A program made the translations under genes and the position numbers. A stretch of DNA of 64,000 nt, taken from Paracoccus haematequi. Its GTDB lineage: Bacteria; Pseudomonadota; Alphaproteobacteria; Rhodobacterales; Rhodobacteraceae. The stretch covers positions 1-64,000 of the forward strand of contig NZ_UZWE01000018.1 in NCBI RefSeq assembly GCF_900631945.1. Direction: 5' to 3'. Below are positions 1 through 64,000 of the stretch, in pieces. The stretch's first letter is position 1. Each line of letters begins with the position of its first letter. The notes beneath the pieces were generated by a model. The model had not been told where the DNA came from and searched no databases. It saw nothing but the letters and a program-made list of their open reading frames with translations.

Positions 1-71
1 GATGTAGGCGGGGATGAACCAACTTCCGCACCTGGGGTGAACAGGGGGGATGAAGGGGGGGTGAAGCCTGT

Positions 72-1193
72 TCACTGGCCTGCCTCCGCGATGTAGGTGA
101 CGCGTTTGGAAGGTGGCCCTTTGGCTTCGATCTTCACTTTTCCAGCAGCCAGCAGGGTTTCCATCGCGGTCTTGAAGGCCCGCTTTGTCACTCCCTCGCT
201 GTCAGGATGTTCTGCAAATTGCTTCGGAGCATAGTTAGAGCCCCCGGCCGAATTGACGGTACGACCCTGCTCAGCGAACGTCCGTAGCAGCTTGAGAAAT
301 ACTCGTTCTGCCCTGGCGCTAGCCGCCATCCGGTCCAGACCCGTTTCGGCAGGATCGGCCACGAAAACGCCATCGCGCCACGTCAGGCGGATCTCGCCAC
401 CGGTGCGGCCATAGTTCGCCTTCTTTGTAGACAGAACCCGCGCGTCGGGGTTGGGCTCATAGTCCTGTTGTATTTCCCGTTCCAGGTAGAGCCGCGACCT
501 GACACTGTTGTTCCACGCCGTTGAGCCGCTGGTGCCGCTGCCGCTGTTCAAGCCAGAAAGGGATGGATGCGAAAGCAGGATGACCGCGCAGCCGTGACGG
601 ATTGCCAAGCCCCGCAACAGGCCGACGAATTGCCGCGCCTGCGCTCGATCGTTCTCATTTCCGGGGAAAAGGTCCGCCAGCGTGTCCAATACCAAGAGTA
701 CGGGCTTTTCGTCCTCGAGGCGCTTTTCCAGTTCGTCAAAGAGGGGAGAAGGCGAAAGACCCCCGGTCGCGCGATCTAGACGTGCCAGCAAGGCATCCTT
801 GCCAGCCAGGCTGCAGATCGTGAGGCGGTCGAGGTCGTTGAACATGAGGCCAGAGGATTGCACCACAGCAGCCAGACGGCGGTGCAACTCCGCGTCATCA
901 TCTTCCGCGCTGATGAACAGGGCGCCGCCGCCGGCAACCTGATAGCCAAGCCATTCGCCACCTGCCGCGACAGCGCAGGCCAACTGAAGGGCCAACAGTG
1001 ACTTTCCTGTGCCGCCATCGCCGCCCAGCAGCGTCACCGTGCCAGAGGGAACCAGATCGCGCACCAGCCATTCGCGTGATGGAACCGCCATCCCTTCGAA
1101 CTCCGATGCTGGATAGAATGCTGGCCTTGCGGCAGGTTCCTGAAAGGGGATCTCCGCGGGGTGGAGGCTGCCGCTACTGGGGATCACGTTCAT
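72..1193 (-). CDS. RepA-like AAA ATPase / replicative helicase of the integrated element
   Basis: RecA-fold ATPase of the RepA/AAA_25 kind, probably the helicase partner of the primase-like gene upstream. A Walker A motif GGDGGTGKS lies at about residues 57-65 and a Walker B strand LLVLDTLADLF at about 166-176, with an ISAEDDDAE segment between them. The C-terminal third looks like a winged-helix region. The start at 1193 was chosen because GAGGAGAGG lies just upstream; it overlaps the end of the primase-like gene by 20 bases, so the two are probably coupled. The frame stays open to 1337, but that part lies inside the upstream gene. Function in element replication is inferred from family and context. 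Confidence 0.8.
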   Translation of the reverse strand: MNVIPSSGSLHPAEIPFQEPAARPAFYPASEFEGMAVPSREWLVRDLVPSGTVTLLGGDGGTGKSLLALQLACAVAAGGEWLGYQVAGGGALFISAEDDDAELHRRLAAVVQSSGLMFNDLDRLTICSLAGKDALLARLDRATGGLSPSPLFDELEKRLEDEKPVLLVLDTLADLFPGNENDRAQARQFVGLLRGLAIRHGCAVILLSHPSLSGLNSGSGTSGSTAWNNSVRSRLYLEREIQQDYEPNPDARVLSTKKANYGRTGGEIRLTWRDGVFVADPAETGLDRMAASARAERVFLKLLRTFAEQGRTVNSAGGSNYAPKQFAEHPDSEGVTKRAFKTAMETLLAAGKVKIEAKGPPSKRVTYIAEAGQ

Positions 1194-2070
1194 GATCGGC
1201 CCCCTCTCCTCGTAGGATGTCATTCCAATCTCGATCTGCCGGTGCGGGCAGCAGGCTGACGGCCCAGCCCAAAGACGTCGCGCGCCGGGCCAGCTTGCAG
1301 GCGGCGTCCTGCCCGGCTTTGTCACCATCATGGGCAATGGTCAGGCGGCTGCGCTGATCGGGAAGGTTCAGTGCGCCAACCCCTGCACAGGACAGCGCGG
1401 CCCAGATGCTCGCCGGACAACGGATAAGCCCGCAGGCCAGGCTCAAGGCAGTCTCGATACCTTCGGCCACCACGAGAGGACCATCGGCCTGAACGAGCCG
1501 AACGGCACCGCCCGCAGCCGCGCCCTGCATCGCCTTGACTGGTTCCACGTCCGCTTTCCCGCTGCCATCCGGGCGCAGATAGGTACGATGGATGGCAGCC
1601 CGCGGCAGACCCTCGATCAGGGCCACCATCGCCGGGAGGCGCCGGGCGGTCGGGTGCCAGCACTCGGGATGAAAGCGCAGCGTGTCCGGCAAGGGACAGT
1701 CGATGCCCCGGCCGCGCAGGTAAACCTCCGCAGGTGTGCCTCCTATCCGCAACGCCTCGCGCCACGTGGCAAGCGCCCGTCTCTCAGCCCGCTCCGCTTG
1801 AGCCCGCTCCTCGGCCTCGCGCTGGGCAATCTCGGCCGCGCTGGGCGGCGCATAATTATGACTGCCCTCAATCAGGCCCAGACCGCGCAGTGCGTCCAGA
1901 ACGTCGGAAAAGGCGCAGCCGGCCAGGCAGTTCAAAAGCAGCCTGCCGCTGCTCCCATCCGAGAGAGACAGGGATGGCCTACGGTCCCCGTGCGCTGGGC
2001 AGCAGGCCACTCCGTAACGCCCATACCATTTGCCTCGCAGGGCAAGGGTCAGGGTCTGAGCATCACTCAT
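1174..2070 (-). CDS. Toprim-domain primase-like protein with CHC2-type zinc site
   Basis: 298-residue protein with an N-terminal zinc-finger-like motif (C23, C24, H27, C48, C52) of the kind found in DnaG-type primases, then a toprim domain with EGIE at about 203-206 and HDGD at about 247-250, the metal-binding acidic residues. Such proteins prime replication of phages, satellites and plasmids. ATG at 2070 is preceded by AAGGGTG; the open frame reaches back to 2265 but that part reads poorly and overlaps the gene before it. It lies directly upstream of the RepA-like ATPase, so primase and helicase are encoded side by side. Confidence 0.75.
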   Translation of the reverse strand: MSDAQTLTLALRGKWYGRYGVACCPAHGDRRPSLSLSDGSSGRLLLNCLAGCAFSDVLDALRGLGLIEGSHNYAPPSAAEIAQREAEERAQAERAERRALATWREALRIGGTPAEVYLRGRGIDCPLPDTLRFHPECWHPTARRLPAMVALIEGLPRAAIHRTYLRPDGSGKADVEPVKAMQGAAAGGAVRLVQADGPLVVAEGIETALSLACGLIRCPASIWAALSCAGVGALNLPDQRSRLTIAHDGDKAGQDAACKLARRATSLGWAVSLLPAPADRDWNDILRGEGADHERDPQ

Positions 2071-2329
2071 GGCCGCACCCTTCCGCCGTCGCCGTGGCTG
2101 AGGCGTATTCGTCACTCTGAGGTAGGGTCTCGCGGTGGCGGACGAACCGAATGGATCTGTCGCTACGTTCTTCCGTGGCCAGCTTGGCAAACGTGGCGAG
2201 TGGAACGGGCAGAAAGCAGAGAGTTCTGCCCCGATAGACATGAACCACCTCGGATGGTTCCGCACCCTCGGCCACCAGTTTGCGGCAATAGGACAGCAGG
2301 GCCGGTTTCACAGGAAGGTCAATCCGCAC
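2063..2329 (-). CDS. Hypothetical protein of the integrated element
   Basis: 88-residue soluble protein with no family I recognise. It has a short basic N-terminal half and a low-complexity Ala/Thr/Glu tail. It overlaps the PC4-like gene upstream by 11 bases and the primase-like gene downstream by 8 bases, which supports it being a translated part of the replication operon. Confidence 0.55.
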   Translation of the reverse strand: MRIDLPVKPALLSYCRKLVAEGAEPSEVVHVYRGRTLCFLPVPLATFAKLATEERSDRSIRFVRHRETLPQSDEYASATATAEGCGHE

Positions 2330-2603
2330 GATAGACCCCCTGATGAACCTTGCTCAGCGCCGCCATAAAGTCCGGCAGCAACTCTGCACGAAAGGCGAGG
2401 CCCTGCTTGCCTGGCCGCATCTCTCCGGCATCGTCGCGATACCAGACCCGAAAGTTGATGATGTCGCGCCCTTTGAAATGTTCCGCCGTGATGCGGATCA
2501 CCTCGCGGCTATTCTTCGGGATCGTCCCATGATCAATTGGGCACCCTTCCGAAGTCCCCGAAGGATTGGGCGTGGTGTCGTGTGAAGATCTGAGATTAGC
2601 CAT
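2319..2603 (-). CDS. PC4/p15-like ssDNA-binding protein
   Basis: The second half (INFRVWYRDD, then PGKQGLAF and a closing helix) matches the PC4/YdbC fold, a dimeric single-stranded DNA binder. In mobile elements this family probably assists replication or regulates transcription. Start taken at the MANLRSS methionine (2603); an upstream ATG at 2630 would add nine residues. Gene order with the primase and RepA-like ATPase fits a role at the replication fork. Function is inferred from the family. Confidence 0.7.
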   Translation of the reverse strand: MANLRSSHDTTPNPSGTSEGCPIDHGTIPKNSREVIRITAEHFKGRDIINFRVWYRDDAGEMRPGKQGLAFRAELLPDFMAALSKVHQGVYRAD

Positions 2604-2681
2604 TGCTCTTGCCTTCTTCGTTGCAGGCAAGGGCGCTGGGCACTATGTTCCAAGGTGTTCAAGTCCCGGATAGAAATGCCG

Positions 2682-2709
2682 CCGCCGCCCTTATGCCCAA
2701 GGGTGGCGG
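2682..2709. terminator. Hairpin downstream of the AlpA gene
   Basis: An 11-bp stem with one G-U pair (arms 2682-2692 and 2699-2709, 6-nt loop) just past the AlpA stop codon. On the plus strand it is followed by TTTTC. It may end the AlpA transcript or shield the operon from opposing transcription. Confidence 0.5.
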
Positions 2710-2713
2710 TTTT

Positions 2714-2911
2714 CTATGCGGCCTCGAAACGAGCAGCTTTTGCCCGCTCAATGACTTCCAGGATCTCGGATTGTGGCCAGCGTGAAGTCGAGCCCAGCTT
2801 GACGGGCTTAGGAATGGTGCCATCCGCAACGCGCCGCCAGAACGTGGGAACGCTAATGCCGAGAAGGGGCGCGGCTTCTTTGTCCTTCAGAAGGGGGTCG
2901 ATGATACGCAT
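2714..2911 (-). CDS. AlpA-family helix-turn-helix regulator / excisionase
   Basis: 65-residue DNA-binding protein with the typical AlpA/Xis pattern: a helix-turn-helix around LLGISVPTFWRRV and the wing IPKPVKLG followed by WPQSEI. AlpA-type proteins switch on the integrase/excision genes of P4-like elements and satellites. Preceded by GAGGG. The roughly 100 bases upstream are the most AT-rich stretch of the element and contain A-rich runs at about 2970-2995, the likely promoter/operator zone. Confidence 0.85.
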   Translation of the reverse strand: MRIIDPLLKDKEAAPLLGISVPTFWRRVADGTIPKPVKLGSTSRWPQSEILEVIERAKAARFEAA

Positions 2912-3017
2912 TGAGCAGCCCTCATGTTGATTGATGATGGCCGGGACTTTGGTTCAATCCGTAACTTTCAAAAAAATGCACGAAAAAAGAAACTTCGCGC
3001 CTTTGGTATGTTACCCG

Positions 3018-3659
3018 CTATGCTTCCCCCCGCAGCTGGCGCGCAAGAAGACCGTGCTGGCGGATAGCCGTGATCGCCGCCTCATTCCCTCGCAGGGGCT
3101 TGCACACCGTTTTACAATGCGCGGGGCAGCTTTTGCTGCTGAGGCCTAAGGCGTCGAGGACCTGTGCCGCTCCTCTCGTAAAGGGTGTGGATGGCACCCC
3201 TTGGGCGTCACTGCCCCAAGTCGGACAGCGTCCATTCGCAAGGATGTAGATTTCAGCGCAAGCCTCGATCACACGCCGCTCTTTTGTTGCAGGTTGTTGG
3301 CCGCGCTTCCGCTTTTCGCCCTCGGTCACCTCGATCGCGTACTCAAACCCTGGTGTCAGCTGTCGTAGAACTGCCTCCAAGTCGGCCAGTGCGTCGCTGT
3401 CCAATCGGCTAGATCGTACAGGCCCGTCAATCACATCCCGTATTGATGCGCTGAGCGCGGGCAATGTTTTCAGGATCGTTGCCGCACTTTGAGACAAGAT
3501 TTGAACAGCCTCGCGGTCAGCCTCTCGCATTTCAGTCGAAGGTTGCGCGACTAGGCCAAGCATCACCCCCCGCAACGAACCAGCGCGGAATGGAGCCCAC
3601 TCAAGTGCAGCTTGATACCCAATCTGATCGAGCGCCTGGTCCAGCTTTTCTATGTTCAT
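3018..3659 (-). CDS. Hypothetical protein between integrase and AlpA
   Basis: 213-residue soluble protein, not recognised. It starts with a helical segment and ends with a basic helix; cysteines are near the C-terminus (CPAHCKTVC) and could bind metal. It overlaps the integrase stop by 4 bases, so it is translated from the integrase transcript. In satellites this position often holds accessory or cargo genes. Confidence 0.6.
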   Translation of the reverse strand: MNIEKLDQALDQIGYQAALEWAPFRAGSLRGVMLGLVAQPSTEMREADREAVQILSQSAATILKTLPALSASIRDVIDGPVRSSRLDSDALADLEAVLRQLTPGFEYAIEVTEGEKRKRGQQPATKERRVIEACAEIYILANGRCPTWGSDAQGVPSTPFTRGAAQVLDALGLSSKSCPAHCKTVCKPLRGNEAAITAIRQHGLLARQLRGEA

Positions 3660-4846
3660 GCTCTGACAAGCTCCACCACTTGTCCCGACTGCCCCGTGAC
3701 ATGTTTTGCCCAGCGCGCCAGCAAGGCCCGCCGTTGCTCCAGGAAGTCCGTGCGGCGGTAGGCCCTTTCGACAGAGCGCCCGACAACATGTCCCAGCATG
3801 GTTTCCGCAACATCGTGCGGGGCGTCGGTTGTCTCAGCCAGCCAGTCCCGGAGACTGGAACGAAAGCCGTGCGGCCGCTCCTTCATTCCTCTGCGCTCCA
3901 TCAGCCGCGCCATGGTCGCATCGGAAATGACGCCTTTGCGCACGCTGGGGAACAGAAAGCCTTCACGAGCATGGGCCTTGGCCACCTCAATGATGGCCAG
4001 CGCTTCGGGAACCAGCGGTACGCGGAAATCAGGCGTAGCGTCCTTGCGGCCCTTCATCGTTTCCCCAGGGATAGTCCACACGTCGCCATGGACTTGGCTT
4101 TCGTGAAGGAAGCGCAGCGGACCCGATCTAGCACCTGTGAGGATCAGAAGCCGAAGGGCCAGATGCGTCACTGTCCCATCGTTCAGGCTGGCATAGAACT
4201 CGGGAACATCCTTCCACGATAGGGCCGGTATATTTTGCTCCCGGTGACGGCTCTTGCCTAGCAGCGCCCGCGCCTTCACAGTCGCCTGTAGATCCACTTG
4301 CAGGCCCAGCGCCGCGGCGTGCTGCATGCAAATCGCCAAGCGGCTTAGCGCCTTCTCGGCTGTCACCGCCTTCGTGTGCCAGATCGGCGCCAGACAGTCG
4401 CGAATATCGGCTTGGTCAATGTCGGCAACCGGCACCCGGCCCAGCTTCGGCAAGATGTGGATTTCGAGCGGGCTGAACCATCGGCCCGCTTTTCCGTCGC
4501 CCTTCAGTGACGCCTTTCTGGTCTCGAAGGCATCAAGGGCAACGTCCTTCAGAACATGAAGATTGCGGGCTGCTTCCCTCCGCTCGCGCTGGCGTTCCTT
4601 GATCGGATCCAGCCCTCCTCGCACCTGGGCTCGAGCCGCTTCAGCATATTTCCTGGCCTCAGCCAGCGAGACAGCCGGAAAAGACCCAAGTCCCATTTCG
4701 CGCCGTCTGCCGTGAACCGTGACGCGCAGCACCCACTTGCCGCGCATGCTTTCGTCTTTCACCAGCCAGAGCCCGGCACCGTCCGAATACTTACCAGGGC
4801 CAAGCGCTGCCGCCCCCTTTGCGCTCAGTCGATTGCTTGCCCGCAT
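3656..4846 (-). CDS. int: P4-type tyrosine integrase
   Basis: 396-residue tyrosine recombinase. An N-terminal arm-binding domain (DUF4102 type, about residues 1-90) precedes a core-binding domain and the catalytic domain. Catalytic residues are visible: R240 in LTGAR, K265, H326-x-x-R329 in HGFR, H353 in LGH and the nucleophile Y363. Start supported by GGAGGAAAG. It is the last element gene before host DNA, as expected for an integrase beside an attachment site. No tRNA gene or tRNA fragment lies next to it, so the target is not clear from this end. Confidence 0.92.
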   Translation of the reverse strand: MRASNRLSAKGAAALGPGKYSDGAGLWLVKDESMRGKWVLRVTVHGRRREMGLGSFPAVSLAEARKYAEAARAQVRGGLDPIKERQRERREAARNLHVLKDVALDAFETRKASLKGDGKAGRWFSPLEIHILPKLGRVPVADIDQADIRDCLAPIWHTKAVTAEKALSRLAICMQHAAALGLQVDLQATVKARALLGKSRHREQNIPALSWKDVPEFYASLNDGTVTHLALRLLILTGARSGPLRFLHESQVHGDVWTIPGETMKGRKDATPDFRVPLVPEALAIIEVAKAHAREGFLFPSVRKGVISDATMARLMERRGMKERPHGFRSSLRDWLAETTDAPHDVAETMLGHVVGRSVERAYRRTDFLEQRRALLARWAKHVTGQSGQVVELVRA

Positions 4847-4858
4847 GGCTTTCCTCCT

Positions 4859-4888
4859 GGACCAACATCTGGTCCCCCTCTGGGTCCA
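4859..4888. repeat. GGTCCA inverted/direct repeats in front of the integrase
   Basis: GGACCA (4859-4864) and TGGTCC (4870-4875) form an inverted repeat with a 5-nt gap, and a further GGTCCA occurs at 4883-4888. They lie a few bases upstream of the integrase start. They could be integrase arm-type sites or an autoregulatory site. This is inferred from position only. Confidence 0.4.
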
Positions 4889-5052
4889 CCCATAGATATA
4901 GTAAGGGATGAGTGTGACCGATAAGGAATGATGCTGCTAGATATCAGAAAAGCCAAGTAAGATTGGAAACCCGATAGCGCCTGATGCAGACTGAGAGCCA
5001 CATGTAGGGTCGTTCAATGCCCGCCGCCCGCACCACAGCCTTTCCGCAGGAA

Positions 5053-5081
5053 ATCCCCGCCCGGTCCAACCCGGCGGGGAT
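5053..5081 (-). terminator. Terminator hairpin of the VPLPA-CTERM gene
   Basis: Perfect 9-bp stem (arms 5053-5061 and 5073-5081, ATCCCCGCC/GGCGGGGAT) with an 11-nt loop, 20 bases past the stop codon. Only a short T run follows on the minus strand. Confidence 0.65.
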
Positions 5082-5100
5082 CCCCGGTCTTAGCCTGCTG

Positions 5101-5733
5101 TCAGGCCCGGTTCCTGCGGCGACGACCCGCAAAACCGATCCCGGCCATGGCGCCGCCCAACAGCAGCGCCGAGGCGGGCAGCGGCACCGGCGCGATCGTC
5201 ACGTTGTCGACAAAGCCCCCCAGGCTGTTGTTGATGCCGGTGGCGGCAAAGGTCAGCCGCAGCACATCCCCGGCATTGACGCTGAAGTTGGTGGCGACCT
5301 CTTGCCAGCCCGCAGGAAAGACTCCGTCGATCGAACCGCTGATCAGGCCGCCCAGCGAATAGTCGATGCCGTTGTCCGTCGGCGTCGTCGTGCGCGGCGC
5401 ATAGTAGAACGACAGACGATAGATGCCCGCCACCGCAAAGGTAATGTCCTGATACATCGACGAATTGTCGTCGCTGTCCAGTTCGACATACCAGTTGCCG
5501 TCCTGCGCATCATGGGTCGTCAGCGTGCCATTGTCCTGCAACTCGATTCCCGAACCGGAACCCTTGGTCCAGCCGGGAATCGTATCATAGACACCGAACG
5601 AACCCCGGTTGAGACCGCCGCCCGCCAGGCCCGATACATCCTCGAAGCTGCCGTTCACGACGGTCGCCGCCGAGGCCGCCCCCGCCAGGCAGACAACCGA
5701 GACGGACAGCGCCGCCATTGTTCTGATTATCAT
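5101..5733 (-). CDS. Secreted VPLPA-CTERM protein
   Basis: 210-residue exported protein. A signal peptide ends near AASA; the middle part (VVNGSFED, GIELQDNG, NWYVELD, DNVTIAP) looks like a beta-sandwich, carbohydrate-binding-like domain. The end is a classical VPLPA-CTERM sorting signal: VPLPA, a hydrophobic helix, then RRRRNR. In Rhodobacterales such tails are processed by an exosortase and the protein ends at the cell surface or in the matrix. No exosortase gene is in the window. It is the first core gene right of the integrated element. Confidence 0.8.
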   Translation of the reverse strand: MIIRTMAALSVSVVCLAGAASAATVVNGSFEDVSGLAGGGLNRGSFGVYDTIPGWTKGSGSGIELQDNGTLTTHDAQDGNWYVELDSDDNSSMYQDITFAVAGIYRLSFYYAPRTTTPTDNGIDYSLGGLISGSIDGVFPAGWQEVATNFSVNAGDVLRLTFAATGINNSLGGFVDNVTIAPVPLPASALLLGGAMAGIGFAGRRRRNRA

Positions 5734-5876
5734 GCAACCCTCCCTTCCGGGATACCGATACAGACAGATCGGCTGGCCGTCCCGGAGCGAACAGCCTGGT
5801 TCAGGCTACACAATTCCGGGGATTCGGAAAAGAAGTTAACGGCCCTCGGGCCATGGTCCGGTCGCCTGGGGCGATC

Positions 5877-5952
5877 TGGTGCCGGTGAAGGGACTCGAAC
5901 CCCCGACCCCATCATTACGAATGACGTGCTCTACCAGCTGAGCTACACCGGC
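5877..5952 (-). tRNA. tRNA-Thr(CGT)
   Basis: Full cloverleaf on the minus strand: 7-bp acceptor GCCGGTG/CACCGGC, D stem GCTC/GAGC, anticodon stem CGTCA/TGATG with loop TTCGTAA (anticodon CGT), T arm with TTCGAGT, discriminator A, and an encoded CCA (5877-5879). Confidence 0.97.
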
Positions 5953-5991
5953 ATCTGGTGAGGGGCCGGATAACAGGTTCCCCGGCGAGGG

Positions 5992-6023
5992 AAAAGGGGG
6001 CGCGGGATTTTTTCTGCGCCCCC
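5992..6023 (-). terminator. Rho-independent terminator of the hemY operon
   Basis: 8-bp GC stem GGGGGCGC/GCGCCCCC (arms 5996-6003 and 6016-6023) followed on the minus strand by TTTT, just past the hemY stop codon. Confidence 0.8.
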
Positions 6024-6030
6024 CTTCCCG

Positions 6031-7749
6031 TCAGGGGCGGGTCTTGCCCTCGGTCCAGTCGGCATCCTCGGGCGGCAGGACATCGGGGCGGATCAGGGTC
6101 GGTTCGGGATCCGTGGCCGGCACCGGCCTGACCGAGGGCTGCGGCGCTGCGCGGATCTCGGATGGGGCCGGGGCGGGTTCAGGGGTGGTGATGGTGCTGG
6201 CCGGTTCGACCGTGACGTAGTCGGTCTCGCGCGGGACCATGCCGGGGGCGACATGGGCGACTTCGACCGGACGCGCCTTGGCGGCAGGCTTGGCCGGCGC
6301 ATCCGGTGCCCGGATGTCGGCAGGCGGCACGTCCTCGACCTTTGGGGCAACAGGCGGCTGAGGTTTCGGCGCGCCGACCAGTAGCGGCAGCATCTCGGCG
6401 CCGGGGGCAGCCATGGCGGCTGTGGCGCGCGTCTCGGGTTCGCGCCAGGTCAGGGTGTCGAAACCGCCGCAGCTATCGCAGACCGGCGCCCAGTCGCCCA
6501 TCACGTTGTGGCACTTGTCGCAGACCCATTGCGGACCGCGCGATGCCGTCAGCGCGCGCGTCAGGTAACCGCGCACCACGCTGTCGTCCGCCCCTTCGCC
6601 GCGTTCGACCGCCGCCATGATCGACAGGGTGCGCACGGTGGGATGCTTTTCGGCCAGATCGCCAAGCGCGCGGCGGGCGCCGGGGAAATCCTCGGCCGCC
6701 AGCAGCAGTTCCGCGCGCAGCAGGCGCGATTCCTCGTCATTGGGATTCTTCGAGATCAGGCGGTCGAACCGCGTCAGACGGGCGGCAGGCGTTTCGTCGG
6801 GGACGATCTCGGCATAGGCGGCGGCGATATCGGGATGGGGCCGCACCGACCAGGTTTTCTCAAGCACGCGCGAGGCGTTGCGGAAATCCTTCTGCGCGAT
6901 ATAGCTGCGCGCGGCCAGCACCGCCGCCGGGATCAGATCCGGCGACGCCTTGTTGGCGGAAATCGCGGCCTCGCGGGCGCTGATGGAATTGCCCTGTGCC
7001 AGAACCTCGGCCGCTTCCTGCAAGGCCAGCACCGCGTCGCGGCGGATATGCACGTCTTGGGGCAGGTCGCCCTGGCGGCGCTTGTCCTTCAGAACCTGCC
7101 GCGCGCCCTTCCAGTCGTTCTCGCGCATCTCCAGTTCCAGAAGGGTGTCCTGCAACTCGCGGTGCCGGGGCTTCAGGGCATAGGCCTTCTGCGCCAGCAG
7201 CAGCGCGGTCGCGGTATCGCCCTCGTCGATCTTCTGGCGCATCAGGCCGCGGATGCCGACGAAGCGGGTGCGGTCGTCCTCCAGCAGCTTGCGATAGATC
7301 TGGCCCGCGCGGGCCTTGTCGCCGGCAACCTCGGCCGCCTGGGCGGACAGCAGGTTGGTGATATGGGGCATGTGCAGGTATTTCTCGGCGCGGGTGGCCT
7401 TGTCCTGCGCCAGCTTGCCTTCGCCGGACGCGACCGCCAGCATCCCCTCGCCAAGCGCCTCATAGCCCTTGCGTTCGCGGGACCGGGCGAAATAGCGGTC
7501 AATGGCGGTTTCGTCCCCCGCGATGAAGCGGATGAAGGCCAGGGCCAGGCCCAGGGCCTTGAAGACCAGCCAGGCCAGAACCATCAGCACCAGCAGGGCC
7601 ACGACCGCCTTGACCGGGGTCAGCGCGTATTCGGTGCCCGCATATTCCACGCGCAGCATCTGGCCGGTTTCCGACAGATGCACGGCGCCAAGCGCGATCA
7701 CCAGGACGACCGCGAAGAAGAACAGGATTTTCAACAGGGACAGCAACAT
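6031..7749 (-). CDS. hemY: HemY-family membrane TPR protein
   Basis: 572-residue inner-membrane protein. Two transmembrane helices lie in the first ~85 residues (the HemY N-terminal domain), followed by tetratricopeptide repeats. A zinc-ribbon-like segment follows at about residue 405 (CDKC and CDSC pairs), and the tail is Pro/Ala-rich and disordered. HemY proteins are encoded beside heme genes but their biochemical role is unsettled. It lies 9 bases after mic60 and is co-transcribed with hemD and mic60. Do not confuse it with protoporphyrinogen oxidase HemY. Confidence 0.9.
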   Translation of the reverse strand: MLLSLLKILFFFAVVLVIALGAVHLSETGQMLRVEYAGTEYALTPVKAVVALLVLMVLAWLVFKALGLALAFIRFIAGDETAIDRYFARSRERKGYEALGEGMLAVASGEGKLAQDKATRAEKYLHMPHITNLLSAQAAEVAGDKARAGQIYRKLLEDDRTRFVGIRGLMRQKIDEGDTATALLLAQKAYALKPRHRELQDTLLELEMRENDWKGARQVLKDKRRQGDLPQDVHIRRDAVLALQEAAEVLAQGNSISAREAAISANKASPDLIPAAVLAARSYIAQKDFRNASRVLEKTWSVRPHPDIAAAYAEIVPDETPAARLTRFDRLISKNPNDEESRLLRAELLLAAEDFPGARRALGDLAEKHPTVRTLSIMAAVERGEGADDSVVRGYLTRALTASRGPQWVCDKCHNVMGDWAPVCDSCGGFDTLTWREPETRATAAMAAPGAEMLPLLVGAPKPQPPVAPKVEDVPPADIRAPDAPAKPAAKARPVEVAHVAPGMVPRETDYVTVEPASTITTPEPAPAPSEIRAAPQPSVRPVPATDPEPTLIRPDVLPPEDADWTEGKTRP

Positions 7750-7758
7750 GCCCGGACC

Positions 7759-9090
7759 TCAGTTTGCAGGGGCCGACAGGTCGGACAAGGCCGCCTGCGC
7801 ATCGCGATAGGCGGTCGCGCCCGCCAGCCAGTCCGCCATGGCGGGGGCGGCGCGGGCATCGTCGGGCAGCGCGCCGATCTCGGTCACGGCATCGGCGATC
7901 CGCCCTTCCTGGACGGCGGCGTCGGCGCGCGACAGGACCGCATCGGGATCCGTCCCCTCGCGCGGGACGATGGATCGGGCGCCGGTCTGGGCGCGCAGGA
8001 AATTGCCGAACAGGCTGCCGTTGCCGGTGGCGCTGTCCTGACGCAGCGAGGTGCGCAGGGCGGCGCGCGCGGCTTCGGGGAACCCGGCTTGCAGGCTGTC
8101 GAGGCTGGGAACTTCGCGCGTCAGCGCCTCGGGCGCCTCAAGCCCGACGCCCTCCAGCGTCTGGCGCGCCTCGTCCGGGGCGATGCCGCGATCCAGGGCG
8201 GATTGCAGCGCGGCGATGGCGGCCACGGCCTCGGCCCGGCGGGTGCTTTCGGCGGCGGCCTGCTGCAACTGCTGCGCCTCGGCCTGGGCGGCGTTGATCT
8301 GCGCCTGCGCAGCCTGGGCTGCGGTCTGCAACTGCTGTTCCAGCGTATCGGCCTGGTCGGCCAGGGTCTGGACGCGGGCGGCAAGGTCGGGGTCGATCTG
8401 CGGGCGGGCGCTCAGCTCGCGAATCTCGGCGGCCTGATCATCGATCTGCTGGCGCAGCGCCGCTAGATCCTCGGCCGAGGCGCCGGAGGCCTGCGGGGCG
8501 TTATCGGAGGCAGCCGCAAGCTCGGCGCGCAGGGCGTCGATCTGTTCGGCGGTCGCGGCCTCGGCCGCGCTGACGGCCTCGCTGCGAATCGCGGCGACAT
8601 CGACATCGGGGGCGGCTGCGGCGGGCTGTTCGGGCAGCCAGGCGGCGGGCAGATGCGGCAGCGCCCAGATCGTCGCAGCCGATCCCAGCCCGGCGGCGAC
8701 GACACCGCCCAGGACGACCGGCCAGAAGCCGGTCTTCTGCACCGTGACCTTCCGTGCAGGCGCCGCAGCCGCAGCCTCGCGCACCGGAGGATCCTTCGGC
8801 GGGGCGTCTTTCGGCGCGTCTTTCGCCCCGGCGGGGGTCTTGTCCTTGCCGGGCTTGTCGGCGGCCTTGCGCGCGGCCGCAGGGTTCTGGCCGGTCTTGT
8901 CGCCCAGAAGGGTGGACTCGATCGGCCTGATCTCTCCGCCCGTCGCGGCGGCCGACGAGCCGTCGCCCGCGCCGATGGGGGACCGGGCGATCACGCCCGG
9001 GTCGGCGGCGTCCTTTTTCAGCATCAGGGGCGTCTTGTCCTGCGGGGTTTCGGAATGGCTGTCGCTTTTGGTCTTGTCTGGCTTTTTCAC
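7759..9090 (-). CDS. Mic60/mitofilin-like inner membrane protein
   Basis: 443 residues: a charged, Pro/Ala-rich cytoplasmic N-terminus (about 1-130), one transmembrane helix (FWPVVLGGVVAAGLG region), a long Ala/Gln-rich coiled coil, and a C-terminal mitofilin-like domain (GRIADAVTEIGALPDDAR region). Alphaproteobacterial Mic60 shapes the envelope by bending membrane and contacting outer-membrane proteins, and it is typically found between hemD and hemY, as here. The start is a GTG at 9090; an ATG five bases upstream is out of frame. Confidence 0.88.
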   Translation of the reverse strand: MKKPDKTKSDSHSETPQDKTPLMLKKDAADPGVIARSPIGAGDGSSAAATGGEIRPIESTLLGDKTGQNPAAARKAADKPGKDKTPAGAKDAPKDAPPKDPPVREAAAAAPARKVTVQKTGFWPVVLGGVVAAGLGSAATIWALPHLPAAWLPEQPAAAAPDVDVAAIRSEAVSAAEAATAEQIDALRAELAAASDNAPQASGASAEDLAALRQQIDDQAAEIRELSARPQIDPDLAARVQTLADQADTLEQQLQTAAQAAQAQINAAQAEAQQLQQAAAESTRRAEAVAAIAALQSALDRGIAPDEARQTLEGVGLEAPEALTREVPSLDSLQAGFPEAARAALRTSLRQDSATGNGSLFGNFLRAQTGARSIVPREGTDPDAVLSRADAAVQEGRIADAVTEIGALPDDARAAPAMADWLAGATAYRDAQAALSDLSAPAN

Positions 9091-9177
9091 GTCATGTCCC
9101 CGTCTCGCGGCGGCAGCATGGCCGCGCCTGGCCGCAGCCTAATGAGACGGGGGCCGCTTCTCAACCCGCCCTAAGCA

Positions 9178-9840
9178 TCATTGTTCCGCCAAAGCCAGGG
9201 CGCGGACGGCCGCAGCCATCGCCGCCGCATCGGGCCGTTCGGCCACCGCATGACCGGCGGCGGGGCCGTCCCAGGCGGCCCAGGCGGCATCGCTGATCGC
9301 CGCCACCCGCAGCGGCGCCCGCGCCCCCCGCGTCGCATCCGCCACCAGCCGGGCACTGCGGGGCGAGAACAGCGGCAGCACGACCGGACCGTCGCCCCCC
9401 AGCAGCGCCCGCGCCTCGGCCGTCAAGGGCACCGCCTGCTGGTCATAGACCACCATCCCCGGCACCGGCAGCCGCTTGGCCAGGTGACGGCCATGCGGAT
9501 GAATCAGCGGCACCCCGGCGCCGTCGATCAGCGGCAGCAGCCCTTCGGCGAAACCGTTGCCCGCGCGCACGTCGAACCCCGCCGCCCGCGCGACCTGCGC
9601 CGTATGCCCGCCCACGCACAGCGCCAGCCGCCCGCGCCCCGGCCCCGCCGCAGCCACCGCATGGGCCGAGGTGAAGACCAGCCCCGGCGCATCCCGCAGC
9701 GCCGCGCCATCGTGATCCACCGCCACGATCCGCAGGATCGGAGAGATCACCGCCCGCCATTCCGGCAGCATCGCCGCAAAGCGCCGCGAATCCGCCTGAG
9801 GGCGGGTCAGCAACAGGACCGGCCGCTTGGTGCTGGACAT
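9178..9840 (-). CDS. hemD: Uroporphyrinogen-III synthase
   Basis: 220-residue HemD, which cyclises hydroxymethylbilane to uroporphyrinogen III in heme, siroheme and cobalamin synthesis. The weakly conserved family is recognised by [10 protein letters not shown] at the N-terminus, VFTSAHAV, and a C-terminal [11 protein letters not shown] block. ATG at 9840 is preferred over 9846 because GGGGGG lies six bases upstream. It is divergent from tsaD across about 65 bases and heads the hemD-mic60-hemY operon. Confidence 0.88.
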
Positions 9841-9905
9841 TGGCATCCCCCCTGTCCGATGCTAGGGCCATAGGCCTAAGCGCCATTCCCCCGCCCGGCA
9901 AGAGC

Positions 9906-10976
9906 ATGGACGACACCCAGATTTTCCTTGGCATCGAAAGCAGTTGCGACGACACAGCGGCCGCGCTTGTGACGGGCGACCGGCGGATCCTGTCCTCGGT
10001 CGTCAGCAGCCAGACCGCGCTGCATGCCGATTTCGGCGGCGTCGTGCCGGAAATCGCCGCCCGCGCCCATGCCGAGCGGCTGGATCTGGTGGTCGAGCAA
10101 GCGCTGGCGCAGGCAGGTGTGGCGCTGTCCGATGTCACGGCTATCGCCGTCACGGCGGGGCCGGGGCTGATCGGCGGGGTGATGGCAGGCGTGATGTGCG
10201 CCAAAGGCATCGCCGCCGGCGCCGGCCTGCCGCTGGTCGGCGTGAACCACCTTGCGGGCCATGCGCTGACGCCGCGCCTGACCGACGGCATCGGCTTTCC
10301 CTATCTGATGCTGCTGGTCTCGGGCGGGCATTGCCAGTTCCTGCGCGTGGACGGGCCGCAGGATTTCACCCGCCTGGGCGGCACCATCGACGACGCGCCG
10401 GGCGAGGCGTTCGACAAGCTGGCCAAGCTCTTGGCCCTGCCCCAGCCCGGCGGGCCCTCTGTCGAGGCCGAGGCCGCGAATGGCGATCCCGACCGCTTCC
10501 CCCTGCCCCGCCCGCTGCTGGACCGGCCGGGCTGTGACATGTCCTTCTCGGGGCTGAAAACCGCCGCCCTGCGGCTGCGCGACCAGTTGATCGCCGACCA
10601 GGGCGGATTGCGCCAGCAGGACCGCGCCGATCTTTGCGCCGCCTTCCAGCAGGCCGTGGCCGAGGTTCTGGCCGAGAAATCCCGCCGCGCCCTGGCCGCC
10701 CATCCGGTGCCGGTGCTGGCCGTGGCGGGCGGGGTCGCGGCGAACCGCACGATCCGCGCGGCCTTGCAGCAGGTGGCGCAGGACGCGGGCGCGCGCTTCC
10801 TGGCCCCGCCGCTGGCGCTGTGCACCGACAACGGCGCGATGATCGCCTGGGCAGGGGCGGAACGCTTTGCCCTGGGCCAGCGCGACGGCATGGACCTGGC
10901 CGCCCGCCCTCGATGGCCGCTGGACCGCGACGCAACGCCGATGCTGGGCGGCGGCAAGAAGGGGGCCAAGGCATGA
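9906..10976 (+). CDS. tsaD: tRNA N6-adenosine threonylcarbamoyltransferase
   Basis: 356-residue TsaD (Gcp), which transfers threonylcarbamoyl to A37 of ANN-decoding tRNAs (t6A). Visible hallmarks are [10 protein letters not shown] at the start, the metal-binding HLAGH motif in GVNHLAGH, a glycine-rich [14 protein letters not shown] block and the late CTDNGAMIA motif. Start at MDDTQ; the frame is open upstream without a suitable start. The stop overlaps gpsA (ATGA). The partner tsaB is at 19,047 in this window. Confidence 0.96.
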
Positions 10977-11914
10977 GCGTGTCGATCCTGGGCGCGGGCG
11001 CTTTCGGCACGGCGCTTGCGGTGGCGCTGTCGGCCAATGGCCCGGTGACGCTGTGGGCGCGCGACATCCGCTGGGGCCGCGACAACCCCCGCCTGCCGGG
11101 CGTGACGCTGCCCGACGCGATCCGCGTCACCGACGACCTGGGCACTGCCGCACGGGCCGACACGCTGCTGCTGGCCTTGCCCGCGCAGGCGCTTGGCGGC
11201 TTCCTGGCCGATCACGCGGGCCTGCTGGACGGCAGGACGCTGGTCAGCACCGCCAAGGGCATCGACCTGTCGCGCCTGACCGGCCCCTCGACCCTGCTGG
11301 CGGGGGCCTGCCCGCAGGCCACCATCGCCGTGATGACCGGCCCGTCCTTCGCCGCCGACATTGCGCGCGGGTTGCCCACCGCGCTGACCCTGGCCTGCGC
11401 CGACGCGCATGCGGGCCGCGCCCTGCAACACGCGCTGTCCACCCCGGTCCTGCGGCTCTACCGCACCACCGACGTGACCGGCGCGGAACTGGGCGGCGCG
11501 CTGAAGAACGTCATCGCCATCGCGGCGGGCGTGGTGATCGGCGCGGGCCTGGGCGACAGCGCCCGCGCCGCCATCGTCACGCGCGGCTTCGCCGAAATGA
11601 CCCGCCTCGCCGCCCGGCTTGGCGCGCGGCCGGAAACGCTGACCGGGTTGTCCGGCCTGGGCGATCTGACGCTGACCTGCACCTCGGCGCAGTCGCGCAA
11701 CTTCCGCTATGGCCAGGCGCTTGGCGCGCGCCAGCCCTTCGACAGCAACACGACCGTCGAAGGCGCCGCCACCGCCCGCGCGGTGGCCGCCCTGTCCGCC
11801 CGGATCGGCTGCGACATGCCCATCGCCGCGATGGTGGCGGCCCTTGCCGAAGGCCGGGTTTCCGTCGAAAACGCGTCCGAGATGCTGATGACCCGCCCCC
11901 TGAAGGAGGAATGA
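10973..11914 (+). CDS. gpsA: Glycerol-3-phosphate dehydrogenase [NAD(P)+]
   Basis: 313 residues. It makes sn-glycerol 3-phosphate from dihydroxyacetone phosphate for phospholipid synthesis. The N-terminal Rossmann motif is [23 protein letters not shown] and [10 protein letters not shown] (with the catalytic Lys) mark the rest. It overlaps tsaD by 4 bases and runs into the YciI gene. Other phospholipid genes in the window are plsY and pgsA. Confidence 0.96.
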
Positions 11915-12186
11915 TGCCCCTGTTCGCCCTGATCTGCCGTGACAAGCCCGGCGCCCTGGAAACCCGCATGGCCAACCGCGAGGCGCATCTGGCCTATGTC
12001 CGCGACACCCGCGTGGTGCTGTTCGGCGGCCCGATGCTGACCGACGGCGAAATGCGCGGATCGCTGCTGGTGCTCAAGGCCGACAGCCTCGACGCGGCGA
12101 AGGCCTGGTCGGACCGCGATCCCTATGCCCTTGCCGGGCTGTTCGATTCGGTCGAGATCACCGAATGGAAGAAGGTGATCGGCTGA
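11914..12186 (+). CDS. YciI-family protein
   Basis: 90-residue ferredoxin-like-fold protein of the YciI family, with LFALICRDKPGALETR, HLAYV and GPMLTDGE in the positions of the family's conserved His and Asp. The family's reaction is mostly unknown. AAGGAGGA precedes two tandem ATGs at 11911 and 11914; the second has the better spacing. It is coupled to gpsA upstream and the EVE gene downstream. Confidence 0.85.
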   Translation: MPLFALICRDKPGALETRMANREAHLAYVRDTRVVLFGGPMLTDGEMRGSLLVLKADSLDAAKAWSDRDPYALAGLFDSVEITEWKKVIG

Positions 12187-12599
12187 TGGCCTATTGGCTG
12201 TTCAAGTCCGAACCGGACGTGTTCGGCTGGGACGATCTTGTCGCGAAGGGCGACAAGGGCGAGGAATGGGACGGGGTCCGCAACTATCAGGCCCGCAACT
12301 TCATGCGCGCCATGAAGGCGGGCGACCTGGGCCTGTTCTACCATTCCAACATCGGCAAGGAAGCCGTGGGCATCGTCCAGGTCATCGCCGAGGCCCATCC
12401 CGACAGCTCCACCGACGATCCGCGATGGGAATGCGTGGACGTGAAGGCCGTGAAGCCCCTGCCCCGGCCCATTTCGCTGGACCAGGCGAAACAGGAACCG
12501 GCGCTGAAGGACATGGTGCTGGTCAACAACTCGCGCCTGTCGGTACAGCCGGTGACAGATGCCGAATGGGCGACGATCATGAAACTGGCGGGGCTGTGA
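12186..12599 (+). CDS. EVE-domain protein
   Basis: 137-residue single EVE (PUA-like) domain protein. The conserved start MAYWLFKSEPDVF, WDGVRNYQARNF and the aromatic FYHS segment are visible. EVE domains bind modified bases in DNA or RNA; stand-alone forms are common in this group and their target is unknown. It shares one base with the YciI stop. A dispersed palindromic repeat lies just after the stop codon. Confidence 0.9.
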   Translation: MAYWLFKSEPDVFGWDDLVAKGDKGEEWDGVRNYQARNFMRAMKAGDLGLFYHSNIGKEAVGIVQVIAEAHPDSSTDDPRWECVDVKAVKPLPRPISLDQAKQEPALKDMVLVNNSRLSVQPVTDAEWATIMKLAGL

Positions 12600-12615
12600 C
12601 GGCCGCCCCTTCACC

Positions 12616-12660
12616 TTTGCCCAAATATCCCACGGGGGTCCGGGGGTGTGAAACCCCCGG
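12616..12660 (+). repeat. Dispersed intergenic palindrome, copy 1
   Basis: TTTGCCCAAATATCCC followed by GGGGGTCC and a hairpin CCGGGGGT/ACCCCCGG (arms 12640-12647 and 12653-12660). It belongs to a repeat family also seen at 33,628, 42,699, 45,046 and, in part, 55,011. It sits right behind the EVE gene and may act as a transcript end. Confidence 0.75.
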
Positions 12661-12725
12661 CTTGCCGCTTCATCTCGCCGCGCCGCCGCATTAGGATCCG
12701 CGCGGCACAACCACAGGAAACACCC

Positions 12726-12977
12726 ATGAGCCAGCGTCTGCATCTTGTCTTCGGCGGCGAATTGACCGACCCGCAGGGCACCCAGTTCCGCGACACGGAC
12801 AATATCCACATCGTCGGCATCTTCCCCAACTACCAGACAGCCTATGATGCCTGGAAGGCCGAGGCCCAGCGGACCGTGGACAGCGCCCATACCCGCTATT
12901 TCATCGCCCACCTGCACCGCCTGCGGGACGAGGAAACCGCCGCCAGCGCAACCGAGGAGCTGGAGGTCAGGGGCTGA
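12726..12977 (+). CDS. DUF4170 protein
   Basis: 83-residue DUF4170 protein with the typical [13 protein letters not shown] start and [11 protein letters not shown]-like core (here [11 protein letters not shown]), ending with YFIAHLHRL. The family's function is unknown, but in Rhodobacterales it sits next to waaA/lpxK as here. Start at MSQRLH, after an AGGAAA Shine-Dalgarno. Confidence 0.88.
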
Positions 12978-13009
12978 TCGCCCGCGCCGGGCGCGCGCGG
13001 GGCGCTGTC

Positions 13010-14167
13010 ATGGCCGGAACCGGGATCGGGCGGCTTGCGCTGTGGATGCGGCGCGCCCGGATCCCCGCACCGGACGATGCGGTGGCGCCCGAAATCCCCT
13101 CGGGGACCGGCCCGCTGCTGCTGGTCCAGACCGCCCCCGAGGCCCGCGCGGCCTTTGCCCAGGTGCAGCGCCGCCTGATGCGCAGCAGGCCCGACCTGCG
13201 GATTTTCGACGCGGGCGACCCTTCCCCCGCACAGGCCGAATTGCTGATGCAGGCCGGACCGGCCGCCGTGCTGCTGATGGGCACCGACCTGCCTGCCGCG
13301 CTGATCCAGGCGGCCAGCCGCCGGGGCCTGCCCATCGTCCTGGCCGAAGGACGCTTTTCCCCCGAGGATACGGCCTGGACGCTGAAGGCCAGCGCGCGGC
13401 GCGAATTGCTGCGCCAGGTCCGGGCGATCCTTGTCACCGACCCGGCCAGCCGCTTGGTCGCCCTGCGCATGGGCGCGGACCGCAGGCGCGTGACCCTGAC
13501 CGGCCCGGTCGCCGAGATCCGCGACCCCCTGCCCTGTTCCGAGGCCGAGCGCAGCGTCATCGCCCAGCTTCTGCGCGGCCGCCACGCCTGGCTTGCCGCC
13601 TCGGTCCCCCCGGACGAGGAACAGGCGGTCCTGACCGCCCATCACGCGGCCCTGGCCCAGTCGCATCGGGCGCTGCTGTTCCTCGCCCCGCGCGATCCCG
13701 ACCGCATCGCCCCCCTGGCCGAGGCGATCGAGGCCAGCGGCCTGACCGTCGCCCGCCGGTCCCTGGACGAGGATCCGACCGACGACGTGCATGTCATGCT
13801 GACCGACGGCCCGACCGAGATGGGCCTGTGGTATCGGCTGGCCCCCGTCACCTATCTGGGCGGCACGCTGGGAGGCGACGACGCCGCCGCGCGCCACCCG
13901 TTCGAACCCGCAGCCTTGGGTTCGGCCATCGTCCACGGTCCCCATACGGACCGTTTCGCAGCCGAATGGCAGCAGTTGCGCGGCGCGGGCGCGGCGCGCC
14001 AGGTCGCCGATGCGGACGACCTGGCGGCCGCCATCGCCGAACTGTCGCAACCCGACCTGATCGCGACGCTGGCCAGCAACGCCTGGACCGTCAGCACCGG
14101 CGGCGCGGACGTGACGCTGCGCATCTGCGCCCCGGTCCTGGACGCCATCGGAAAGGCCACGCCATGA
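13010..14167 (+). CDS. KdtA/WaaA-like 3-deoxy-manno-octulosonate transferase (divergent)
   Basis: 385-residue GT-B glycosyltransferase. The C-terminal half has the family pattern [19 protein letters not shown] and [10 protein letters not shown]. The N-terminal half is short and lacks the usual membrane anchor, and the Ser-x-Gly-Glu block with the catalytic Glu of Kdo transferases is not visible (VQTAPEA stands there). It lies between DUF4170 and lpxK, overlapping lpxK by 4 bases, so a lipid A/Kdo role is likely. A second full-length waaA elsewhere in the genome is possible. Confidence 0.75.
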
Positions 14168-15147
14168 GACGCGCACCCGCCTTCTGGTATCAGCGCCCGC
14201 CCAGCCTGGCCGCGCGCCTGCTGTCGCCGCTGGGTGCAGCCTATGCCCGCGCCACTGCGCGGCGCCTGGCGGGCGGGGCACGGGCGACGGTCGGCGTGCC
14301 GGTGATCTGCGTCGGCAACCTCAATGCCGGGGGCACAGGCAAGACGCCCACCGTCATCCACCTGCAACAGGCGCTGCAAGCGCGCGGCGTCGCGGTGCAT
14401 GTCGTCTCGCGCGGCTATGGCGGCAGCGCGGCAGGACCGCTGCGGGTGGTCGAATCCTCTCACGATGCCGCGCTGACCGGGGACGAGCCGCTGCTGATGG
14501 CCGCTTTCGGTCCGGTCTGGGTCGCCAAGGACCGGCTGGCGGGCGCGCGCGCGGCCGCAGAGGACGGCGCGCAGGCGATCATCCTTGACGACGGCTTCCA
14601 GGATCCCGCCTTGGCCCATGACCTGTCGCTGGTGGTCGTCGACGCCGCCAAGGGCTTCGGCAACGGGCTGTGCATCCCCGCCGGGCCGCTGCGCGAACCC
14701 GTGGCGGCGGGCCTGGCGCGCGCCGACCTGCTGCTGTCCATCGGCCCGGCGGACGCCCAGGCCCGTTTCACCGCCCCCCCAGGCCCGCCGCATCTGCGCG
14801 GCGCCCTGGCCCCCCTGCCCATGGGCATGGACTGGCAGGGTCACCGCGTCCTGGCCTTCGCCGGGATCGGCCACCCCGAGAAATTCTTCGCCACCTTGAC
14901 CGGCCTGGGCGCCGAGTTGGTCCGGGCCGAGGCGTTGGAGGACCACCAGCCCTTCACTCCGGCCCTGCTGACCCGGCTGGAGACCGAATCGCGGCTTCTG
15001 GGCGCACAGCTTGTCACCACCGAAAAGGATGCGGCACGCCTGCCCCGGTCCTTCCGGTCCAGGGTGATGACCCTGCCGGTGCGCCTTGCCATCGACGACC
15101 CCTCGCCCCTGGACCAGGCGCTGGAGCGGCTGTTTCCGCGCGGCTGA
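14164..15147 (+). CDS. lpxK: Tetraacyldisaccharide 4'-kinase
   Basis: 327 residues. It phosphorylates the 4' position of the lipid A precursor at the inner membrane. Visible are [17 protein letters not shown] (Walker A), [25 protein letters not shown] and the late [10 protein letters not shown] motif. It starts in the waaA-like stop (ATGA) and is the last gene of the lipid A group. Confidence 0.95.
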
Positions 15148-15221
15148 TCTTTGCAATCCGCGCCGCAATTCCGATATAGGGCGGGACCGGGCCATCACGG
15201 CCCACAGGGAAAGACACAGGC

Positions 15222-15302
15222 ATGTCGCAGAACGCCATTCAACGGCTGGGCTTCTATCTGCTGGTTCTGGTGACGCTCTATGCTTCGTTCGGGGCGGGGT
15301 AA
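15222..15302 (+). CDS. 26-residue membrane microprotein
   Basis: Short frame MSQNAIQRLG followed by a hydrophobic stretch (FYLLVLVTLYASFGAG) able to span the membrane, then TAA. AGGGAAAG lies nine bases upstream. The stop is four bases before the start of the XpaC-like gene, whose Shine-Dalgarno (TAAGGA) overlaps the stop codon. This suggests a translated leader or a small membrane partner. No family is recognised. Confidence 0.6.
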   Translation: MSQNAIQRLGFYLLVLVTLYASFGAG

Positions 15303-15306
15303 GGAT

Positions 15307-16284
15307 ATGGCGCAGCGTTTTGGCGGACGGTATTCGCCCGGCCTGGGACCGCAGGGCGACAACCGCAACCCGCCGCCTGCGGCGCCGATCCGGCACCCGC
15401 TGGCGTCCCGGCCCAAATATGTGACCATCGCGGCGCTGCCGTTCCTGTTCGGGGCCTTCTTCCAGGATCCGGCGGGCATGGCGGGCAACCTGGCGGCCTT
15501 CGGCGTGATCGCCAGCGGCATGTGGATGACCCGCGAAGGCCTGGCCGCCGAAGCCGCCTATCAGGTGCGCCGCGTCGCCCGCCGCCCGGCGATCCCGCGC
15601 AAGCTGTTCGGCAGCGTCCTGACCGGCCTCGGCCTGGGCCTGGGGATGGCTGAACCCGGCAGCCTGGCGGGCGCGGGCATCGTCGGCGCGACCGGGATGG
15701 TGCTGCACTGGCTGGCCTTCGGGGCCGATCCGATGCGCGACAAGGGCATCGCCGCGACCGACGGCTTCCAGGGGGAACGCGCCCAGAAGATGATCGACGA
15801 GGCCGAGGGCCACTTGTCCCAGATGCGCGACGCGATCCGCGCCCTCGGCGACCGCCAGATGGACGCGCGGGTGGAGCGGTTCGCCGCCACGGTCGGCGAC
15901 CTGTTCGATCGCGTGCGCAGCAATCCCGGCGATCTGTCGGCGGCGCGGCGATACCTGGGCGTCTACCTGATGGGCGCGCGCGACGCGACGGTGAAGTTCG
16001 CGGACCTCTATCGCCAGACCCGGGATCCGAAGGTTCGGGCGTCTTACGAAACGTTCCTGGACGATCTGGAAAAAGATTTCAGCGCCAAGTCGCGCCGCCT
16101 GCTGGAAGGCGACCGGACGGATCTGGAAATCGAGATTTCGGTCCTGCGCGAAAGACTGGCGCGCGAGGGGGTGCGCGCCGCCGAGGCAACGGGCGGCGAC
16201 CCCGCGCAACTGGACGCGCCGCGCACGGAAACCGCGCGCTTCCTGGACGGTCTGCTGACCCCCGACCGGGACAAGGCGCGCTGA
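15307..16284 (+). CDS. XpaC-like (5-bromo-4-chloroindolyl phosphate hydrolysis) family protein
   Basis: 325-residue protein: a disordered N-terminus, two hydrophobic helical segments between about residues 38 and 145, then a long charged helical domain ([20 protein letters not shown] onward). This is the XpaC/PF10112 layout. Despite the name, no enzymatic activity is established; relatives are linked to tellurite/toxic anion resistance and envelope stress. Start at 15307 is supported by TAAGGA. Confidence 0.8.
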
Positions 16285-16291
16285 TCCGGCG

Positions 16292-17071
16292 ATGCCGCGC
16301 TTTGTGTTGAAGATCGAATACGACGGCCGTCCCTTTGCCGGATGGCAGGCCCAGGCCGATCAGCCCTCGGTCCAGGGCGCGGTCGAGGCTGCCTTGGCCC
16401 GGCTGGACCCCGGCTTTGCGTCAGGCGCGCGGATCGCGGCGGCAGGGCGGACGGATGCGGGCGTCCATGCGACGGCGCAGGTCGCCCATGCCGATCTGGC
16501 GCGCGACTGGGATCCGTTCCGGCTGGCCGAGGCACTGAACTTCCACCTGAAACCCGCGCCGGTCGCCATCCTGGCCGCCGCCCGCGTCTCTCAGGATTTC
16601 CACGCCCGCTTCTCGGCCACCGAGCGGCGCTATCTGTTCCGCCTGCAAGCCCGCCGCGCCCCGGCGACACATGATCGCGGTCTGGTCTGGCAGGTGCTGC
16701 ACCCGCTGGACGCGGACGCGATGCGGCAGGCGGCGGCGCATCTGGTCGGACGGCACGATTTCACGACCTTCCGATCCGCGATGTGCCAGTCCGCCAGTCC
16801 GGTCAAGACGCTGGACGAGATCCGGGTCGAGGAAAGCCCGATCCCCCATGGTCGGGAATACCGCTTTCACCTGCGCGCCCGGTCGTTCCTGCACAACCAG
16901 GTCCGGTCCATCGTGGGGACATTGGAACGCGTCGGGGCCGGGTCGTGGGCGCCGGACCGCGTGGCCCAGGCCCTGTCGGCCCGCAACCGCGCGGAATGCG
17001 GCCCGGTCTGTCCGCCGCACGGCTTGTATCTGTGCGGCGTCGGATACCCGCGCGATCCCTTCGCGGCCTAG
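16292..17071 (+). CDS. truA: tRNA pseudouridine(38-40) synthase
   Basis: 259 residues. It isomerises U38-U40 in the anticodon arm of tRNAs. The catalytic Asp is in [11 protein letters not shown]; the N-terminal [16 protein letters not shown] and late [13 protein letters not shown] blocks are typical. Its stop and that of the opposing sugar transferase share one CTAG palindrome (17068-17071). Confidence 0.97.
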
Positions 17072-17811
17072 GACCGGCCCCGCCTTCTGGGCCTTTCGTC
17101 CCTGTATCCGAGGACGATCTTGAGGGTGTTCCACATGATCCACAGGTCCAGGCGGATATCGCGGTGGCGCTGATAGATCAGGTCGATCTTCAGCTTGGCG
17201 GGCAGGCAGCGGCGGTAATAGGCCCGCTCGGTCGCCTCGGCGCTTGTGCAGCGCGCCAGGATCCGGTCCTCGTGGCGGTGATAGATCAGCGTCGCAAGCC
17301 CGGTCACGCCGGGGCGGCTTTTCAGCACCTGCGCATAGACCGCCGGAAAGCGTTCGACATATTCGCGCAGCGGCGGGCGGGGGCCGACGAAGCTCATGTC
17401 GCCGCGCAGGATGTTGAACAGCTGCGGCAGCTCGTCGATGCGCGTGCGGCGCAGGAAATGGCCCAGCGGCGTGATGCGCCAGTGCTTGTGCGCGCCGGTG
17501 GCGCCGAAATCCTCGTTCTCGGGGATCATGGTGCGGAATTTCAGCTGCCGGAACGACCGGCCCGGCGCGCGCATCCGTTCGGCCGAATAGAAGATCGGCC
17601 GGCCCTGCTGGATCAGCATCAGAACCGCCACGACCCCGATGATCGCGGACACCGGGATCAGCATGATCAGCGCCAGGGCCAGATCGAACAGCCGCTTGCG
17701 GCGGGGCGAGGGTTTGCTGATCTGAGAATGGCCGTCGACCGCGAACCAGGCCATTTCCGGCACGGCGAGGCGCGCCGATCTTGTCTTGTCCCAGCCGTGG
17801 TGGATCGTCAC
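17068..17811 (-). CDS. Bacterial sugar transferase (undecaprenyl-phosphate glycosyl-1-phosphate transferase type)
   Basis: 247-residue initiating sugar transferase (PF02397). One N-terminal membrane helix ([13 protein letters not shown] onward) is followed by the catalytic domain: [46 protein letters not shown] and the late [10 protein letters not shown]. It starts assembly of a surface polysaccharide by moving a sugar phosphate onto a lipid carrier. GTG at 17811 after AGGGCAGG is the proposed start; the frame is open to 17892. It stands alone here, without other polysaccharide genes. Confidence 0.88.
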
Positions 17812-17973
17812 GATGCCTGCCCTGTGCCGCCCTGCGAACGTCTCGTTCTTGTCAGGCGGAGTAGCACAGCCGCCGATCCAAGAAAACCGCAACCGCGCCG
17901 ATCTCCCCGAATGACTTGCGCCACCATGGCAAAGGGGTCACTGTCAGCGCGGAAAAGAACGACACGAAAGCGG

Positions 17974-18432
17974 ATGATGCGGAAATTTCTTGTCATGCTG
18001 GACGACAGCCGGGAATGCCTGAACGCGATGCGCTTTGCAGCCATGCGGGCATCGAATTCCGGCGGCGCGGTGACGGTGCTGGCGGTCATCCCCCCCAACG
18101 AGATCCAGCACGGCTTCGGCGTCGCCGACGTGATGCGCGCCGAGGCCTATGAACGGATCGAGGCGCATTTCGAAGTTTACGCCAAGTGGATGAGAATGCG
18201 CCCGAAAGTCGAGCCGGAACTGGTCATCCGCGAGGGCGATCCGGCCGAACAGCTGCTGGCCTATCTGAACGAAGACCCGGCAGTGGGCATCGTCGCCATG
18301 GGGCTGGGATCGGACCGCTCGGCCCAGAATCCGGTGCTGACGCGGCTGATGCGCGACGCCGCGACCCTGCCTTGCCCCATCACCCTGGTGCCCGCCGACA
18401 TCTCGAAGGAACGGCTGGAGGCGATCACCTGA
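17974..18432 (+). CDS. Universal stress protein
   Basis: 152-residue UspA-fold protein. The start FLVMLDDSREC corresponds to the nucleotide-binding first strand, and a GLGSDRSAQNPVLTRLMRDA segment replaces the usual G-x2-G-x9-G-S/T loop. It may bind ATP or only keep the fold. It is divergent from the sugar transferase and lies upstream of nfuA. Confidence 0.85.
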   Translation: MMRKFLVMLDDSRECLNAMRFAAMRASNSGGAVTVLAVIPPNEIQHGFGVADVMRAEAYERIEAHFEVYAKWMRMRPKVEPELVIREGDPAEQLLAYLNEDPAVGIVAMGLGSDRSAQNPVLTRLMRDAATLPCPITLVPADISKERLEAIT

Positions 18433-18496
18433 CCCCCCGCCGCGCTTGACCCGCAGGCCCGCCATAGCCATATCCGGTCCAAAGGAGCCTTGGCCA

Positions 18497-19054
18497 ATGT
18501 TCATCCAGACGGAAACCACACCGAACCCCGCGACGTTGAAGTTTCTTCCCGGCGAAATCGTGATGGAGGACGGCACCGCCGACTTCCCCGCCCCCGACAA
18601 TGCCGCCGGCTCTCCCCTGGCGCGCCGCATCTTCGCGGTGGGCGGGGTGACCGGCGTGTTCCTGGGCCGCGATTTCGTGACCGTGACCAAGGAAGACGAC
18701 CAGCCCTGGGACCATCTCAAGCCCTCGATCCTGGGCGCCATCATGGAGCATTTCCAGTCCGGCGCCCCTGCCGTCGAGGGCAAGGCGGAACAGTCGGGCC
18801 ATGCCAACCATGACGGTCCCGATTCGGACATCGTGGTCCAGATCAAGGAACTGCTGGACACCCGCGTCCGCCCGGCAGTGGCGCAGGACGGCGGCGACAT
18901 CACCTTCCACGGCTTCGACCGGGGCGTGGTCTATCTGCACATGCAGGGTGCCTGCGCGGGCTGCCCGTCCTCGACCCTGACGCTGAAGATGGGGATCGAG
19001 AACCTGCTGCGCCATTACATCCCCGAGGTGGTCGAGGTCCGGCCGGTTGCCTGA
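18497..19054 (+). CDS. nfuA: Nfu-type iron-sulfur cluster carrier
   Basis: 185 residues with an N-terminal Nfu domain (MFIQTETTPNP, FLPGE, SPLA, VTGVFLG) and a C-terminal NifU domain whose CAGCP motif holds the bridging 4Fe-4S cluster. It delivers Fe-S clusters to target enzymes. AAAGGAG precedes the ATG. It overlaps tsaB by eight bases. Confidence 0.95.
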   Translation: MFIQTETTPNPATLKFLPGEIVMEDGTADFPAPDNAAGSPLARRIFAVGGVTGVFLGRDFVTVTKEDDQPWDHLKPSILGAIMEHFQSGAPAVEGKAEQSGHANHDGPDSDIVVQIKELLDTRVRPAVAQDGGDITFHGFDRGVVYLHMQGACAGCPSSTLTLKMGIENLLRHYIPEVVEVRPVA

Positions 19055-19637
19055 TCCGATCGCCCTTGGCTTCGACACATCGGCCGCGCATTGCGCGGCC
19101 GCTTTGCTGCGGGGCGACACCATCCTGGCGCAGTCGTCCGAGGCGATGGCCAAGGGCCAGGCCGAACGGCTGTTTCCGCTGCTGGAAGGGCTGCTGGCCC
19201 AGGCGGGGCTTGCCTGGCGCGACCTGGACGTGATCGGCGTGGGCATCGGGCCGGGAAACTTCACCGGCATCCGCATCGCCGTCGCCGCCTCGCGCGGGCT
19301 GGCGCTGTCGCTGGGCATCCCGGCGGTGGGCGTCGCCGCAACCGAGGCGGCGGCGCTGGATCTGCCCCGCCCCTGCCGCGTCGTGCTGCCGCTGCACGCC
19401 AATCAGGTCGTGTGGCAGGACTTCGGCACCGGCGGGGGGGACCGCCCGCAGCAAGCTGCGGCCGGTTCGCTGCCGCCCGGCCCCGCGCAGGCTGCGCCTG
19501 CGGTTCCCCCTGCGGTGGCCATCGCGCGCATCGCCCTGGCCCGCCGCGCCGATCCCGGCCCGCGCCCGGCGCCGCTGTATCTGCGCCCCGCCGATGCCGC
19601 CCCCGCCCGCGACGCGGCGCCCTTGATCCTGCCGTGA
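19047..19637 (+). CDS. tsaB: tRNA threonylcarbamoyladenosine synthesis protein TsaB
   Basis: 196-residue ASKHA-fold protein that pairs with TsaD (9,906) for t6A synthesis. IALGFDTSAAHCAAAL and GVGIGPGNFTGIRIAVA are characteristic. No ATG is available; the TTG at 19047, inside the nfuA end, gives the expected N-terminus. It overlaps rimI by four bases (GTGA). Confidence 0.92.
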   Translation: MPDPIALGFDTSAAHCAAALLRGDTILAQSSEAMAKGQAERLFPLLEGLLAQAGLAWRDLDVIGVGIGPGNFTGIRIAVAASRGLALSLGIPAVGVAATEAAALDLPRPCRVVLPLHANQVVWQDFGTGGGDRPQQAAAGSLPPGPAQAAPAVPPAVAIARIALARRADPGPRPAPLYLRPADAAPARDAAPLILP

Positions 19638-20053
19638 CGCCCGACGACCTCGCGGCGATTCACGCGCGCTGCTTCACCCGCCCGCGCCCCTGGTCCGCCG
19701 CCGAATTCGCCGCGCTTCTGGACAGCCCCCGCGCCTTCCTGCTGACCCGCCCCCAGGGCTTCCTGCTGGGCCAGACCGTCGCGGACGAGGCCGAGCTGCT
19801 GACCCTGGCCGTCGCCCCCGACGCGCGCCGCCAGGGAATCGCCCGCGATCTGATAGCCCAGTTTGCCGCCACGTCACGGGCACGCGGGGCGGCCCAGGCC
19901 TTCCTGGAGGTTGCGGCCGACAACGCCGCCGCGCAGGCCCTCTATCATGCGGCGGGGTGGCGGGAATCCGGGCGCAGGCGGCGCTATTACGGCCCGGATC
20001 TGGATGCCCTTGTGATGACCCTGCGGCTGGCGCCCGGCCAAGAAGGCGGTTGA
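19634..20053 (+). CDS. rimI: Ribosomal-protein-S18-alanine-type N-acetyltransferase (RimI-like)
   Basis: 139-residue GNAT acetyltransferase. The acetyl-CoA site is in LTLAVAPDARRQGIARDLI, and FLEVAADNAAAQALYHAAGW is the RimI-type tail. GTG start overlapping the tsaB stop. The tsaB-rimI pairing is classical. The actual protein substrate is inferred. Confidence 0.88.
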   Translation: MTPDDLAAIHARCFTRPRPWSAAEFAALLDSPRAFLLTRPQGFLLGQTVADEAELLTLAVAPDARRQGIARDLIAQFAATSRARGAAQAFLEVAADNAAAQALYHAAGWRESGRRRRYYGPDLDALVMTLRLAPGQEGG

Positions 20054-20134
20054 CCGGCTGCGGGCGATGCGCCCTAATCGGGCCATCACGCGGGCGGCTT
20101 GACTCGCCTGCAAACAACAGGATGAGGTTTCCTT

Positions 20135-21118
20135 ATGTCCCTGACGACATCGCTGCTTGCAGGAGTCGCGTTGACGGCATTGACGGGCGGCATGGCCCTG
20201 GCCGAACCGGCGCTGATCTTCGACCTTGGCGGCAAGTTCGACAAATCCTTCAACGAGGCCGCCTTCGCGGGCGCGCAACGCTGGGTCGAGGAAACCGGCG
20301 GCAGCTACAAGGAACTGGAGATGCAGTCCGAGGCGCAGCGCGAACAGGCCCTGCGCCGCCTGGCGGAAACCGGCGCCAATCCCATCGTCATGACCGGCTT
20401 CGCCTTCGGCGACGTGCTGAACCAGGTGGCCCCCGATTACCCGGACACCCAGTTCGCGATCATCGACATGGTGGTCGAACAGCCCAACGTCCAGTCGGTC
20501 GTCTTCACCGAGGAGCAGGGCAGCTATCTGGCCGGGATCATGGCGGCGCAGGCGTCGAAATCGGGCACCGTGGGCTTTATCGGCGGCATGGACATTCCGC
20601 TGATCCACAAGTTCGAATGCGGCTTCGCCCAGGGCTTCAAGGCCGCCAAGCCTGATGGCCGCGTGCTGATCAACTATACCGGCACCACCCCCGCCGCCTG
20701 GAACGACCCGGTCAAGGGAGGCGAGCTTGCCAAGGCCCAGATCAGCCAGGGCGCGGACGTGATCTATGCGGCGGCGGGCGGCACCGGCATCGGCGTGTTG
20801 CAGGCGGCGGCGGATGGCGGCATCCTGTCGATCGGCGTGGACAGCAACCAGAACCACCTGCATCCGGGCAAGGTGCTGACCTCGATGGTCAAGCGGGTGG
20901 ACAACGCGGTCTACGACGCCTTCAAGAACGGCGTCCAGCCCGGCGTCAAGGTCATGGACCTGAAGGCCGAGGGCGTGGACGTGGCCATCGACGACAACAA
21001 CAAGGCCCTGATCACCCCCGAGATGCAGGCCGCCGTGGACGAGGCCCGCGCCGGCATCACCGGCGGGCAGATCGCGGTCCACGACTACATGACCGACAAC
21101 GCCTGCCCGGTTCAGTAA
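20135..21118 (+). CDS. BMP-family nucleoside ABC transporter binding protein
   Basis: 327-residue periplasmic binding protein (PnrA/BmpA type) with a signal peptide ending near GMALA. IFDLGGKFDKSFNEAA is the family's opening motif, and GSYLAGIMAAQAS and VGFIGGMDIPLIHKFECGF complete it. It probably captures purine nucleosides for the permeases downstream. First gene of the salvage operon; its TAA is followed at once by the ATG of the ATPase. The upstream 80 bases include a TTGACT (20099-20104). Confidence 0.93.
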   Translation: MSLTTSLLAGVALTALTGGMALAEPALIFDLGGKFDKSFNEAAFAGAQRWVEETGGSYKELEMQSEAQREQALRRLAETGANPIVMTGFAFGDVLNQVAPDYPDTQFAIIDMVVEQPNVQSVVFTEEQGSYLAGIMAAQASKSGTVGFIGGMDIPLIHKFECGFAQGFKAAKPDGRVLINYTGTTPAAWNDPVKGGELAKAQISQGADVIYAAAGGTGIGVLQAAADGGILSIGVDSNQNHLHPGKVLTSMVKRVDNAVYDAFKNGVQPGVKVMDLKAEGVDVAIDDNNKALITPEMQAAVDEARAGITGGQIAVHDYMTDNACPVQ

Positions 21119-22765
21119 ATGGCGGCGACGGTGGACCCACGGGGGCGGCTGGAAACGGCCGCCCCTGCGGCGATTGAACTGCGCGGAATCTCCAAGGCCT
21201 TCGGCCCCGTGCAGGCCAACCGCGACATCGACCTGCGCGTGGAACGCGGCACGATCCACGGCATCATCGGCGAGAACGGCGCGGGCAAATCGACGCTGAT
21301 GTCGATCCTCTATGGCTTCTACAAGCCCGATGTGGGGGACATCCTGGTGGGCGGCCGCCCCCTGACCATCGCCGACAGCCAGACCGCGATCCGCGCGGGC
21401 ATCGGCATGGTCTTTCAGCATTTCAAGCTGGTCCCGAACTTCACCGTGCTGGAAAACATCATCCTGGGCGCCGAGGAGGGGCGGCTGCTGCGCCCCTCGC
21501 TGGCCAAGGCGCGCGGCGTGCTGCGGCAACTGGCCCAGGAATACGAATTGAACGTCGATCCCGACGAGACGGTCGAGAACCTGTCGGTCGGCCACCAGCA
21601 GCGGGTCGAGATCCTCAAGGCGCTGTATCGCCAGGCCGACATCCTGATCCTGGACGAACCGACCGGCGTGCTGACCCCGGCCGAGGCCGACCACCTGTTC
21701 CGCATCCTGGAAGGCCTGCGGGCCGAGGGCAAGACGATCATCCTGATCACCCACAAGCTGCGCGAGATCATGGAGATCACCGATACCGTATCCGTCATGC
21801 GGCGGGGCGAGATGGTGGCCTCGGTCAGGACGGCGGACACCAGCCCCGAGGAACTGGCCGAGCTGATGGTCGGGCGCAAGGTGCTGCTGAACGTCCAGAA
21901 GGCGCCTGCCACGCCCGGCCAGCCGGTCCTGGAAATCCGCGGCCTGCGCATGGTCGATGGCAGCGGCGTGGAGCGCCTGCGCGGCATCGACCTGGAGATC
22001 CGCGCGGGCGAGATCCTGGGCGTCGCGGGCGTCAGCGGCAACGGCCAGACGCAGCTTCTGGAAATCCTGGGCGGCTATCCGGAAAAGGGCAGCCGCCTGT
22101 CGGGCGAGATCCGCATGAACGGCACCCCCCTGCCCCTGTCGGGCGGCGCCTGCAACGCCGCCGAACGCCGCCGCCAGGGCATCGGTCATATCCCCGAGGA
22201 CCGGCAGGCCGAGGGCCTGATCATGGATTTCGCCGCCTGGGAAAACGTGGCCTTCGGATACCATGACGCCCCGGAATACGGGCACGGCCCGCTGATGGAC
22301 CGCGACGCCATCCGCCGCGATGCCGAAGGCAAGATCGCGCGCTTCGACGTGCGCCCGCCGACCTGCGACCTGGCCGCCCGGAACTTCTCGGGCGGCAACC
22401 AGCAGAAGATCGTCGTGGCCCGAGAGATCGAGCGCAACCCCGACCTGCTGCTGATCGGCCAGCCGACGCGGGGTGTGGACATAGGCGCCATCGAATTCAT
22501 CCACAAGCGCATCGTGGAACTGCGCGACGCGGGCAAGGCGATCCTGCTGGTCTCGGTCGAACTGGACGAGATCATGTCCCTGTCGGACCGCATCGCCGTG
22601 ATGTTCGACGGCCGCATCATGGGCGAACGCCTGTCCGGCCAGGCCACCACCGGCGATCTGGGCCTGCTGATGGCCGGGATCGACCCTGCCTCCGCCCCTC
22701 CGCAGGACGGGAACGCCCCGGCCGGCCACCCTTCAGAAGACCCCAAGACCCCTCGAGTATCCTGA
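21119..22765 (+). CDS. Nucleoside ABC transporter ATPase (two fused domains)
   Basis: 548 residues with two ABC domains in tandem. The first has GENGAGKST (Walker A), LSVGHQQRVEI (signature) and ILILDEPTGVLTP (Walker B). The second has a degenerate Walker A (GVSGNGQTQ) and FSGGNQQKIVVAREI. This is the arrangement of sugar/nucleoside importers, where one site is usually inactive. It starts directly after the binding-protein stop and ends directly before the lipoprotein ATG. Confidence 0.94.
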   Translation: MAATVDPRGRLETAAPAAIELRGISKAFGPVQANRDIDLRVERGTIHGIIGENGAGKSTLMSILYGFYKPDVGDILVGGRPLTIADSQTAIRAGIGMVFQHFKLVPNFTVLENIILGAEEGRLLRPSLAKARGVLRQLAQEYELNVDPDETVENLSVGHQQRVEILKALYRQADILILDEPTGVLTPAEADHLFRILEGLRAEGKTIILITHKLREIMEITDTVSVMRRGEMVASVRTADTSPEELAELMVGRKVLLNVQKAPATPGQPVLEIRGLRMVDGSGVERLRGIDLEIRAGEILGVAGVSGNGQTQLLEILGGYPEKGSRLSGEIRMNGTPLPLSGGACNAAERRRQGIGHIPEDRQAEGLIMDFAAWENVAFGYHDAPEYGHGPLMDRDAIRRDAEGKIARFDVRPPTCDLAARNFSGGNQQKIVVAREIERNPDLLLIGQPTRGVDIGAIEFIHKRIVELRDAGKAILLVSVELDEIMSLSDRIAVMFDGRIMGERLSGQATTGDLGLLMAGIDPASAPPQDGNAPAGHPSEDPKTPRVS

Positions 22766-23323
22766 ATGACCCCGAAAGCCTGCCTTCTTTCCGTTCTGCT
22801 TCTGACCGCCTGCGGCGCCATGCCCGCGCCCCGGATGCCCAAAATGGACATCTGGCCCGATGGCGACGCGCCCGACCGCCTGGTCATGGCGGCCGAGGCC
22901 CGCGCCCAGACCCGCGCCCGCAACCCCGACGGAACATGGGCCGTCGCCGATCCGGTCCGGGATTCCGATTACGAGGACGATTTCCCCGGCAGTTGCACCA
23001 GCGACGCGCGCGGCATCGCCTGCGCCGACCACGCCCCGGTTCAGGCCCCGGCGGGCGAGGCGACCGCGCCCCAGACCGCCGGACGCGTCGCCATCGCCTT
23101 CGCCAGCCTGGCCGACGACAGCCGCTGCACCGCCGAGGCGCGGCAGGGCCGGACGCGGGCCGAGGAAAACCTGCTGGTCGTGCGCGGCTTTCCCGGCGCG
23201 GGCGGCGCGGTCCCCCGTGCCCGCAGCCTGGCGCGCATGGCGGGCAACGGCGACGCGATCACCTGGGACCAGATCGCCGATCCGCGCGCCTTCCTGGCCC
23301 TGTGCCACGGCATGAAAGGCTGA
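22766..23323 (+). CDS. Hypothetical lipoprotein inside the nucleoside transporter operon
   Basis: 185 residues beginning with a lipoprotein signal (LLTACG lipobox). The mature part has four further cysteines, could form disulfides in the periplasm, and matches no family I know. The ATG follows the ATPase stop with no gap and the permease starts three bases after its own stop, so it is translated as part of the transporter operon. It may be an accessory of uptake or a passenger gene. Confidence 0.7.
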   Translation: MTPKACLLSVLLLTACGAMPAPRMPKMDIWPDGDAPDRLVMAAEARAQTRARNPDGTWAVADPVRDSDYEDDFPGSCTSDARGIACADHAPVQAPAGEATAPQTAGRVAIAFASLADDSRCTAEARQGRTRAEENLLVVRGFPGAGGAVPRARSLARMAGNGDAITWDQIADPRAFLALCHGMKG

Positions 23324-23325
23324 GC

Positions 23326-24420
23326 ATGGAAAAGATGCCGAAATGGGCCGATGTTCTGCTGACACCGCTGATCTCGCTGGTGCTGGCGATGGCGATTTCG
23401 GCGCTTGTGATCCTGGCCATCGGCGAAAGCCCGGCCCTCGCGCTGACGACGATGATCGACGGCGCCCTGGGCTCCAGCTATGGCTGGGGCTTCACGCTGT
23501 ATTACGCGACGAACTTCATCTTTACCGGGCTTGCGGTGATGGTCGCCTATCACGCCAGCCTGTTCAACATCGGCGGCGAGGGGCAGGCGGCGATGGGCGG
23601 ATTGGGCGTTGCCCTGGTGCTGCTGTCGCTGCCCCTGCCGCATTGGGCGCTGGCCCTGCCCGCCGCGATGATCGGCGCGGCGCTGTTCGGCGCGGCCTGG
23701 GCGCTGATCCCGGCTTGGCTTCAGGCGAAGCGCGGCAGCCATATCGTCATCACCACGATCATGTTCAACTTCATCGCCGCCGCGTTGCTGAACTATGTTC
23801 TGGTGAACCTGCTGCGCCCGGTGGGCAGCATGGACCCGGCCTCGGCCCGGTTTCCGAATGAAACGCATCTGCCCAAGCTGTCGGACATGGCGCTGTCGCT
23901 GGGCTTCGAATGGGGCAAGAACACCCCCGCCAACATCAGCTTCTTCGTGGCGGTCGCGGCCTGCGTCCTGGTCTGGCTGCTGATCTGGCGCACCCGCCTG
24001 GGGTTCGAGATCCGCGCCTTCGGCAAATCCGAACCCGCCGCGCTTTACGCGGGCATCAGCCCGGTCCGCATCACGATCATCGCCATGCTGATCTCCGGCG
24101 GGCTGGCGGGCATGATGGCCATCAACAACGTCATGGGAGAGGCCGAGCGCCTGGTCCTGAACGCGGTCGAGGGCGCGGGCTTCATCGGCATCGCCGTGGC
24201 GCTAATGGGCCGCAACCATCCACTGGGCGTGTTCCTGGCCGCGCTGCTGTTCGGGTTCCTGTATCAGGGCGGGGGCGAACTGGCCCTGTGGACCAGCATC
24301 CCGCGCGAGTTGATCGTCGTCATCCAGGCGCTTGTGATCCTGTTCACCGGCGCGCTTGACAACATGGTGCGGGGGCCGTTGGAGCGGATGTTCATGGCGA
24401 TGCGGAAAAGGGGCGCGTGA
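23326..24420 (+). CDS. Nucleoside ABC transporter permease 1
   Basis: 364-residue polytopic membrane protein of the BPD_transp_2 type, about nine hydrophobic segments, with FNIGGEGQAAMGG and the cytoplasmic RTRLGFEIRAFGKSEPAALYAGI loop that contacts the ATPase. Start at MEKMPK (23326). It overlaps permease 2 by one base (TGATG). Confidence 0.93.
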   Translation: MEKMPKWADVLLTPLISLVLAMAISALVILAIGESPALALTTMIDGALGSSYGWGFTLYYATNFIFTGLAVMVAYHASLFNIGGEGQAAMGGLGVALVLLSLPLPHWALALPAAMIGAALFGAAWALIPAWLQAKRGSHIVITTIMFNFIAAALLNYVLVNLLRPVGSMDPASARFPNETHLPKLSDMALSLGFEWGKNTPANISFFVAVAACVLVWLLIWRTRLGFEIRAFGKSEPAALYAGISPVRITIIAMLISGGLAGMMAINNVMGEAERLVLNAVEGAGFIGIAVALMGRNHPLGVFLAALLFGFLYQGGGELALWTSIPRELIVVIQALVILFTGALDNMVRGPLERMFMAMRKRGA

Positions 24421-25472
24421 TGGATCTGAACACCGTCCTGCAAATCCTCGACAGCGCCGTGCGGCTGATGACCCCTTTGCTGCTGGCCTGTCTGGCCGGG
24501 CTTTATTCCGAACGCGCGGGCGTCTTCGACATCGGGCTGGAAGGCAAGATGCTGATGGCGGCCTTTACCGCCGCCAGTGTCGCCGCGCTGACCGGCAATG
24601 TCTGGCTGGGGCTGATCGCCGGGCTGGCCGGGTCGCTGGCCCTGGCGGCGGTCCATGGCGCGGCCTCGATCACCTTCCGGGGCAACCAGTTGATTTCCGG
24701 CGTGGCAATCAACTTCCTGGCCTCGGGGCTGACGGTGCTGCTGGGGCAGAAAATCTTCGGCCTGGGCGGGCGCACCCCCAGTCTGACGCCGGGGGCCGAA
24801 CTGGACGCGCAGGTCACGCCCTTCCGCGCCTGGCTGTCGGGGATCACCGGCCCGGACACGGCCGCGGCGCTGACCGCCACGCCCCGCTTTGGCGACATCA
24901 CCCTGCCCTTCGCGGACAGCCTGCGCGGCATCCCGGTGGTCGGACCGCTTTATGCCGAGGTGATCTCGGGCCACACGATCCTGGTCTATGTCGCGTTCCT
25001 GATGGTGCCGCTGACCTGGTGGGTGCTGTATCGCACCCGCTTCGGGCTGCGGCTGCGGGCGGTTGGGGAAAACCCGGCCTCGGTCGATACGGCGGGCGTG
25101 TCGGTCACGCGGCTGCGCTTTGCCGCCGTGGCGATCGCCGGGCTGCTCTGCGGGTTGGCGGGGGCCTATCTGGCGACCGGGCTGTCGGCGGGCTTCGTCA
25201 AGGAAATGACCGCTGGGCGCGGATTCATCGCCCTGGCGGCGCTGATCTTCGCCAAATGGCGGCCTTGGGGGGCGCTTGGCGCCACCTTCCTGTTCGGCCT
25301 GCTGGAGGCCATCGCCAACCGCTATCCGAACCTGGATCTGGGCATCGTCACCGTGCCGTCGATGTTCATGAACGCGCTGCCCTATATCCTGACGGTCGTC
25401 ATCCTGGCGGGCTTCGTGGGCCGCGCCGTCCCGCCCCGCGCCGGAGGAGAACCCTATGTCAAAGAGCGGTGA
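24420..25472 (+). CDS. Nucleoside ABC transporter permease 2
   Basis: 350-residue second permease, with the paired motifs FDIGLEGKMLMAAF and RTRFGLRLRAVGENPASVDTAG. It forms the channel with permease 1. ATG at 24420 overlaps the stop of permease 1; the end overlaps the phosphorylase gene by 17 bases. Confidence 0.93.
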   Translation: MDLNTVLQILDSAVRLMTPLLLACLAGLYSERAGVFDIGLEGKMLMAAFTAASVAALTGNVWLGLIAGLAGSLALAAVHGAASITFRGNQLISGVAINFLASGLTVLLGQKIFGLGGRTPSLTPGAELDAQVTPFRAWLSGITGPDTAAALTATPRFGDITLPFADSLRGIPVVGPLYAEVISGHTILVYVAFLMVPLTWWVLYRTRFGLRLRAVGENPASVDTAGVSVTRLRFAAVAIAGLLCGLAGAYLATGLSAGFVKEMTAGRGFIALAALIFAKWRPWGALGATFLFGLLEAIANRYPNLDLGIVTVPSMFMNALPYILTVVILAGFVGRAVPPRAGGEPYVKER

Positions 25473-26259
25473 TCTTGCCCGCCTGATCCGCGACCGCGCG
25501 GGGGATCAGGCGCCGGAATACGGGCTGATCCTGGGATCCGGCCTGGGGCACCTGTCAGGCACCGTCGATGGCGTGGCGATCCCCTATGACGACCTGCCGG
25601 GCTTTCCCCATGCAGGCGTGTCGGGTCATGTCCCGCAATTGGTGATCGGGCAGCTTGAGGGCCGCCGGGTGGCGGTCTTCGGCGGCCGGTCGCATTATTA
25701 CGAATCGGGCCGCGCCGACGCCATGCGCCTGCCGCTGGAAACCCTGGCCGCGCTTGGTTGCGACCGGCTGATCCTGACCAATGCCGCCGGATCGCTGCGC
25801 CCCGACATCCCGCCCGGCGGGCTGATGCTGCTGGACGACCACATCGCCTACGCGGGCACCAACCCCCTGATCGGCGAAAAGACCGACGCCCGTTTCGTGC
25901 CCATGACCGACGCGCATGACGCGGACCTGCGCGCGGCCCTTTCCGCCGCCGCCCAGGCGGAAGGGATCGCGTTGCAGCAAGGCGTCTATTGCTGGTTTTC
26001 CGGCCCCAGCTTCGAGACTCCGGCCGAAATCCGCGCCGCCCGGATCCTGGGCGCCGACGCCGTGGGCATGTCCACCGTGCCGGAAATCATTCTGGCCCGG
26101 TTCCTGGGACTGCGCTGCGCCGCGATCTCGGTCATCACCAACATGGGCGCGGGCCTGTCGGACGAGGCGATCAGCCACGACCACACCAAGGCCATGGCGC
26201 CGCTGGGCGCCGCGAAACTGGAACGGATCCTGCGCCGCTTCCTGCGGGACGCCGCGTAA
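25456..26259 (+). CDS. punA: Purine-nucleoside phosphorylase
   Basis: 267 residues, trimeric PNP family. It splits purine nucleosides with phosphate to base and (deoxy)ribose 1-phosphate. GLILGSGLGHL, GRSHYYES, LTNAAGSL, GPSFETPAEIR and VGMSTVPEIILAR (substrate loop) and VITNMGAG are all present. It overlaps the second permease gene, so import and cleavage of nucleosides are coupled in one operon. The exact symbol (punA/xapA/deoD) varies by species. Confidence 0.93.
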   Translation: MSKSGDLARLIRDRAGDQAPEYGLILGSGLGHLSGTVDGVAIPYDDLPGFPHAGVSGHVPQLVIGQLEGRRVAVFGGRSHYYESGRADAMRLPLETLAALGCDRLILTNAAGSLRPDIPPGGLMLLDDHIAYAGTNPLIGEKTDARFVPMTDAHDADLRAALSAAAQAEGIALQQGVYCWFSGPSFETPAEIRAARILGADAVGMSTVPEIILARFLGLRCAAISVITNMGAGLSDEAISHDHTKAMAPLGAAKLERILRRFLRDAA

Positions 26260-26277
26260 GGGCCGCGCCCTGGCCCG

Positions 26278-27768
26278 TCAATGCGCCAGCAGCTTGTCCA
26301 TGGCGCCCGGCTTGTCATGCAGGGCCAGCCGGTCCACGATCGTCTCGGACGCGGCATTCATGCCGATGATCGTGACCTGCGCTCCGGCGCGGCGGAACTT
26401 CATCACCGCCATGTCCAGGGCCTGCACCGACGAGATGTCCCAGATATGCGCGTCCGACACGTCGATCACGACCCGCGCGGGCACGTCGCGGAAATCGAAG
26501 GCGGTCATGAAATCCTCGACCGAGCCATAGAACAGCTGGCCCTCGACCCGGTAGGTCAGGGTGCCGCCGTCGGGCGAACGCTTGGACGTGACGCGGAACA
26601 GTTGCGCGATCTTGGCGGCAAAGAAGATGCCTGACAGCAGCACCCCGGTCAGCACGCCGATGGCAAGGTTGTGGGTCCAGACGACCGCAACCACGGTTGC
26701 CAGCATCACCACCGACGAAGACCTGGGATGGGTGCGCAGCGACCGGAGCGACGCCCAGGAAAAGGTGCTGACCGACACCATGATCATGATCGCCACCAGG
26801 GCGGGCATCGGGATCCGCGCCACCCACGGCCCCAGGAAGACGCAGAAGATCAGCAGCATCACCCCGGCGAAGCAGCAGGACAACCGCCCCCGGCCGCCGG
26901 ATTTCACGTTGATCATGCTCTGCCCGATCATGGCGCAGCCCGCCATGCCGCCGATGAAGCCGGTGGCTGTATTGGCAAGCCCCTGGCCGATGCATTCCTG
27001 GTTGCGGCTGGTCCGGGTATCGGTCAGTTCATCCACCAGGTTCTGGGTCATCAGGCTTTCCAGCAGGCCCACCACGGCCACCGCCATGGCATAGGGAAAG
27101 ATGATCGCCAGCGTCTGGAAATTCAGCGGCACCTGCGGGATCAGGAACACAGGCAGCGTATCGGGCAGCGCCCCCATGTCGCCCACCGTGCGCACGTCCC
27201 AGCCGAAGGCCATCGCCAAGGCCGTCAGCACGACGATGGCGACAAGGGGCGAGGGGACCGCGCGGGTCAGGCGCGGGAACAGATAGATGATCGCCAGCCC
27301 GGCGGCGGTCAGTGCATAGGTCACGGGCGCGACCCTGGCCGGGTCCAGTTCGGGCAATTGCGCCAGGAAGATCAGGATCGCCAGCGCATTGACGAATCCC
27401 GTCATCACCGATTTCGAGACATAGCGCATCACGAAGCCCAGCCGCAAAAGCCCCATGCCGATCTGCAACAGGCCCGCAAGCACGGTGGCGGCCAGCAGGT
27501 ATTGCAGCCCGTGGTCGCGCACCAGCGTCACCATCAGCACCGCCGTGGCGGCGGTCGCGGCCGAGATCATGCCCGGCCTGCCGCCCGCGATGGCGGTGAC
27601 GACGGCGATGGAAAAGCTGGCGTAAAGCCCGACCTTGGGGTCCACGCCCGCGATGATGGAAAAGGCGATGGCCTCGGGGATCAGCGCAAGCGCGACCACC
27701 AGGCCCGACAGCAGGTCACGGCGGACATTGCCCAGCCATTGCTGCTTGTAAAGGGTCCAGGAAAGCAT
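26278..27768 (-). CDS. SulP-family inorganic anion transporter
   Basis: About 496 residues. A membrane domain of 10 or more helices carries the SulP signature ([34 protein letters not shown]), followed by a C-terminal STAS domain (residues ~410-495, [21 protein letters not shown]). Substrates in the family are sulfate, bicarbonate or other anions; which one cannot be told here. ATG at 27768 ([11 protein letters not shown]) sits eight bases after AGGA; an ATG two codons upstream is also possible. Convergent with the purine operon. Confidence 0.9.
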
Positions 27769-27939
27769 GTTCATTGTCCTGACCGGCGCTGCGATGCGCC
27801 GGAATCCGCAAGGGGTCTTGTTCAGGTTGTCCGGCGGATCGGCGGCCGGAAGAGCCACCCGGGGATCGCACCCGGGTCCATGTTCGCTGCCCGCCTGATA
27901 AGGACATCCGGCGGGGATCGCAACCCGCCTATCCTGCTT

Positions 27940-28992
27940 TCAGGGCACCAGCCGGGCAAGCGCCGCCTCGACATGCCCCGCCGCCGCGTCCAGGTCATCC
28001 AGATCGTCCAGCGCGACGACCGCCCTTTCGCCCGCCGCATAGCGCAGCCGGTGCTTCAGATAGCGGGGGTCGTAATGGTCGCGCAGCAGCCCTTCGGCCA
28101 GGCCGCGCCAGTCGCCCGCCGCGACCGCCGCGCGCCAGCCTTCGATCCGCTGGGCCGGATGCAGCGGCGACAGCGCGGCCACGATCGCCTCGACCCGCGC
28201 GGGATCGTCCACCATGTCGCCATATCGGGCAGCGGTATAGGCGGCCCGCGCGCCGACCGGCACCTCCAGCCGCAGCCGGGGCGCGGCGCACAGCGCCTGC
28301 CACATCGACTTGGGCAGCACAAGATTGCCGATCCGGCTGCTCTCGGCCTCGACCACGACGGGGCGGGCGGGGTCCAGCCCTTCCAGCGCAACGGCCAGAC
28401 GACCCTCGAACAGCTTCTGGCCGGGCTGGGGATCGGCGCGCCCGCCGAACAGGCTGCCGCGATGGTTGGCCAGCCCCTCCAGGTCGATCACCTGCCAGCC
28501 GCGCGCGGCCAGCCGCGCCAGAATCGCGGTCTTGGCGCTGCCGGTATTGCCGTCCAGCACGATCACCGGCGCAGGCACAGGCCGGTTCTGCACCCGGTCC
28601 ACGACCAGGGCGCGCCAGGACTTGTAGCCGCCCTCGATCCGGTCCACCCGCCAGCCGATCTGCGACAGGATCGTGGCGAAGCTGCCCGACCGCTGCCCAC
28701 CGCGCCAGCAATAGATCAGCCCCCGCCAGCCGCCGCCGCGATCCGACAGCGGCCCGGCGATATGGTGCGCGGCACTCGCGGCGACCAGGGCGCCGCCCAG
28801 CTTGCGCGCGTCGAACGGGGAAACCCGCTTGTAGATGGTGCCCACCTGCGCGCGTTCGGCATCGTCCAGAACCGGCAGGTTGATCGCGCCGGGCAGGTGA
28901 TCCTCGGCATATTCCGCGGGCGAGCGCACGTCGATGATGTCGTCGAACCCCGCAAGCGCGGGGTCCGCGACGCGCGTCAGACTCAGCGCCAA
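27940..28992 (-). CDS. mnmH: tRNA 2-selenouridine synthase
   Basis: 350 residues. An N-terminal rhodanese domain with active-site loop CWRGGQRS (about residues 95-102) is followed by a P-loop domain (LDGNTGSAKT, about 146-155). MnmH turns 2-thiouridine at wobble position 34 into 2-selenouridine through a geranylated intermediate. The frame begins with a TTG at 28992, one base past the transpeptidase stop; there is no better start. Its presence implies selenophosphate (SelD) in this organism; selD is not in the window. Confidence 0.93.
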   Translation of the reverse strand: MALSLTRVADPALAGFDDIIDVRSPAEYAEDHLPGAINLPVLDDAERAQVGTIYKRVSPFDARKLGGALVAASAAHHIAGPLSDRGGGWRGLIYCWRGGQRSGSFATILSQIGWRVDRIEGGYKSWRALVVDRVQNRPVPAPVIVLDGNTGSAKTAILARLAARGWQVIDLEGLANHRGSLFGGRADPQPGQKLFEGRLAVALEGLDPARPVVVEAESSRIGNLVLPKSMWQALCAAPRLRLEVPVGARAAYTAARYGDMVDDPARVEAIVAALSPLHPAQRIEGWRAAVAAGDWRGLAEGLLRDHYDPRYLKHRLRYAAGERAVVALDDLDDLDAAAGHVEAALARLVP

Positions 28993-28993
28993 G

Positions 28994-29557
28994 TCAGTAG
29001 ACGTAGACCGGCGTCCCGATCGGCACCTGGTCGTACAGCGCCATCACCGCCTCGTTGCGCATCCGCAGGCAGCCGTTCGAGACGGCCCGGCCGATCGAGT
29101 TCGGCTCGGTCGTGCCGTGGATGCGGATCGCGGTGTCCTGGCCCTTGTCGTTGTACAGATACAGCGCCCGCGCGCCCAGCGGGTTGGTCGGGCCGCCCGG
29201 CATCCCGTTGGCCCATTTGCCGTATTGCTGGGGCTTGCGCTTGATCATGTCCGGCGTGGGGGTCCAGGACGGCCATTCGACCTTGCGGCCCACCGTGGCG
29301 CGGCCCTTCCACACCAGTTCGGCGGCGCCCACGGCCACGCCGTAACGGACCGCCCGGCCCGGCGCGATGACATGGTACAGGAAGAAATCCTTGCTGACCA
29401 CGACGATGCTGCCGACCTCGAAATCGTTGCGGATGGCGACTTCGGTGGGGGCATAGGGGTCGCGCGCGGCGGCTTCCTGCGCGAAGACCAGCGAGGGGGC
29501 GAAATAGGCGGCCGCCATCAGCGGCACGGCCAGCGACATCACTTCACGGCGGTTCAT
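28994..29557 (-). CDS. L,D-transpeptidase (YkuD domain), exported
   Basis: 187 residues with a signal peptide that starts MNRREV and ends at VFAQEA. The YkuD catalytic block is present: HGTTEPNSIG and then SNGCLRM with the nucleophile Cys, His and Arg. It makes 3-3 crosslinks in peptidoglycan or anchors proteins to it. Start at 29557; the longer open frame to 29686 has no Shine-Dalgarno and overlaps the copA leader. It lies directly upstream of mnmH. Confidence 0.93.
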   Translation of the reverse strand: MNRREVMSLAVPLMAAAYFAPSLVFAQEAAARDPYAPTEVAIRNDFEVGSIVVVSKDFFLYHVIAPGRAVRYGVAVGAAELVWKGRATVGRKVEWPSWTPTPDMIKRKPQQYGKWANGMPGGPTNPLGARALYLYNDKGQDTAIRIHGTTEPNSIGRAVSNGCLRMRNEAVMALYDQVPIGTPVYVY

Positions 29558-29684
29558 GGCGATCCTGCGTTCTTCTGCTCTGATCCCGCCCATAGCAAGG
29601 GAGGGGGTCTTGTTGCAACTCACGACGGCGTATCGGGGGCGATTTGCCCTTGACCGGGGCCGGTCCAGCGCACATCTGCTGGGC

Positions 29685-29966
29685 ATGGACCCTGCATCCC
29701 GCCCCTGCTGCCATGCCCGACGCCCGCTGCGGCGGCCCGCGCATCTGTGCCGGGGCCGGGGCGACCGCGCCTGCCGCTGTCATCAGGATGCGCGCCCCGC
29801 CGTTGCCCGTCCCCGCCGCAGCCTGCGGCTGGATCCGCGCGCGCTGATCGCCGCGCTGTTTCCACGGCAGCCGCCCATGCGGCCGCAGGCGCCGCCCCGT
29901 TTCCTGAACCCGTCCCGCATCCTTGGCACGATTTCAGGAAACCATCATGACCGTTCAATCCGCTGA
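29685..29966 (+). CDS. Candidate Cys/Pro-rich leader ORF of copA
   Basis: Possible 93-residue frame in the ~390-base gap between the transpeptidase start and copA. The N-terminal part has clustered Cys/His (PCCHARR, HLC, CRCHQ); the second half is Pro-rich (FPRQPPMRPQAPPRF). Position-specific GC is lowest at codon position 2 (about 68% against 81-83% at positions 1 and 3, counted by eye), as expected for a coding frame but Arg-rich. It overlaps the copA start by 20 bases, and the codons right after APP form one arm of a perfect hairpin that hides the copA Shine-Dalgarno. The start is uncertain (TTG at about 29613 after AGGGAGGGGG is an alternative). No family is recognised; a copper-sensing leader is an inference. 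Confidence 0.42.
   Translation: MDPASRPCCHARRPLRRPAHLCRGRGDRACRCHQDARPAVARPRRSLRLDPRALIAALFPRQPPMRPQAPPRFLNPSRILGTISGNHHDRSIR
29899..29942 (+). promoter_or_regulatory. Hairpin sequestering the copA Shine-Dalgarno
   Basis: Perfect 10-bp inverted repeat: GTTTCCTGAA (29899-29908) and TTCAGGAAAC (29933-29942), 24-nt loop. The right arm contains AGGAA, the Shine-Dalgarno of copA, whose ATG begins four bases later. The left arm lies immediately after the Pro-Pro codons of the candidate leader frame, inside the footprint of a ribosome paused there. Confidence 0.65.
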
Positions 29967-32205
29967 TCTGCCCGCCTTGGGCGATCCGTCCGACCTGATC
30001 ACCACCCGCCTTTCCATCGAAGGGATGAGCTGCGCCGCCTGTTCCGGCCGCGTCACCCGCGCGCTGTCGGCCCAGCCCGGCGTCCGCGATGCGCAGGTCA
30101 ACCTGATGACGGGTTCCGCCCGCATCCGTCACAGCCCCTCCCTGCCGCCCGCCGATCTGGCGGCGGCGGTGACGAAGCTGGGCTATCCGGCGACCATCCC
30201 CGCCGCTGCCGCCCCCGCCCCTGCCCCCCGCACCGACGAATCCGCCGCGCTGAAGCGCGCCTTCCTGACCGCCCTGGTCCTGACCCTGCCGGTCTTCCTG
30301 GCCGAGATGGGCGGCCATCTTGTCCCGGCCTTCCATCACTGGCTGCACGCGGCGGTGGGCACCGCGCCGCTGAACTGGGCGCAGATGGTCCTGACCGCGC
30401 TTGTCCTGGCCGGGCCGGGGCGGCGCTTCTTCGCGACCGGCATCCCCGCCCTGCTGCGCGGCGCCCCCGAGATGAACAGCCTCGTCGCGCTTGGATCCGG
30501 GGCGGCGTTCCTGTTCTCGGCCGTGGTGGTGGTGCTGCCGGGGCTGATCCCGCCCGCCTCGCGCCATGTCTATTTCGAGGCCGCGGCGGTCATCGTCACC
30601 CTGATCCTGATGGGCCGCTGGCTGGAGGCCCGCGCCAAGGGCCAGGCGGGCGCCGCGATCCGCGCGCTGATCGACCTCGCCCCCGACCAAGCGACGATCC
30701 TGCAGGACGGCAAGCCCGCGCGCATCGCGGTGGCGGATCTGCAACCCGGCGATCTGGTGCTGCTGGCGCCGGGCGAACGGGTGGCGGTCGACGGGATCGT
30801 GACCGAAGGGCGCGGCCATGTCGACGAAGCAATGCTGACCGGCGAGCCCGTCCCGGCCGAGAAATCGCCCGGCGATCCGGTCACCGGCGGCACCGTCAAC
30901 GGCAGCACGGCGCTGACCTTCCGTGTCACCGCCACCGGCGCCGACACCACCCTGTCGCGCATCGTCGGCATGGTCGAAAACGCGCAGAACGCGCGCTTGC
31001 CGGTGCAGGCCCTGGTGGACCGGATCACCCGCGTCTTCGTGCCGGTGGTGATCGGGCTGGCGGTCCTGACCTTCCTGCTGTGGCTGGTCTTCGGTCCCGA
31101 CCTGGCCCATGCGGTGGTCGCGGGCGTGGCCGTGCTGATCATCGCCTGTCCCTGCGCGATGGGGCTGGCCGTCCCGGTCTCGATCATGGTCGGCACCGGG
31201 CGCGGCGCGCAGCTGGGCGTGCTGTTCCGGCGGGGCGAGGCGTTGCAGCGGCTGTCGAACGCCCGGCTGATCGGCTTCGACAAGACCGGCACCCTGACGC
31301 GCGGACATCCCGAACTGGTCGCCATCCAGACCGACGGCATCGACGAGGCCCAGGCCCTGCGCCTTGCCGCCTCGGCCGAGGCGCGGTCCGAACATCCCCT
31401 GGCCGCCGCCATCGTCGCCGGTGCCGGCGCGCGCGGGCTGGATCTGCCGCCCGCCAGCGACGTTCAGGCCAATGCCGGGCGCGGCCTGTCCGCCACCGTC
31501 GAGGGGCGGCGCCTGCTGATCGGAAACCTGGCCGCCCTGACCGAAGGCGGAATCGCGCCCTCGGCCATGCTCCGCGATCAGGCCGAACAGGCGGCGGCGC
31601 AGGGCGCCACACCTGTTCACCTGGCCGTGGACGGCCGCCATGTCGCCAGCTTCGCCCTGGCCGACCGGATCCGCCCCGAGGCCGCGCAGACCATCGCAGC
31701 GTTGCATGGCATGGGACTGAAGACGGCGATGCTGTCAGGCGACGTTCCCGCGACCGCGCAGGCGGTCGGCAAACAACTGGGCATCGACCGGATCCAAGGC
31801 GGCCTGATGCCCGGCGACAAGCTTCAGGCGATCCGGGCGATGGGGACAGGTTCGGTCTTCGTGGGCGACGGCATCAACGACGCCCCGGCCTTGGCGGCGG
31901 CCGAAACCGGCATCGCCGTCGGCACGGGCACCGGCATCGCCATCGAATCGGCCGATCTGGTGCTGATGTCGGGCGATCTGGGCGGGGTGCCGTGCGCGAT
32001 CCGGCTGTCGCGCGCGGTGATGCGCAACATCCGGCAGAACCTGTTCTGGGCCTTCGCCTATAACGCCGCGCTGATCCCGATCGCCATGGGCGTGCTGGTG
32101 CCCTTTGGCGGGCCGCAGCTTTCGCCGATGCTGGGGGCGGCCGCGATGGCACTGTCCTCGGTCTGCGTGGTGGGCAATGCGCTGCGGCTGCGGACCGCAG
32201 GCTAA
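29947..32205 (+). CDS. copA: Cu(I)-exporting P1B-type ATPase
   Basis: 752 residues. One N-terminal metal-binding domain (GMSCAAC, C29 and C32), then the P-type core: MLTGEPVP, the CPCAMGL metal site of the membrane, DKTGTLT with the phosphorylated Asp, and GDGINDAPAL. The last helices carry AYNAALIPIAMG and MALSSVCVVGNALR, matching the YN and MxxSS patterns of copper(I) ATPases. It pumps Cu(I) out of the cytoplasm. ATG at 29947 follows AGGAAA; the frame is open a few codons further up. Convergent with the PCu(A)C gene, with a shared terminator. Confidence 0.95.
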   Translation: MTVQSADLPALGDPSDLITTRLSIEGMSCAACSGRVTRALSAQPGVRDAQVNLMTGSARIRHSPSLPPADLAAAVTKLGYPATIPAAAAPAPAPRTDESAALKRAFLTALVLTLPVFLAEMGGHLVPAFHHWLHAAVGTAPLNWAQMVLTALVLAGPGRRFFATGIPALLRGAPEMNSLVALGSGAAFLFSAVVVVLPGLIPPASRHVYFEAAAVIVTLILMGRWLEARAKGQAGAAIRALIDLAPDQATILQDGKPARIAVADLQPGDLVLLAPGERVAVDGIVTEGRGHVDEAMLTGEPVPAEKSPGDPVTGGTVNGSTALTFRVTATGADTTLSRIVGMVENAQNARLPVQALVDRITRVFVPVVIGLAVLTFLLWLVFGPDLAHAVVAGVAVLIIACPCAMGLAVPVSIMVGTGRGAQLGVLFRRGEALQRLSNARLIGFDKTGTLTRGHPELVAIQTDGIDEAQALRLAASAEARSEHPLAAAIVAGAGARGLDLPPASDVQANAGRGLSATVEGRRLLIGNLAALTEGGIAPSAMLRDQAEQAAAQGATPVHLAVDGRHVASFALADRIRPEAAQTIAALHGMGLKTAMLSGDVPATAQAVGKQLGIDRIQGGLMPGDKLQAIRAMGTGSVFVGDGINDAPALAAAETGIAVGTGTGIAIESADLVLMSGDLGGVPCAIRLSRAVMRNIRQNLFWAFAYNAALIPIAMGVLVPFGGPQLSPMLGAAAMALSSVCVVGNALRLRTAG

Positions 32206-32212
32206 GGGGGAC

Positions 32213-32245
32213 ATGCCGCAGCCATCAGGCCGATGGCTGCGGCAT
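32213..32245. terminator. Bidirectional terminator between copA and the PCu(A)C gene
   Basis: Perfect 13-bp stem (arms ATGCCGCAGCCAT 32213-32225 and ATGGCTGCGGCAT 32233-32245, 7-nt loop) in the 54 bases between the two convergent stop codons. No long T run on either strand. Confidence 0.75.
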
Positions 32246-32259
32246 TCGTTCGGTGGCGG

Positions 32260-32718
32260 TCAGTGGCTCTTGTGGCCGTGCCGAGCCTTTTCGGGCGCGC
32301 GGTCATTGTCCAGCGTGACATCCAGTTGCTGTGTGCCGCAGGGGCCGAAATCCAGCGTCAACGCCACGATATCGCCGTCGGTCAGCGGCTTTTTCAGCCC
32401 CATCAGCATCACATGGTCGCCGCCCCGCGCCAGCGTGTGTTCGCCGCCAGCGGGGATGGCGATCCCTCCGTCGATCTTGTGCATCTTCATCACCCCGTCC
32501 TGTTCGGAATGGGTGTGCAGTTCGACCATATCGGCCGCGTCCGAGGACACGCCGGTCAACTGGCAATCCACGTCGCGATGGTTCTCCACCACCATGAAGG
32601 CGGCGGCGGTCTGCGGATTGGCGCTGCGCGCATAGGCGTCGCGGATCTCCAGCCCGTCATGGGCAAGGGCTGCGGCAGGGGTCATGACGGCCAGAATGGC
32701 CAGGGTCTTGCGGATCAT
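32260..32718 (-). CDS. Periplasmic copper chaperone, PCu(A)C family
   Basis: 152 residues with a signal peptide (ending AALAHD). The Cu-binding pattern H-x-M is present: VELHTH, MKMHKI, then HVMLMGL; the C-terminus adds a His-rich tail (HGHKSH). PCu(A)C proteins hand copper to cytochrome oxidase or other periplasmic cuproproteins. In Rhodobacter capsulatus the homologue CutG is in the cutF-cutO-cutG operon. Here it lies 15 bases behind a CutF-like gene with no multicopper oxidase between them. GAGGA sits seven bases before the ATG. Confidence 0.92.
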   Translation of the reverse strand: MIRKTLAILAVMTPAAALAHDGLEIRDAYARSANPQTAAAFMVVENHRDVDCQLTGVSSDAADMVELHTHSEQDGVMKMHKIDGGIAIPAGGEHTLARGGDHVMLMGLKKPLTDGDIVALTLDFGPCGTQQLDVTLDNDRAPEKARHGHKSH

Positions 32719-32724
32719 CGTCTC

Positions 32725-32774
32725 ATCCTCGGTTCAAGCAGGTTTCAATGCGGAACTCTGTCTTGCCGGAGGAT
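32725..32774 (-). promoter_or_regulatory. Hairpin sequestering the Shine-Dalgarno of the PCu(A)C gene
   Basis: ATCCTC (32774-32769 on the minus strand) pairs perfectly with GAGGAT (32730-32725), extended by GG/CC after a one-base bulge; the loop is 33 nt. GAGGA is the Shine-Dalgarno of the chaperone gene. The other arm overlaps the Pro-Pro codons (GAT CCT CCG) near the end of the CutF-like gene, so a ribosome pausing there would free the site. Confidence 0.6.
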
Positions 32775-33084
32775 CGCGCGCCGCGGGCCGGGGCGGTTCA
32801 CGCCCATCGGGAACCGTCGGGACGACGCGCGGATCAAGCCGCGCCGCCGTCGCGGCGGGACCGAAGGCGGGCGGCGCGACAGCCGTCGCCGCCAGCAGCG
32901 ACAGCGCCATGTCGGGGCACAGATGCGGCCGCTGGGGCGCGCCGGGATGGTCGACCACCACGACGCCCGTGCCGCTGCACAGCACGACCCGCCCGTCCAG
33001 CATCACGGTGCCCCGCGCGGCGCCCAGACCGATCCCGGTCAGGGCGAGGCACAGGATCAGCGCAAGGAAAAGCGGGCGTCGCAT
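32734..33084 (-). CDS. CutF-like DUF2946 protein, candidate copper-sensing leader
   Basis: 116 residues: a signal peptide (about 1-24), a DUF2946-like core (VVLCSGTGVVVVDH and RPHLCPDMALSLLA; C36 and C56), and a long Pro-rich tail (GREPPRPAARDPPARQ) near the C-terminus. DUF2946 leaders such as CutF of R. capsulatus and the copper-responsive upstream frames of Bordetella sense copper while being exported and control the next gene through an mRNA hairpin. The family's second close cysteine is replaced (CPDM rather than CPDC). The gene lies between rpmB and the PCu(A)C gene and has a weak Shine-Dalgarno. Confidence 0.75.
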   Translation of the reverse strand: MRRPLFLALILCLALTGIGLGAARGTVMLDGRVVLCSGTGVVVVDHPGAPQRPHLCPDMALSLLAATAVAPPAFGPAATAARLDPRVVPTVPDGREPPRPAARDPPARQSSALKPA

Positions 33085-33135
33085 GGTGGCGCGACCATCA
33101 CCGAAGCGCCGCGCGAAGGCAACAGAAACGCGAAA

Positions 33136-33159
33136 GCCCCGCCGTGGGAACGACGGGGC
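33136..33159 (-). terminator. Terminator of rpmB
   Basis: Hairpin GCCCCGTCGT/ACGGCGGGGC with one mismatch, followed by TTTC on the minus strand, 25 bases after the rpmB stop. It separates rpmB from the CutF-like gene. Confidence 0.65.
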
Positions 33160-33184
33160 ATATTGCCGCAGTGTCAGGCCGGGA

Positions 33185-33475
33185 TCAGGCCTGGGGCGCC
33201 TCGGCCTTGGCGATCTCGCGCTTGATCTTCAGGGCGCGGTCCGACAGTTCCGTATCCTTGGCTTTCGCCAGGAAGGCGTCCAGCCCGCCCCGGTGATCGA
33301 CCGAACGCAGCGCCGCGGCCGAGATGCGCAGCGAATAGCCGCGGCCCAGCGTGTCGGACAGCAGCGTGACCTCGTTCAGGTTCGGCAGGAACCGGCGACG
33401 GGTCTTGTTGTTGGCGTGGCTGACATTGTTGCCGGTCATCGGGCCTTTGCCGGTCAGTTCGCAGACGCGCGACAT
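33185..33475 (-). CDS. rpmB: 50S ribosomal protein L28
   Basis: 96 residues with the L28 start [29 protein letters not shown] and the LRISA...ALRSVD core (quoted in part). Somewhat longer than the E. coli protein, as usual in alphaproteobacteria. Monocistronic by position. Confidence 0.97.
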
Positions 33476-33538
33476 GGTGTTGATCCTTCGTCTTTGCTAT
33501 GCGGGCGGTCCCGGCGGGGGTGCCGTCCCAAAGTGAAA

Positions 33539-33559
33539 GGGCGCCGCGAGGCAGCGCCC
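33539..33559 (-). promoter_or_regulatory. Hairpin in the rpmB upstream region
   Basis: GGGCGC (33539-33544) and GCGCCC (33554-33559) form a 6-bp GC stem about 64 bases upstream of rpmB. It could belong to the rpmB leader. No regulatory role is shown. Confidence 0.35.
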
Positions 33560-33627
33560 GGAATTCCGTTTGCGCGTCCCTAATGGAACCGGCAGCCCCC
33601 GTCAACCGGGAATCACCGCGCTGGCGC

Positions 33628-33679
33628 TTTGCCTTGGTTTAAATATCCTCTGGGGGTCCGGGGGGCGAAGCGCCCCCGG
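33628..33679 (+). repeat. Dispersed intergenic palindrome, copy 2
   Basis: TTTGCC, AAATATCC, GGGGGTCC and a hairpin CCGGGGG/CCCCCGG (33658-33679), the same family as 12,616. It lies between the rpmB start and the ada stop. Confidence 0.75.
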
Positions 33680-33696
33680 CGGCCGCGGGACGCACT

Positions 33697-34761
33697 TCAC
33701 GCATAGGACCGCTCGATTGCGATCAGCCTTTCCTTGCGCCACAACCCACCCGCATAGCCCGTCAGCGTGCCGTCCGCGCCGATCACCCGGTGGCAGGGCA
33801 CCACCAGGGCGATGCGGTTGGTGGCATTGGCGCGCGCCACCGCGCGGGTTGCGGTGGGACGGCCGATCCCTGCGGCCAGTTGCAGATAGCTGCGCGTCTG
33901 CCCGGCCGGGATCTGCTGCAAGGCGCGCCAGACCTGCTGCTGGAAGGGGGTGCCATGCAGCACGACCGGCACGTCCAGAAGCGGCGCCCGGCCCGCGAAA
34001 TAGTCGAAAAGCCGCGATTCGGTCAGGTCGTGGACGGCGGTGCGGCCCAGGCCGACGCGCCCGCCCACATGGGCGGACAGGCGGCGCAGCCCGTCGGGCA
34101 GGGCCTTGCGGTCGATGAATTCCAGCAGGTGCAGCGCCCGATCGTCGGCAATCGCGATCATGCCCCCCAGCGGCGTGTCGATCCAGTCGGCCAGCACGCC
34201 GCCGCCTTGCCGCATCTGGTGGGGCGCATGGCCGAACAGCCGCGCGAAAGCCGTCCGAAACCCCGAGGCCGAATCGAATCCCGCGTCCAGTTGCGCCTCG
34301 ATCATCGTCGATCCTTTCGTCAGGCTGGCCACGGCCCCCCGCAGCCGCGCCGCGCGGGCCATGTCCAGGAAGCTTTGCCCGAAATGCCGCTTGAAGGCGC
34401 GGCGCACGGTCGAGGGGTCGTGCCTCAGTGCCAGCAGGTCGGATTCGGACCAGCGGTGGTCGGGCCGCGCCTCAAGCCGGGCCATCAGGTCGCACACCAG
34501 CGGCTCGCCCTCGGCGGTGGCGCCCAGCGGATGGCAGCGGCGGCACGGGCGGAAGCCCGCGGCCTGCGCGGCATCGGCATCGGCGAACCAGCGGCAGTTC
34601 TGCGGCAAGGGCTTTCGCGCCGGGCAGGTCAGGCGGCAGAAGATCCCGGTGGTGGTCACGCCGACCAGGGCGCGCCCCTCCCAGGCCGGGTCGCGCGCCA
34701 GCAGCGCGGCATAGAGTGTATCGGTATCCGGCAGATCCAGCATGTCACTCACCTTGTCCAT
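33697..34761 (-). CDS. ada: Ada-type methylated-DNA repair protein and activator
   Basis: 354 residues. The N-terminal zinc domain carries the methyl-accepting cysteine cluster (GIFCRLTC and FRPCRRC), followed by an AraC-type helix-turn-helix (VRRAFKRHFGQSF) and the O6-methylguanine methyltransferase domain with active site PCHRV. It repairs alkylated DNA and, once methylated, activates its own regulon. It stands alone here; no alkB neighbour. Confidence 0.94.
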   Translation of the reverse strand: MDKVSDMLDLPDTDTLYAALLARDPAWEGRALVGVTTTGIFCRLTCPARKPLPQNCRWFADADAAQAAGFRPCRRCHPLGATAEGEPLVCDLMARLEARPDHRWSESDLLALRHDPSTVRRAFKRHFGQSFLDMARAARLRGAVASLTKGSTMIEAQLDAGFDSASGFRTAFARLFGHAPHQMRQGGGVLADWIDTPLGGMIAIADDRALHLLEFIDRKALPDGLRRLSAHVGGRVGLGRTAVHDLTESRLFDYFAGRAPLLDVPVVLHGTPFQQQVWRALQQIPAGQTRSYLQLAAGIGRPTATRAVARANATNRIALVVPCHRVIGADGTLTGYAGGLWRKERLIAIERSYA

Positions 34762-34812
34762 GCCCCCGACCCTAGCCGATTCGCCGCCCCGATGGGCCGC
34801 GAAATCGGGCGT

Positions 34813-35781
34813 TTATTTCTGCCCTGCCAGCCAGTCCAGCATCTCTTGCGCGGCCTCGGCCGGGGCCTTGCCGCCGCCGGCCACCGCATCGCCCAGCCGG
34901 GCCAGCCGGTCGCGCGCGGCAGGCGTTTCCAGCCGCGCCAGCAGGCCCGCGCGCACATCGGCCAGGAACCAGTGCCGCGCCTGTTCCGCGCGGTTGGCCG
35001 CGAAATGCCCTTGCTCGCGCCGCCAGGCGGTCAGCGCCTGCATCTCCTCCCACGCCTTTTCCAGGCCGTCCCCCGTCGCGGCCGACACCGGCAGCGCCTT
35101 GGGAAAACCCTGCGGATCCTGGGGGCGCTTGCGCAACAGCCGCAGCGCGCCCGCGTAATCGGCGACGGTGCGGCGCGCGGTGCCCAGCAGGTCGCCATCG
35201 GCCTTGTTGACCAGGATCAGGTCGGCCATCTCCATGATGCCGCGCTTGACCCCCTGCAATTCGTCGCCCCCCGCCGGGGCCAGCAGCAGCACGAACAGGT
35301 CGCACATCTCGGCCACCAGGGTTTCGGACTGGCCGACGCCCACCGTCTCGATCAGCACCACGTCGAAGCCCGCCGCCTCGCACAGCCGGATCGCCTCTCG
35401 CGTGCGGCGCGCCACGCCGCCAAGCTGCGCGTTGGACGGCGTGGGCCGGATGAAGGCCAGCGGGTTGCGCGACAGCGTTTCCATCCGCGTCTTGTCGCCC
35501 AGGATCGAGCCGCCCGACCGGGCCGAGGACGGATCGACCGCCAGCACCGCGACCCGCAGCCCCTGTTCGGTCAGCATCGTCCCGAAGGCCTCGATGAAGG
35601 TGGACTTGCCCACCCCCGGCGTCCCCGACAGCCCGATCCGCAGCGCCTGGCCGTCCGGCAGGTCGGCCAACAGCGCCACGGCGCGGGCGCGGTGATCGGG
35701 CCGCGTCGATTCGATCAGCGTGATCGCCCGCGACAACGCGCGGCGGTCCTTGGCGACCAGGGGTTCCAGAAGCTCGTCCAT
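34813..35781 (-). CDS. meaB: Methylmalonyl-CoA mutase-associated GTPase MeaB
   Basis: 322 residues, G3E-type GTPase. Walker A GTPGVGKS at about residue 54, [24 protein letters not shown] (in part), ETVGVGQSE and the base-recognition NKAD motif. MeaB protects and reloads methylmalonyl-CoA or ethylmalonyl-CoA mutase with adenosylcobalamin. Start at MDELLE (35781); the frame is open to 35847. Divergent from the thioredoxin-like gene. Confidence 0.93.
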
Positions 35782-35845
35782 GGGCACAGGGATAGGGGGC
35801 CGCGCGGCGATTGCCAAGCCGTCCCGGCGGCCCGATAATGGCGCC

Positions 35846-36193
35846 ATGATCCGCCTTCTTGCCGCGCTTGCCCTGATCCTGACCGCCCTGCCCGCCAGCG
35901 CAGGGCCGCTGCGGCTGCTGATGGTGGAAAAGAGGGGCTGCGTCTATTGCGCCGCCTGGGACCGCGCGATCGGGCCGGGCTATGCCGCGTCCGACGCGGG
36001 TCGCGCCGCGCCGCTGATGCGGGTGGACATCCACGGCCCCTGGCCGGACGGGCTGGCCCTGGCGCGCAGGCCCTTCGTCACGCCGACCTTCATCCTGCTG
36101 GATGGCGGGTCCGAGGTCGGGCGGCTGGAAGGCCACATGACGGCGGCGCAATTCTGGCCCGCCCTGTCGGCCCTGCTGGCGCAGGCGCGATGA
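35846..36193 (+). CDS. Exported thioredoxin-fold protein
   Basis: 115 residues: signal peptide ending PASAG, then a thioredoxin-like fold with a GCVYC redox pair and [12 protein letters not shown] (cis-Pro loop). It resembles SoxW/DsbE-like reductants of the periplasm. The partner is unknown. It is followed by serS after about 60 bases. Confidence 0.78.
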
Positions 36194-36261
36194 CCGGGCT
36201 TTCGCCCCGCCCCCGCATCGGCTAGGCAACGGCCAGCCAATCTCAAGCGACGGTGACGATC

Positions 36262-37554
36262 ATGCATGACATCCGTGCCATCCGGGACAATCCCGCAGCC
36301 TTCGACGCCGCCCTGTCGCGGCGCGGGCTTCAGCCGATGTCCGACCGCATCCTGGCGCTGGACTCCGACCGCCGCGCCCGGATCGTCGCGGCCGAAACCG
36401 CCCAGGCCGACCAGAACCGCGCCAGCAAGGATGTGGGCGCAGCCAAGGCGCGCGGCGACGATGTCGAATTCGAACGCCTCCGCGCCCTGGTCGCGGAAAA
36501 GAAATCCGACGTGACCAAGTTGCAGGCCGAGGCCTCGCTGCTGGACGGCCGGTTGCGCGACCTGCTGATGGAGATCCCGAACCTGCCGCTGGACGGCGTG
36601 CCCGAGGGCCGCGACGAATCCGACAATGTCGAACTGCGCCGCTGGGGCAATCCGCGCAACTTCGACTTCGCCCCTGTCGAGCATTTCGAGATCGCTGGCG
36701 TCCGTCCCGGCATGGATTTCGAGACGGCGGCAAAGCTGTCGGGCAGCCGCTTCGTCGTGCTGAAGGGCGGCGTCGCCCGTATCCACCGGGCCTTGGCGCA
36801 GTTCATGCTGGACCTGCATGTGACCAAACACGACCTTCAGGAAACCTGGACCCCGGTCCTGGTGCTGGAAAACATGATGGTCGGCACCGGGCAACTGCCG
36901 AAATTCGGCGAGGACAGCTATCTGACCCGCGAAGGCTATTGGCTGATCCCCACCTCGGAAGTCACGCTGACCAACACCGTCAACGGCGATCTGGTGGACC
37001 ACGCCAGCCTGCCCCGCCGCATGGTCGCCCATTCCCAGTGCTTCCGCTCCGAGGCCGGCAGCGCGGGCCGCGACACGACGGGCATGCTGCGCCAGCACCA
37101 GTTCGAGAAGGTCGAGATGGTGTCCATCACCGATGCCGACACGGGCATCGCGGAACACGACCGCATGACCCGCTGCGCCGAGGCCGTGCTGGAGGCGCTG
37201 GAACTGCCTTATCGCACCATCGTGCTGTGCACGGGCGACATGGGCTTCGGCGCGCGGATCACCCATGACCTGGAAGTCTGGCTGCCGGGCCAGGACAAGT
37301 ATCGGGAAATCAGCAGCGTGAGTTACTGCGGCGACTTCCAGGCGCGGCGGATGAACGCGCGATACAGGTCCGACAAGACCGGCAAGCCGGAATTCGTCCA
37401 TACGCTGAACGGATCGGGCCTGGCCGTGGGCCGCACGCTGATCGCGGTGCTGGAAAACGGCCAGCAGGCGGACGGATCGGTGGTGCTGCCCGCCGCGCTG
37501 CACCCCTATCTGGGCGGGGCGACGCGTCTGGGGGCGGACGGCAAGCTGGCCTGA
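36262..37554 (+). CDS. serS: Seryl-tRNA synthetase
   Basis: 430 residues. The N-terminal tRNA-binding coiled coil starts [11 protein letters not shown]. The class II catalytic core has [25 protein letters not shown] (motif 2, in part), and motif 3 with [20 protein letters not shown] at 36262 gives the canonical N-terminus; a GTG three codons upstream is in frame. Confidence 0.97.
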
Positions 37555-37615
37555 CAAAGCGCCGTGATCGCGCCGGTGGTCGGCAACTGCGGCGCCGATT
37601 GCCGCGTTGGCGATC

Positions 37616-38362
37616 ATGGCGCGCGCGGCGGACATTCTGTATCTGGGGTCGGTGACGATATTCGTCGCCAGCGGGGTCTCGCTGGCGACGCTGGGCCGTC
37701 CGGCCATCCAGATCGCCGCGCCCAGCCTGCTGAACGCGCCCGGCCTCGATCTGTTCGCGCATGGGATCGCCAAGCCGCTCGCCAGCCTGCCGCAGCTTTA
37801 CATCCAGCCGCAGAACCCGCTGATGTGGGCGCTGCTGATCACGCTGTGGGCGCTGCTGCTGCTGGACGGGGTGGGGGAATTCCTGGACCCTGCCGACCAT
37901 GGCACACGCCCCGCCTGGCATCCGCTGACCCTGGCCCTGGCCGTGGGGGCGGTCTGGCCCTGGCTGGTCGGGCTGCACAAGCCGCTGGCGACGCTGGGGG
38001 CGCTGCTGATGCTGACCGCCGCGCTGAGCGGGGCGATCCGCGCGCGCGGCCAACGCCGCCCCGCCCCGGCCTTCCTGGCGGGATGGAGCCTTGCCCTGGG
38101 GACCGCCACCCTTGCCACGCTGATCGGCGCGCCCCTGTCGCTGACCACGCCGCAGACCGCGATCCTGGCGATCCTGCCCGGCGCTGTCATCGGCATGATC
38201 GCCCAGGAACGGCTGGACGGCAGCCTGGGCTTTTCGCTGGCGATGATCTGGGCCTTCTGCGCGGTGGCCATATCGACCATGGGCAGCAGCCCCGGCGTCG
38301 CGCTGGCCGCGATCATCGGCATATCCGGCATGGGCGTCGTGCTGGTCCGCGCCGCGACCTAG
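37616..38362 (+). CDS. Hypothetical polytopic membrane protein
   Basis: 248 residues with about seven or eight hydrophobic segments and few charged loops. Not recognised. Some resemblance in size and aromatic content to small sensory membrane proteins, but no defining motif. A TTG at 37607 could add three residues. Its stop overlaps the der stop from the other strand by four bases. Confidence 0.65.
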
Positions 38363-39843
38363 GTTCCCTTGGGCTTCTGCCGGTTCTTGTGCTTGGACAG
38401 CGCACCCGACTGGCTGATCTTGTTGGCTTTTTCCTTGAAGGGGTTGTCGCCCCCCTGGTCGCGGAAGAACAGCCGGATCGGCGTGCCCGGCATGTCGAAA
38501 TCGGTCCGCAACCCGTTCACCAGATAGCGCTGATAGCTGTCGGGCAGCTTGTCGGTATGGGTGGCCTTGACCACGAAGGCCGGGGGCCGGGTCTTGACCT
38601 GCGTCATGTAACGCAGCCGGATCCGGCGCCCGCCCGGCGCGGGGGGCGGATGGCTTTCGGTCATCGCGGCCAGCCACTGGTTCAGCCGCGCGGTAGAGAT
38701 GCGGCGGTTCCAGACCTCGTGCGCCTTCAGGATCGCGGAATGAAGCCGGTCCAGCCCCTTGCCCGTGCGGGCCGAGACCGTGACCAGCGGCGCGCCCTTC
38801 AACTGCGGCAGCAGCTTTTCGAAATTGGCGCGCAGTTCGTTCAGCTTCTGGGGCTTGTCGTCCTCCAGATCCCATTTGTTCGCGGCCACGACGACCGCGC
38901 GGCCCTCGGTTTCCGCGAAATCGGCGATGCGCAGATCCTGCTGTTCGAACGGGATCGCCACGTCCAGCAGGACCACCACCACCTCGGCAAAGCGCACGGC
39001 GCGCAACCCGTCGGCCACGGACAGCTTTTCGACCTTGTCGGTGACCTTGGCGCGCTTGCGCATCCCGGCGGTGTCGAAAATCCGCATGGGCGTGCCCATG
39101 AACTCGGTCGCGACGCTGATCGAATCGCGGGTGATCCCCGCCTCGGGTCCGGTCAGCAGCCGGTCCTCGCCGATGATCTTGTTGATGAGGGTGGACTTGC
39201 CCGCATTGGGCCGCCCGATCACCGCCAGTTGCAGCGGACGCGCGGCGGATGGGCGCCAATCCTCGGCGCCCTCGCCGGTCTCGGCGTCTTCCTCGGTCAG
39301 GTCGATGTCGGTTTCGGCCGCCACGGGGGCGGGGCGTTCGGCCTCGATCCGGTCGGCCAGGGGGACCAGGGCGCGATACAGGTCGTCCATGCCCTCGCCA
39401 TGCTCGGCCGAAATGCGCAGCGGTTCGCCCAGGCCCAGGCCCCAGGCCTCCATCGCGCCCGCTTCGCCCGCGCGGCCCTCGGCCTTGTTGGCGGCGACGA
39501 TGACGTGGCGCGCGCGCTTGCGCAGGATGTCGGCGAAATATTCGTCCGCCGCCGTCACCCCCGCGCGGGCATCGACCACGAACAGGCAGATGTCGGCCTC
39601 GTCCACGGCGCGTTCGGTCAGGCGGCGCATCCGGCCTTGCAGGCTGTCATCCTCGGCCATTTCCAGACCGGCGCTGTCGATCACGACGAAACGCAGGTCG
39701 CCCAGCCGCCCCGCGCCCTCGCGCAGGTCGCGGGTCACGCCCGGCTGGTCGTCGACCAGGGCCAGCTTCTTGCCGACCAGGCGGTTGAACAGGGTCGATT
39801 TGCCGACATTGGGACGGCCGACGATGGCGAGCGTGAAGGTCAT
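38359..39843 (-). CDS. der: Ribosome-assembly GTPase Der
   Basis: 494 residues with two GTPase domains in tandem (GRPNVGKST near residue 8 and GRPNAGKST near 217), DQPGVTRD and EAGITRDS switch regions, two base-recognition motifs (ANKAEG, degenerate, and ANKWDL) and a KH-like C-terminal domain. It is needed for 50S assembly. It overlaps bamB by 4 bases, the conserved yfgM-bamB-der order. Confidence 0.96.
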
Positions 39844-41165
39844 CGGAATGCGTGCAACTGGCCGCTGCGCGAGACGACATAGATCGTCTGGCCCGCAACG
39901 GCGGGGGCGGCGGCGGCACCGCCGGGGATTTGCGCCTGGCCGACAAGGCTGCCGGAATTCGGATCGAAGACCCGCATCACCCCGTCCGAGGAGACGACGA
40001 ACAGCCGCCCGCCCGCCAGGACCGGGCCGAAATGGGCATGGATGCGGTCCTGCCGCTTGATCTTCTGCGTGGTGTAATAGGGCATCGGGACGCGCCAGAT
40101 CACCCCGCCCGTGGCGGCGTCCAGGCGGATCAGCTCGGCCTCGTCATTCACGGCGAAGACCGACCCGCCCGCCACGACGACCGGGCTGTTGGCGCCGTCG
40201 CGCGCCGACCAGGCCTGGATGCCGCTGTCCAGTTCCACGGCGTTGATGCGCCCCGACGAGGTGCCGCCATAGACCATGTTGCCCGCGATCACCGGATCGC
40301 CGGTCATGTCGCGGATATTGGCGATGGCCCGGCCGATGCGCGTCCCGCCGATCTGCGCCGTCCACAAGGTCGCGCCGGTTTCCCGGTCGGCGGCCAGCAA
40401 CTGCCCCGAAGCGAAGGGAAAGATCACCGTATCGCCCTGCACCGCCGGGACCGACACCCCCATCACCCCGGCGGACGAGGGCGTCCCCGCCGTCTGCCAC
40501 AGCACCTTGCCGTCCGTGGCGCGCACCGCCCAGCCGATGTCGTTGCGGCCCAGAACATAGACCACGCCGTTCTGCACCGCCGGTCCGCCGCCGATCGGCG
40601 CATCGACGCGCTGCCGCCACAACACTCGCCCCGAGGCCGCGCCCAAGGCAACCAGTTCGCCAAAGCCGCTGGTGGCATAGACGCGCCCGCCTTCGTAGGC
40701 CAGGCCGCCGCCCGACACGCTGTCGCGCGTTTCCAGGGCCGGGGCGATGTCGCTGGTCCAGGCGGTGGCGCCGCCGGTGGTGGTCGCCGTCACGCGGGTG
40801 CGGCTGTCCAGGGTAAAGACCAGCCCGCCTCCGACCACCGGATCGGCGCTGATGCGATGGCGCTTTTCGCTGCCCTGGCCGATATTCGCGGTCCAGATGC
40901 GGTTCGTCCCCGCGCCCACCGCCAGATGGCCCGGCTGATGGGCGGCATTGCCCGCGCGATGGGTCCATTCGCCGTTCGTCACCGGCGCCGCCAGCCGCAG
41001 CGCGGTCGAGGCGACGGGCGCCGGCCCTTCCACCGCCGGACCGTCGGGCGAAGTCACGGCCAGCGGGTCAAGCCGCTGCCCCGGCAGGATCGTTTCGCGT
41101 TCGCCGCAGGCCACCAGGCCCAGCGTGGCCGCCAGGGCCAGGGTCAGTCGCAGCGTGGCGGTCAT
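39840..41165 (-). CDS. bamB: BamB-like outer-membrane assembly lipoprotein
   Basis: 441 residues. A lipoprotein signal (LGLVACG) is followed by a PQQ-type eight-bladed propeller with repeated W-x...D/E-x-TG-like blades ([34 protein letters not shown]). BamB is a scaffold of the BAM complex. Start at MTATLRL after GAGG. It lies between the YfgM-like gene and der. Confidence 0.9.
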
Positions 41166-41203
41166 TCCTCGCCTCTCCCTCGTATCGTTCATCGGCCGGG
41201 CAA

Positions 41204-41872
41204 TCAGCCGGCGGGCATGTTGTCGGACGGTTCGGGTTCGACGCCCAGGGCGATCATCATCTCGGACAGGCGCAGGCGCAAGGCCTCGGACAGGCCGTCC
41301 TTGTCCTGGATCTGACGGATCAGGTTGACCGCGTCATCGGGCCGGCCCGCGCCGATCAGGGCGACGGCCTTCTGTTCCAGGGCCAGCAGCTCGAAAGGCG
41401 CGCCGGCGCGCGACAGGCGCGACAGGATCTCGTCGCGCTGCGCGGGGTCCATCCGGTCGCCTTGCAGCATCACCAGCTTCAGTTCGGCCAGGTCGTGCAG
41501 GACCGTGCCCGCCGCCGCATTGCCCGCGACATCGCGCAGCGCATCGGCCGCTGCATCTCGGCCGCCGCGTTCGGACCATTCCGACGCCGCGATCAGCGCC
41601 GCAAGGACACGGCGGGATTCGGCGCCCTGCGGATCGACCTGCATGACCGCCGCCGGATCGCCCGACGCCTCGGCCGCAAGGATCGCATCGCCCCAGGCGC
41701 GGGCCTGCGCCTGGTCGCGCGCCTGGCTGTATTCGCGCCAGACCACGCCCGCGACGATGCCCAGGATCACCAGCCCCGCGACCCAGCCCCAGCGACGAAA
41801 CAGCCGGAACAGGCGTTCGCGGCGCAGGTCGTCGAAAACCTCGTCGATGAAATTGTCGTTCTGGTTGGCCAT
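41204..41872 (-). CDS. YfgM-like single-pass TPR membrane protein
   Basis: 222 residues: a short cytoplasmic N-terminus (FIDEVFDDLRRERLF), one transmembrane helix (GWVAGLVILGIVAGVVW) and a periplasmic helical-repeat domain. This is the layout of YfgM, a SecYEG/periplasmic-chaperone contact protein. First gene of the yfgM-bamB-der unit. Confidence 0.85.
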   Translation of the reverse strand: MANQNDNFIDEVFDDLRRERLFRLFRRWGWVAGLVILGIVAGVVWREYSQARDQAQARAWGDAILAAEASGDPAAVMQVDPQGAESRRVLAALIAASEWSERGGRDAAADALRDVAGNAAAGTVLHDLAELKLVMLQGDRMDPAQRDEILSRLSRAGAPFELLALEQKAVALIGAGRPDDAVNLIRQIQDKDGLSEALRLRLSEMMIALGVEPEPSDNMPAG

Positions 41873-41945
41873 GCCCGTCTTCCGCAGCTTTCTTGCGCCT
41901 GTCTTATACCGGCGCGGGTCGGAAAGCCAATGCCGCCTTGCGCAA

Positions 41946-41975
41946 CGAAAAAGGCCCGGCGCAATGCCGGGCCTT
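41946..41975 (-). terminator. Rho-independent terminator of sodB
   Basis: Perfect 10-bp stem AAGGCCCGGC/GCCGGGCCTT (arms 41951-41960 and 41966-41975, 5-nt loop). On the minus strand the stem is followed by TTT, continuing its own TT. It begins about 20 bases after the sodB stop. Confidence 0.9.
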
Positions 41976-41995
41976 CCAGTCCGTCAAGACCGGGA

Positions 41996-42595
41996 TCACA
42001 GCCGCGAGGCGACGTTTTCCCAGTTCACCAGGTTGTTGAGGAAGTTTTCCAGGTATTTCGGACGCGCGTTGCGGAAGTCGATATAATAGCTGTGTTCCCA
42101 CACATCGACGCCCAGCAGCGCGGTCTGGCCCGAGACCAGCGGGTTCACGCCGTTTTCGGTCTTGGTCACTTCCAGCTTGCCGTCTGCGTTCTTGACCAGC
42201 CAAGCCCAGCCTGAACCGAACTGGCCGACGCCCGCCTCGGTGAACTTCTTCTTGAAATCGTCGACCGAGCCGAAGGATTCGGTGATCGCCTTTTCCAGTT
42301 CCGAGGGCATTGCGTCGGGTTTGGGGGTCATCCATTCCCAGAACTGCGCGTGGTTCCAATGCTGGCTGGCATTGTTGAAGATGCCGTTCTGCGCCACGGC
42401 GCCCTTCTGGTAGGTACCCTTGACGATATCCTCCAGCGACTTGCCTTCCCATTCGGTCCCCGCGACCAGCTCGTTCAGCTTGTCGACATAGGCCTTGTGG
42501 TGCTTGTCGTGGTGGTATTCCAGCGTTTCCCTGGACATGCCGCCTTCGGCCAGTGCGTCATGCGCATAGGGAAGATCGGGAAGCGTGAAAGCCAT
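41996..42595 (-). CDS. sodB: Superoxide dismutase, Fe/Mn type
   Basis: 199 residues. Metal ligands are visible: His in LEYHHDKHHKAYV, His in SQHWNHAQFW, then Asp and His in GVDVWEHSYYIDF. The NNASQHWNH segment and GSGWAWLV suggest the iron form, but metal use cannot be settled from sequence. Start at MAFTLPDLPY (42595), preceded by AAAGGAC; the open frame extends to 42637. Confidence 0.95.
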   Translation of the reverse strand: MAFTLPDLPYAHDALAEGGMSRETLEYHHDKHHKAYVDKLNELVAGTEWEGKSLEDIVKGTYQKGAVAQNGIFNNASQHWNHAQFWEWMTPKPDAMPSELEKAITESFGSVDDFKKKFTEAGVGQFGSGWAWLVKNADGKLEVTKTENGVNPLVSGQTALLGVDVWEHSYYIDFRNARPKYLENFLNNLVNWENVASRL

Positions 42596-42698
42596 TTTCT
42601 GTCCTTTCGTAAGGGGTTGGGCCATGGTCGGGCGCACAGTCCCGCATTCGGCGGATCAACGCAAGGGGGACGGGCCGGTTCCTGCGGAACGCCGTAGG

Positions 42699-42743
42699 CC
42701 GGGGGACTTCACGTCCCCCGGACCGCTGCGGGATATTCGGGCC
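42699..42743 (-). repeat. Dispersed intergenic palindrome, copy 3
   Basis: On the minus strand: GGCCCGAATATCCC, GGTCC, then a perfect 9-bp hairpin CCGGGGGAC/GTCCCCCGG (42699-42707 with 42713-42721). It lies downstream of the small membrane protein gene, upstream of sodB. Confidence 0.75.
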
Positions 42744-42772
42744 GGAACGAAAGGCCCCATGAGGCCACCTGA

Positions 42773-42991
42773 TCAGTTGGCGGGCGCCGGCGTGGCGGGC
42801 GTGGTGGCGGTGTCGGCAGGCTCGACATCGACGGCGCCGTCGACGGCGGGATCGGCCGGGGTCGTCACCGCCGCATCCGGGGCGGTATCCGTGGCGGGGT
42901 CGCTGCCCGACATGAAGAAGAACAACAACGCCACCACAACGACGATGGCACCGATGATGATATACATGCGATTGCTGTTCGGCTCGGCCAT
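42773..42991 (-). CDS. Small single-pass membrane protein
   Basis: 72 residues: short N-terminus, one transmembrane helix (MYIIIGAIVVVVALLFFFM), then an acidic Asp/Ala/Thr/Pro-rich tail without folded-domain signs. Function unknown. Confidence 0.7.
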   Translation of the reverse strand: MAEPNSNRMYIIIGAIVVVVALLFFFMSGSDPATDTAPDAAVTTPADPAVDGAVDVEPADTATTPATPAPAN

Positions 42992-43193
42992 TCTGTTCCC
43001 TTTCGGTCAAACTTTTGATACCCGGACAATGAGAGCCAGGCCCTTCCGGTTCCCGCGGAATTCCCGGCGCGCGGACCCGTGGCCGATCCGCCGCACCCGC
43101 CGGTTGCGCCGCCCGGAACCGGAATGCGACAGGCTGACGCTTTCCGTCGGGACCAAAGCGCCCTAAAAGACGGGGCCGAATGAAGGGGGTGGC

Positions 43194-44405
43194 ATGTTCT
43201 GGATCATTTGCGCCGCGCTGACGGGTGCCGTGGGCCTGGCCATCATGGCCCCGCTGCTGCGGGGGCGCGCTCAGGTCGCGGAGCCCGCGGCGGCCTTCGA
43301 TCTGCGCGTCTATCGCGACCAGCTGCAAGAGGTCGAGCGTGACCTGGAACGCGGCGTGATCGCGCCCGAGGATGCCGCCCGCCTGCGGACCGAGATCGGG
43401 CGCAAGGTTCTGGACGCCGACCGCCGCCTGTCCCAGGCCGCATCGGGCGGCGCGGGCGGGCGCGGGCTTCTGGCCCTGGCCATTCTGGCGGTCCTGTTCG
43501 CGGGGGCGGTGGCTCTGTACCTGCGCGAGGGCCAGCCGGGGCGCGGCGACCTGCCGATCATGCAGCGCATCGCCCAATCCCAGCGGGTCTATGAAAACCG
43601 CCCCAACCAGGCCGAGGCCGAGGCCAGGGCCCCCGCCCCCGTCGTGCCCGACGTGCCCGAAGACTTCGCCTCTCTGATCGACCAGCTGCGCGAGGCCGTG
43701 GCCCGCAATCCCGACGATCCGCAGGGCCTGGCCCTGCTGGCCACGAACGAGATCCGGCTGGGCAATTTCGCCGCCGCCCGCCAGGCGCAGCAGCGGCTGG
43801 TGGAACTGCGCGGCGATCAGGTCACGGCCGCCGAACTGGTGCGCCTGGCGGCCCTGATGATCGAGGCCGCGGGCGGCGTCATCACCCCCGAGGCCGAGGC
43901 CGTTCTGACCCGCGCCCTGCAAGCCGATCCGCACGATCCTCAGGGTCGTTACCTGCTGGGGATGCTGCAATTGCAGAACGACCGCCCCGACCGCGCCTTC
44001 CCGATCTGGCGCCGCCTGCTCGAGGAAGGCCCCGAGGACGCCCCCTGGATCGCGCCGATCCGCGCCGCCATCGCCGACCTGGCCTGGCTGGCGGGCCAGC
44101 CGGATTACGTCCCGCCCGCCCTCCTGCCCGGCCCCGATGCCGAGGCGATGGCCGCGGCCGAGGACATGTCGCCCGAGGATCGCCAGCAGATGATCGCCGG
44201 GATGGTGTCGCAACTGGAAGCCCGGCTGGCCCAGCAGGGCGGCACGCCCGAGGAATGGGCGCGGCTGATCTCCTCGCTGGTGGTGATCGGCAACGCCGAC
44301 CACGCGCGCGACATCTGGACCGAGGCGCAGACCCGCTTCGCCGCCCAGCCCGAGGCGCTGGAGATCGTGCGCCAGGCCGCCGTCCAGTCGGGACTGGCCG
44401 AATGA
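43194..44405 (+). CDS. ccmI: Cytochrome c biogenesis protein CcmI
   Basis: 403 residues. Two transmembrane helices (about 1-20 and 90-110) flank a cytoplasmic loop with a leucine-zipper-like stretch ([20 protein letters not shown] is the CcmI signature), followed by a periplasmic TPR domain. CcmI chaperones apocytochrome c to the heme ligation complex CcmFH. No other ccm genes are nearby. Overlaps ruvX by 4 bases. Confidence 0.94.
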
Positions 44406-44872
44406 TCCATGCCGAGATCGCCGATTTCGCGGCCAGCCTGCCTCCGGTCGGCGGCATCGCTGGGCTGGACCTGGGCACCAAGACCATCGGCGTGGCGGTC
44501 AGCGACGGGCTGCGGCAGGTCGCCTCTCCGCTGACGGTGATCCGGCGGCAGAAATTCACCCTGGACGCCGCCGAATTGCTGGCCGTCGCCAGGGATCGCG
44601 GGCTGGTGGGCCTGATCCTGGGCCTGCCGCGCAACATGGACGGCAGCGAAGGTCCGCGCGCCCAATCGACCCGCGCCTTCGCCCGCAACCTGGAACGGCT
44701 GACCCCCCTGCCCATCGGCTTCTGGGACGAACGCCTCTCCACCGTCGCCGCCGAACGCGCCCTGCTGGAGGCCGACACATCCCGCAAGCGCCGGGCCGAG
44801 GTGATCGACCAGGTGGCGGCGGGCTACATCCTGCAAGGCGCGCTGGACCGGCTGCGCTATCTGGCGCGATGA
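44402..44872 (+). CDS. ruvX: Putative pre-16S rRNA nuclease (YqgF/RuvX)
   Basis: 156 residues, RNase H-like fold. [15 protein letters not shown] holds the first catalytic Asp, then [14 protein letters not shown] and a late [11 protein letters not shown]. It trims the 5' end of 16S rRNA or acts as a resolvase-like enzyme. Coupled to ccmI and DUF1289 by ATGA overlaps. Confidence 0.94.
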
Positions 44873-45036
44873 CCCTTAGCCCCTGCATCAAGGTCTGCGT
44901 GATCGACCCCGCATCCGGGCTTTGCACCGGCTGCTGGCGCAGCCTGGACGAGATCGCCGCCTGGGCCACGCTCTCGCCCGAGGCGCGGCAGCGCATCATG
45001 GCCGATCTGCCAGCCCGCAGGCAGCAGAAGGCCTGA
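44869..45036 (+). CDS. DUF1289 protein
   Basis: 55-residue protein with the DUF1289 pattern [26 protein letters not shown] and a helical tail ([10 protein letters not shown]). Its four conserved Cys likely bind a metal or Fe-S cluster. It begins inside the ruvX stop codon (ATGA), so it is clearly translated. Confidence 0.88.
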
Positions 45037-45045
45037 TCCCTCTCT

Positions 45046-45105
45046 TGTGCCGAAATATCCCCTGGGGGAGTCGCGCGGAACGCGCGGCGGGGGCAGGCAG
45101 CCCCC
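45046..45105 (+). repeat. Dispersed intergenic palindrome, copy 4 (variant)
   Basis: TTGTGCCGAAATATCCCCTGG, GGGGAGTC, then a CGCG/CGCG mini-stem and a GGGGGC/GCCCCC hairpin (45089-45094 with 45100-45105). Same AAATATCC head as the other copies but a different palindrome. Lies behind DUF1289. Confidence 0.65.
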
Positions 45106-45168
45106 TGCCCGCTTGCCGCCCCTACCGCCATCTGCGATAGAAACGCGACCCCGACCAAAAGGCCCGCC

Positions 45169-46131
45169 ATGACCTTTCGCGCCCGCCACCTGCTTGGCAT
45201 CGACCACCTAGCCCCGCCCGAGATCGTCACGCTGCTGGATCTGGCCGAGGATTACGTCGCGCTCAACCGCCGCACGGTCAAGCATTCCGACGCGCTGGAA
45301 GGGATGACCCAGATCAACATGTTCTTCGAGAACTCGACCCGCACCCAGGCCAGCTTCGAGCTGGCGGGCAAGCGGCTTGGGGCGGACGTGATGAACATGG
45401 CCGTCGCGCAGTCCTCCGTGAAGAAGGGCGAGACGCTGATCGATACGGCGTTGACGCTGAACGCGATGCAGCCCGACCTGCTGGTGGTGCGCCATCCGAA
45501 CAGCGGCGCGGTGAACCTGCTGGCCGAAAAGGTGAACTGCGCGGTGATCAACGCGGGCGACGGACGGCACGAACACCCGACGCAGGCGCTGCTGGACGCG
45601 CTGACCATCCGCCGCGCCAAGGGCCGCCTGCACCGCCTGACCATCGCCATCTGCGGCGACATCGCCAACAGCCGCGTGGCCCGGTCGAATCTGCTGCTGC
45701 TGGGCAAGATGGAAAACCGCCTGCGACTGATCGGCCCGGCCACCCTGATGCCTGCGGGCGCGGGCGAGATGGGGGTCGAGTTGTTCGAGGACATGCGCCA
45801 AGGCCTGAAAGGCGCCGATGTGGTGATGATGCTGCGGCTTCAGAAGGAACGCATGGACGGCGGCTTCATCCCGTCGGAACGCGAATATTTCCACCGCTTC
45901 GGGCTGGACGCCGAAAAGCTGGCCTGCGCGGCGCCCGACGCCATCGTCATGCATCCCGGCCCGATGAACCGGGGGGTCGAGATCGACGGCACCATCGCCG
46001 ACGATATCAACCGCAGCGTGATCCAGGACCAGGTGGAGATGGGCGTGGCCGTGCGCATGGCCGCTCTGGACCTGCTGGCCCGGAACCTGCGGGCGGAGCG
46101 GGGACGGGCAGCGGCGGGGGTGATGGTATGA
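45169..46131 (+). CDS. pyrB: Aspartate carbamoyltransferase catalytic chain
   Basis: 320 residues. Carbamoyl-phosphate loop [13 protein letters not shown], aspartate-side motifs [10 protein letters not shown] (carbamoyl phosphate His) and [18 protein letters not shown]. Second step of pyrimidine synthesis. No pyrI regulatory chain in the window; the neighbouring PyrC-like protein probably takes a structural role. Overlaps it by 4 bases. Confidence 0.96.
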
Positions 46132-47402
46132 GCGCGACCCTGTTCACCAACGCCCGCCTGATCGACCCCGAGGCCCAGACCGACGCCCCCGGCAGCCTGC
46201 TGGTCCGCGACGGCGTGATCGAGGGCATCGGCCTTGACGCCCCCGAAGGCGCCGCGGTCATCGACTGCAACGGCCGCGCCCTGGCACCCGGCATCATCGA
46301 CTGGGGCGCCAAGATCGGCGAGCCGGGCGAGCGGCACAAGGAATCCTTCCGCAGCGCGGGCCTTGCGGCGGCGGCGGGGGGCGTGACCACCATCGTCGCC
46401 CGCCCCGACACGCTGCCGCCCATCGACACGCCGGAATCGCTGGAATTCGTCACCCGGCGCGCCGCCGACGCGCCCGTCAACATCCGCCACATGGCGGCGC
46501 TCACCAAGGCCCGCGAGGGGCGCGAGATGGTCGAGATCGGATTCCTGACCGACGCGGGCGCGGTGGCCTTTACCGATGGCGTGCGGCAGGTCGCGGATAC
46601 GCGCCTTCTGTCGCGCTGCATGACCTATGCGCGGGGCCTGGGCGCGCTGATCGTCGGCCATCCGCAGGACGCGGGCCTGTCGCGAGGGGCGGCGGCGACC
46701 AGCGGCAAATTCGCCTCGATCTATGGCATCCCCGCCGTGTCGCCGGTGGCCGAGGTGATCGGGCTGGACCGCGACTTGGCGCTTGTGGCGATGACCGGCT
46801 GCCGCTGGCACGCCGACCAGATCACCACGGCGCGCGCCCTGCCCTCCCTGCGCCGCGCGCGGGAGGCGGGCCTGGACGTGACGGCGGGGATCTCGATCCA
46901 CCACCTGACGCTGAACGAATACGACGTGGGCGATTACCGCACCTTCTTCCGCTTCACGCCCCCGCTGCGGTCGGAAGACGACCGGCTGGCCATGGTCCAG
47001 GCGGTCGCGGACGGGCTGATCGACGTGATCGCCAGCTTCCACACGCCCCAAGACGAGGAATCCAAGCGCTTGCCCTTCGAGGCCGCCGCCCCCGGCGCGG
47101 TCGGCTTGCAGACCCTGCTGCCCGCCGCGATGCGGCTGTATCATCAGGGGGGACTGTCGCTGCCGCAACTGTGGCGGGCGATGTCGCTGAACCCCGCGAA
47201 GCGGCTGGGCCTGCCGGGCGGGCGGCTGTCGGCGGGGGCGCCCGCCGATCTGGTGCTGTTCGACCCTGACGCGCCTTTCGTTCTAGACCGCTTCACGCTG
47301 CTGTCGAAATCCAAGAACACCCCCTTCGACGGTGCGCGGATGGAGGGCCGGGTGCTGGGCACCTGGGTCGCGGGACGCTGCGTGTTCGGAGGACAGCCAT
47401 GA
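46128..47402 (+). CDS. Dihydroorotase-like protein without catalytic metal ligands (PyrC')
   Basis: 424-residue amidohydrolase fold next to pyrB. In true dihydroorotases the segment after PGxxD is HxH; here it reads [17 protein letters not shown], so both His are gone. The catalytic Asp segment (DHxPH) is replaced by ASFHTPQ. Other family parts ([17 protein letters not shown]) remain. It is therefore probably a non-catalytic partner that holds the PyrB complex together, as known for PyrC' proteins; an active pyrC should exist elsewhere. Confidence 0.88.
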
Positions 47403-47980
47403 TCGCGCTTTGGGCCGTGTTCGGCTATCTGCTGGGCTCCATTCCCTTCGGGCTGGTGATCGCCCGCGCGCTTGGCCTGGGCGACCTGCGCAAGATCGGA
47501 TCGGGCAATATCGGCGCGACCAATGTGCTGCGCACCGGCAACAAGCCCGCCGCCTTGGCGACGCTGCTGCTGGATTCGGGCAAGGGCGCCATCGCCGTGC
47601 TGATCGCCCGGCATTTCGGAGGCGACATGGCGGCGATGCTGGCGGGGGGCGCGGCCTTCCTGGGCCATTGCTTCCCGGTCTGGCTGAGCTTCAAGGGCGG
47701 CAAGGGGGTCGCGACCTTCCTGGGCACGCTGATCGCGCTGCACTGGCCGCTGGGGTTGATCGCCTGCGCCATCTGGCTGCTGACCGCCCTTGTCAGCCGC
47801 ATCAGCAGCCTGTCGGCGCTGCTGGCCGCCGCGCTGTCTCCGGTCTTTGCCTGGGGCTTGGGCCGCGCCGACCTGATCGCCGTCAGCCTGTTCATGGCGG
47901 TGCTGATCTTTCTGCGCCACCGCCCGAACATCGCCCGCCTGCTGGACGGAACCGAACCCCGGATCGGCAGGAAGGGTTAG
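47399..47980 (+). CDS. plsY: Acyl-phosphate:glycerol-3-phosphate acyltransferase
   Basis: 193-residue polytopic membrane enzyme. The three PlsY motifs are visible: YLLGSIPFG and GSGNIGATNVLR, then FLGHCFPVWLSFKGGKGVAT. It makes lysophosphatidic acid from the glycerol 3-phosphate supplied by GpsA. Coupled to pyrC' by ATGA; convergent and overlapping by 4 bases with the next gene. Confidence 0.96.
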   Translation: MIALWAVFGYLLGSIPFGLVIARALGLGDLRKIGSGNIGATNVLRTGNKPAALATLLLDSGKGAIAVLIARHFGGDMAAMLAGGAAFLGHCFPVWLSFKGGKGVATFLGTLIALHWPLGLIACAIWLLTALVSRISSLSALLAAALSPVFAWGLGRADLIAVSLFMAVLIFLRHRPNIARLLDGTEPRIGRKG

Positions 47981-48366
47981 CGTTCCGCCACCAGCGTCCG
48001 GCCCATCGGGCGGGCGGGCCGCGCGGGTGCCGGTTCCGGCTGCGCGTCGCTGGCAACCTCGCGCAGCGGCGGCTGGCTGAACGGGCGGGCCGGTGCGGCG
48101 ACGGGCGCGGACAGGCCCTGACCGGCGATGCGACGCAGCGCCTCGGCCCCGCGCCGGGCCGAGATCGCGACCGAGATCAGCGCAAGGCATCCCGCCGACA
48201 CCAGCAGCAGAACCACGATCCCCAGCAGGCCGAGAAAGATCGGCAGCGGCGGCCAGCCCTCGGCCTGGCCGACCTGGGTGGCGATGGCGCCGATCAGCGC
48301 CAGGACGCCCACCGCGAAAACCGCGCCCACGACGCGCTGCACCCAAACCATCCCGTCCGCCTTCAT
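47977..48366 (-). CDS. Hypothetical two-helix membrane protein
   Basis: 129 residues with two transmembrane helices (VVGAVFAVGVLALIGAIA and IFLGLLGIVVLLLVSAGCLAL, in part) and a Pro/Ala-rich cytoplasmic tail. Not recognised. Start at MKADGMVW (48366), which has AAAGGGG upstream; the frame is open to 48549 but the added part reads poorly. Confidence 0.65.
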   Translation of the reverse strand: MKADGMVWVQRVVGAVFAVGVLALIGAIATQVGQAEGWPPLPIFLGLLGIVVLLLVSAGCLALISVAISARRGAEALRRIAGQGLSAPVAAPARPFSQPPLREVASDAQPEPAPARPARPMGRTLVAER

Positions 48367-48590
48367 CGCCCGCCCCTTTCCGGTTTGCCCCTGCCCTGCC
48401 ACCGGCGCGGCTGCCGCGCAAGACGCCAGCCCTTCATATTGTCGTGCGCCGCATCGCACGTCCCCGAACCGGAAACTTTTATCGAAATAAAACAAAACTG
48501 TCGCAGAGGCGTTAACCATTATGAACAGATTGCCGGGACCGTGCGCCATCCGGTCGCGCGGATGTAATGATCAAAGATCGGGATCCTGTC

Positions 48591-49655
48591 ATGACCCTAC
48601 GGTTCGCCGCCATCGCGGCCTTTTCGGCATTTGCCGCCCTTGCCCCCGCGGCCCATGCCGCCAGCTACAACACCCTGACCGGCGAGGCGCCGATCGTCGT
48701 CGCCCATCGCGGCGCCAGCGGCTATCTGCCCGAGGAGACGCTGGGCAGCTATGAACTGGCGATCAAGCTGGGCGCCGATTACATCGAACCCGACGTGCAG
48801 ATGACCAGCGATGGCCATCTGGTCGCGATGCACGACACCACGCTGAACCGCACCACCGATGCCGCCGAGATGTTCGCGCCGCGCAACGGCGGCTATCGCG
48901 TCAAGGACTTCACCCTGGCCGAGATCAAGCAGCTGACCGTCAAGCCGACCGGCGCGCTGTCGGGCGACAAGTCGCCCCATCAGGATTTCGTTCCCAGCAT
49001 GGGCGACCCCTACAAGGTGCCGACGCTGGACGAGGTGCTGACCTATCTGAAGGACTACAACACCGCCAACGGCACCTCGGTCGGGATCTATCCAGAGGCC
49101 AAATCGCCCTTCGATTCCGTCAAGGAACAGAAGATCATCGACAGCCTGAAGAGCCACGGCTTCACCACCGCCGCCGACAAGGTGATCCTGCAATCCTTCG
49201 CCTATGAATCGGTCGTCAACCTGACCAGCTTGCTGGAAACCAACGGCATGGAGGCCGAGGTCGCCCAGTTGGGATCGGTCCGCCTGCAGGACGGCGTCTA
49301 TGGCGTCTCGGGCAGCGACGGCTTCAACAGCCTGGAGAAGCTGGCGGAGGTCGCGACCGGCGTCGGCGTCAGCTATGGCGGCATCACCGAAGCCTTCATC
49401 AAGGCCGCCCATGACCTGGGCCTGAAGGTCCATGCCTATACCTTCCGCCCGCTGAGCGAGGAGGAAGCCTTCGCGATGATCCAGCCGATGCTGGACTGGG
49501 GCCTGGACGGGTTCTTCACCGACTATACCGATTTCGGTCGCACGGTCGTCGACGCCCAGCAGCCCGCGCCGGTGCCGCTGCCTGCCGCCGCGCCGCTGAT
49601 GCTGGCGGGCCTGGGCGGCCTGGCACTGCTGCGCCGCCGCCGCAAGGCCGCCTGA
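48591..49655 (+). CDS. glpQ: Secreted glycerophosphodiester phosphodiesterase with VPLPA-CTERM tail
   Basis: 354 residues. Signal peptide ends HAASY; GDPD core with VVAHRGASGYLPEETLGSYE, DYIEPDVQMT and HDTTLNRTTD gives the two catalytic His and metal-binding Glu/Asp. It hydrolyses deacylated phospholipids to glycerol 3-phosphate. The C-terminus is VPLPAAAPLM, a helix, then RRRRK, a VPLPA-CTERM signal, so the enzyme is probably surface-attached. The upstream 100 bases are AT-rich (promoter zone). ATG at 48567 is an alternative start. Confidence 0.9.
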   Translation: MTLRFAAIAAFSAFAALAPAAHAASYNTLTGEAPIVVAHRGASGYLPEETLGSYELAIKLGADYIEPDVQMTSDGHLVAMHDTTLNRTTDAAEMFAPRNGGYRVKDFTLAEIKQLTVKPTGALSGDKSPHQDFVPSMGDPYKVPTLDEVLTYLKDYNTANGTSVGIYPEAKSPFDSVKEQKIIDSLKSHGFTTAADKVILQSFAYESVVNLTSLLETNGMEAEVAQLGSVRLQDGVYGVSGSDGFNSLEKLAEVATGVGVSYGGITEAFIKAAHDLGLKVHAYTFRPLSEEEAFAMIQPMLDWGLDGFFTDYTDFGRTVVDAQQPAPVPLPAAAPLMLAGLGGLALLRRRRKAA

Positions 49656-49666
49656 ACCCTGAAAGC

Positions 49667-49696
49667 CGACGGGGGCGGGCGATCCCGCCCTCGTCG
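49667..49696 (+). terminator. Hairpin behind the glpQ-like gene
   Basis: 13-bp stem with one G-U pair (arms 49667-49679 and 49684-49696, GATC-type 4-nt loop), 11 bases past the stop codon. No T run; it could act as a Rho-assisted or processing end. Confidence 0.65.
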
Positions 49697-49814
49697 ATCC
49701 GCTGCGCCATTTTCGCCGCAATCGAAGGCCAGCATGACGCGAGGACAACACGTCCCCTTGCCAGACGCCCTTTCTTGATAAACATCAACTCAGGCGTTCC
49801 AAAGGTGATCTTCC

Positions 49815-51278
49815 ATGTGTCAATCCTGCGTCTCGGCGGCCAGCGGCCTTGCCCCCCTGCATTTCTGCCATTGCGGCACCCCTGAAACACTGGCGGCCAT
49901 GCGCCGGATCGAGGCGGACATTTCCCGCCGCCAGATGCTGGGCGGCATGTCCGCCGTGGTCGGCATGTTCGCGGGCTTCGGCCTGGCGCCGAAGCAGGTC
50001 CGCGCCCAGACGCCCGCCCGTCCGCTGCTGCTGACCAACCTGCGGCTGTTCGACGGCACCACCCTGTCGATGCGTGACGGCGTGGACATCCTGGTCGAGG
50101 GCGGCCGGATCGCTGCCCTGCCCGCCGCCGGGCAAGGCCCCGAGGATGCCGAGCGGATCGACTGCGGCGGGCGTGCCGTCATTCCCGGCCTGATCGACAC
50201 GCATTGGCACGCAACCCTGTGCGGCGTCAGCCAGATCGCCGCGATGACCCAGGATATCGGCCTGGTCCACCTGATCTCGGGGCGCGAGGCCGGGAACGCC
50301 CTGATGCGCGGCTTCACGACGGTGCGCGACGTGGGCGGGCCGGCCTTCGGCCTGCAAGCCGCGATCGACCGGGGCGTCGTGACCGGGCCGCGCATCTTCC
50401 CGTCCGGCGCGATCCTGTCGCAGACCTCGGGGCATGGCGATTTCCGCTTTTCGAACGCGCTGCCCGCCATGCCCTCGGACCCGGCCGATTACGCCACGCG
50501 TCAAGGCATGACCGCCCTGGCCGACGGCGTGCCCGAGGTTCTGCGCCGCACGCGCGAGCAGTTGATGAAGGGCGCCAGCCAGATCAAGATCAGCGCGGGG
50601 GGCGGCGTCGCCTCGCAATACGACCCGCTGGAATCGCTGCAGTTCCGGCTGGACGAGATGAAGGCGGCGGTCGATTGCGCCGCCGATTGGGGCACCTATG
50701 TCTGCGCCCATGTCTATACCTCGCCCGGCATCCGCCGCTGCATCGAGGCGGGCGTGAAATCCATCGAGCACGGCCAGCTTGCCGACGAGGATACCGTGCG
50801 GATGATGGCCGATCACGGCACCTGGTGGTCGATCCAGCCCTTCCTGCAGGACGAGGACGCCAACCAGTATACCGATCCCAAGGCCGTCGCCGCGCAGACG
50901 GCGGTGGCCGAAGGCACGGTCCGCGCGTTCGAGATGGCCGACAAGCACAAGGTCAACTGGGCCTTCGGGACCGATATCCTGTACAGCGGCGCGGACAGCC
51001 AGGGACGGCAACTGGCGAAGCTGGCGCGCTATATGTCGCCCCTGGCGGCGCTGCATCGCGCGACCGGCGCGGCCGGAGAGATGCTGGCCCTGTCGGGCGC
51101 GCGCGCGCCCTATCAGGGCCGGCTGGGGGTGATCGCGCCGGATGCGCTGGCGGACCTGCTGGTGATCGACGGCGATCCCGAGGCGAACCTGGACTGGCTG
51201 GCCGATACCGCCAATCTGCGGCTGATCCTGAAGGGCGGCCGCGTCTTCAAGAACGAACTTGCGGGGGATACGATATGA
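49815..51278 (+). CDS. Exported metal-dependent amidohydrolase
   Basis: 487 residues. N-terminal Cys-rich stretch (CQSC, HFCHC), then a Tat-like signal (SRRQMLGGMS). Amidohydrolase core with the metal motif DTHWHA, a Lys ligand in KISAGGG, AHVYT, IEHGQL and GTDILY. This resembles imidazolonepropionase/Xaa-Pro-dipeptidase-like secreted amidohydrolases; the substrate is not evident. First gene of a three-gene operon with an outer-membrane barrel and an Ntn hydrolase. Confidence 0.85.
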   Translation: MCQSCVSAASGLAPLHFCHCGTPETLAAMRRIEADISRRQMLGGMSAVVGMFAGFGLAPKQVRAQTPARPLLLTNLRLFDGTTLSMRDGVDILVEGGRIAALPAAGQGPEDAERIDCGGRAVIPGLIDTHWHATLCGVSQIAAMTQDIGLVHLISGREAGNALMRGFTTVRDVGGPAFGLQAAIDRGVVTGPRIFPSGAILSQTSGHGDFRFSNALPAMPSDPADYATRQGMTALADGVPEVLRRTREQLMKGASQIKISAGGGVASQYDPLESLQFRLDEMKAAVDCAADWGTYVCAHVYTSPGIRRCIEAGVKSIEHGQLADEDTVRMMADHGTWWSIQPFLQDEDANQYTDPKAVAAQTAVAEGTVRAFEMADKHKVNWAFGTDILYSGADSQGRQLAKLARYMSPLAALHRATGAAGEMLALSGARAPYQGRLGVIAPDALADLLVIDGDPEANLDWLADTANLRLILKGGRVFKNELAGDTI

Positions 51279-51991
51279 TCCGGGTCATCGCAGCCCTGGC
51301 CCTGCTGGCCGCGACGCCCGCCGTGGCGGAGGAATGGCGCGCGCAGATCACGCCCTATGTCTGGGCCTCGGGTCTGGGGGGCGATATCGCCCCCTTTGCC
51401 GGCGCGCCCACCCTGTCCTTCGACAAGAGCTTTTCCGAAGTGCTGGAGGATCTGGACACGGCCTTCTTCCTGTCGGGCTATGCCCGCAAGGACCGCTTCG
51501 TGGTGCTGGGCGATCTCAGCTATTCGGCCAGTTCCAAGGACGGGCTGATCCCGCCGGGCCTTCCGGCCGAGGGGGAACTGACCCAGCGGTCGCTGACGCT
51601 GGCGGCGGGTTGGCGGGCCATCGACGACGGCGGGCTGGCGCTGGACGTGTTGGGTGGTGTGCGCGCCTGGAAGATCAAGGCCGAGGTGTCGGTGGCGGGC
51701 GGGCTGATCAGCCGGTCGGGCGACAAGGACTTCGTCGATCCGATCATCGCGCTGCGGGCGAATTACCGGCTGGCCCCCCGCTGGTCGGCCATCGCCTATC
51801 TGGACCACGGCATCACCGGCATGGGGTCGGAAAAGACCACCCAGGTCGTCGCCACGGTGAATTACCAGATGACCGATCACGCCTTCCTGTCGGTCGGCTA
51901 TCGGCGGCTGGACGTGGATTACCGCAGCGGCGGCACGCGGGTCGATGCGACCATGGCCGGACCGCTGCTGGGCCTGACCTGGCGGTTCTGA
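51275..51991 (+). CDS. Outer-membrane beta-barrel protein
   Basis: 238 residues: signal peptide ending AVAEE, then alternating amphipathic strands (WRAQITPYVWASGLGGD, FFLSGYARKDRFVVLGDLSY) and a terminal Phe (GLTWRF), the signal for BAM insertion. Eight to ten strands likely. Starts inside the amidohydrolase stop (ATGA). Likely an uptake or structural partner of the two hydrolases. Confidence 0.82.
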   Translation: MIRVIAALALLAATPAVAEEWRAQITPYVWASGLGGDIAPFAGAPTLSFDKSFSEVLEDLDTAFFLSGYARKDRFVVLGDLSYSASSKDGLIPPGLPAEGELTQRSLTLAAGWRAIDDGGLALDVLGGVRAWKIKAEVSVAGGLISRSGDKDFVDPIIALRANYRLAPRWSAIAYLDHGITGMGSEKTTQVVATVNYQMTDHAFLSVGYRRLDVDYRSGGTRVDATMAGPLLGLTWRF

Positions 51992-51993
51992 CG

Positions 51994-53043
51994 ATGCTGC
52001 GCACCCTGGCCCTTGCCCTGAGCATCGCCGCAACGCTGGCCGCGCCGGTGGCCCAGGCCTGCACCCGCGTCACCTATCTTGGTCCCGAGGGGCGCGTGCT
52101 GACCGGCCGGTCGATGGACTGGAGCATGCCGATGGTCAGCAACCTGTGGGTCTTTCCCCGGGGGATGAAACGCGACGGCGCCGCCGGGGCGCGGTCGGTC
52201 GAATGGACATCGAAATACGGCAGCCTGATCGTGTCGGGCTATGACATCTCGACCGTGGACGGGATGAACGAAAAGGGCCTGGCCGCCAACATGCTGTGGC
52301 TGGCCGATTCGCAATATCCGCAGGACGACGGCACGACGCCGAAGATGTCGCTGTCGATCTGGGGGCAGTTCTTCCTGGACAACTTCGCCACCGTGGCCGA
52401 GGCCGTGGCCTGGCTGGACGAAAACCCCTTCCACACCGTGACCAAGGACGTGCCGGTGCAGCCCGGCAAGCTGACCACGGTGCATCTGTCGCTGTCGGAC
52501 GCGGGGGGCGACAGCGCGGTGCTGGAATGGGTCGATGGCGAATTGTCGGTACATCACGGCCGCGAATACCGGGTGATGACCAACGATCCCGTCTATGACC
52601 AGCAGCTTGCCATCGCCCAGTATTGGAAGGGCGTGAACCCGCGCGAGGCGCTGCCCGGCTCGACCCGCGCCGCGGACCGGTTCGTGCGGGCCGGAACCTA
52701 TATCGACATGGTGGTGCAAAGCGACGATCCGCGCACGGCGGCGGCGGCGGTGTTCAGCGTGATCCGCAACACCTCGGTCCCCTACGGGTTCGGCATTCCC
52801 GACGCGCCGAACCTGTCCACGACCCGCTGGCGCGTGGTCGCGGACCATAAAAGCCGCCTGTTCTATGTGGAATCCGCGATTTCTCCCAATGCCTTCTGGG
52901 TGGACCTGTCCAGGCTGGACTTCTCGCCGCAGGCCGGGGTGCGCAAGCTTGACCTTGGCCCGGACATGACCGCGATCCACGCGGGCGAGGTGTCGGGCGA
53001 TTTCGTCCCCGCCGAACCCTTCGTCTTCGAGCCGGGCGACTAG
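51994..53043 (+). CDS. Exported linear amide C-N hydrolase (choloylglycine hydrolase family)
   Basis: 349 residues. After the signal peptide (ending AQA) the mature protein starts at Cys (CTRVTYLG), the N-terminal nucleophile. GRSMDWS carries the family Asp/Arg region, then GMNEKGLAANMLWL and ITNDP-like (MTNDPVYDQQ). Relatives cleave penicillin V, bile salts or acyl-homoserine lactones; the substrate here is open. Two bases after the barrel gene's stop. Confidence 0.9.
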   Translation: MLRTLALALSIAATLAAPVAQACTRVTYLGPEGRVLTGRSMDWSMPMVSNLWVFPRGMKRDGAAGARSVEWTSKYGSLIVSGYDISTVDGMNEKGLAANMLWLADSQYPQDDGTTPKMSLSIWGQFFLDNFATVAEAVAWLDENPFHTVTKDVPVQPGKLTTVHLSLSDAGGDSAVLEWVDGELSVHHGREYRVMTNDPVYDQQLAIAQYWKGVNPREALPGSTRAADRFVRAGTYIDMVVQSDDPRTAAAAVFSVIRNTSVPYGFGIPDAPNLSTTRWRVVADHKSRLFYVESAISPNAFWVDLSRLDFSPQAGVRKLDLGPDMTAIHAGEVSGDFVPAEPFVFEPGD

Positions 53044-53057
53044 CCCCCCGCCTGCCG

Positions 53058-54428
53058 TCAGTATGAATATTCGCGATAGATCGGCGTCAGGTCGCCATTC
53101 CATCCGCCGTGGTATTTGTCCAGCAGTTCGTCGGCCAGAACCTTGCCGCTGTCCACGCTTTCCTTCAGCGCGTTGAGGAAATGCGTCTCGTCCGGGACCA
53201 TCCCGCCGGCACCGGCGCGGGCGCGGTTCTTCAGGCCCTGCTCGGCGATCTCCAGCACCTGCCGGGCCAGATCCCGCATCCGGGTGCCGCCCACCTGCGC
53301 GTCCAGCGCGTGGATCCCGGCCTCGCGCCGCCAAGATTCGCGGGTCTCGTCGTCCCAGTCCTTGACCAGATCCCAGGCGGCATCCAGCGCGGTCTGGTCA
53401 TAGATCAGCCCGACCCACAGCGCGGGCAGCGCGCACAGGCGGCGCCAGGGACCGCCGTCGGCGCCGCGCATCTCGATGTACTTCTTGACGCGGGCTTCGG
53501 GGAAGACGGTGGTCATGTGGTCGGCCCAGTCCGACAGGGTCGGCACCTCGCCCGGCAGGGCGGGCAGGCGGCCGTCCAGGAAATCGCGGAAGGACTGGCC
53601 CAGGGCGTCGATATACCTGCCATCCCGATAGACGAAATACATCGGCACGTTCAGGACGTAATCGACCCAGGCGTCATAGCCGAACCCGTCCTGGAACACG
53701 AAGGGCAGCATCCCGGTGCGCGCGGCGTCCAGGTTCTGCCAGATATGGGCGCGCCAGCTTTTCCAGCCGTTGGGCTTGCCGTCCAGGAAGGGCGAATTGG
53801 CGAACAGCGCATTGGCGACGGGTTGCAGCGACAGCGCCACGCGCATCTTCTGCACCATGTCGGCTTCGCTGCCGAAATCCAGGTTCACCTGCACGGTGCA
53901 GGTGCGGTACATCATCTGCTTGCCCAGCGTGCCGACCCGGTCCATGTAGTCGGTCATCAGCCTGTAACGCCCCTTGGGCATCATCGGCATCTGGTCCTGG
54001 GACCAGATCGGCGCCGCGCCCAGGCCGATGAAGCCCGCGCCGATGCGGTCGGCGATGTCCTTCACCTCGGCCAGGTGCTGGTTCACCTCGTCGCAGGTCT
54101 GGTGGATGGTTTCCAGGGGCGCGCCGGACAGCTCCAACTGCCCGCCGGGTTCCAGGCTGATATTGGCGCCGTTCCGTTCCAGGCCGATCAGCTTGTCCTG
54201 TTCCATCACCGGGGTCCAGCCGAAGCGTTCCTGAAGGCCCGTCAGCATCGCCTGGATCGAACAGGCGCCCTCATAGGGCAAGGGCAGCAGGTTCGCCTTG
54301 TCATAGCCGAACTTTTCATGCTCGGTGCCGATGCGCCAGGCGTCGCGCGGCTTTTCGCCGCTGGCGATATAGGCGGCAAGCTGGTCGCGGCTTTCGATCG
54401 GGCCTCCGCCCTGTTGTGGTATCGACAT
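53058..54428 (-). CDS. gshA: Glutamate-cysteine ligase, plant/alphaproteobacterial type
   Basis: 456 residues, GCS2 family. DAWRIGTEHEKFGY at the start, GANISLEPGGQLELSGAPLETIH (in part) as the substrate/ATP region, and RTCTVQVNLD. First step of glutathione synthesis. Start at MSIPQQGG (54428). Convergent with the amide hydrolase gene, only 14 bases between the stops. Confidence 0.95.
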   Translation of the reverse strand: MSIPQQGGGPIESRDQLAAYIASGEKPRDAWRIGTEHEKFGYDKANLLPLPYEGACSIQAMLTGLQERFGWTPVMEQDKLIGLERNGANISLEPGGQLELSGAPLETIHQTCDEVNQHLAEVKDIADRIGAGFIGLGAAPIWSQDQMPMMPKGRYRLMTDYMDRVGTLGKQMMYRTCTVQVNLDFGSEADMVQKMRVALSLQPVANALFANSPFLDGKPNGWKSWRAHIWQNLDAARTGMLPFVFQDGFGYDAWVDYVLNVPMYFVYRDGRYIDALGQSFRDFLDGRLPALPGEVPTLSDWADHMTTVFPEARVKKYIEMRGADGGPWRRLCALPALWVGLIYDQTALDAAWDLVKDWDDETRESWRREAGIHALDAQVGGTRMRDLARQVLEIAEQGLKNRARAGAGGMVPDETHFLNALKESVDSGKVLADELLDKYHGGWNGDLTPIYREYSY

Positions 54429-54494
54429 GAGGCGGGGCCTTTCGAGACGTTGCCGGTCACAGGTGACGCGCGGCGTTGTCCAAGTCAACCCGCC

Positions 54495-55001
54495 TCAACC
54501 GGCCCTCCGCCAAACGGTGCGCACGGCATCCGGCTGGTCGGCCACATGGGCCAGGGCGGCGGAGACGGTGCCCATGTCCAGCCCCGGCAGGGCGGTGAAA
54601 GCATGGGCCAGGGCCTCGGCCCCCGCCGCGTCCACGGGGACCAGCAGCGCCTCGCCGCTGGCGCTGCGCAGCCGCCAGTGGCCGCGGCCCTTCAGGCGCA
54701 GCAGGCGGATCTCCACCAGGTCGCGCAGGGCGATCTCTCCTCCCAGGACGGCGGCGCCGTAATAGCGGATGGCGCCCTCGTCCACCTCGACCACGCCGGG
54801 CGCGGCGATCTGGCGGCGGAAGGGCAGCCTGCGGATGGCGCCGATCAGAAGGGACAGGCCGACCAGCAGGACAAGCCCGCCCAAGGCCGCGAAGAACCAG
54901 CCGCCGCGCAGGGCCAGCCACAGGCCCGCCAGCAGGACCGCGCCGGCCACAAGGGCCTCGGACTGGCGGGCGGTCCAGGCGCGCAGTTCAGGCCGGATCA
55001 T
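54495..55001 (-). CDS. Hypothetical membrane protein with PH-like domain
   Basis: 168 residues: two transmembrane helices near the N-terminus (EALVAGAVLLAGLWLAL and FFAALGGLVLLVGLSLLIGA), then a beta-rich domain (GVVEVDEGAIRYYG, LRDLVEIRLLRLKGRGHWRL) of the kind seen in bacterial PH-like proteins. Function unknown. Overlaps the moaE end by 14 bases. Confidence 0.7.
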   Translation of the reverse strand: MIRPELRAWTARQSEALVAGAVLLAGLWLALRGGWFFAALGGLVLLVGLSLLIGAIRRLPFRRQIAAPGVVEVDEGAIRYYGAAVLGGEIALRDLVEIRLLRLKGRGHWRLRSASGEALLVPVDAAGAEALAHAFTALPGLDMGTVSAALAHVADQPDAVRTVWRRAG

Positions 55002-55476
55002 CGGCTGGGGCCGGGAATGGGTATTTGGGCAAAGAAGAAGCCTGCCATCGCGACAGGGCGTCCTCGTCGCTGGATTTCGCCTCGACCCAGCGGGCGGCGC
55101 CGTCATGGCCGATTTCGCGCTTCCAGAAGGGGGCGCGGGATTTCAGCCAGTCCATCAGGTAATCGGCGGCCTGGAAGGCGGCGGCGCGGTGACGGGCGGC
55201 GGTGGCGACCATCATGATCGGCTCTCCGACCGCCAGCCGCCCGTGGCGGTGGAGGATGCGCCAATCGGTCAGGCCGAAGCGGGCGGCGGCCTGCGCGCCG
55301 TAATCCGACAGCGCGCGTTCGGTCATGGCGGGGTAATGCTCGATTTCCAGGGCGGCCATCTGGCCGGTGTCGTCGCGCACGATGCCGGTGAAGGTGACGA
55401 CGGCCCCCGCGCCCGCGCCGAAGCCCGCCAGTTCGGCGGCCAGGTCGAAGGGGGCAGTCTGGACGCGGGCCGACAT
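54988..55476 (-). CDS. moaE: Molybdopterin synthase catalytic subunit
   Basis: 162 residues. VVTFTGIVRDD, LEIEHYPAMTE, HRHGRLAVGEPIMMVAT (His of the active site) and APFWKREI (Lys) are diagnostic. With MoaD it adds the dithiolene sulfurs of molybdopterin. Its last 15 residues (SLPKYPFPAPADDPA) are encoded by DNA matching the dispersed AAATATCC repeat, so the repeat has extended the gene. Confidence 0.95.
   Translation of the reverse strand: MSARVQTAPFDLAAELAGFGAGAGAVVTFTGIVRDDTGQMAALEIEHYPAMTERALSDYGAQAAARFGLTDWRILHRHGRLAVGEPIMMVATAARHRAAAFQAADYLMDWLKSRAPFWKREIGHDGAARWVEAKSSDEDALSRWQASSLPKYPFPAPADDPA
55011..55034 (-). repeat. Partial copy of the dispersed repeat inside the moaE end
   Basis: On the minus strand CTTTGCCCAAATACCCATTC followed by CCGG, like the head of copy 1 at 12,616. 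It is read in frame as LPKYPFP in MoaE. Confidence 0.55.
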
Positions 55477-55480
55477 GGGA

Positions 55481-55732
55481 TCAGCCGCCGGTCATGGGGG
55501 GGAAGAAGGCGACCTCTCGGGCGCCGGCCAGGGGGGCGTCCAGAGAGGCCAGCTGCTGGTCGACGGCGCAGCGCACGGCGGCGAGGTCGGAAAAGGCCGC
55601 CGCATGCCAGTCGTCGCGGGCGGCGAGATCCGCGATCAACTCGCGGACGGTGGCGGCGTCGGTCTCGATCCGTTCGCGCGGCTGGCCGATGCGTTCGCGC
55701 AGCCAGGCGAAATACAGCACGTCAAGCGTCAT
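55481..55732 (-). CDS. moaD: Molybdopterin synthase sulfur carrier subunit
   Basis: 83-residue ubiquitin-like protein: LDVLYFAWLRERIG, VAFFPPMTGG with the C-terminal Gly-Gly that carries sulfur as thiocarboxylate. Overlaps pgsA by 11 bases and is followed by moaE. Confidence 0.95.
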   Translation of the reverse strand: MTLDVLYFAWLRERIGQPRERIETDAATVRELIADLAARDDWHAAAFSDLAAVRCAVDQQLASLDAPLAGAREVAFFPPMTGG

Positions 55733-56357
55733 GGCCCGGCTCGCGCAGATAGGGGCGCGCCTTCACGAAATAGTCCCAGCCGGTCCAGGCCGTCAGGATC
55801 GCCGCGATCCAGATCAGCAGCAGCCCCACCTGCGTCGCCAGATCCGCCCAGGAGGACGAGAACCAGGGCAGATGCCCCTCGCCCACGCGGGGCGGGCGGC
55901 CGTGTTCGACATAGGCCAGCCCGGTCCCCAGGAACAGGACCGAGATCGCAACCATCTGCGTCGTGGTTTTCCACTTGGCCAGCTTCGTGACCTTCAGCAG
56001 GCGCGCATTGGCGCCCAGGAATTCGCGCAGTCCCGACACGAAGACCTCTCGGAACAGGATCAGCGTGGCGGGCAGGATCAGCCAGGGGTTCATGCCGGAA
56101 TAGCCGGTGATGACGACGATGGCGATCACCACCATGGCCTTGTCGGCGATGGGATCCATGGCCGCGCCGAAGCGGCTTTCCTGCTGCCAGCTTCGCGCCA
56201 GATAGCCGTCGAACCAGTCGGTCACGGCGGCCAGCAGGAACAGCGCCAGCGCCGCCCAATCCGCGAAGGGGCGGCTGAAATACAGAAACATCAGCGGCAC
56301 GGCAGGTGCCGCGATCAGCCGAAGCAGGGTCAGGATATTGGGGACGGTCCAGCGCAT
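55722..56357 (-). CDS. pgsA: CDP-diacylglycerol-glycerol-3-phosphate 3-phosphatidyltransferase
   Basis: 211-residue membrane enzyme with the CDP-alcohol phosphotransferase motif DWFDGYLARSWQQESRFGAA then MDPIADK (D-x2-D-G-x2-A-R-x8-G-x3-D-x3-D). Makes phosphatidylglycerol phosphate. Head of the pgsA-moaD-moaE unit. Confidence 0.96.
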   Translation of the reverse strand: MRWTVPNILTLLRLIAAPAVPLMFLYFSRPFADWAALALFLLAAVTDWFDGYLARSWQQESRFGAAMDPIADKAMVVIAIVVITGYSGMNPWLILPATLILFREVFVSGLREFLGANARLLKVTKLAKWKTTTQMVAISVLFLGTGLAYVEHGRPPRVGEGHLPWFSSSWADLATQVGLLLIWIAAILTAWTGWDYFVKARPYLREPGHDA

Positions 56358-56436
56358 GAGCCGCAGGCTAGTCGTTGCCGCCGCGCTTTGGAAGGGGCGG
56401 CGCGCTGAAATGCGCCACCCCGGCCGGTCCCGCGGG

Positions 56437-56814
56437 TCAGCCCAGGGCGCCGGGATAAAGCTCGAACGGGCGGTCGGCGATGGTCAGGTGGACCGCCTTG
56501 ATGCGCTGTTCGCCGAACCGGCGGGTGCGGCGACCGATGACCTGTACCGGATCGCCCGGCAACGCGGCGCTGTCGGTCAGGCCGATTTCGGTATTGCGCG
56601 CGCGGCCGGCCAGTTCGATCGTCCAGTTGCGGCCGTCCTGGTCGCGCACGCAGATCACCGGGTCGCTGCCCGAGATGTAGTTGTCCGTGACCACGGCCTC
56701 CAGCCGGGTCAGATGGGGTTTGAACTCGTCCCAGTCATCAGTGTCGAAGGACTTCGGCAGATCGAAAGCAGGGGTCCGTGAGTCGGCGATGCTGTGTTCT
56801 AGCACGCGGGGCAT
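56437..56814 (-). CDS. Hypothetical OB-fold-like protein (DUF6152-like)
   Basis: 125 residues without signal peptide. The middle (TRLEAVVTDNYISG, WTIELAGRARNTEIGL, PGDPVQVIGRRTRRFGE, IKAVHLTIADRPF) has the strand pattern of a small OB-fold like DUF6152, which is usually exported. The assignment is tentative. AAGGAGG precedes the ATG. Confidence 0.6.
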   Translation of the reverse strand: MPRVLEHSIADSRTPAFDLPKSFDTDDWDEFKPHLTRLEAVVTDNYISGSDPVICVRDQDGRNWTIELAGRARNTEIGLTDSAALPGDPVQVIGRRTRRFGEQRIKAVHLTIADRPFELYPGALG

Positions 56815-56962
56815 GAGGGCCTCCTTGGGTTGAGCAAGTCACAACCTTAGCGTGACCTTGGGTCAGCGCGGCGGTAGTTTCCTACCGTGCGGCAAGCTGC
56901 CCTTACTGTCGCTGCATCGCGCGAATAGCAGCGAATTTTTCAAGGCCTTGTTATGCCTTGGC

Positions 56963-56986
56963 AAAAAACATGACAGATCCATGTCA
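56963..56986 (-). terminator. Probable uvrC terminator
   Basis: Short stem TGACA/TGTCA (arms 56971-56975 and 56982-56986) followed on the minus strand by TGTTTTTT, about 90 bases past the uvrC stop, in an AT-rich 260-base gap. Confidence 0.55.
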
Positions 56987-57074
56987 CCGATCCGGTGTTC
57001 CACGGCAACACCAAACTTCAGGAAATCATTCTACAGGAATTTGGTGGTTATTTGCCGATTTCCGCGCTGCGGCA

Positions 57075-58937
57075 TCAGCCCCTGGCGTTGAAATGGTCGT
57101 GGACCTTCTGCGCCATCGCGGCCGAGATTCCCTCGACCGCCTGCAAATCGGCCAGACCGGCGCGGCTGACGGCCTTGGCGCTGCCGAAATGGGCCAGCAG
57201 CGCGCGCTTGCGGGCCGCGCCGATGCCCGCGATCTCGTCCAGAGGGTTGGCCATCACGGACTTGGCGCGCTTGGCGCGGTGGGTGCCGATGGCCCAGCGA
57301 TGCGCCTCGTCGCGAAGGCGCTGGATGAAATACAGCACCGGGTCGTTCATGCGCAGCGCAAAGGGCGGGCGGCCGGGGCGGTGGAATTCCTCTTTGCCCT
57401 GGTCGCGGTCGATGCCCTTGGCAACGCCGACGATGGGAATATCCTCGACCCCCAGTTCGGCCAGGATGCCATCGACCGCCGATACCTGCCCTGCCCCCCC
57501 GTCGATCAGCAGCAGGTCGGGCCAGGCGTCCGTCTGGCGGTCGGGAACCTCTTTCAGCAGGCGGGTGAAGCGGCGGGACAGAACCTCTTTCATCATGCCG
57601 AAATCGTCGCCCGGCGTGATCTCGGTGCCCTTGATGTTGAACTTGCGGTACTGGCTTTTGATGAAGCCCTCGGGTCCGGCGACGATCATGCCGCCCACGG
57701 CATTGGTGCCCATGATGTGGCTGTTGTCATAGACCTCGATCCGGCGGGGGGGCACGGGCAGGTCGAAGGCCGCGCCGACCCCGTCCAGCAGGCGCAGTTG
57801 CGTTGCGCTTTCGGACATGCGGCGGGCCAGGCTTTCGCGGGCGTTGCGCAGCGCGTTCTCCACAAGCTCGAACTTCTCGCCCCGTTGCGGCACGCCGATG
57901 ACGATGCGGCGGGCGGCGCGTTCGGACAGAACCTGCTGGGTCAGGGCGGGTTCGTCGGGCGAATGCGACAGCAGGATCATCCGGGGCGGCGGCTTGTCGT
58001 CGTAGAATTGCAGCAGGAAGGCCTGCATCACCTCGGCCGGGGATTCGACGCCGCCCAGCCGGGGATAGAAGTCGCGGTTGCCCCAGCTTTGATTGCCGCG
58101 AATGAAGAAGACCTGCACGCAGGCCTGGCCGCTGTCCATGTGCAGGGCGACGATATCGGCCTCGGCCACGCGCTTGGGGTTGATGGCCTGGACCGATTGC
58201 ACGGCGGTCAGCGCCTTGATCCGGTCGCGCAGGGCGGCGGCGCGTTCGTATTCCATGTTTTCCGCCGCCGCCGCCATGTCGCGGGCCAGGTTCGCCTGGA
58301 TGACGGTAGTCTTGCCTTGCAGGAAGCGTTCCGCGTCCGATACGAGCGCGCCATAGTCCGCCTCGCTGATCCGGCCCACGCAGGGCGCGCTGCACCGCTT
58401 GATCTGGAACAGCAGGCAGGGCCGGGTGCGGGATTCGAAGGTGGCGTCGGTGCAGTTGCGCAGCAGGAACACCCGCTGCAACTGCGTCAGCGTCCGGTTC
58501 ACCGCGCCCGCGCTGGCGAAGGGGCCGTAATAATCGCCCTTTTCCGACTTGGCGCCGCGATGCTTCTTGATCTGCGGAAAGGCATGGGACTTGGCCACCA
58601 GGATATTCGGAAACGACTTGTCGTCGCGCAAAAGCACGTTGTAGCGCGGCTTCAGCTGCTTGATGAGGTTCTGTTCCAGCAGCAGCGCCTCGGTCTCGGT
58701 GCGCGTGGTCAGGAACATCATTGAACAGGTTTCGCGGATCATCCGGGCGATCCGCGCCGAATGCCCCGAGGGCCGGGCATAGTTCGACACCCGCGCGCGC
58801 AGGTCGCGCGCCTTGCCGACATACAGCACCCCCCCCTGCGCATCCAGCATCCGATAGACACCGGGGCTGCGGTCCAGCTGGCGCAGATAGTCCTGGATCA
58901 GCGCGTGGCCGGTCTTGGGGGGGGTGCCTGGGGTCAT
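57075..58937 (-). CDS. uvrC: Excinuclease ABC subunit C
   Basis: 620 residues. GIY-YIG nuclease ([20 protein letters not shown]), a UVR motif around [13 protein letters not shown], the RNase H-like C-terminal nuclease ([10 protein letters not shown] and [12 protein letters not shown] with catalytic Asp) and a helix-hairpin-helix tail ([18 protein letters not shown]). Makes both incisions in nucleotide excision repair. Start at MTPGTPPK (58937). Confidence 0.96.
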
Positions 58938-59224
58938 GTCCGTCAACAAAGTGATTCCCGTCGCGGGCTGCAAGTTCCGGGGCGCGATTACAAGATCAAA
59001 GCTGTCCACCGCCGCTGTGGATAACTCTGTGAGAGTCCTGTGAGGCAGACCCGTCCGATCCAGCAATCGTTACAAAAGCGTGACTTTGCCCATGTTTTAG
59101 GCAGATTTTCAAGGGATTGTTTTCATTGTGAAAATTTATATCGCTGCGTTTCAGAAAGGAAACTTGCGCAGTTTCAGGCCCTTGCTTGCCGAATCTTGCC
59201 CCGACGGGGACAACCTGCCGCAGC

Positions 59225-59356
59225 CTAGCCGCGCGGGCCCCGGCGCGAGGGCGGGATTCCCAGAATGCGCGCGATGGCGCGGCGGAAGGCCGGGCCGCGC
59301 AGCAGCGCCAGACCGACCATCACCAGCAGGAACAGGATGACGACGCGGACGCTCAT
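59225..59356 (-). CDS. 43-residue membrane microprotein behind sppA
   Basis: Single hydrophobic helix (VVILFLLVMVGLALLRG) followed by a basic tail (RRAIARILGIPPSRRG). ATG overlaps the sppA stop (ATGA) and GGGGGG precedes it, so translation is coupled to sppA. Not recognised. Confidence 0.65.
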   Translation of the reverse strand: MSVRVVILFLLVMVGLALLRGPAFRRAIARILGIPPSRRGPRG

Positions 59357-60162
59357 CCCCCCGCACCGAAGCGGGCGAAAGCGGCGCGTTCCTGGGCGGC
59401 GTCCAGGACGGTGCCTGCGGACAGGCCCAGCCTGCGGAACAGCGACTGGCGGGGGCTATGGACGACAAAGCGCGTCTTGTCGCCGTAAAGCGCCTTCATC
59501 TGCGGCACCAGATGGCCGATGCCGTCGGCAAGGCCCAGATCCACCGACTGCCGCCCGGCCCAGAATTCGCCGGTGAACAGGTCGCGGTCCGCCGCCAGCC
59601 GGTCCCCCCGGCGGGCTGTCACATGATCCTTGAAGGCCTGGTGGATCGGCTCCAGCACGTTGTGCAGGCGCTCCACATCCTCGGGGCGTTCGGGACGGAA
59701 CGGGTCCAGCGTCGATTTCGACCGGCCCGCCGTATGCACCCGCCGCTCGATCCCCCAGCGGGCGATCAGATCCTGGAAGCCGAACCCGGCCGAAATCACC
59801 CCGATCGACCCCAGGATCGAGCTTTCGTCGGCCCAGATCCGGTCCCCCGCGCAGGCCAGCCAGTATCCGCCCGAGGCCGCCACATCTTCGACGAAAGCGT
59901 GGACGGGGGTTCCGGTCTCATCCGCCAGCCGCCGGATCCGCGCGGCGATCAGCGAGGATTGCACCGGCGATCCGCCGGGCGAATTGATCGACAGCGCCAC
60001 GGCCGCGGGCTTGCCCTTGCGGAAGGCGCGCTCGATCACCGGGGCAAGCGCCGCATCGGACAGCGCGCCGCCGCGCCCCGCCATGCCGATGGCGCCGTGC
60101 AGGCGGATCACCGACACGCGGGGGCCTTTGTTCGTCAGACGGTCAAGAAAGGGAATACGCAT
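59353..60162 (-). CDS. sppA: Signal peptide peptidase SppA-like S49 protease
   Basis: 269 residues, short single-domain S49 form (SohB/SppA36 type). LSINSPGGSPVQS forms the oxyanion region, DVAASGGYWLA holds the nucleophile Ser, and the Lys general base is in GRSKSTLDPF. No clear transmembrane segment at the N-terminus, which is unusual for SppA, so it may be peripheral. Start at MRIPFLDR. Confidence 0.9.
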   Translation of the reverse strand: MRIPFLDRLTNKGPRVSVIRLHGAIGMAGRGGALSDAALAPVIERAFRKGKPAAVALSINSPGGSPVQSSLIAARIRRLADETGTPVHAFVEDVAASGGYWLACAGDRIWADESSILGSIGVISAGFGFQDLIARWGIERRVHTAGRSKSTLDPFRPERPEDVERLHNVLEPIHQAFKDHVTARRGDRLAADRDLFTGEFWAGRQSVDLGLADGIGHLVPQMKALYGDKTRFVVHSPRQSLFRRLGLSAGTVLDAAQERAAFARFGAGG

Positions 60163-60216
60163 GGCGGCAGACTTAATCATGCGCCTGCGCCATCACAAGC
60201 ATCGCTGGCACAAGCG

Positions 60217-61236
60217 TCAGCCATGCCGGATCGTGTCGCCCGGCAGGAAGGTCGGCGTCAGCGCGACGATGCGATCCTCGGGGATGGCATCCTTGCCGGC
60301 GACCAGCCGCGCCGCCCGCCGGCCGATATCGACGCGCCGCGCGTCCGTGGTGGCCAGCCGCACCGGCAGCCCGTCCAGAAGATCGACGCCGTTGAACCCC
60401 GCCAACCCGATCCGGTTCGGGATGTCATAGCCCTTGTCCAGGCAATACAGCAGCCCCCCCGCCCCGATCATGTCGTTCGAGAAATACAGGAAATCCAGAT
60501 CCGGCGCGCGGGTCAGGATCCGTTCCGTCAACTCGCGCCCCTTCAGCAGCGACGACCCGCCCTGGTAATATTCGCGCGCCTCCAGCGGCACGCCCGCCTC
60601 GGCCAGGCCTTCCTCGAACCCCGCCAGGCGTTTGCGGGCGCGGTGATCCTCGGGCATGTGGGTGCCCACAAAGCCGATCCGGCGATAGCCCGCGGCCAGG
60701 ATCCGCGCCGCCATCTCGCGCCCCGCGCGGCGGTGGGAGATGCCGACGATGGTGTCGATCCCCTCGCCGTCCACATCCATGATCTCGACCACCGGGATGC
60801 CGGAATTGGCCAGCATCGCGCGCGAGGCCTTGCTGTGTTCCAGCCCCGCCAGGATCACCCCGGACGGACGCCAGGACAGCATGTCGTACAAAACCATCTC
60901 CTCTCGCGCGGGGGAATAGTTTGTGACGCCGATCACGGGTTGCAGGCCGGTGTCGTCCAGTTCGGCGGAAACCCCGCCCAGCACGTCGGGAAAGACCAGG
61001 TTCGACAGCGACGGGATCACCACCGCGACCAGGTTGACCCGCTGGCTTGCCAGCCCGCCCGCGATCTTGTTTGGGACATAACCCAGCGTCTTCGCCGCCG
61101 TCAGCACCTTTTCCCGCGTCGCCGCCGACACGTCGCCCCGGTTGCGCAGGACCCGGCTGACGGTCATCTCCGACACGCCCGAGGCTTCGGAAACGTCGCG
61201 CAGGGTCAGCGGACGGCGGGGTCGGGGAACATTCAT
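60217..61236 (-). CDS. LacI-family transcription regulator
   Basis: 339 residues. LacI helix-turn-helix (LRDVSEASGVSEMTVSRVLRN), hinge AAKTLGYVPNKIAGGLAS, and a periplasmic-binding-like effector domain. Closest in pattern to GntR/IdnR regulators of gluconate-type sugar acid uptake. No obvious target operon next to it: sppA and tRNA-Arg flank it, so it probably acts elsewhere. Confidence 0.9.
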   Translation of the reverse strand: MNVPRPRRPLTLRDVSEASGVSEMTVSRVLRNRGDVSAATREKVLTAAKTLGYVPNKIAGGLASQRVNLVAVVIPSLSNLVFPDVLGGVSAELDDTGLQPVIGVTNYSPAREEMVLYDMLSWRPSGVILAGLEHSKASRAMLANSGIPVVEIMDVDGEGIDTIVGISHRRAGREMAARILAAGYRRIGFVGTHMPEDHRARKRLAGFEEGLAEAGVPLEAREYYQGGSSLLKGRELTERILTRAPDLDFLYFSNDMIGAGGLLYCLDKGYDIPNRIGLAGFNGVDLLDGLPVRLATTDARRVDIGRRAARLVAGKDAIPEDRIVALTPTFLPGDTIRHG

Positions 61237-61269
61237 CGGGCACCGGATGGATCAGGTCTTTGCCCGATG
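61234..61269 (-). promoter_or_regulatory. Inverted repeat enclosing the start codon of the LacI-type gene
   Basis: CATCGGGC (61269-61262 on the minus strand) pairs perfectly with GCCCGATG (61241-61234) across 20 nt. The ATG at 61236 begins at the end of the second arm, so an mRNA hairpin would reach the start codon; as DNA it could be an operator with a wide gap. Confidence 0.4.
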
Positions 61270-61336
61270 TTAGCGTCCGCCGAACCCCGCGACAACCTTG
61301 CCAAACCGCCCGCCAGCGGTCAAAAGGACCAAAGGC

Positions 61337-61413
61337 GGCCCCGTGGCTCAACTGGATAGAGCAGCCCCCTCCTAAGGGGCAGGTTACAGGTTCAAGTCCT
61401 GTCGGGGTCACCA
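61337..61413 (+). tRNA. tRNA-Arg(CCT)
   Basis: Acceptor GGCCCCG/CGGGGTC, D stem GCTC/GAGC, anticodon stem GCCCC/GGGGC with loop CTCCTAA (anticodon CCT), T arm ACAGG-TTCAAGT-CCTGT, discriminator A and encoded CCA. Confidence 0.97.
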
Positions 61414-61429
61414 CAGACCGCCTTCGCGG

Positions 61430-61645
61430 TCAAATCCCCAGCATCCTTTGGAAGATCGTGCGATGCCGGTTCTTCAACTGGCTCAGCATCGCCAAGGCCG
61501 TCTCGGGCTTCAACTCGCCGCGCTCCTCGCGTTCGCGGATGATGCGCGCCTCGTCCATCAGTGTTCTCAGCCGCAGGGATTGCGGGCTGTGACGAGGCAC
61601 GACACGATCAGGCTGACCGGGATGGGCCTTGGGAAGTGCCGTCAC
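61430..61645 (-). CDS. Small helical hypothetical protein coupled to the GAF-like gene
   Basis: 71 residues, mostly helical and charged (MDEARIIREREERGELKPET, NRHRTIFQRMLGI). The GTG at 61645 overlaps the TGA of the upstream gene (GTGA). Not recognised. It ends 16 bases from tRNA-Arg. Confidence 0.6.
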   Translation of the reverse strand: MTALPKAHPGQPDRVVPRHSPQSLRLRTLMDEARIIREREERGELKPETALAMLSQLKNRHRTIFQRMLGI

Positions 61646-62517
61646 GGATGGACCTCCTGCATCAGCTTCTTCAGGCGCGCGATGATGCTTTCGCATTCAA
61701 CCGCCAGAACGTTTGCTCGGTTCCCATAGAACTCGTAGGGCCGGGTGCTGTCAATCGACAGATAGCCCAGGGGAATCAGCCCGTCCCGCCGGGCCGTGCA
61801 GATCGGCACGATGAAGAAGGACCGATAGGGCGTCTTCGATCCCGTCGGACTGCGGAACGCCTCGGCGCCGAAGGCCCGGATGTCATAGACGGCGCGCGGA
61901 TCGTCCCCGGCCATGCAGGCATGGTGGCCGATCACGAAGCGGCCCGAAAAGGTCACGCCCATCTTCCGAAGGCTTCCGGCGTTGCGTTCGTCTATCCGAA
62001 GCATTGCGGGCTGGCCGGGAACGTAGCGGGCCAGCGATACGCCGATCTCGCCTCGGGCGGCGTTGGTCAGGCTGCGGACATAAACCTCGATGATGCTGAG
62101 GCAGGCATTCCGGGCGGCGGGGCGGTTCGCCGCGATGATCGCGTCGTCGCCGCACAGCCGCAGCAACTCGCAGGAGCGCATCATCAGTTCCTCGGCCGCG
62201 GTGCCGTCGTTGTGCTTCAGCGACAGCAGGGTCTGGACAAAATCGACCGTGACCGCGACGGCGAAGATCATCCCTGACCACAGCATCGCCGACGGGAATG
62301 TCAGCGCGGCATTGGCCCGGACATGGTAGGCCAGCAGGGGCGTGGCCGCCGGAACCAAAGCCTTGACCGCCATCACCAGCACCGGCCGCGCGCGGATGTT
62401 CTTGTTCCAGATCCGCTTGTAGTAATTCGCCGCAAGCCACCACCGGACGCGCAAGAACCAGGAAGGGGTGCCGGCCAGCCAAGCTTCCACAGCCTTGTCA
62501 AACGTCTGCTCAGACAC
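61642..62517 (-). CDS. Hypothetical membrane protein with GAF-like domain, LexA box upstream
   Basis: 291 residues. N-terminal ~90 residues hold two transmembrane helices (PVLVMAVKALVPAATPLLAY and AMLWSGMIFAVAVTVDFV), followed by a linker and a C-terminal region (YRSFFIVPICTARRDGLIPLG, YLSIDSTRPYEF) shaped like a GAF sensor domain. No output domain is seen. GTG start after AAGGAAAGG. A perfect GTTC-N7-GTTC site lies 17-31 bases upstream. Together with the following small gene it forms a two-gene unit between two tRNA genes. Confidence 0.7.
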   Translation of the reverse strand: MSEQTFDKAVEAWLAGTPSWFLRVRWWLAANYYKRIWNKNIRARPVLVMAVKALVPAATPLLAYHVRANAALTFPSAMLWSGMIFAVAVTVDFVQTLLSLKHNDGTAAEELMMRSCELLRLCGDDAIIAANRPAARNACLSIIEVYVRSLTNAARGEIGVSLARYVPGQPAMLRIDERNAGSLRKMGVTFSGRFVIGHHACMAGDDPRAVYDIRAFGAEAFRSPTGSKTPYRSFFIVPICTARRDGLIPLGYLSIDSTRPYEFYGNRANVLAVECESIIARLKKLMQEVHP

Positions 62518-62533
62518 TGAATCCTTTCCTTAT

Positions 62534-62548
62534 GTTCGCTAAATGTTC
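62534..62548. promoter_or_regulatory. Alphaproteobacterial LexA (SOS) box
   Basis: GTTC GCTAAAT GTTC, an exact match to the GTTC-N7-GTTC consensus of LexA in alphaproteobacteria. It is 17 bases upstream of the GTG of the GAF-like membrane protein. The surrounding CGCTAAA/TTTAGCG is itself a 7-bp inverted repeat with a 9-nt gap. Confidence 0.65.
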
Positions 62549-62769
62549 TCATTTTAGCGACAGGCAATCGTCCTGCGCAAGCAGGAACGCAGCCGCAAGG
62601 TTGGATGGCTGCGCTTCCGGGCTGGATGAAGGCGCCGCGGGATCGGCCAGCGGAAGTAAAAGACCCCGTGTCGGGACCGGCTCAAATAGGCCGCGAGGCG
62701 CATCCTTGTGGCTCACTAATGGGGCGCACCAGATGAAGCCAGCACTCAAGCACTTGATATGGGGGGAAA

Positions 62770-62853
62770 TGGTGGGCGACCCTGGAATCGAACCAGGCAT
62801 GGGTCTCCCCGGCGGAGTTACAGTCCGCTGCCGCACCTTGCAGCACGTCGCCC
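62770..62853 (-). tRNA. tRNA-Tyr(GTA)
   Basis: Acceptor GGGCGAC/GTCGCCC, anticodon stem GCGGA/TCCGC with loop CTGTAAC (anticodon GTA), 14-nt variable arm with GGG/CCC pairing (class II), T arm CCTGG-TTCGATT-CCAGG, discriminator A and encoded CCA. Confidence 0.96.
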
Positions 62854-62976
62854 GCCGAGCCATCGGCGTGGGGGGTCATTAACGGCCAGGGCGCGAGGCG
62901 TCAAGCGGATTTCCGGGCCTTGCGTCCGGGCCGCGGGACGCGCGATGAAGGGGGCCAGCGACAAAGGATCCAGCGC

Positions 62977-63780
62977 ATGACCGAGCGACCGGGCAAGCCC
63001 AAGAAACCCGCCTGGGTGATCGACAAGGAACGCGCCCGCCGCGCCGGGGCCGCGGAAACCGTGTGGCTGTTCGGCCTGCACGCCGTGCGCGACGCGCTTG
63101 CCAATCCGGCGCGGGAAAAGCTGCGGCTGGTCGCAACCCCGAACGCCGTGGACCGGCTGGGCGACCTGCATGGCATCGACCCCGAAATCACCGATCCCCG
63201 CGTCTTCGGCAAGGCGGTGCCGCTGGCGCCCGACAGCGTCCACCAGGGCGCCGCCCTGGAGGTGAAGCCGCTGAAATGGGGCGGTCTCAGCGATGTGGTG
63301 CTGCGGCAGGCGCCGGGCGAACGGCGGCCGCTGCTGGTCGCGCTGGATCGCGTGACCGACCCGCACAACATCGGCGCCATCCTGCGGTCGGCCGAGGTAT
63401 TCGGCGCCCGCGCCGTCATCGCCCCCGCCCGGCATTCCGCGCCTGAAACCGGCGCCCTGGCCAAGACCGCCTCGGGCGCGTTGGAGCGCCAGCCCTATCT
63501 GCGCGTCCCCAACCTGGCCGAGGCGCTGTCGCAGCTGAAGGGCATGGGCTTCACGCTGGTCGGTCTGGACGGGACCGGCGACCAGCCCCTGCCCGACCTG
63601 CTGGCCACCCTGCACGGCCGCGCCCTGTGCCTGGTTCTGGGCGCCGAAGGTCCGGGGATGCGCGAGCTGACGCTGAAAAGCTGCGATCATGTCGCGCGGA
63701 TTCCCTTTGCCGCCGATTTCGGGTCTCTGAACGTCTCGAACGCGGCGGCCGTGGGGCTGTATGCGGCCAGCATGGCATAG
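62977..63780 (+). CDS. rlmB: TrmH-family 23S rRNA 2'-O-methyltransferase (RlmB-like)
   Basis: 267 residues, SPOUT fold. N-terminal RNA-binding domain (VWLFGLHAVRDAL), then LLVALDRVTDPHNIGAILRSAEVFG, LVLGAEGPGMREL and IPFAADFGSLNVSNAAAVGLY, the three TrmH motifs of the knotted SAM site. Start at MTERPGK (62977) after AAAGGA. Confidence 0.93.
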   Translation: MTERPGKPKKPAWVIDKERARRAGAAETVWLFGLHAVRDALANPAREKLRLVATPNAVDRLGDLHGIDPEITDPRVFGKAVPLAPDSVHQGAALEVKPLKWGGLSDVVLRQAPGERRPLLVALDRVTDPHNIGAILRSAEVFGARAVIAPARHSAPETGALAKTASGALERQPYLRVPNLAEALSQLKGMGFTLVGLDGTGDQPLPDLLATLHGRALCLVLGAEGPGMRELTLKSCDHVARIPFAADFGSLNVSNAAAVGLYAASMA

Positions 63781-63873
63781 GATCACATCCCTGCGACAAT
63801 CGGCGCGGCGGCGTTGAGAATCGGGTGCGGTGCTGCCAATGAGGCATCCTGCCGTCATAAAACCGCGCGATCC

Positions 63874-64000
63874 ATGAAAACGCTGCTTCTTTCGCTGATC
63901 CTGACCTTGGCCCCCGTCCTGCCGGCGATCGCCCAGGACTGGGCCATCGACGGGCTGGATGCGGTAGGCTTCCTGGAAAGCGGCCGCCCGGTCCCCGGAC
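63874..64000 (+). CDS. Exported YHS-like protein (5' part, runs off the window)
   Basis: 42 codons visible. Signal peptide MKTLLLSLILTLAPVLPAIA, then DWAIDGLDAVGFLESGRPVPG, which resembles the YHS-domain start (GYDPVAYFxxGxPVxG). Such proteins are small exported, possibly metal-related proteins. Only the beginning can be judged. Confidence 0.6.
   Translation, partial: MKTLLLSLILTLAPVLPAIAQDWAIDGLDAVGFLESGRPVPG

Follow-up and report, generated by a model that had tools for sequence, protein, structure and literature searches.

A conserved Cys/His leader peptide gene and a Shine-Dalgarno hairpin precede copA in Paracoccus and may form a co-translational copper switch

The open reading frame in front of copA in Paracoccus haematequi is, judging from its substitution pattern among relatives, a gene under purifying selection, and we think it probable that its product is a cis-acting regulatory peptide (uORF) of copA, in which a copper-dependent pause of the ribosome at a Q[AG]PP motif, itself inferred, holds open a hairpin over the copA Shine-Dalgarno sequence. 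Sequence comparison across the genus established coding selection on the frame, invariant motifs, fixed spacing, a covarying hairpin and linkage to copA. The window, by which we mean the whole 64-kb stretch of DNA that was analysed, is part of the 4.1-Mb genome of this species (G000). Its CopA scored 566.7 bits against the copper-translocating ATPase model TIGR01511 (cut-off 397). The divergent neighbour of copA is an L,D-transpeptidase (YkuD) gene, and the leader frame and an inverted repeat lie between the two. The features of the locus are as follows.

29650..29677, plus strand: putative promoter, TTGACC (29650-29655) and CACATCT (29671-29677), an element found before many leaders.
29685..29966, plus strand: leader peptide gene, 93 aa, from ATG 29685 to the stop at 29966; dN/dS 0.23, stop-free in 13 close copies, with homologues ahead of copA in 85 of the 92 regions that could be read.
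29742..29783, plus strand: HLCRGRGDRACRCH, the Cys/His core (residues 20-33), which we propose as a putative copper sensor; C22, G26, C30, R31 and C32 are invariant in 44 aligned leaders.
29886..29897, plus strand: QAPP, residues 68-71, proposed arrest motif with its first Pro codon at 29892; Q[AG]PP in 85/85 leaders.
29899..29908, plus strand: hairpin 5' arm (anti-Shine-Dalgarno), GTTTCCTGAA, perfect 10-bp complement of the 3' arm.
29933..29942, plus strand: hairpin 3' arm, TTCAGGAAAC, containing the copA Shine-Dalgarno; supported by arm pairing, fold z and a permutation test.
29947..32205, plus strand: copA, Cu(+)-exporting P1B-type ATPase, 752 aa, with HMA, E1-E2 ATPase and hydrolase domains.
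32260-32718, minus strand: gene for a copper chaperone of the PCu(A)C type, convergent with copA.

Searching 125 Paracoccus genomes with CopA and with the intergenic DNA yielded 94 copA upstream regions, 93 of them with a CopA identity above 60% and one (L114) taken by its leader DNA match. Contig ends truncate two regions (L018 and L072), which left 92 readable ones. The remaining 31 of the 125 genomes, whose best match to CopA was weaker or broken or did not appear in the list, stayed out of the upstream comparison except for G023. In the set of the 13 closest copies, to which the window's own belongs, the leader frame showed a dN/dS of 0.23 (mean dN 0.15, mean dS 0.64), and third positions dominated its variable columns, which numbered 27, 25 and 62 at the three codon positions out of 71 each. 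The frame is open throughout in these sequences. Coding on the five other frames was rejected, as all of them contain stops (1-15 in the 13 sequences), four gave ratios of at least 1.6, and the fifth (rc1), with a ratio of 0.32, has 15 stops. A profile built from the 13 copies detected a leader homologue in 85 of the 94 regions (E at most 1.2e-5), and the leader is absent from 7 of the 92 readable ones. An earlier reading made from the window alone (the sequence-only reading) had named frameshifts or loss of the Cys or Pro-Pro residues in close relatives as grounds for refutation; among the 85 leaders found there is no frameshift and no loss of a core Cys or of Q[AG]PP.

Two motifs occur in 85/85 leaders, a C-x7-C-R-C core and, further on by 36-50 residues, Q[AG]PP (75 QAPP and 10 QGPP). 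Residues C22, G26, C30, R31, C32, P67, Q68, P70 and P71 are invariant in an alignment (A1) of 44 of the 85, a His stands two residues before the first Cys in 80/85 and another right after CRC in 79/85; with both His residues the core reads H-x-C-x7-C-R-C-H. The distance from core to Pro-Pro is about what the ribosome tunnel holds. The leaders are Arg-rich, with a mean length of 93 aa, and they end 1-5 residues past Pro-Pro in 28/85 and 20-33 residues past it in 57/85. Direct reading of the window frame found the RQPP, QAPP, CCH and CRCH motifs that had been reported for it. A role for the first Pro-Pro site, RQPP, is not supported by the comparison: among the 13 closest copies only the window (RQPP) and its nearest relative (RRPP) have it, and in L007 it is shifted by one residue, whereas PQAPP is kept in 13/13. 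The 20-base overlap with copA, also read directly, holds for all 13 closest copies, but it is not general and a role for it is likewise unsupported, since the leader ends before the copA ATG in 28/84 regions and beyond it in 56/84.

Direct reading likewise confirmed that a perfect 10-bp inverted repeat (29899-29908 and 29933-29942) buries the copA Shine-Dalgarno, AGGAAA at 29936-29941, which serves the ATG at 29947. Taken alone, this repeat would not stand out. Perfect 10-bp inverted repeats with loops of 3-30 nt occur 16 times in the 64-kb window, or about 0.1 per 390 nt, and the window's 101-nt fold has a z of -1.71, with 11 of 200 shuffles folding equally well. Hairpin and frame are both unremarkable when the window is viewed by itself; it is the comparison across genomes that makes the hairpin significant. 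For this we used 84 of the 85 regions, leaving out L110, which has no in-frame copA start in range. The hairpin stretch gave a mean z of -3.83 against dinucleotide shuffles, with z below -2 in 79/84, compared with -0.19 (6/84 below -2) and 0.03 (2/84 below -2) for equal-length controls inside the leader and in copA, respectively. The minimum-energy structure has the Shine-Dalgarno window of copA paired with bases upstream of it in 84/84 regions. Counted from the first Pro codon, these 5' partners extend from a median of +7 to a median of +15.5, and in 68/84 they stay within +3 to +18. The mean pairing probability of the Shine-Dalgarno was 0.88 as against 0.66 in shuffles, and in 44/84 regions no more than 2 of 50 shuffles reached the observed value; pairing of the Shine-Dalgarno is thus common in shuffled sequence as well, a point that counts against the model.

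To follow arm pairing without an alignment, we permuted the arms among 44 of the 84 regions, retained after filtering at <75% identity. Cognate arms paired at -18.4 kcal/mol on average and non-cognate arms at -10.6, and 0/10,000 permutations reached the observed sum, a result that held separately for the 13 short and the 31 long leaders. The cognate 3' arm was the single best partner in only 16/44 regions, ranked among the best 5% in 27/44 and beat the arm of the nearest relative in 32/44 (p 0.0018). This alignment-free test was used instead of column-based counts. RNAalifold returned no common structure and no pairs on a MAFFT alignment of 79 of the 84 hairpin regions (A2), probably because the stems are offset between clades; in a column-wise count on 26 chosen sequences (A3) the structure slid by one column paired better, and 20 chosen sequences (A4) hardly vary and are too conserved for such a count. 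Covariation in the hairpin, which the sequence-only reading had proposed as a check, is borne out in that the arms change sequence between clades yet stay complementary. As far as predicted folds and arm pairing can tell, the locus has the arrangement of a translational attenuator that sequesters the Shine-Dalgarno, in which a conserved hairpin pairs it with sequence that would lie under a paused leader ribosome, the pause itself being inferred.

The first Pro codon of Q[AG]PP lies 49-58 nt from the copA ATG in 84/84 regions and 52-55 nt from it in 75, while the end of the leader can fall as much as 46 nt upstream or 58 nt downstream of that ATG; hence it is the Pro codon, not the stop, that is held in register. 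This bears on plain translational coupling, in which any translation of the leader would open the hairpin without pausing or metal sensing. All 84 leaders do end within that range, where a ribosome that terminates or runs through would perturb the hairpin as well, but coupling leaves unexplained both the retention of Q[AG]PP and the Cys core in 85/85 leaders and the fixed distance of the first Pro codon, rather than of the stop, to the copA ATG. We regard it as an unlikely explanation.

In the copper-dependent pause that we propose instead, the nascent Cys/His core would reach the mouth of the exit tunnel at about the time the ribosome arrives at Q[AG]PP, 36-50 codons later, where excess cytoplasmic Cu(I) would bind the nascent core and lengthen the pause. 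The paused ribosome, with the first Pro codon in its P site, would cover the 5' arm of the hairpin, and the Shine-Dalgarno some 45 nt downstream would be freed, so that a second ribosome could initiate on copA 49-58 nt away. In the absence of copper the pause would be brief, the hairpin would refold and copA translation would remain low. A paused ribosome reaches about 15 nt beyond its P-site codon. As the partners of the Shine-Dalgarno lie at +7 to +15.5, the pause would strip the anti-Shine-Dalgarno arm while leaving room for a second ribosome, and this would explain why the Pro codon is kept in register with copA. The Cys/His core as signal input and copper as signal are natural candidates by inference, and inference likewise supplies the occurrence of the pause, Cu(I) as its ligand and a lengthening rather than a shortening of the pause by copper.

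The idea of a ribosome paused at Pro-Pro over the 5' arm, already present in the sequence-only reading, fits this geometry and also a tested arrest motif, although pausing here is inferred. In RAPP-type arrest the third and fourth motif codons occupy the P and A site (PMC12992588), and a QAPP peptide of the RQH class tested by that group, uA_RQH_Myxococcales, which judging from its name lies upstream of secA, arrests ribosomes in vitro, with less arrest upon the Q86A replacement (PMC10987492). Against the proposal, the Arg of R-A-P in ApdA, ApdP and ApcA tolerated 0/19 replacements (PMC12992588), arrest by the Myxococcales QAPP peptide was weaker in vivo than in vitro, and most tested RAPP-like sequences of E. 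coli and B. subtilis proteins caused no efficient arrest (PMC10987492). Q[AG]PP may therefore pause weakly or not at all; one might speculate that weak pausing is just what a ligand-tuned switch needs. Two further points count against it: the spacing between core and Q[AG]PP varies from 36 to 50 residues, unlike that of DUF2946 leaders, which hold their motif spacing within one or two residues (PMC9426467), and the leader is lacking in those 7/92 readable regions.

The direction of the copper effect could also be the opposite, the apo-leader pausing and copper releasing it, with copA being lowered or with Rho-dependent termination between leader and copA. There is precedent in CruR of Bordetella pertussis, where RAPP arrest occurs at low copper and is relieved by copper, Rho termination follows and the signal peptide is uninvolved (PMC9426467). 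However, copA encodes an exporter and should rise with copper; by the geometry of the pairing partners, pausing at Q[AG]PP would make the Shine-Dalgarno accessible, not block it; and the intergenic region of CruR spans 162 nt (PMC9426467), as against 49-58 nt with a hairpin here. We consider this direction improbable. Because an exporter should be made at high copper, prolongation of the pause by copper, as proposed for CutF, is favoured over its relief, as in CruR.

The third alternative is a stand-alone small copper-binding protein, metallothionein- or chaperone-like, that is co-expressed with copA, hairpin and overlap merely setting the ratio of the two proteins. The conserved Cys/His core with its CxC, the size and Arg-rich composition (mean 93 aa) and the position upstream of a Cu exporter would suit such a protein. 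Yet the part after Pro-Pro is optional, 28/85 leaders ending 1-5 residues past it, and PQ[AG]PP is kept near the end; nor was any convincing family or PDB match found. A Pfam scan of 44 of the 85 leaders hit only two unrelated families with one member each (E 0.69 and 0.77), NCBIfam gave no convincing match for the same 44, and a PDB profile search returned only hits with E of at least 0.16. We give this explanation very little weight. Finally, a chance open frame beside a chance inverted repeat, conceivable in GC-rich DNA with its many open frames and in a window with 16 such repeats, is refuted by conservation, dN/dS and hairpin statistics over 84-85 genomes and can practically be discarded.

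The copper-dependent leader that we favour has to be placed beside known copper leaders, all the more as the sequence-only reading had held it to be unrelated to DUF2946 and to lack a signal sequence. The first claim stands insofar as the leader is not recognisable as DUF2946: the 44 scanned leaders do not match the DUF2946 profile (PF11162), and hhalign of A1 against the host's own DUF2946-like protein gave a probability of 0.1%. The second agrees with a simple hydropathy measure, by which none of the 85 leaders has a signal-like hydrophobic stretch (the best 15-aa windows reach 1.25 at the most and never exceed 1.6). The conserved C-x7-C-R-C core found in 85/85 leaders is not the CxxC/CxxxC metal motif of DUF2946. 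One DUF2946 trait that the leaders do share is a RAPP-like Pro motif towards the end of a peptide encoded just ahead of a copper gene, but 20-33 residues follow the motif in 57 of them.

CutF of Rhodobacter capsulatus, a DUF2946 protein of the cutFOG operon for which prolongation of the pause by copper has been proposed, has a stem-loop that shields a Shine-Dalgarno, and its Cys and Pro motifs are needed for copper-dependent output (PMC9973294). Like the Paracoccus leader, it combines a small upstream ORF that has a Cys motif for metal binding and a Pro-rich end with a stem-loop over the Shine-Dalgarno of the next gene, and copper raises the output of a detoxification enzyme. CutF, however, depends on its Sec signal and on export during translation, is proposed to be a sensor of periplasmic copper and targets the oxidase CutO (PMC9973294), whereas in the Paracoccus leader neither a signal-like stretch nor DUF2946 similarity was found, the Cys motif is different and the target is the exporter gene copA. 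CruR is likewise the uORF of a copper gene with a Cys motif and a RAPP-like motif, its CxxC and RAPP being 45 residues apart (PMC9426467). CruR belongs to DUF2946 and uses Rho termination to turn down an uptake gene when copper is present, its signal peptide taking no part in sensing (PMC9426467); the Paracoccus leader has Q[AG]PP, H-x-C-x7-C-x-C-H and a hairpin over the Shine-Dalgarno of an exporter gene. With the RQH-class arrest peptides (ApdA, ApdP, uA_RQH_Myxococcales) it has in common a small uORF with [RQH][AG]PP, A or G being second; the search that defined that class called for an N-terminal localization signal and a downstream sec or yidC gene (PMC10987492), whereas the Paracoccus leader shows no such signal by hydropathy and has copA downstream. 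CueR-controlled copA is the same kind of target gene, but its control is transcriptional and of the MerR type. The best reading is a leader that is functionally like CutF but of an unrelated family. In G000 we also noticed a DUF2946-like ORF (L115:1417-1845; G000:C35:185094-185411) whose score of 22.4 bits falls short of the 23.7 cut-off. It contains CPAC and, close to the C terminus, RGPP; a leader of the CutF/CruR type and the QAPP leader may thus coexist in this genome.

Upstream of the leader, CACATCT of the putative promoter ends 7 nt before the leader ATG and no Shine-Dalgarno is visible there, from which we inferred a leaderless or nearly leaderless transcript for the window leader. The element TTGA[CT]...CACA[TC] stands before 41/85 leaders, with a spacing of 15 nt in 40 of those 41. 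A sigma-70 consensus scan found no promoter site and a terminator scan found nothing; the one weak, below-threshold Rfam match in the region (sul1, E 0.54) lies inside copA and was rejected. In three regions, L026, L027 and L085 (genomes G047, G046 and G095), leader and hairpin are both missing and the copA ATG stands directly behind CTTGAC...CACATCT. As copA abuts the same promoter-like element there, leader and hairpin look, from this arrangement, like a removable module. The starts of the leaders L065, L068, L071, L082, L099 and L102 show at least two modes among Paracoccus leaders, one without a visible Shine-Dalgarno, few bases behind CACATCT, and another with a purine stretch of the GGGAAAGGA / GGAAGGAG type before the ATG and no CACATCT there.

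A profile search of the 125 genomes matched 88, with one strong match per genome; the match in G034, weak and without the core motif, is probably due to chance. It added two carriers, G023, whose copA frame is broken in the assembly, and G085, whose leader lies at a contig end. Across the family (394 genomes, 393 genera), with at most 12 candidates scored per genome, strong matches occurred only in two members of the window's genus; weak matches outside Paracoccus (L126 and L127), with no copA on the approximately 3 kb fetched for each, were taken as chance. Scanning for one peptide pattern placed 28 of 29 leader loci in named genomes in Paracoccus, one of them L156 of P. zeaxanthinifaciens ATCC 21588, and the remaining one in an alphaproteobacterial MAG assigned to the window's genus, and tblastn of the window leader against plasmid records gave no match. 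As far as these searches go, the leader appears practically restricted to Paracoccus.

The copper response of copA has been described as transcriptional, through CueR, CsoR, CopY and others (PMC9973294). CueR above the NCBIfam cut-off is present in 24/87 leader genomes versus 24/38 others (Fisher p 0.0003, kinship not corrected) and absent from 63/87 leader genomes. In the 24 leader genomes with CueR, none above the cut-off is near the leader-type copA; it is on another contig in 20 and at least 269 kb away in 4. In some leader-less genomes, G120 and G121 among them, a CueR gene lies next to the copA homologue. Below the cut-off, 124/125 genomes have weaker matches to the CueR model, which are probably other MerR-type regulators. 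The two regulatory solutions, leader and CueR, seem to alternate in the genus.

Among the matches listed in searches of the open-access literature we found no description of such a copA leader, and QAPP combined with stalling gave only the Sec/YidC paper and one unrelated. We incline, somewhat cautiously, to the broader view that the leader is a cytoplasmic co-translational Cu(I) sensor, a non-exported nascent Cys/His peptide that at the tunnel mouth sets the lifetime of an RQH-type arrest without membrane pulling, that stands in for CueR across much of the genus and that arose independently of the DUF2946 leaders. If so, copA itself would be under translational control by a soluble nascent peptide, and copper-sensing leader peptides would seem to have evolved more than once. 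As the peptide is small, shows no signal and carries a motif of a known arrest class, an effect of metal on the nascent chain and its arrest could be tested in a purified system without membranes.

As a separate observation, G000 itself has a CueR gene (G000:C42:8863-9237) and, at a distance of about 3 kb, a second P-type ATPase with 50% identity (G000:C42:12185-14161), the two possibly forming a separate CueR-controlled copper island.
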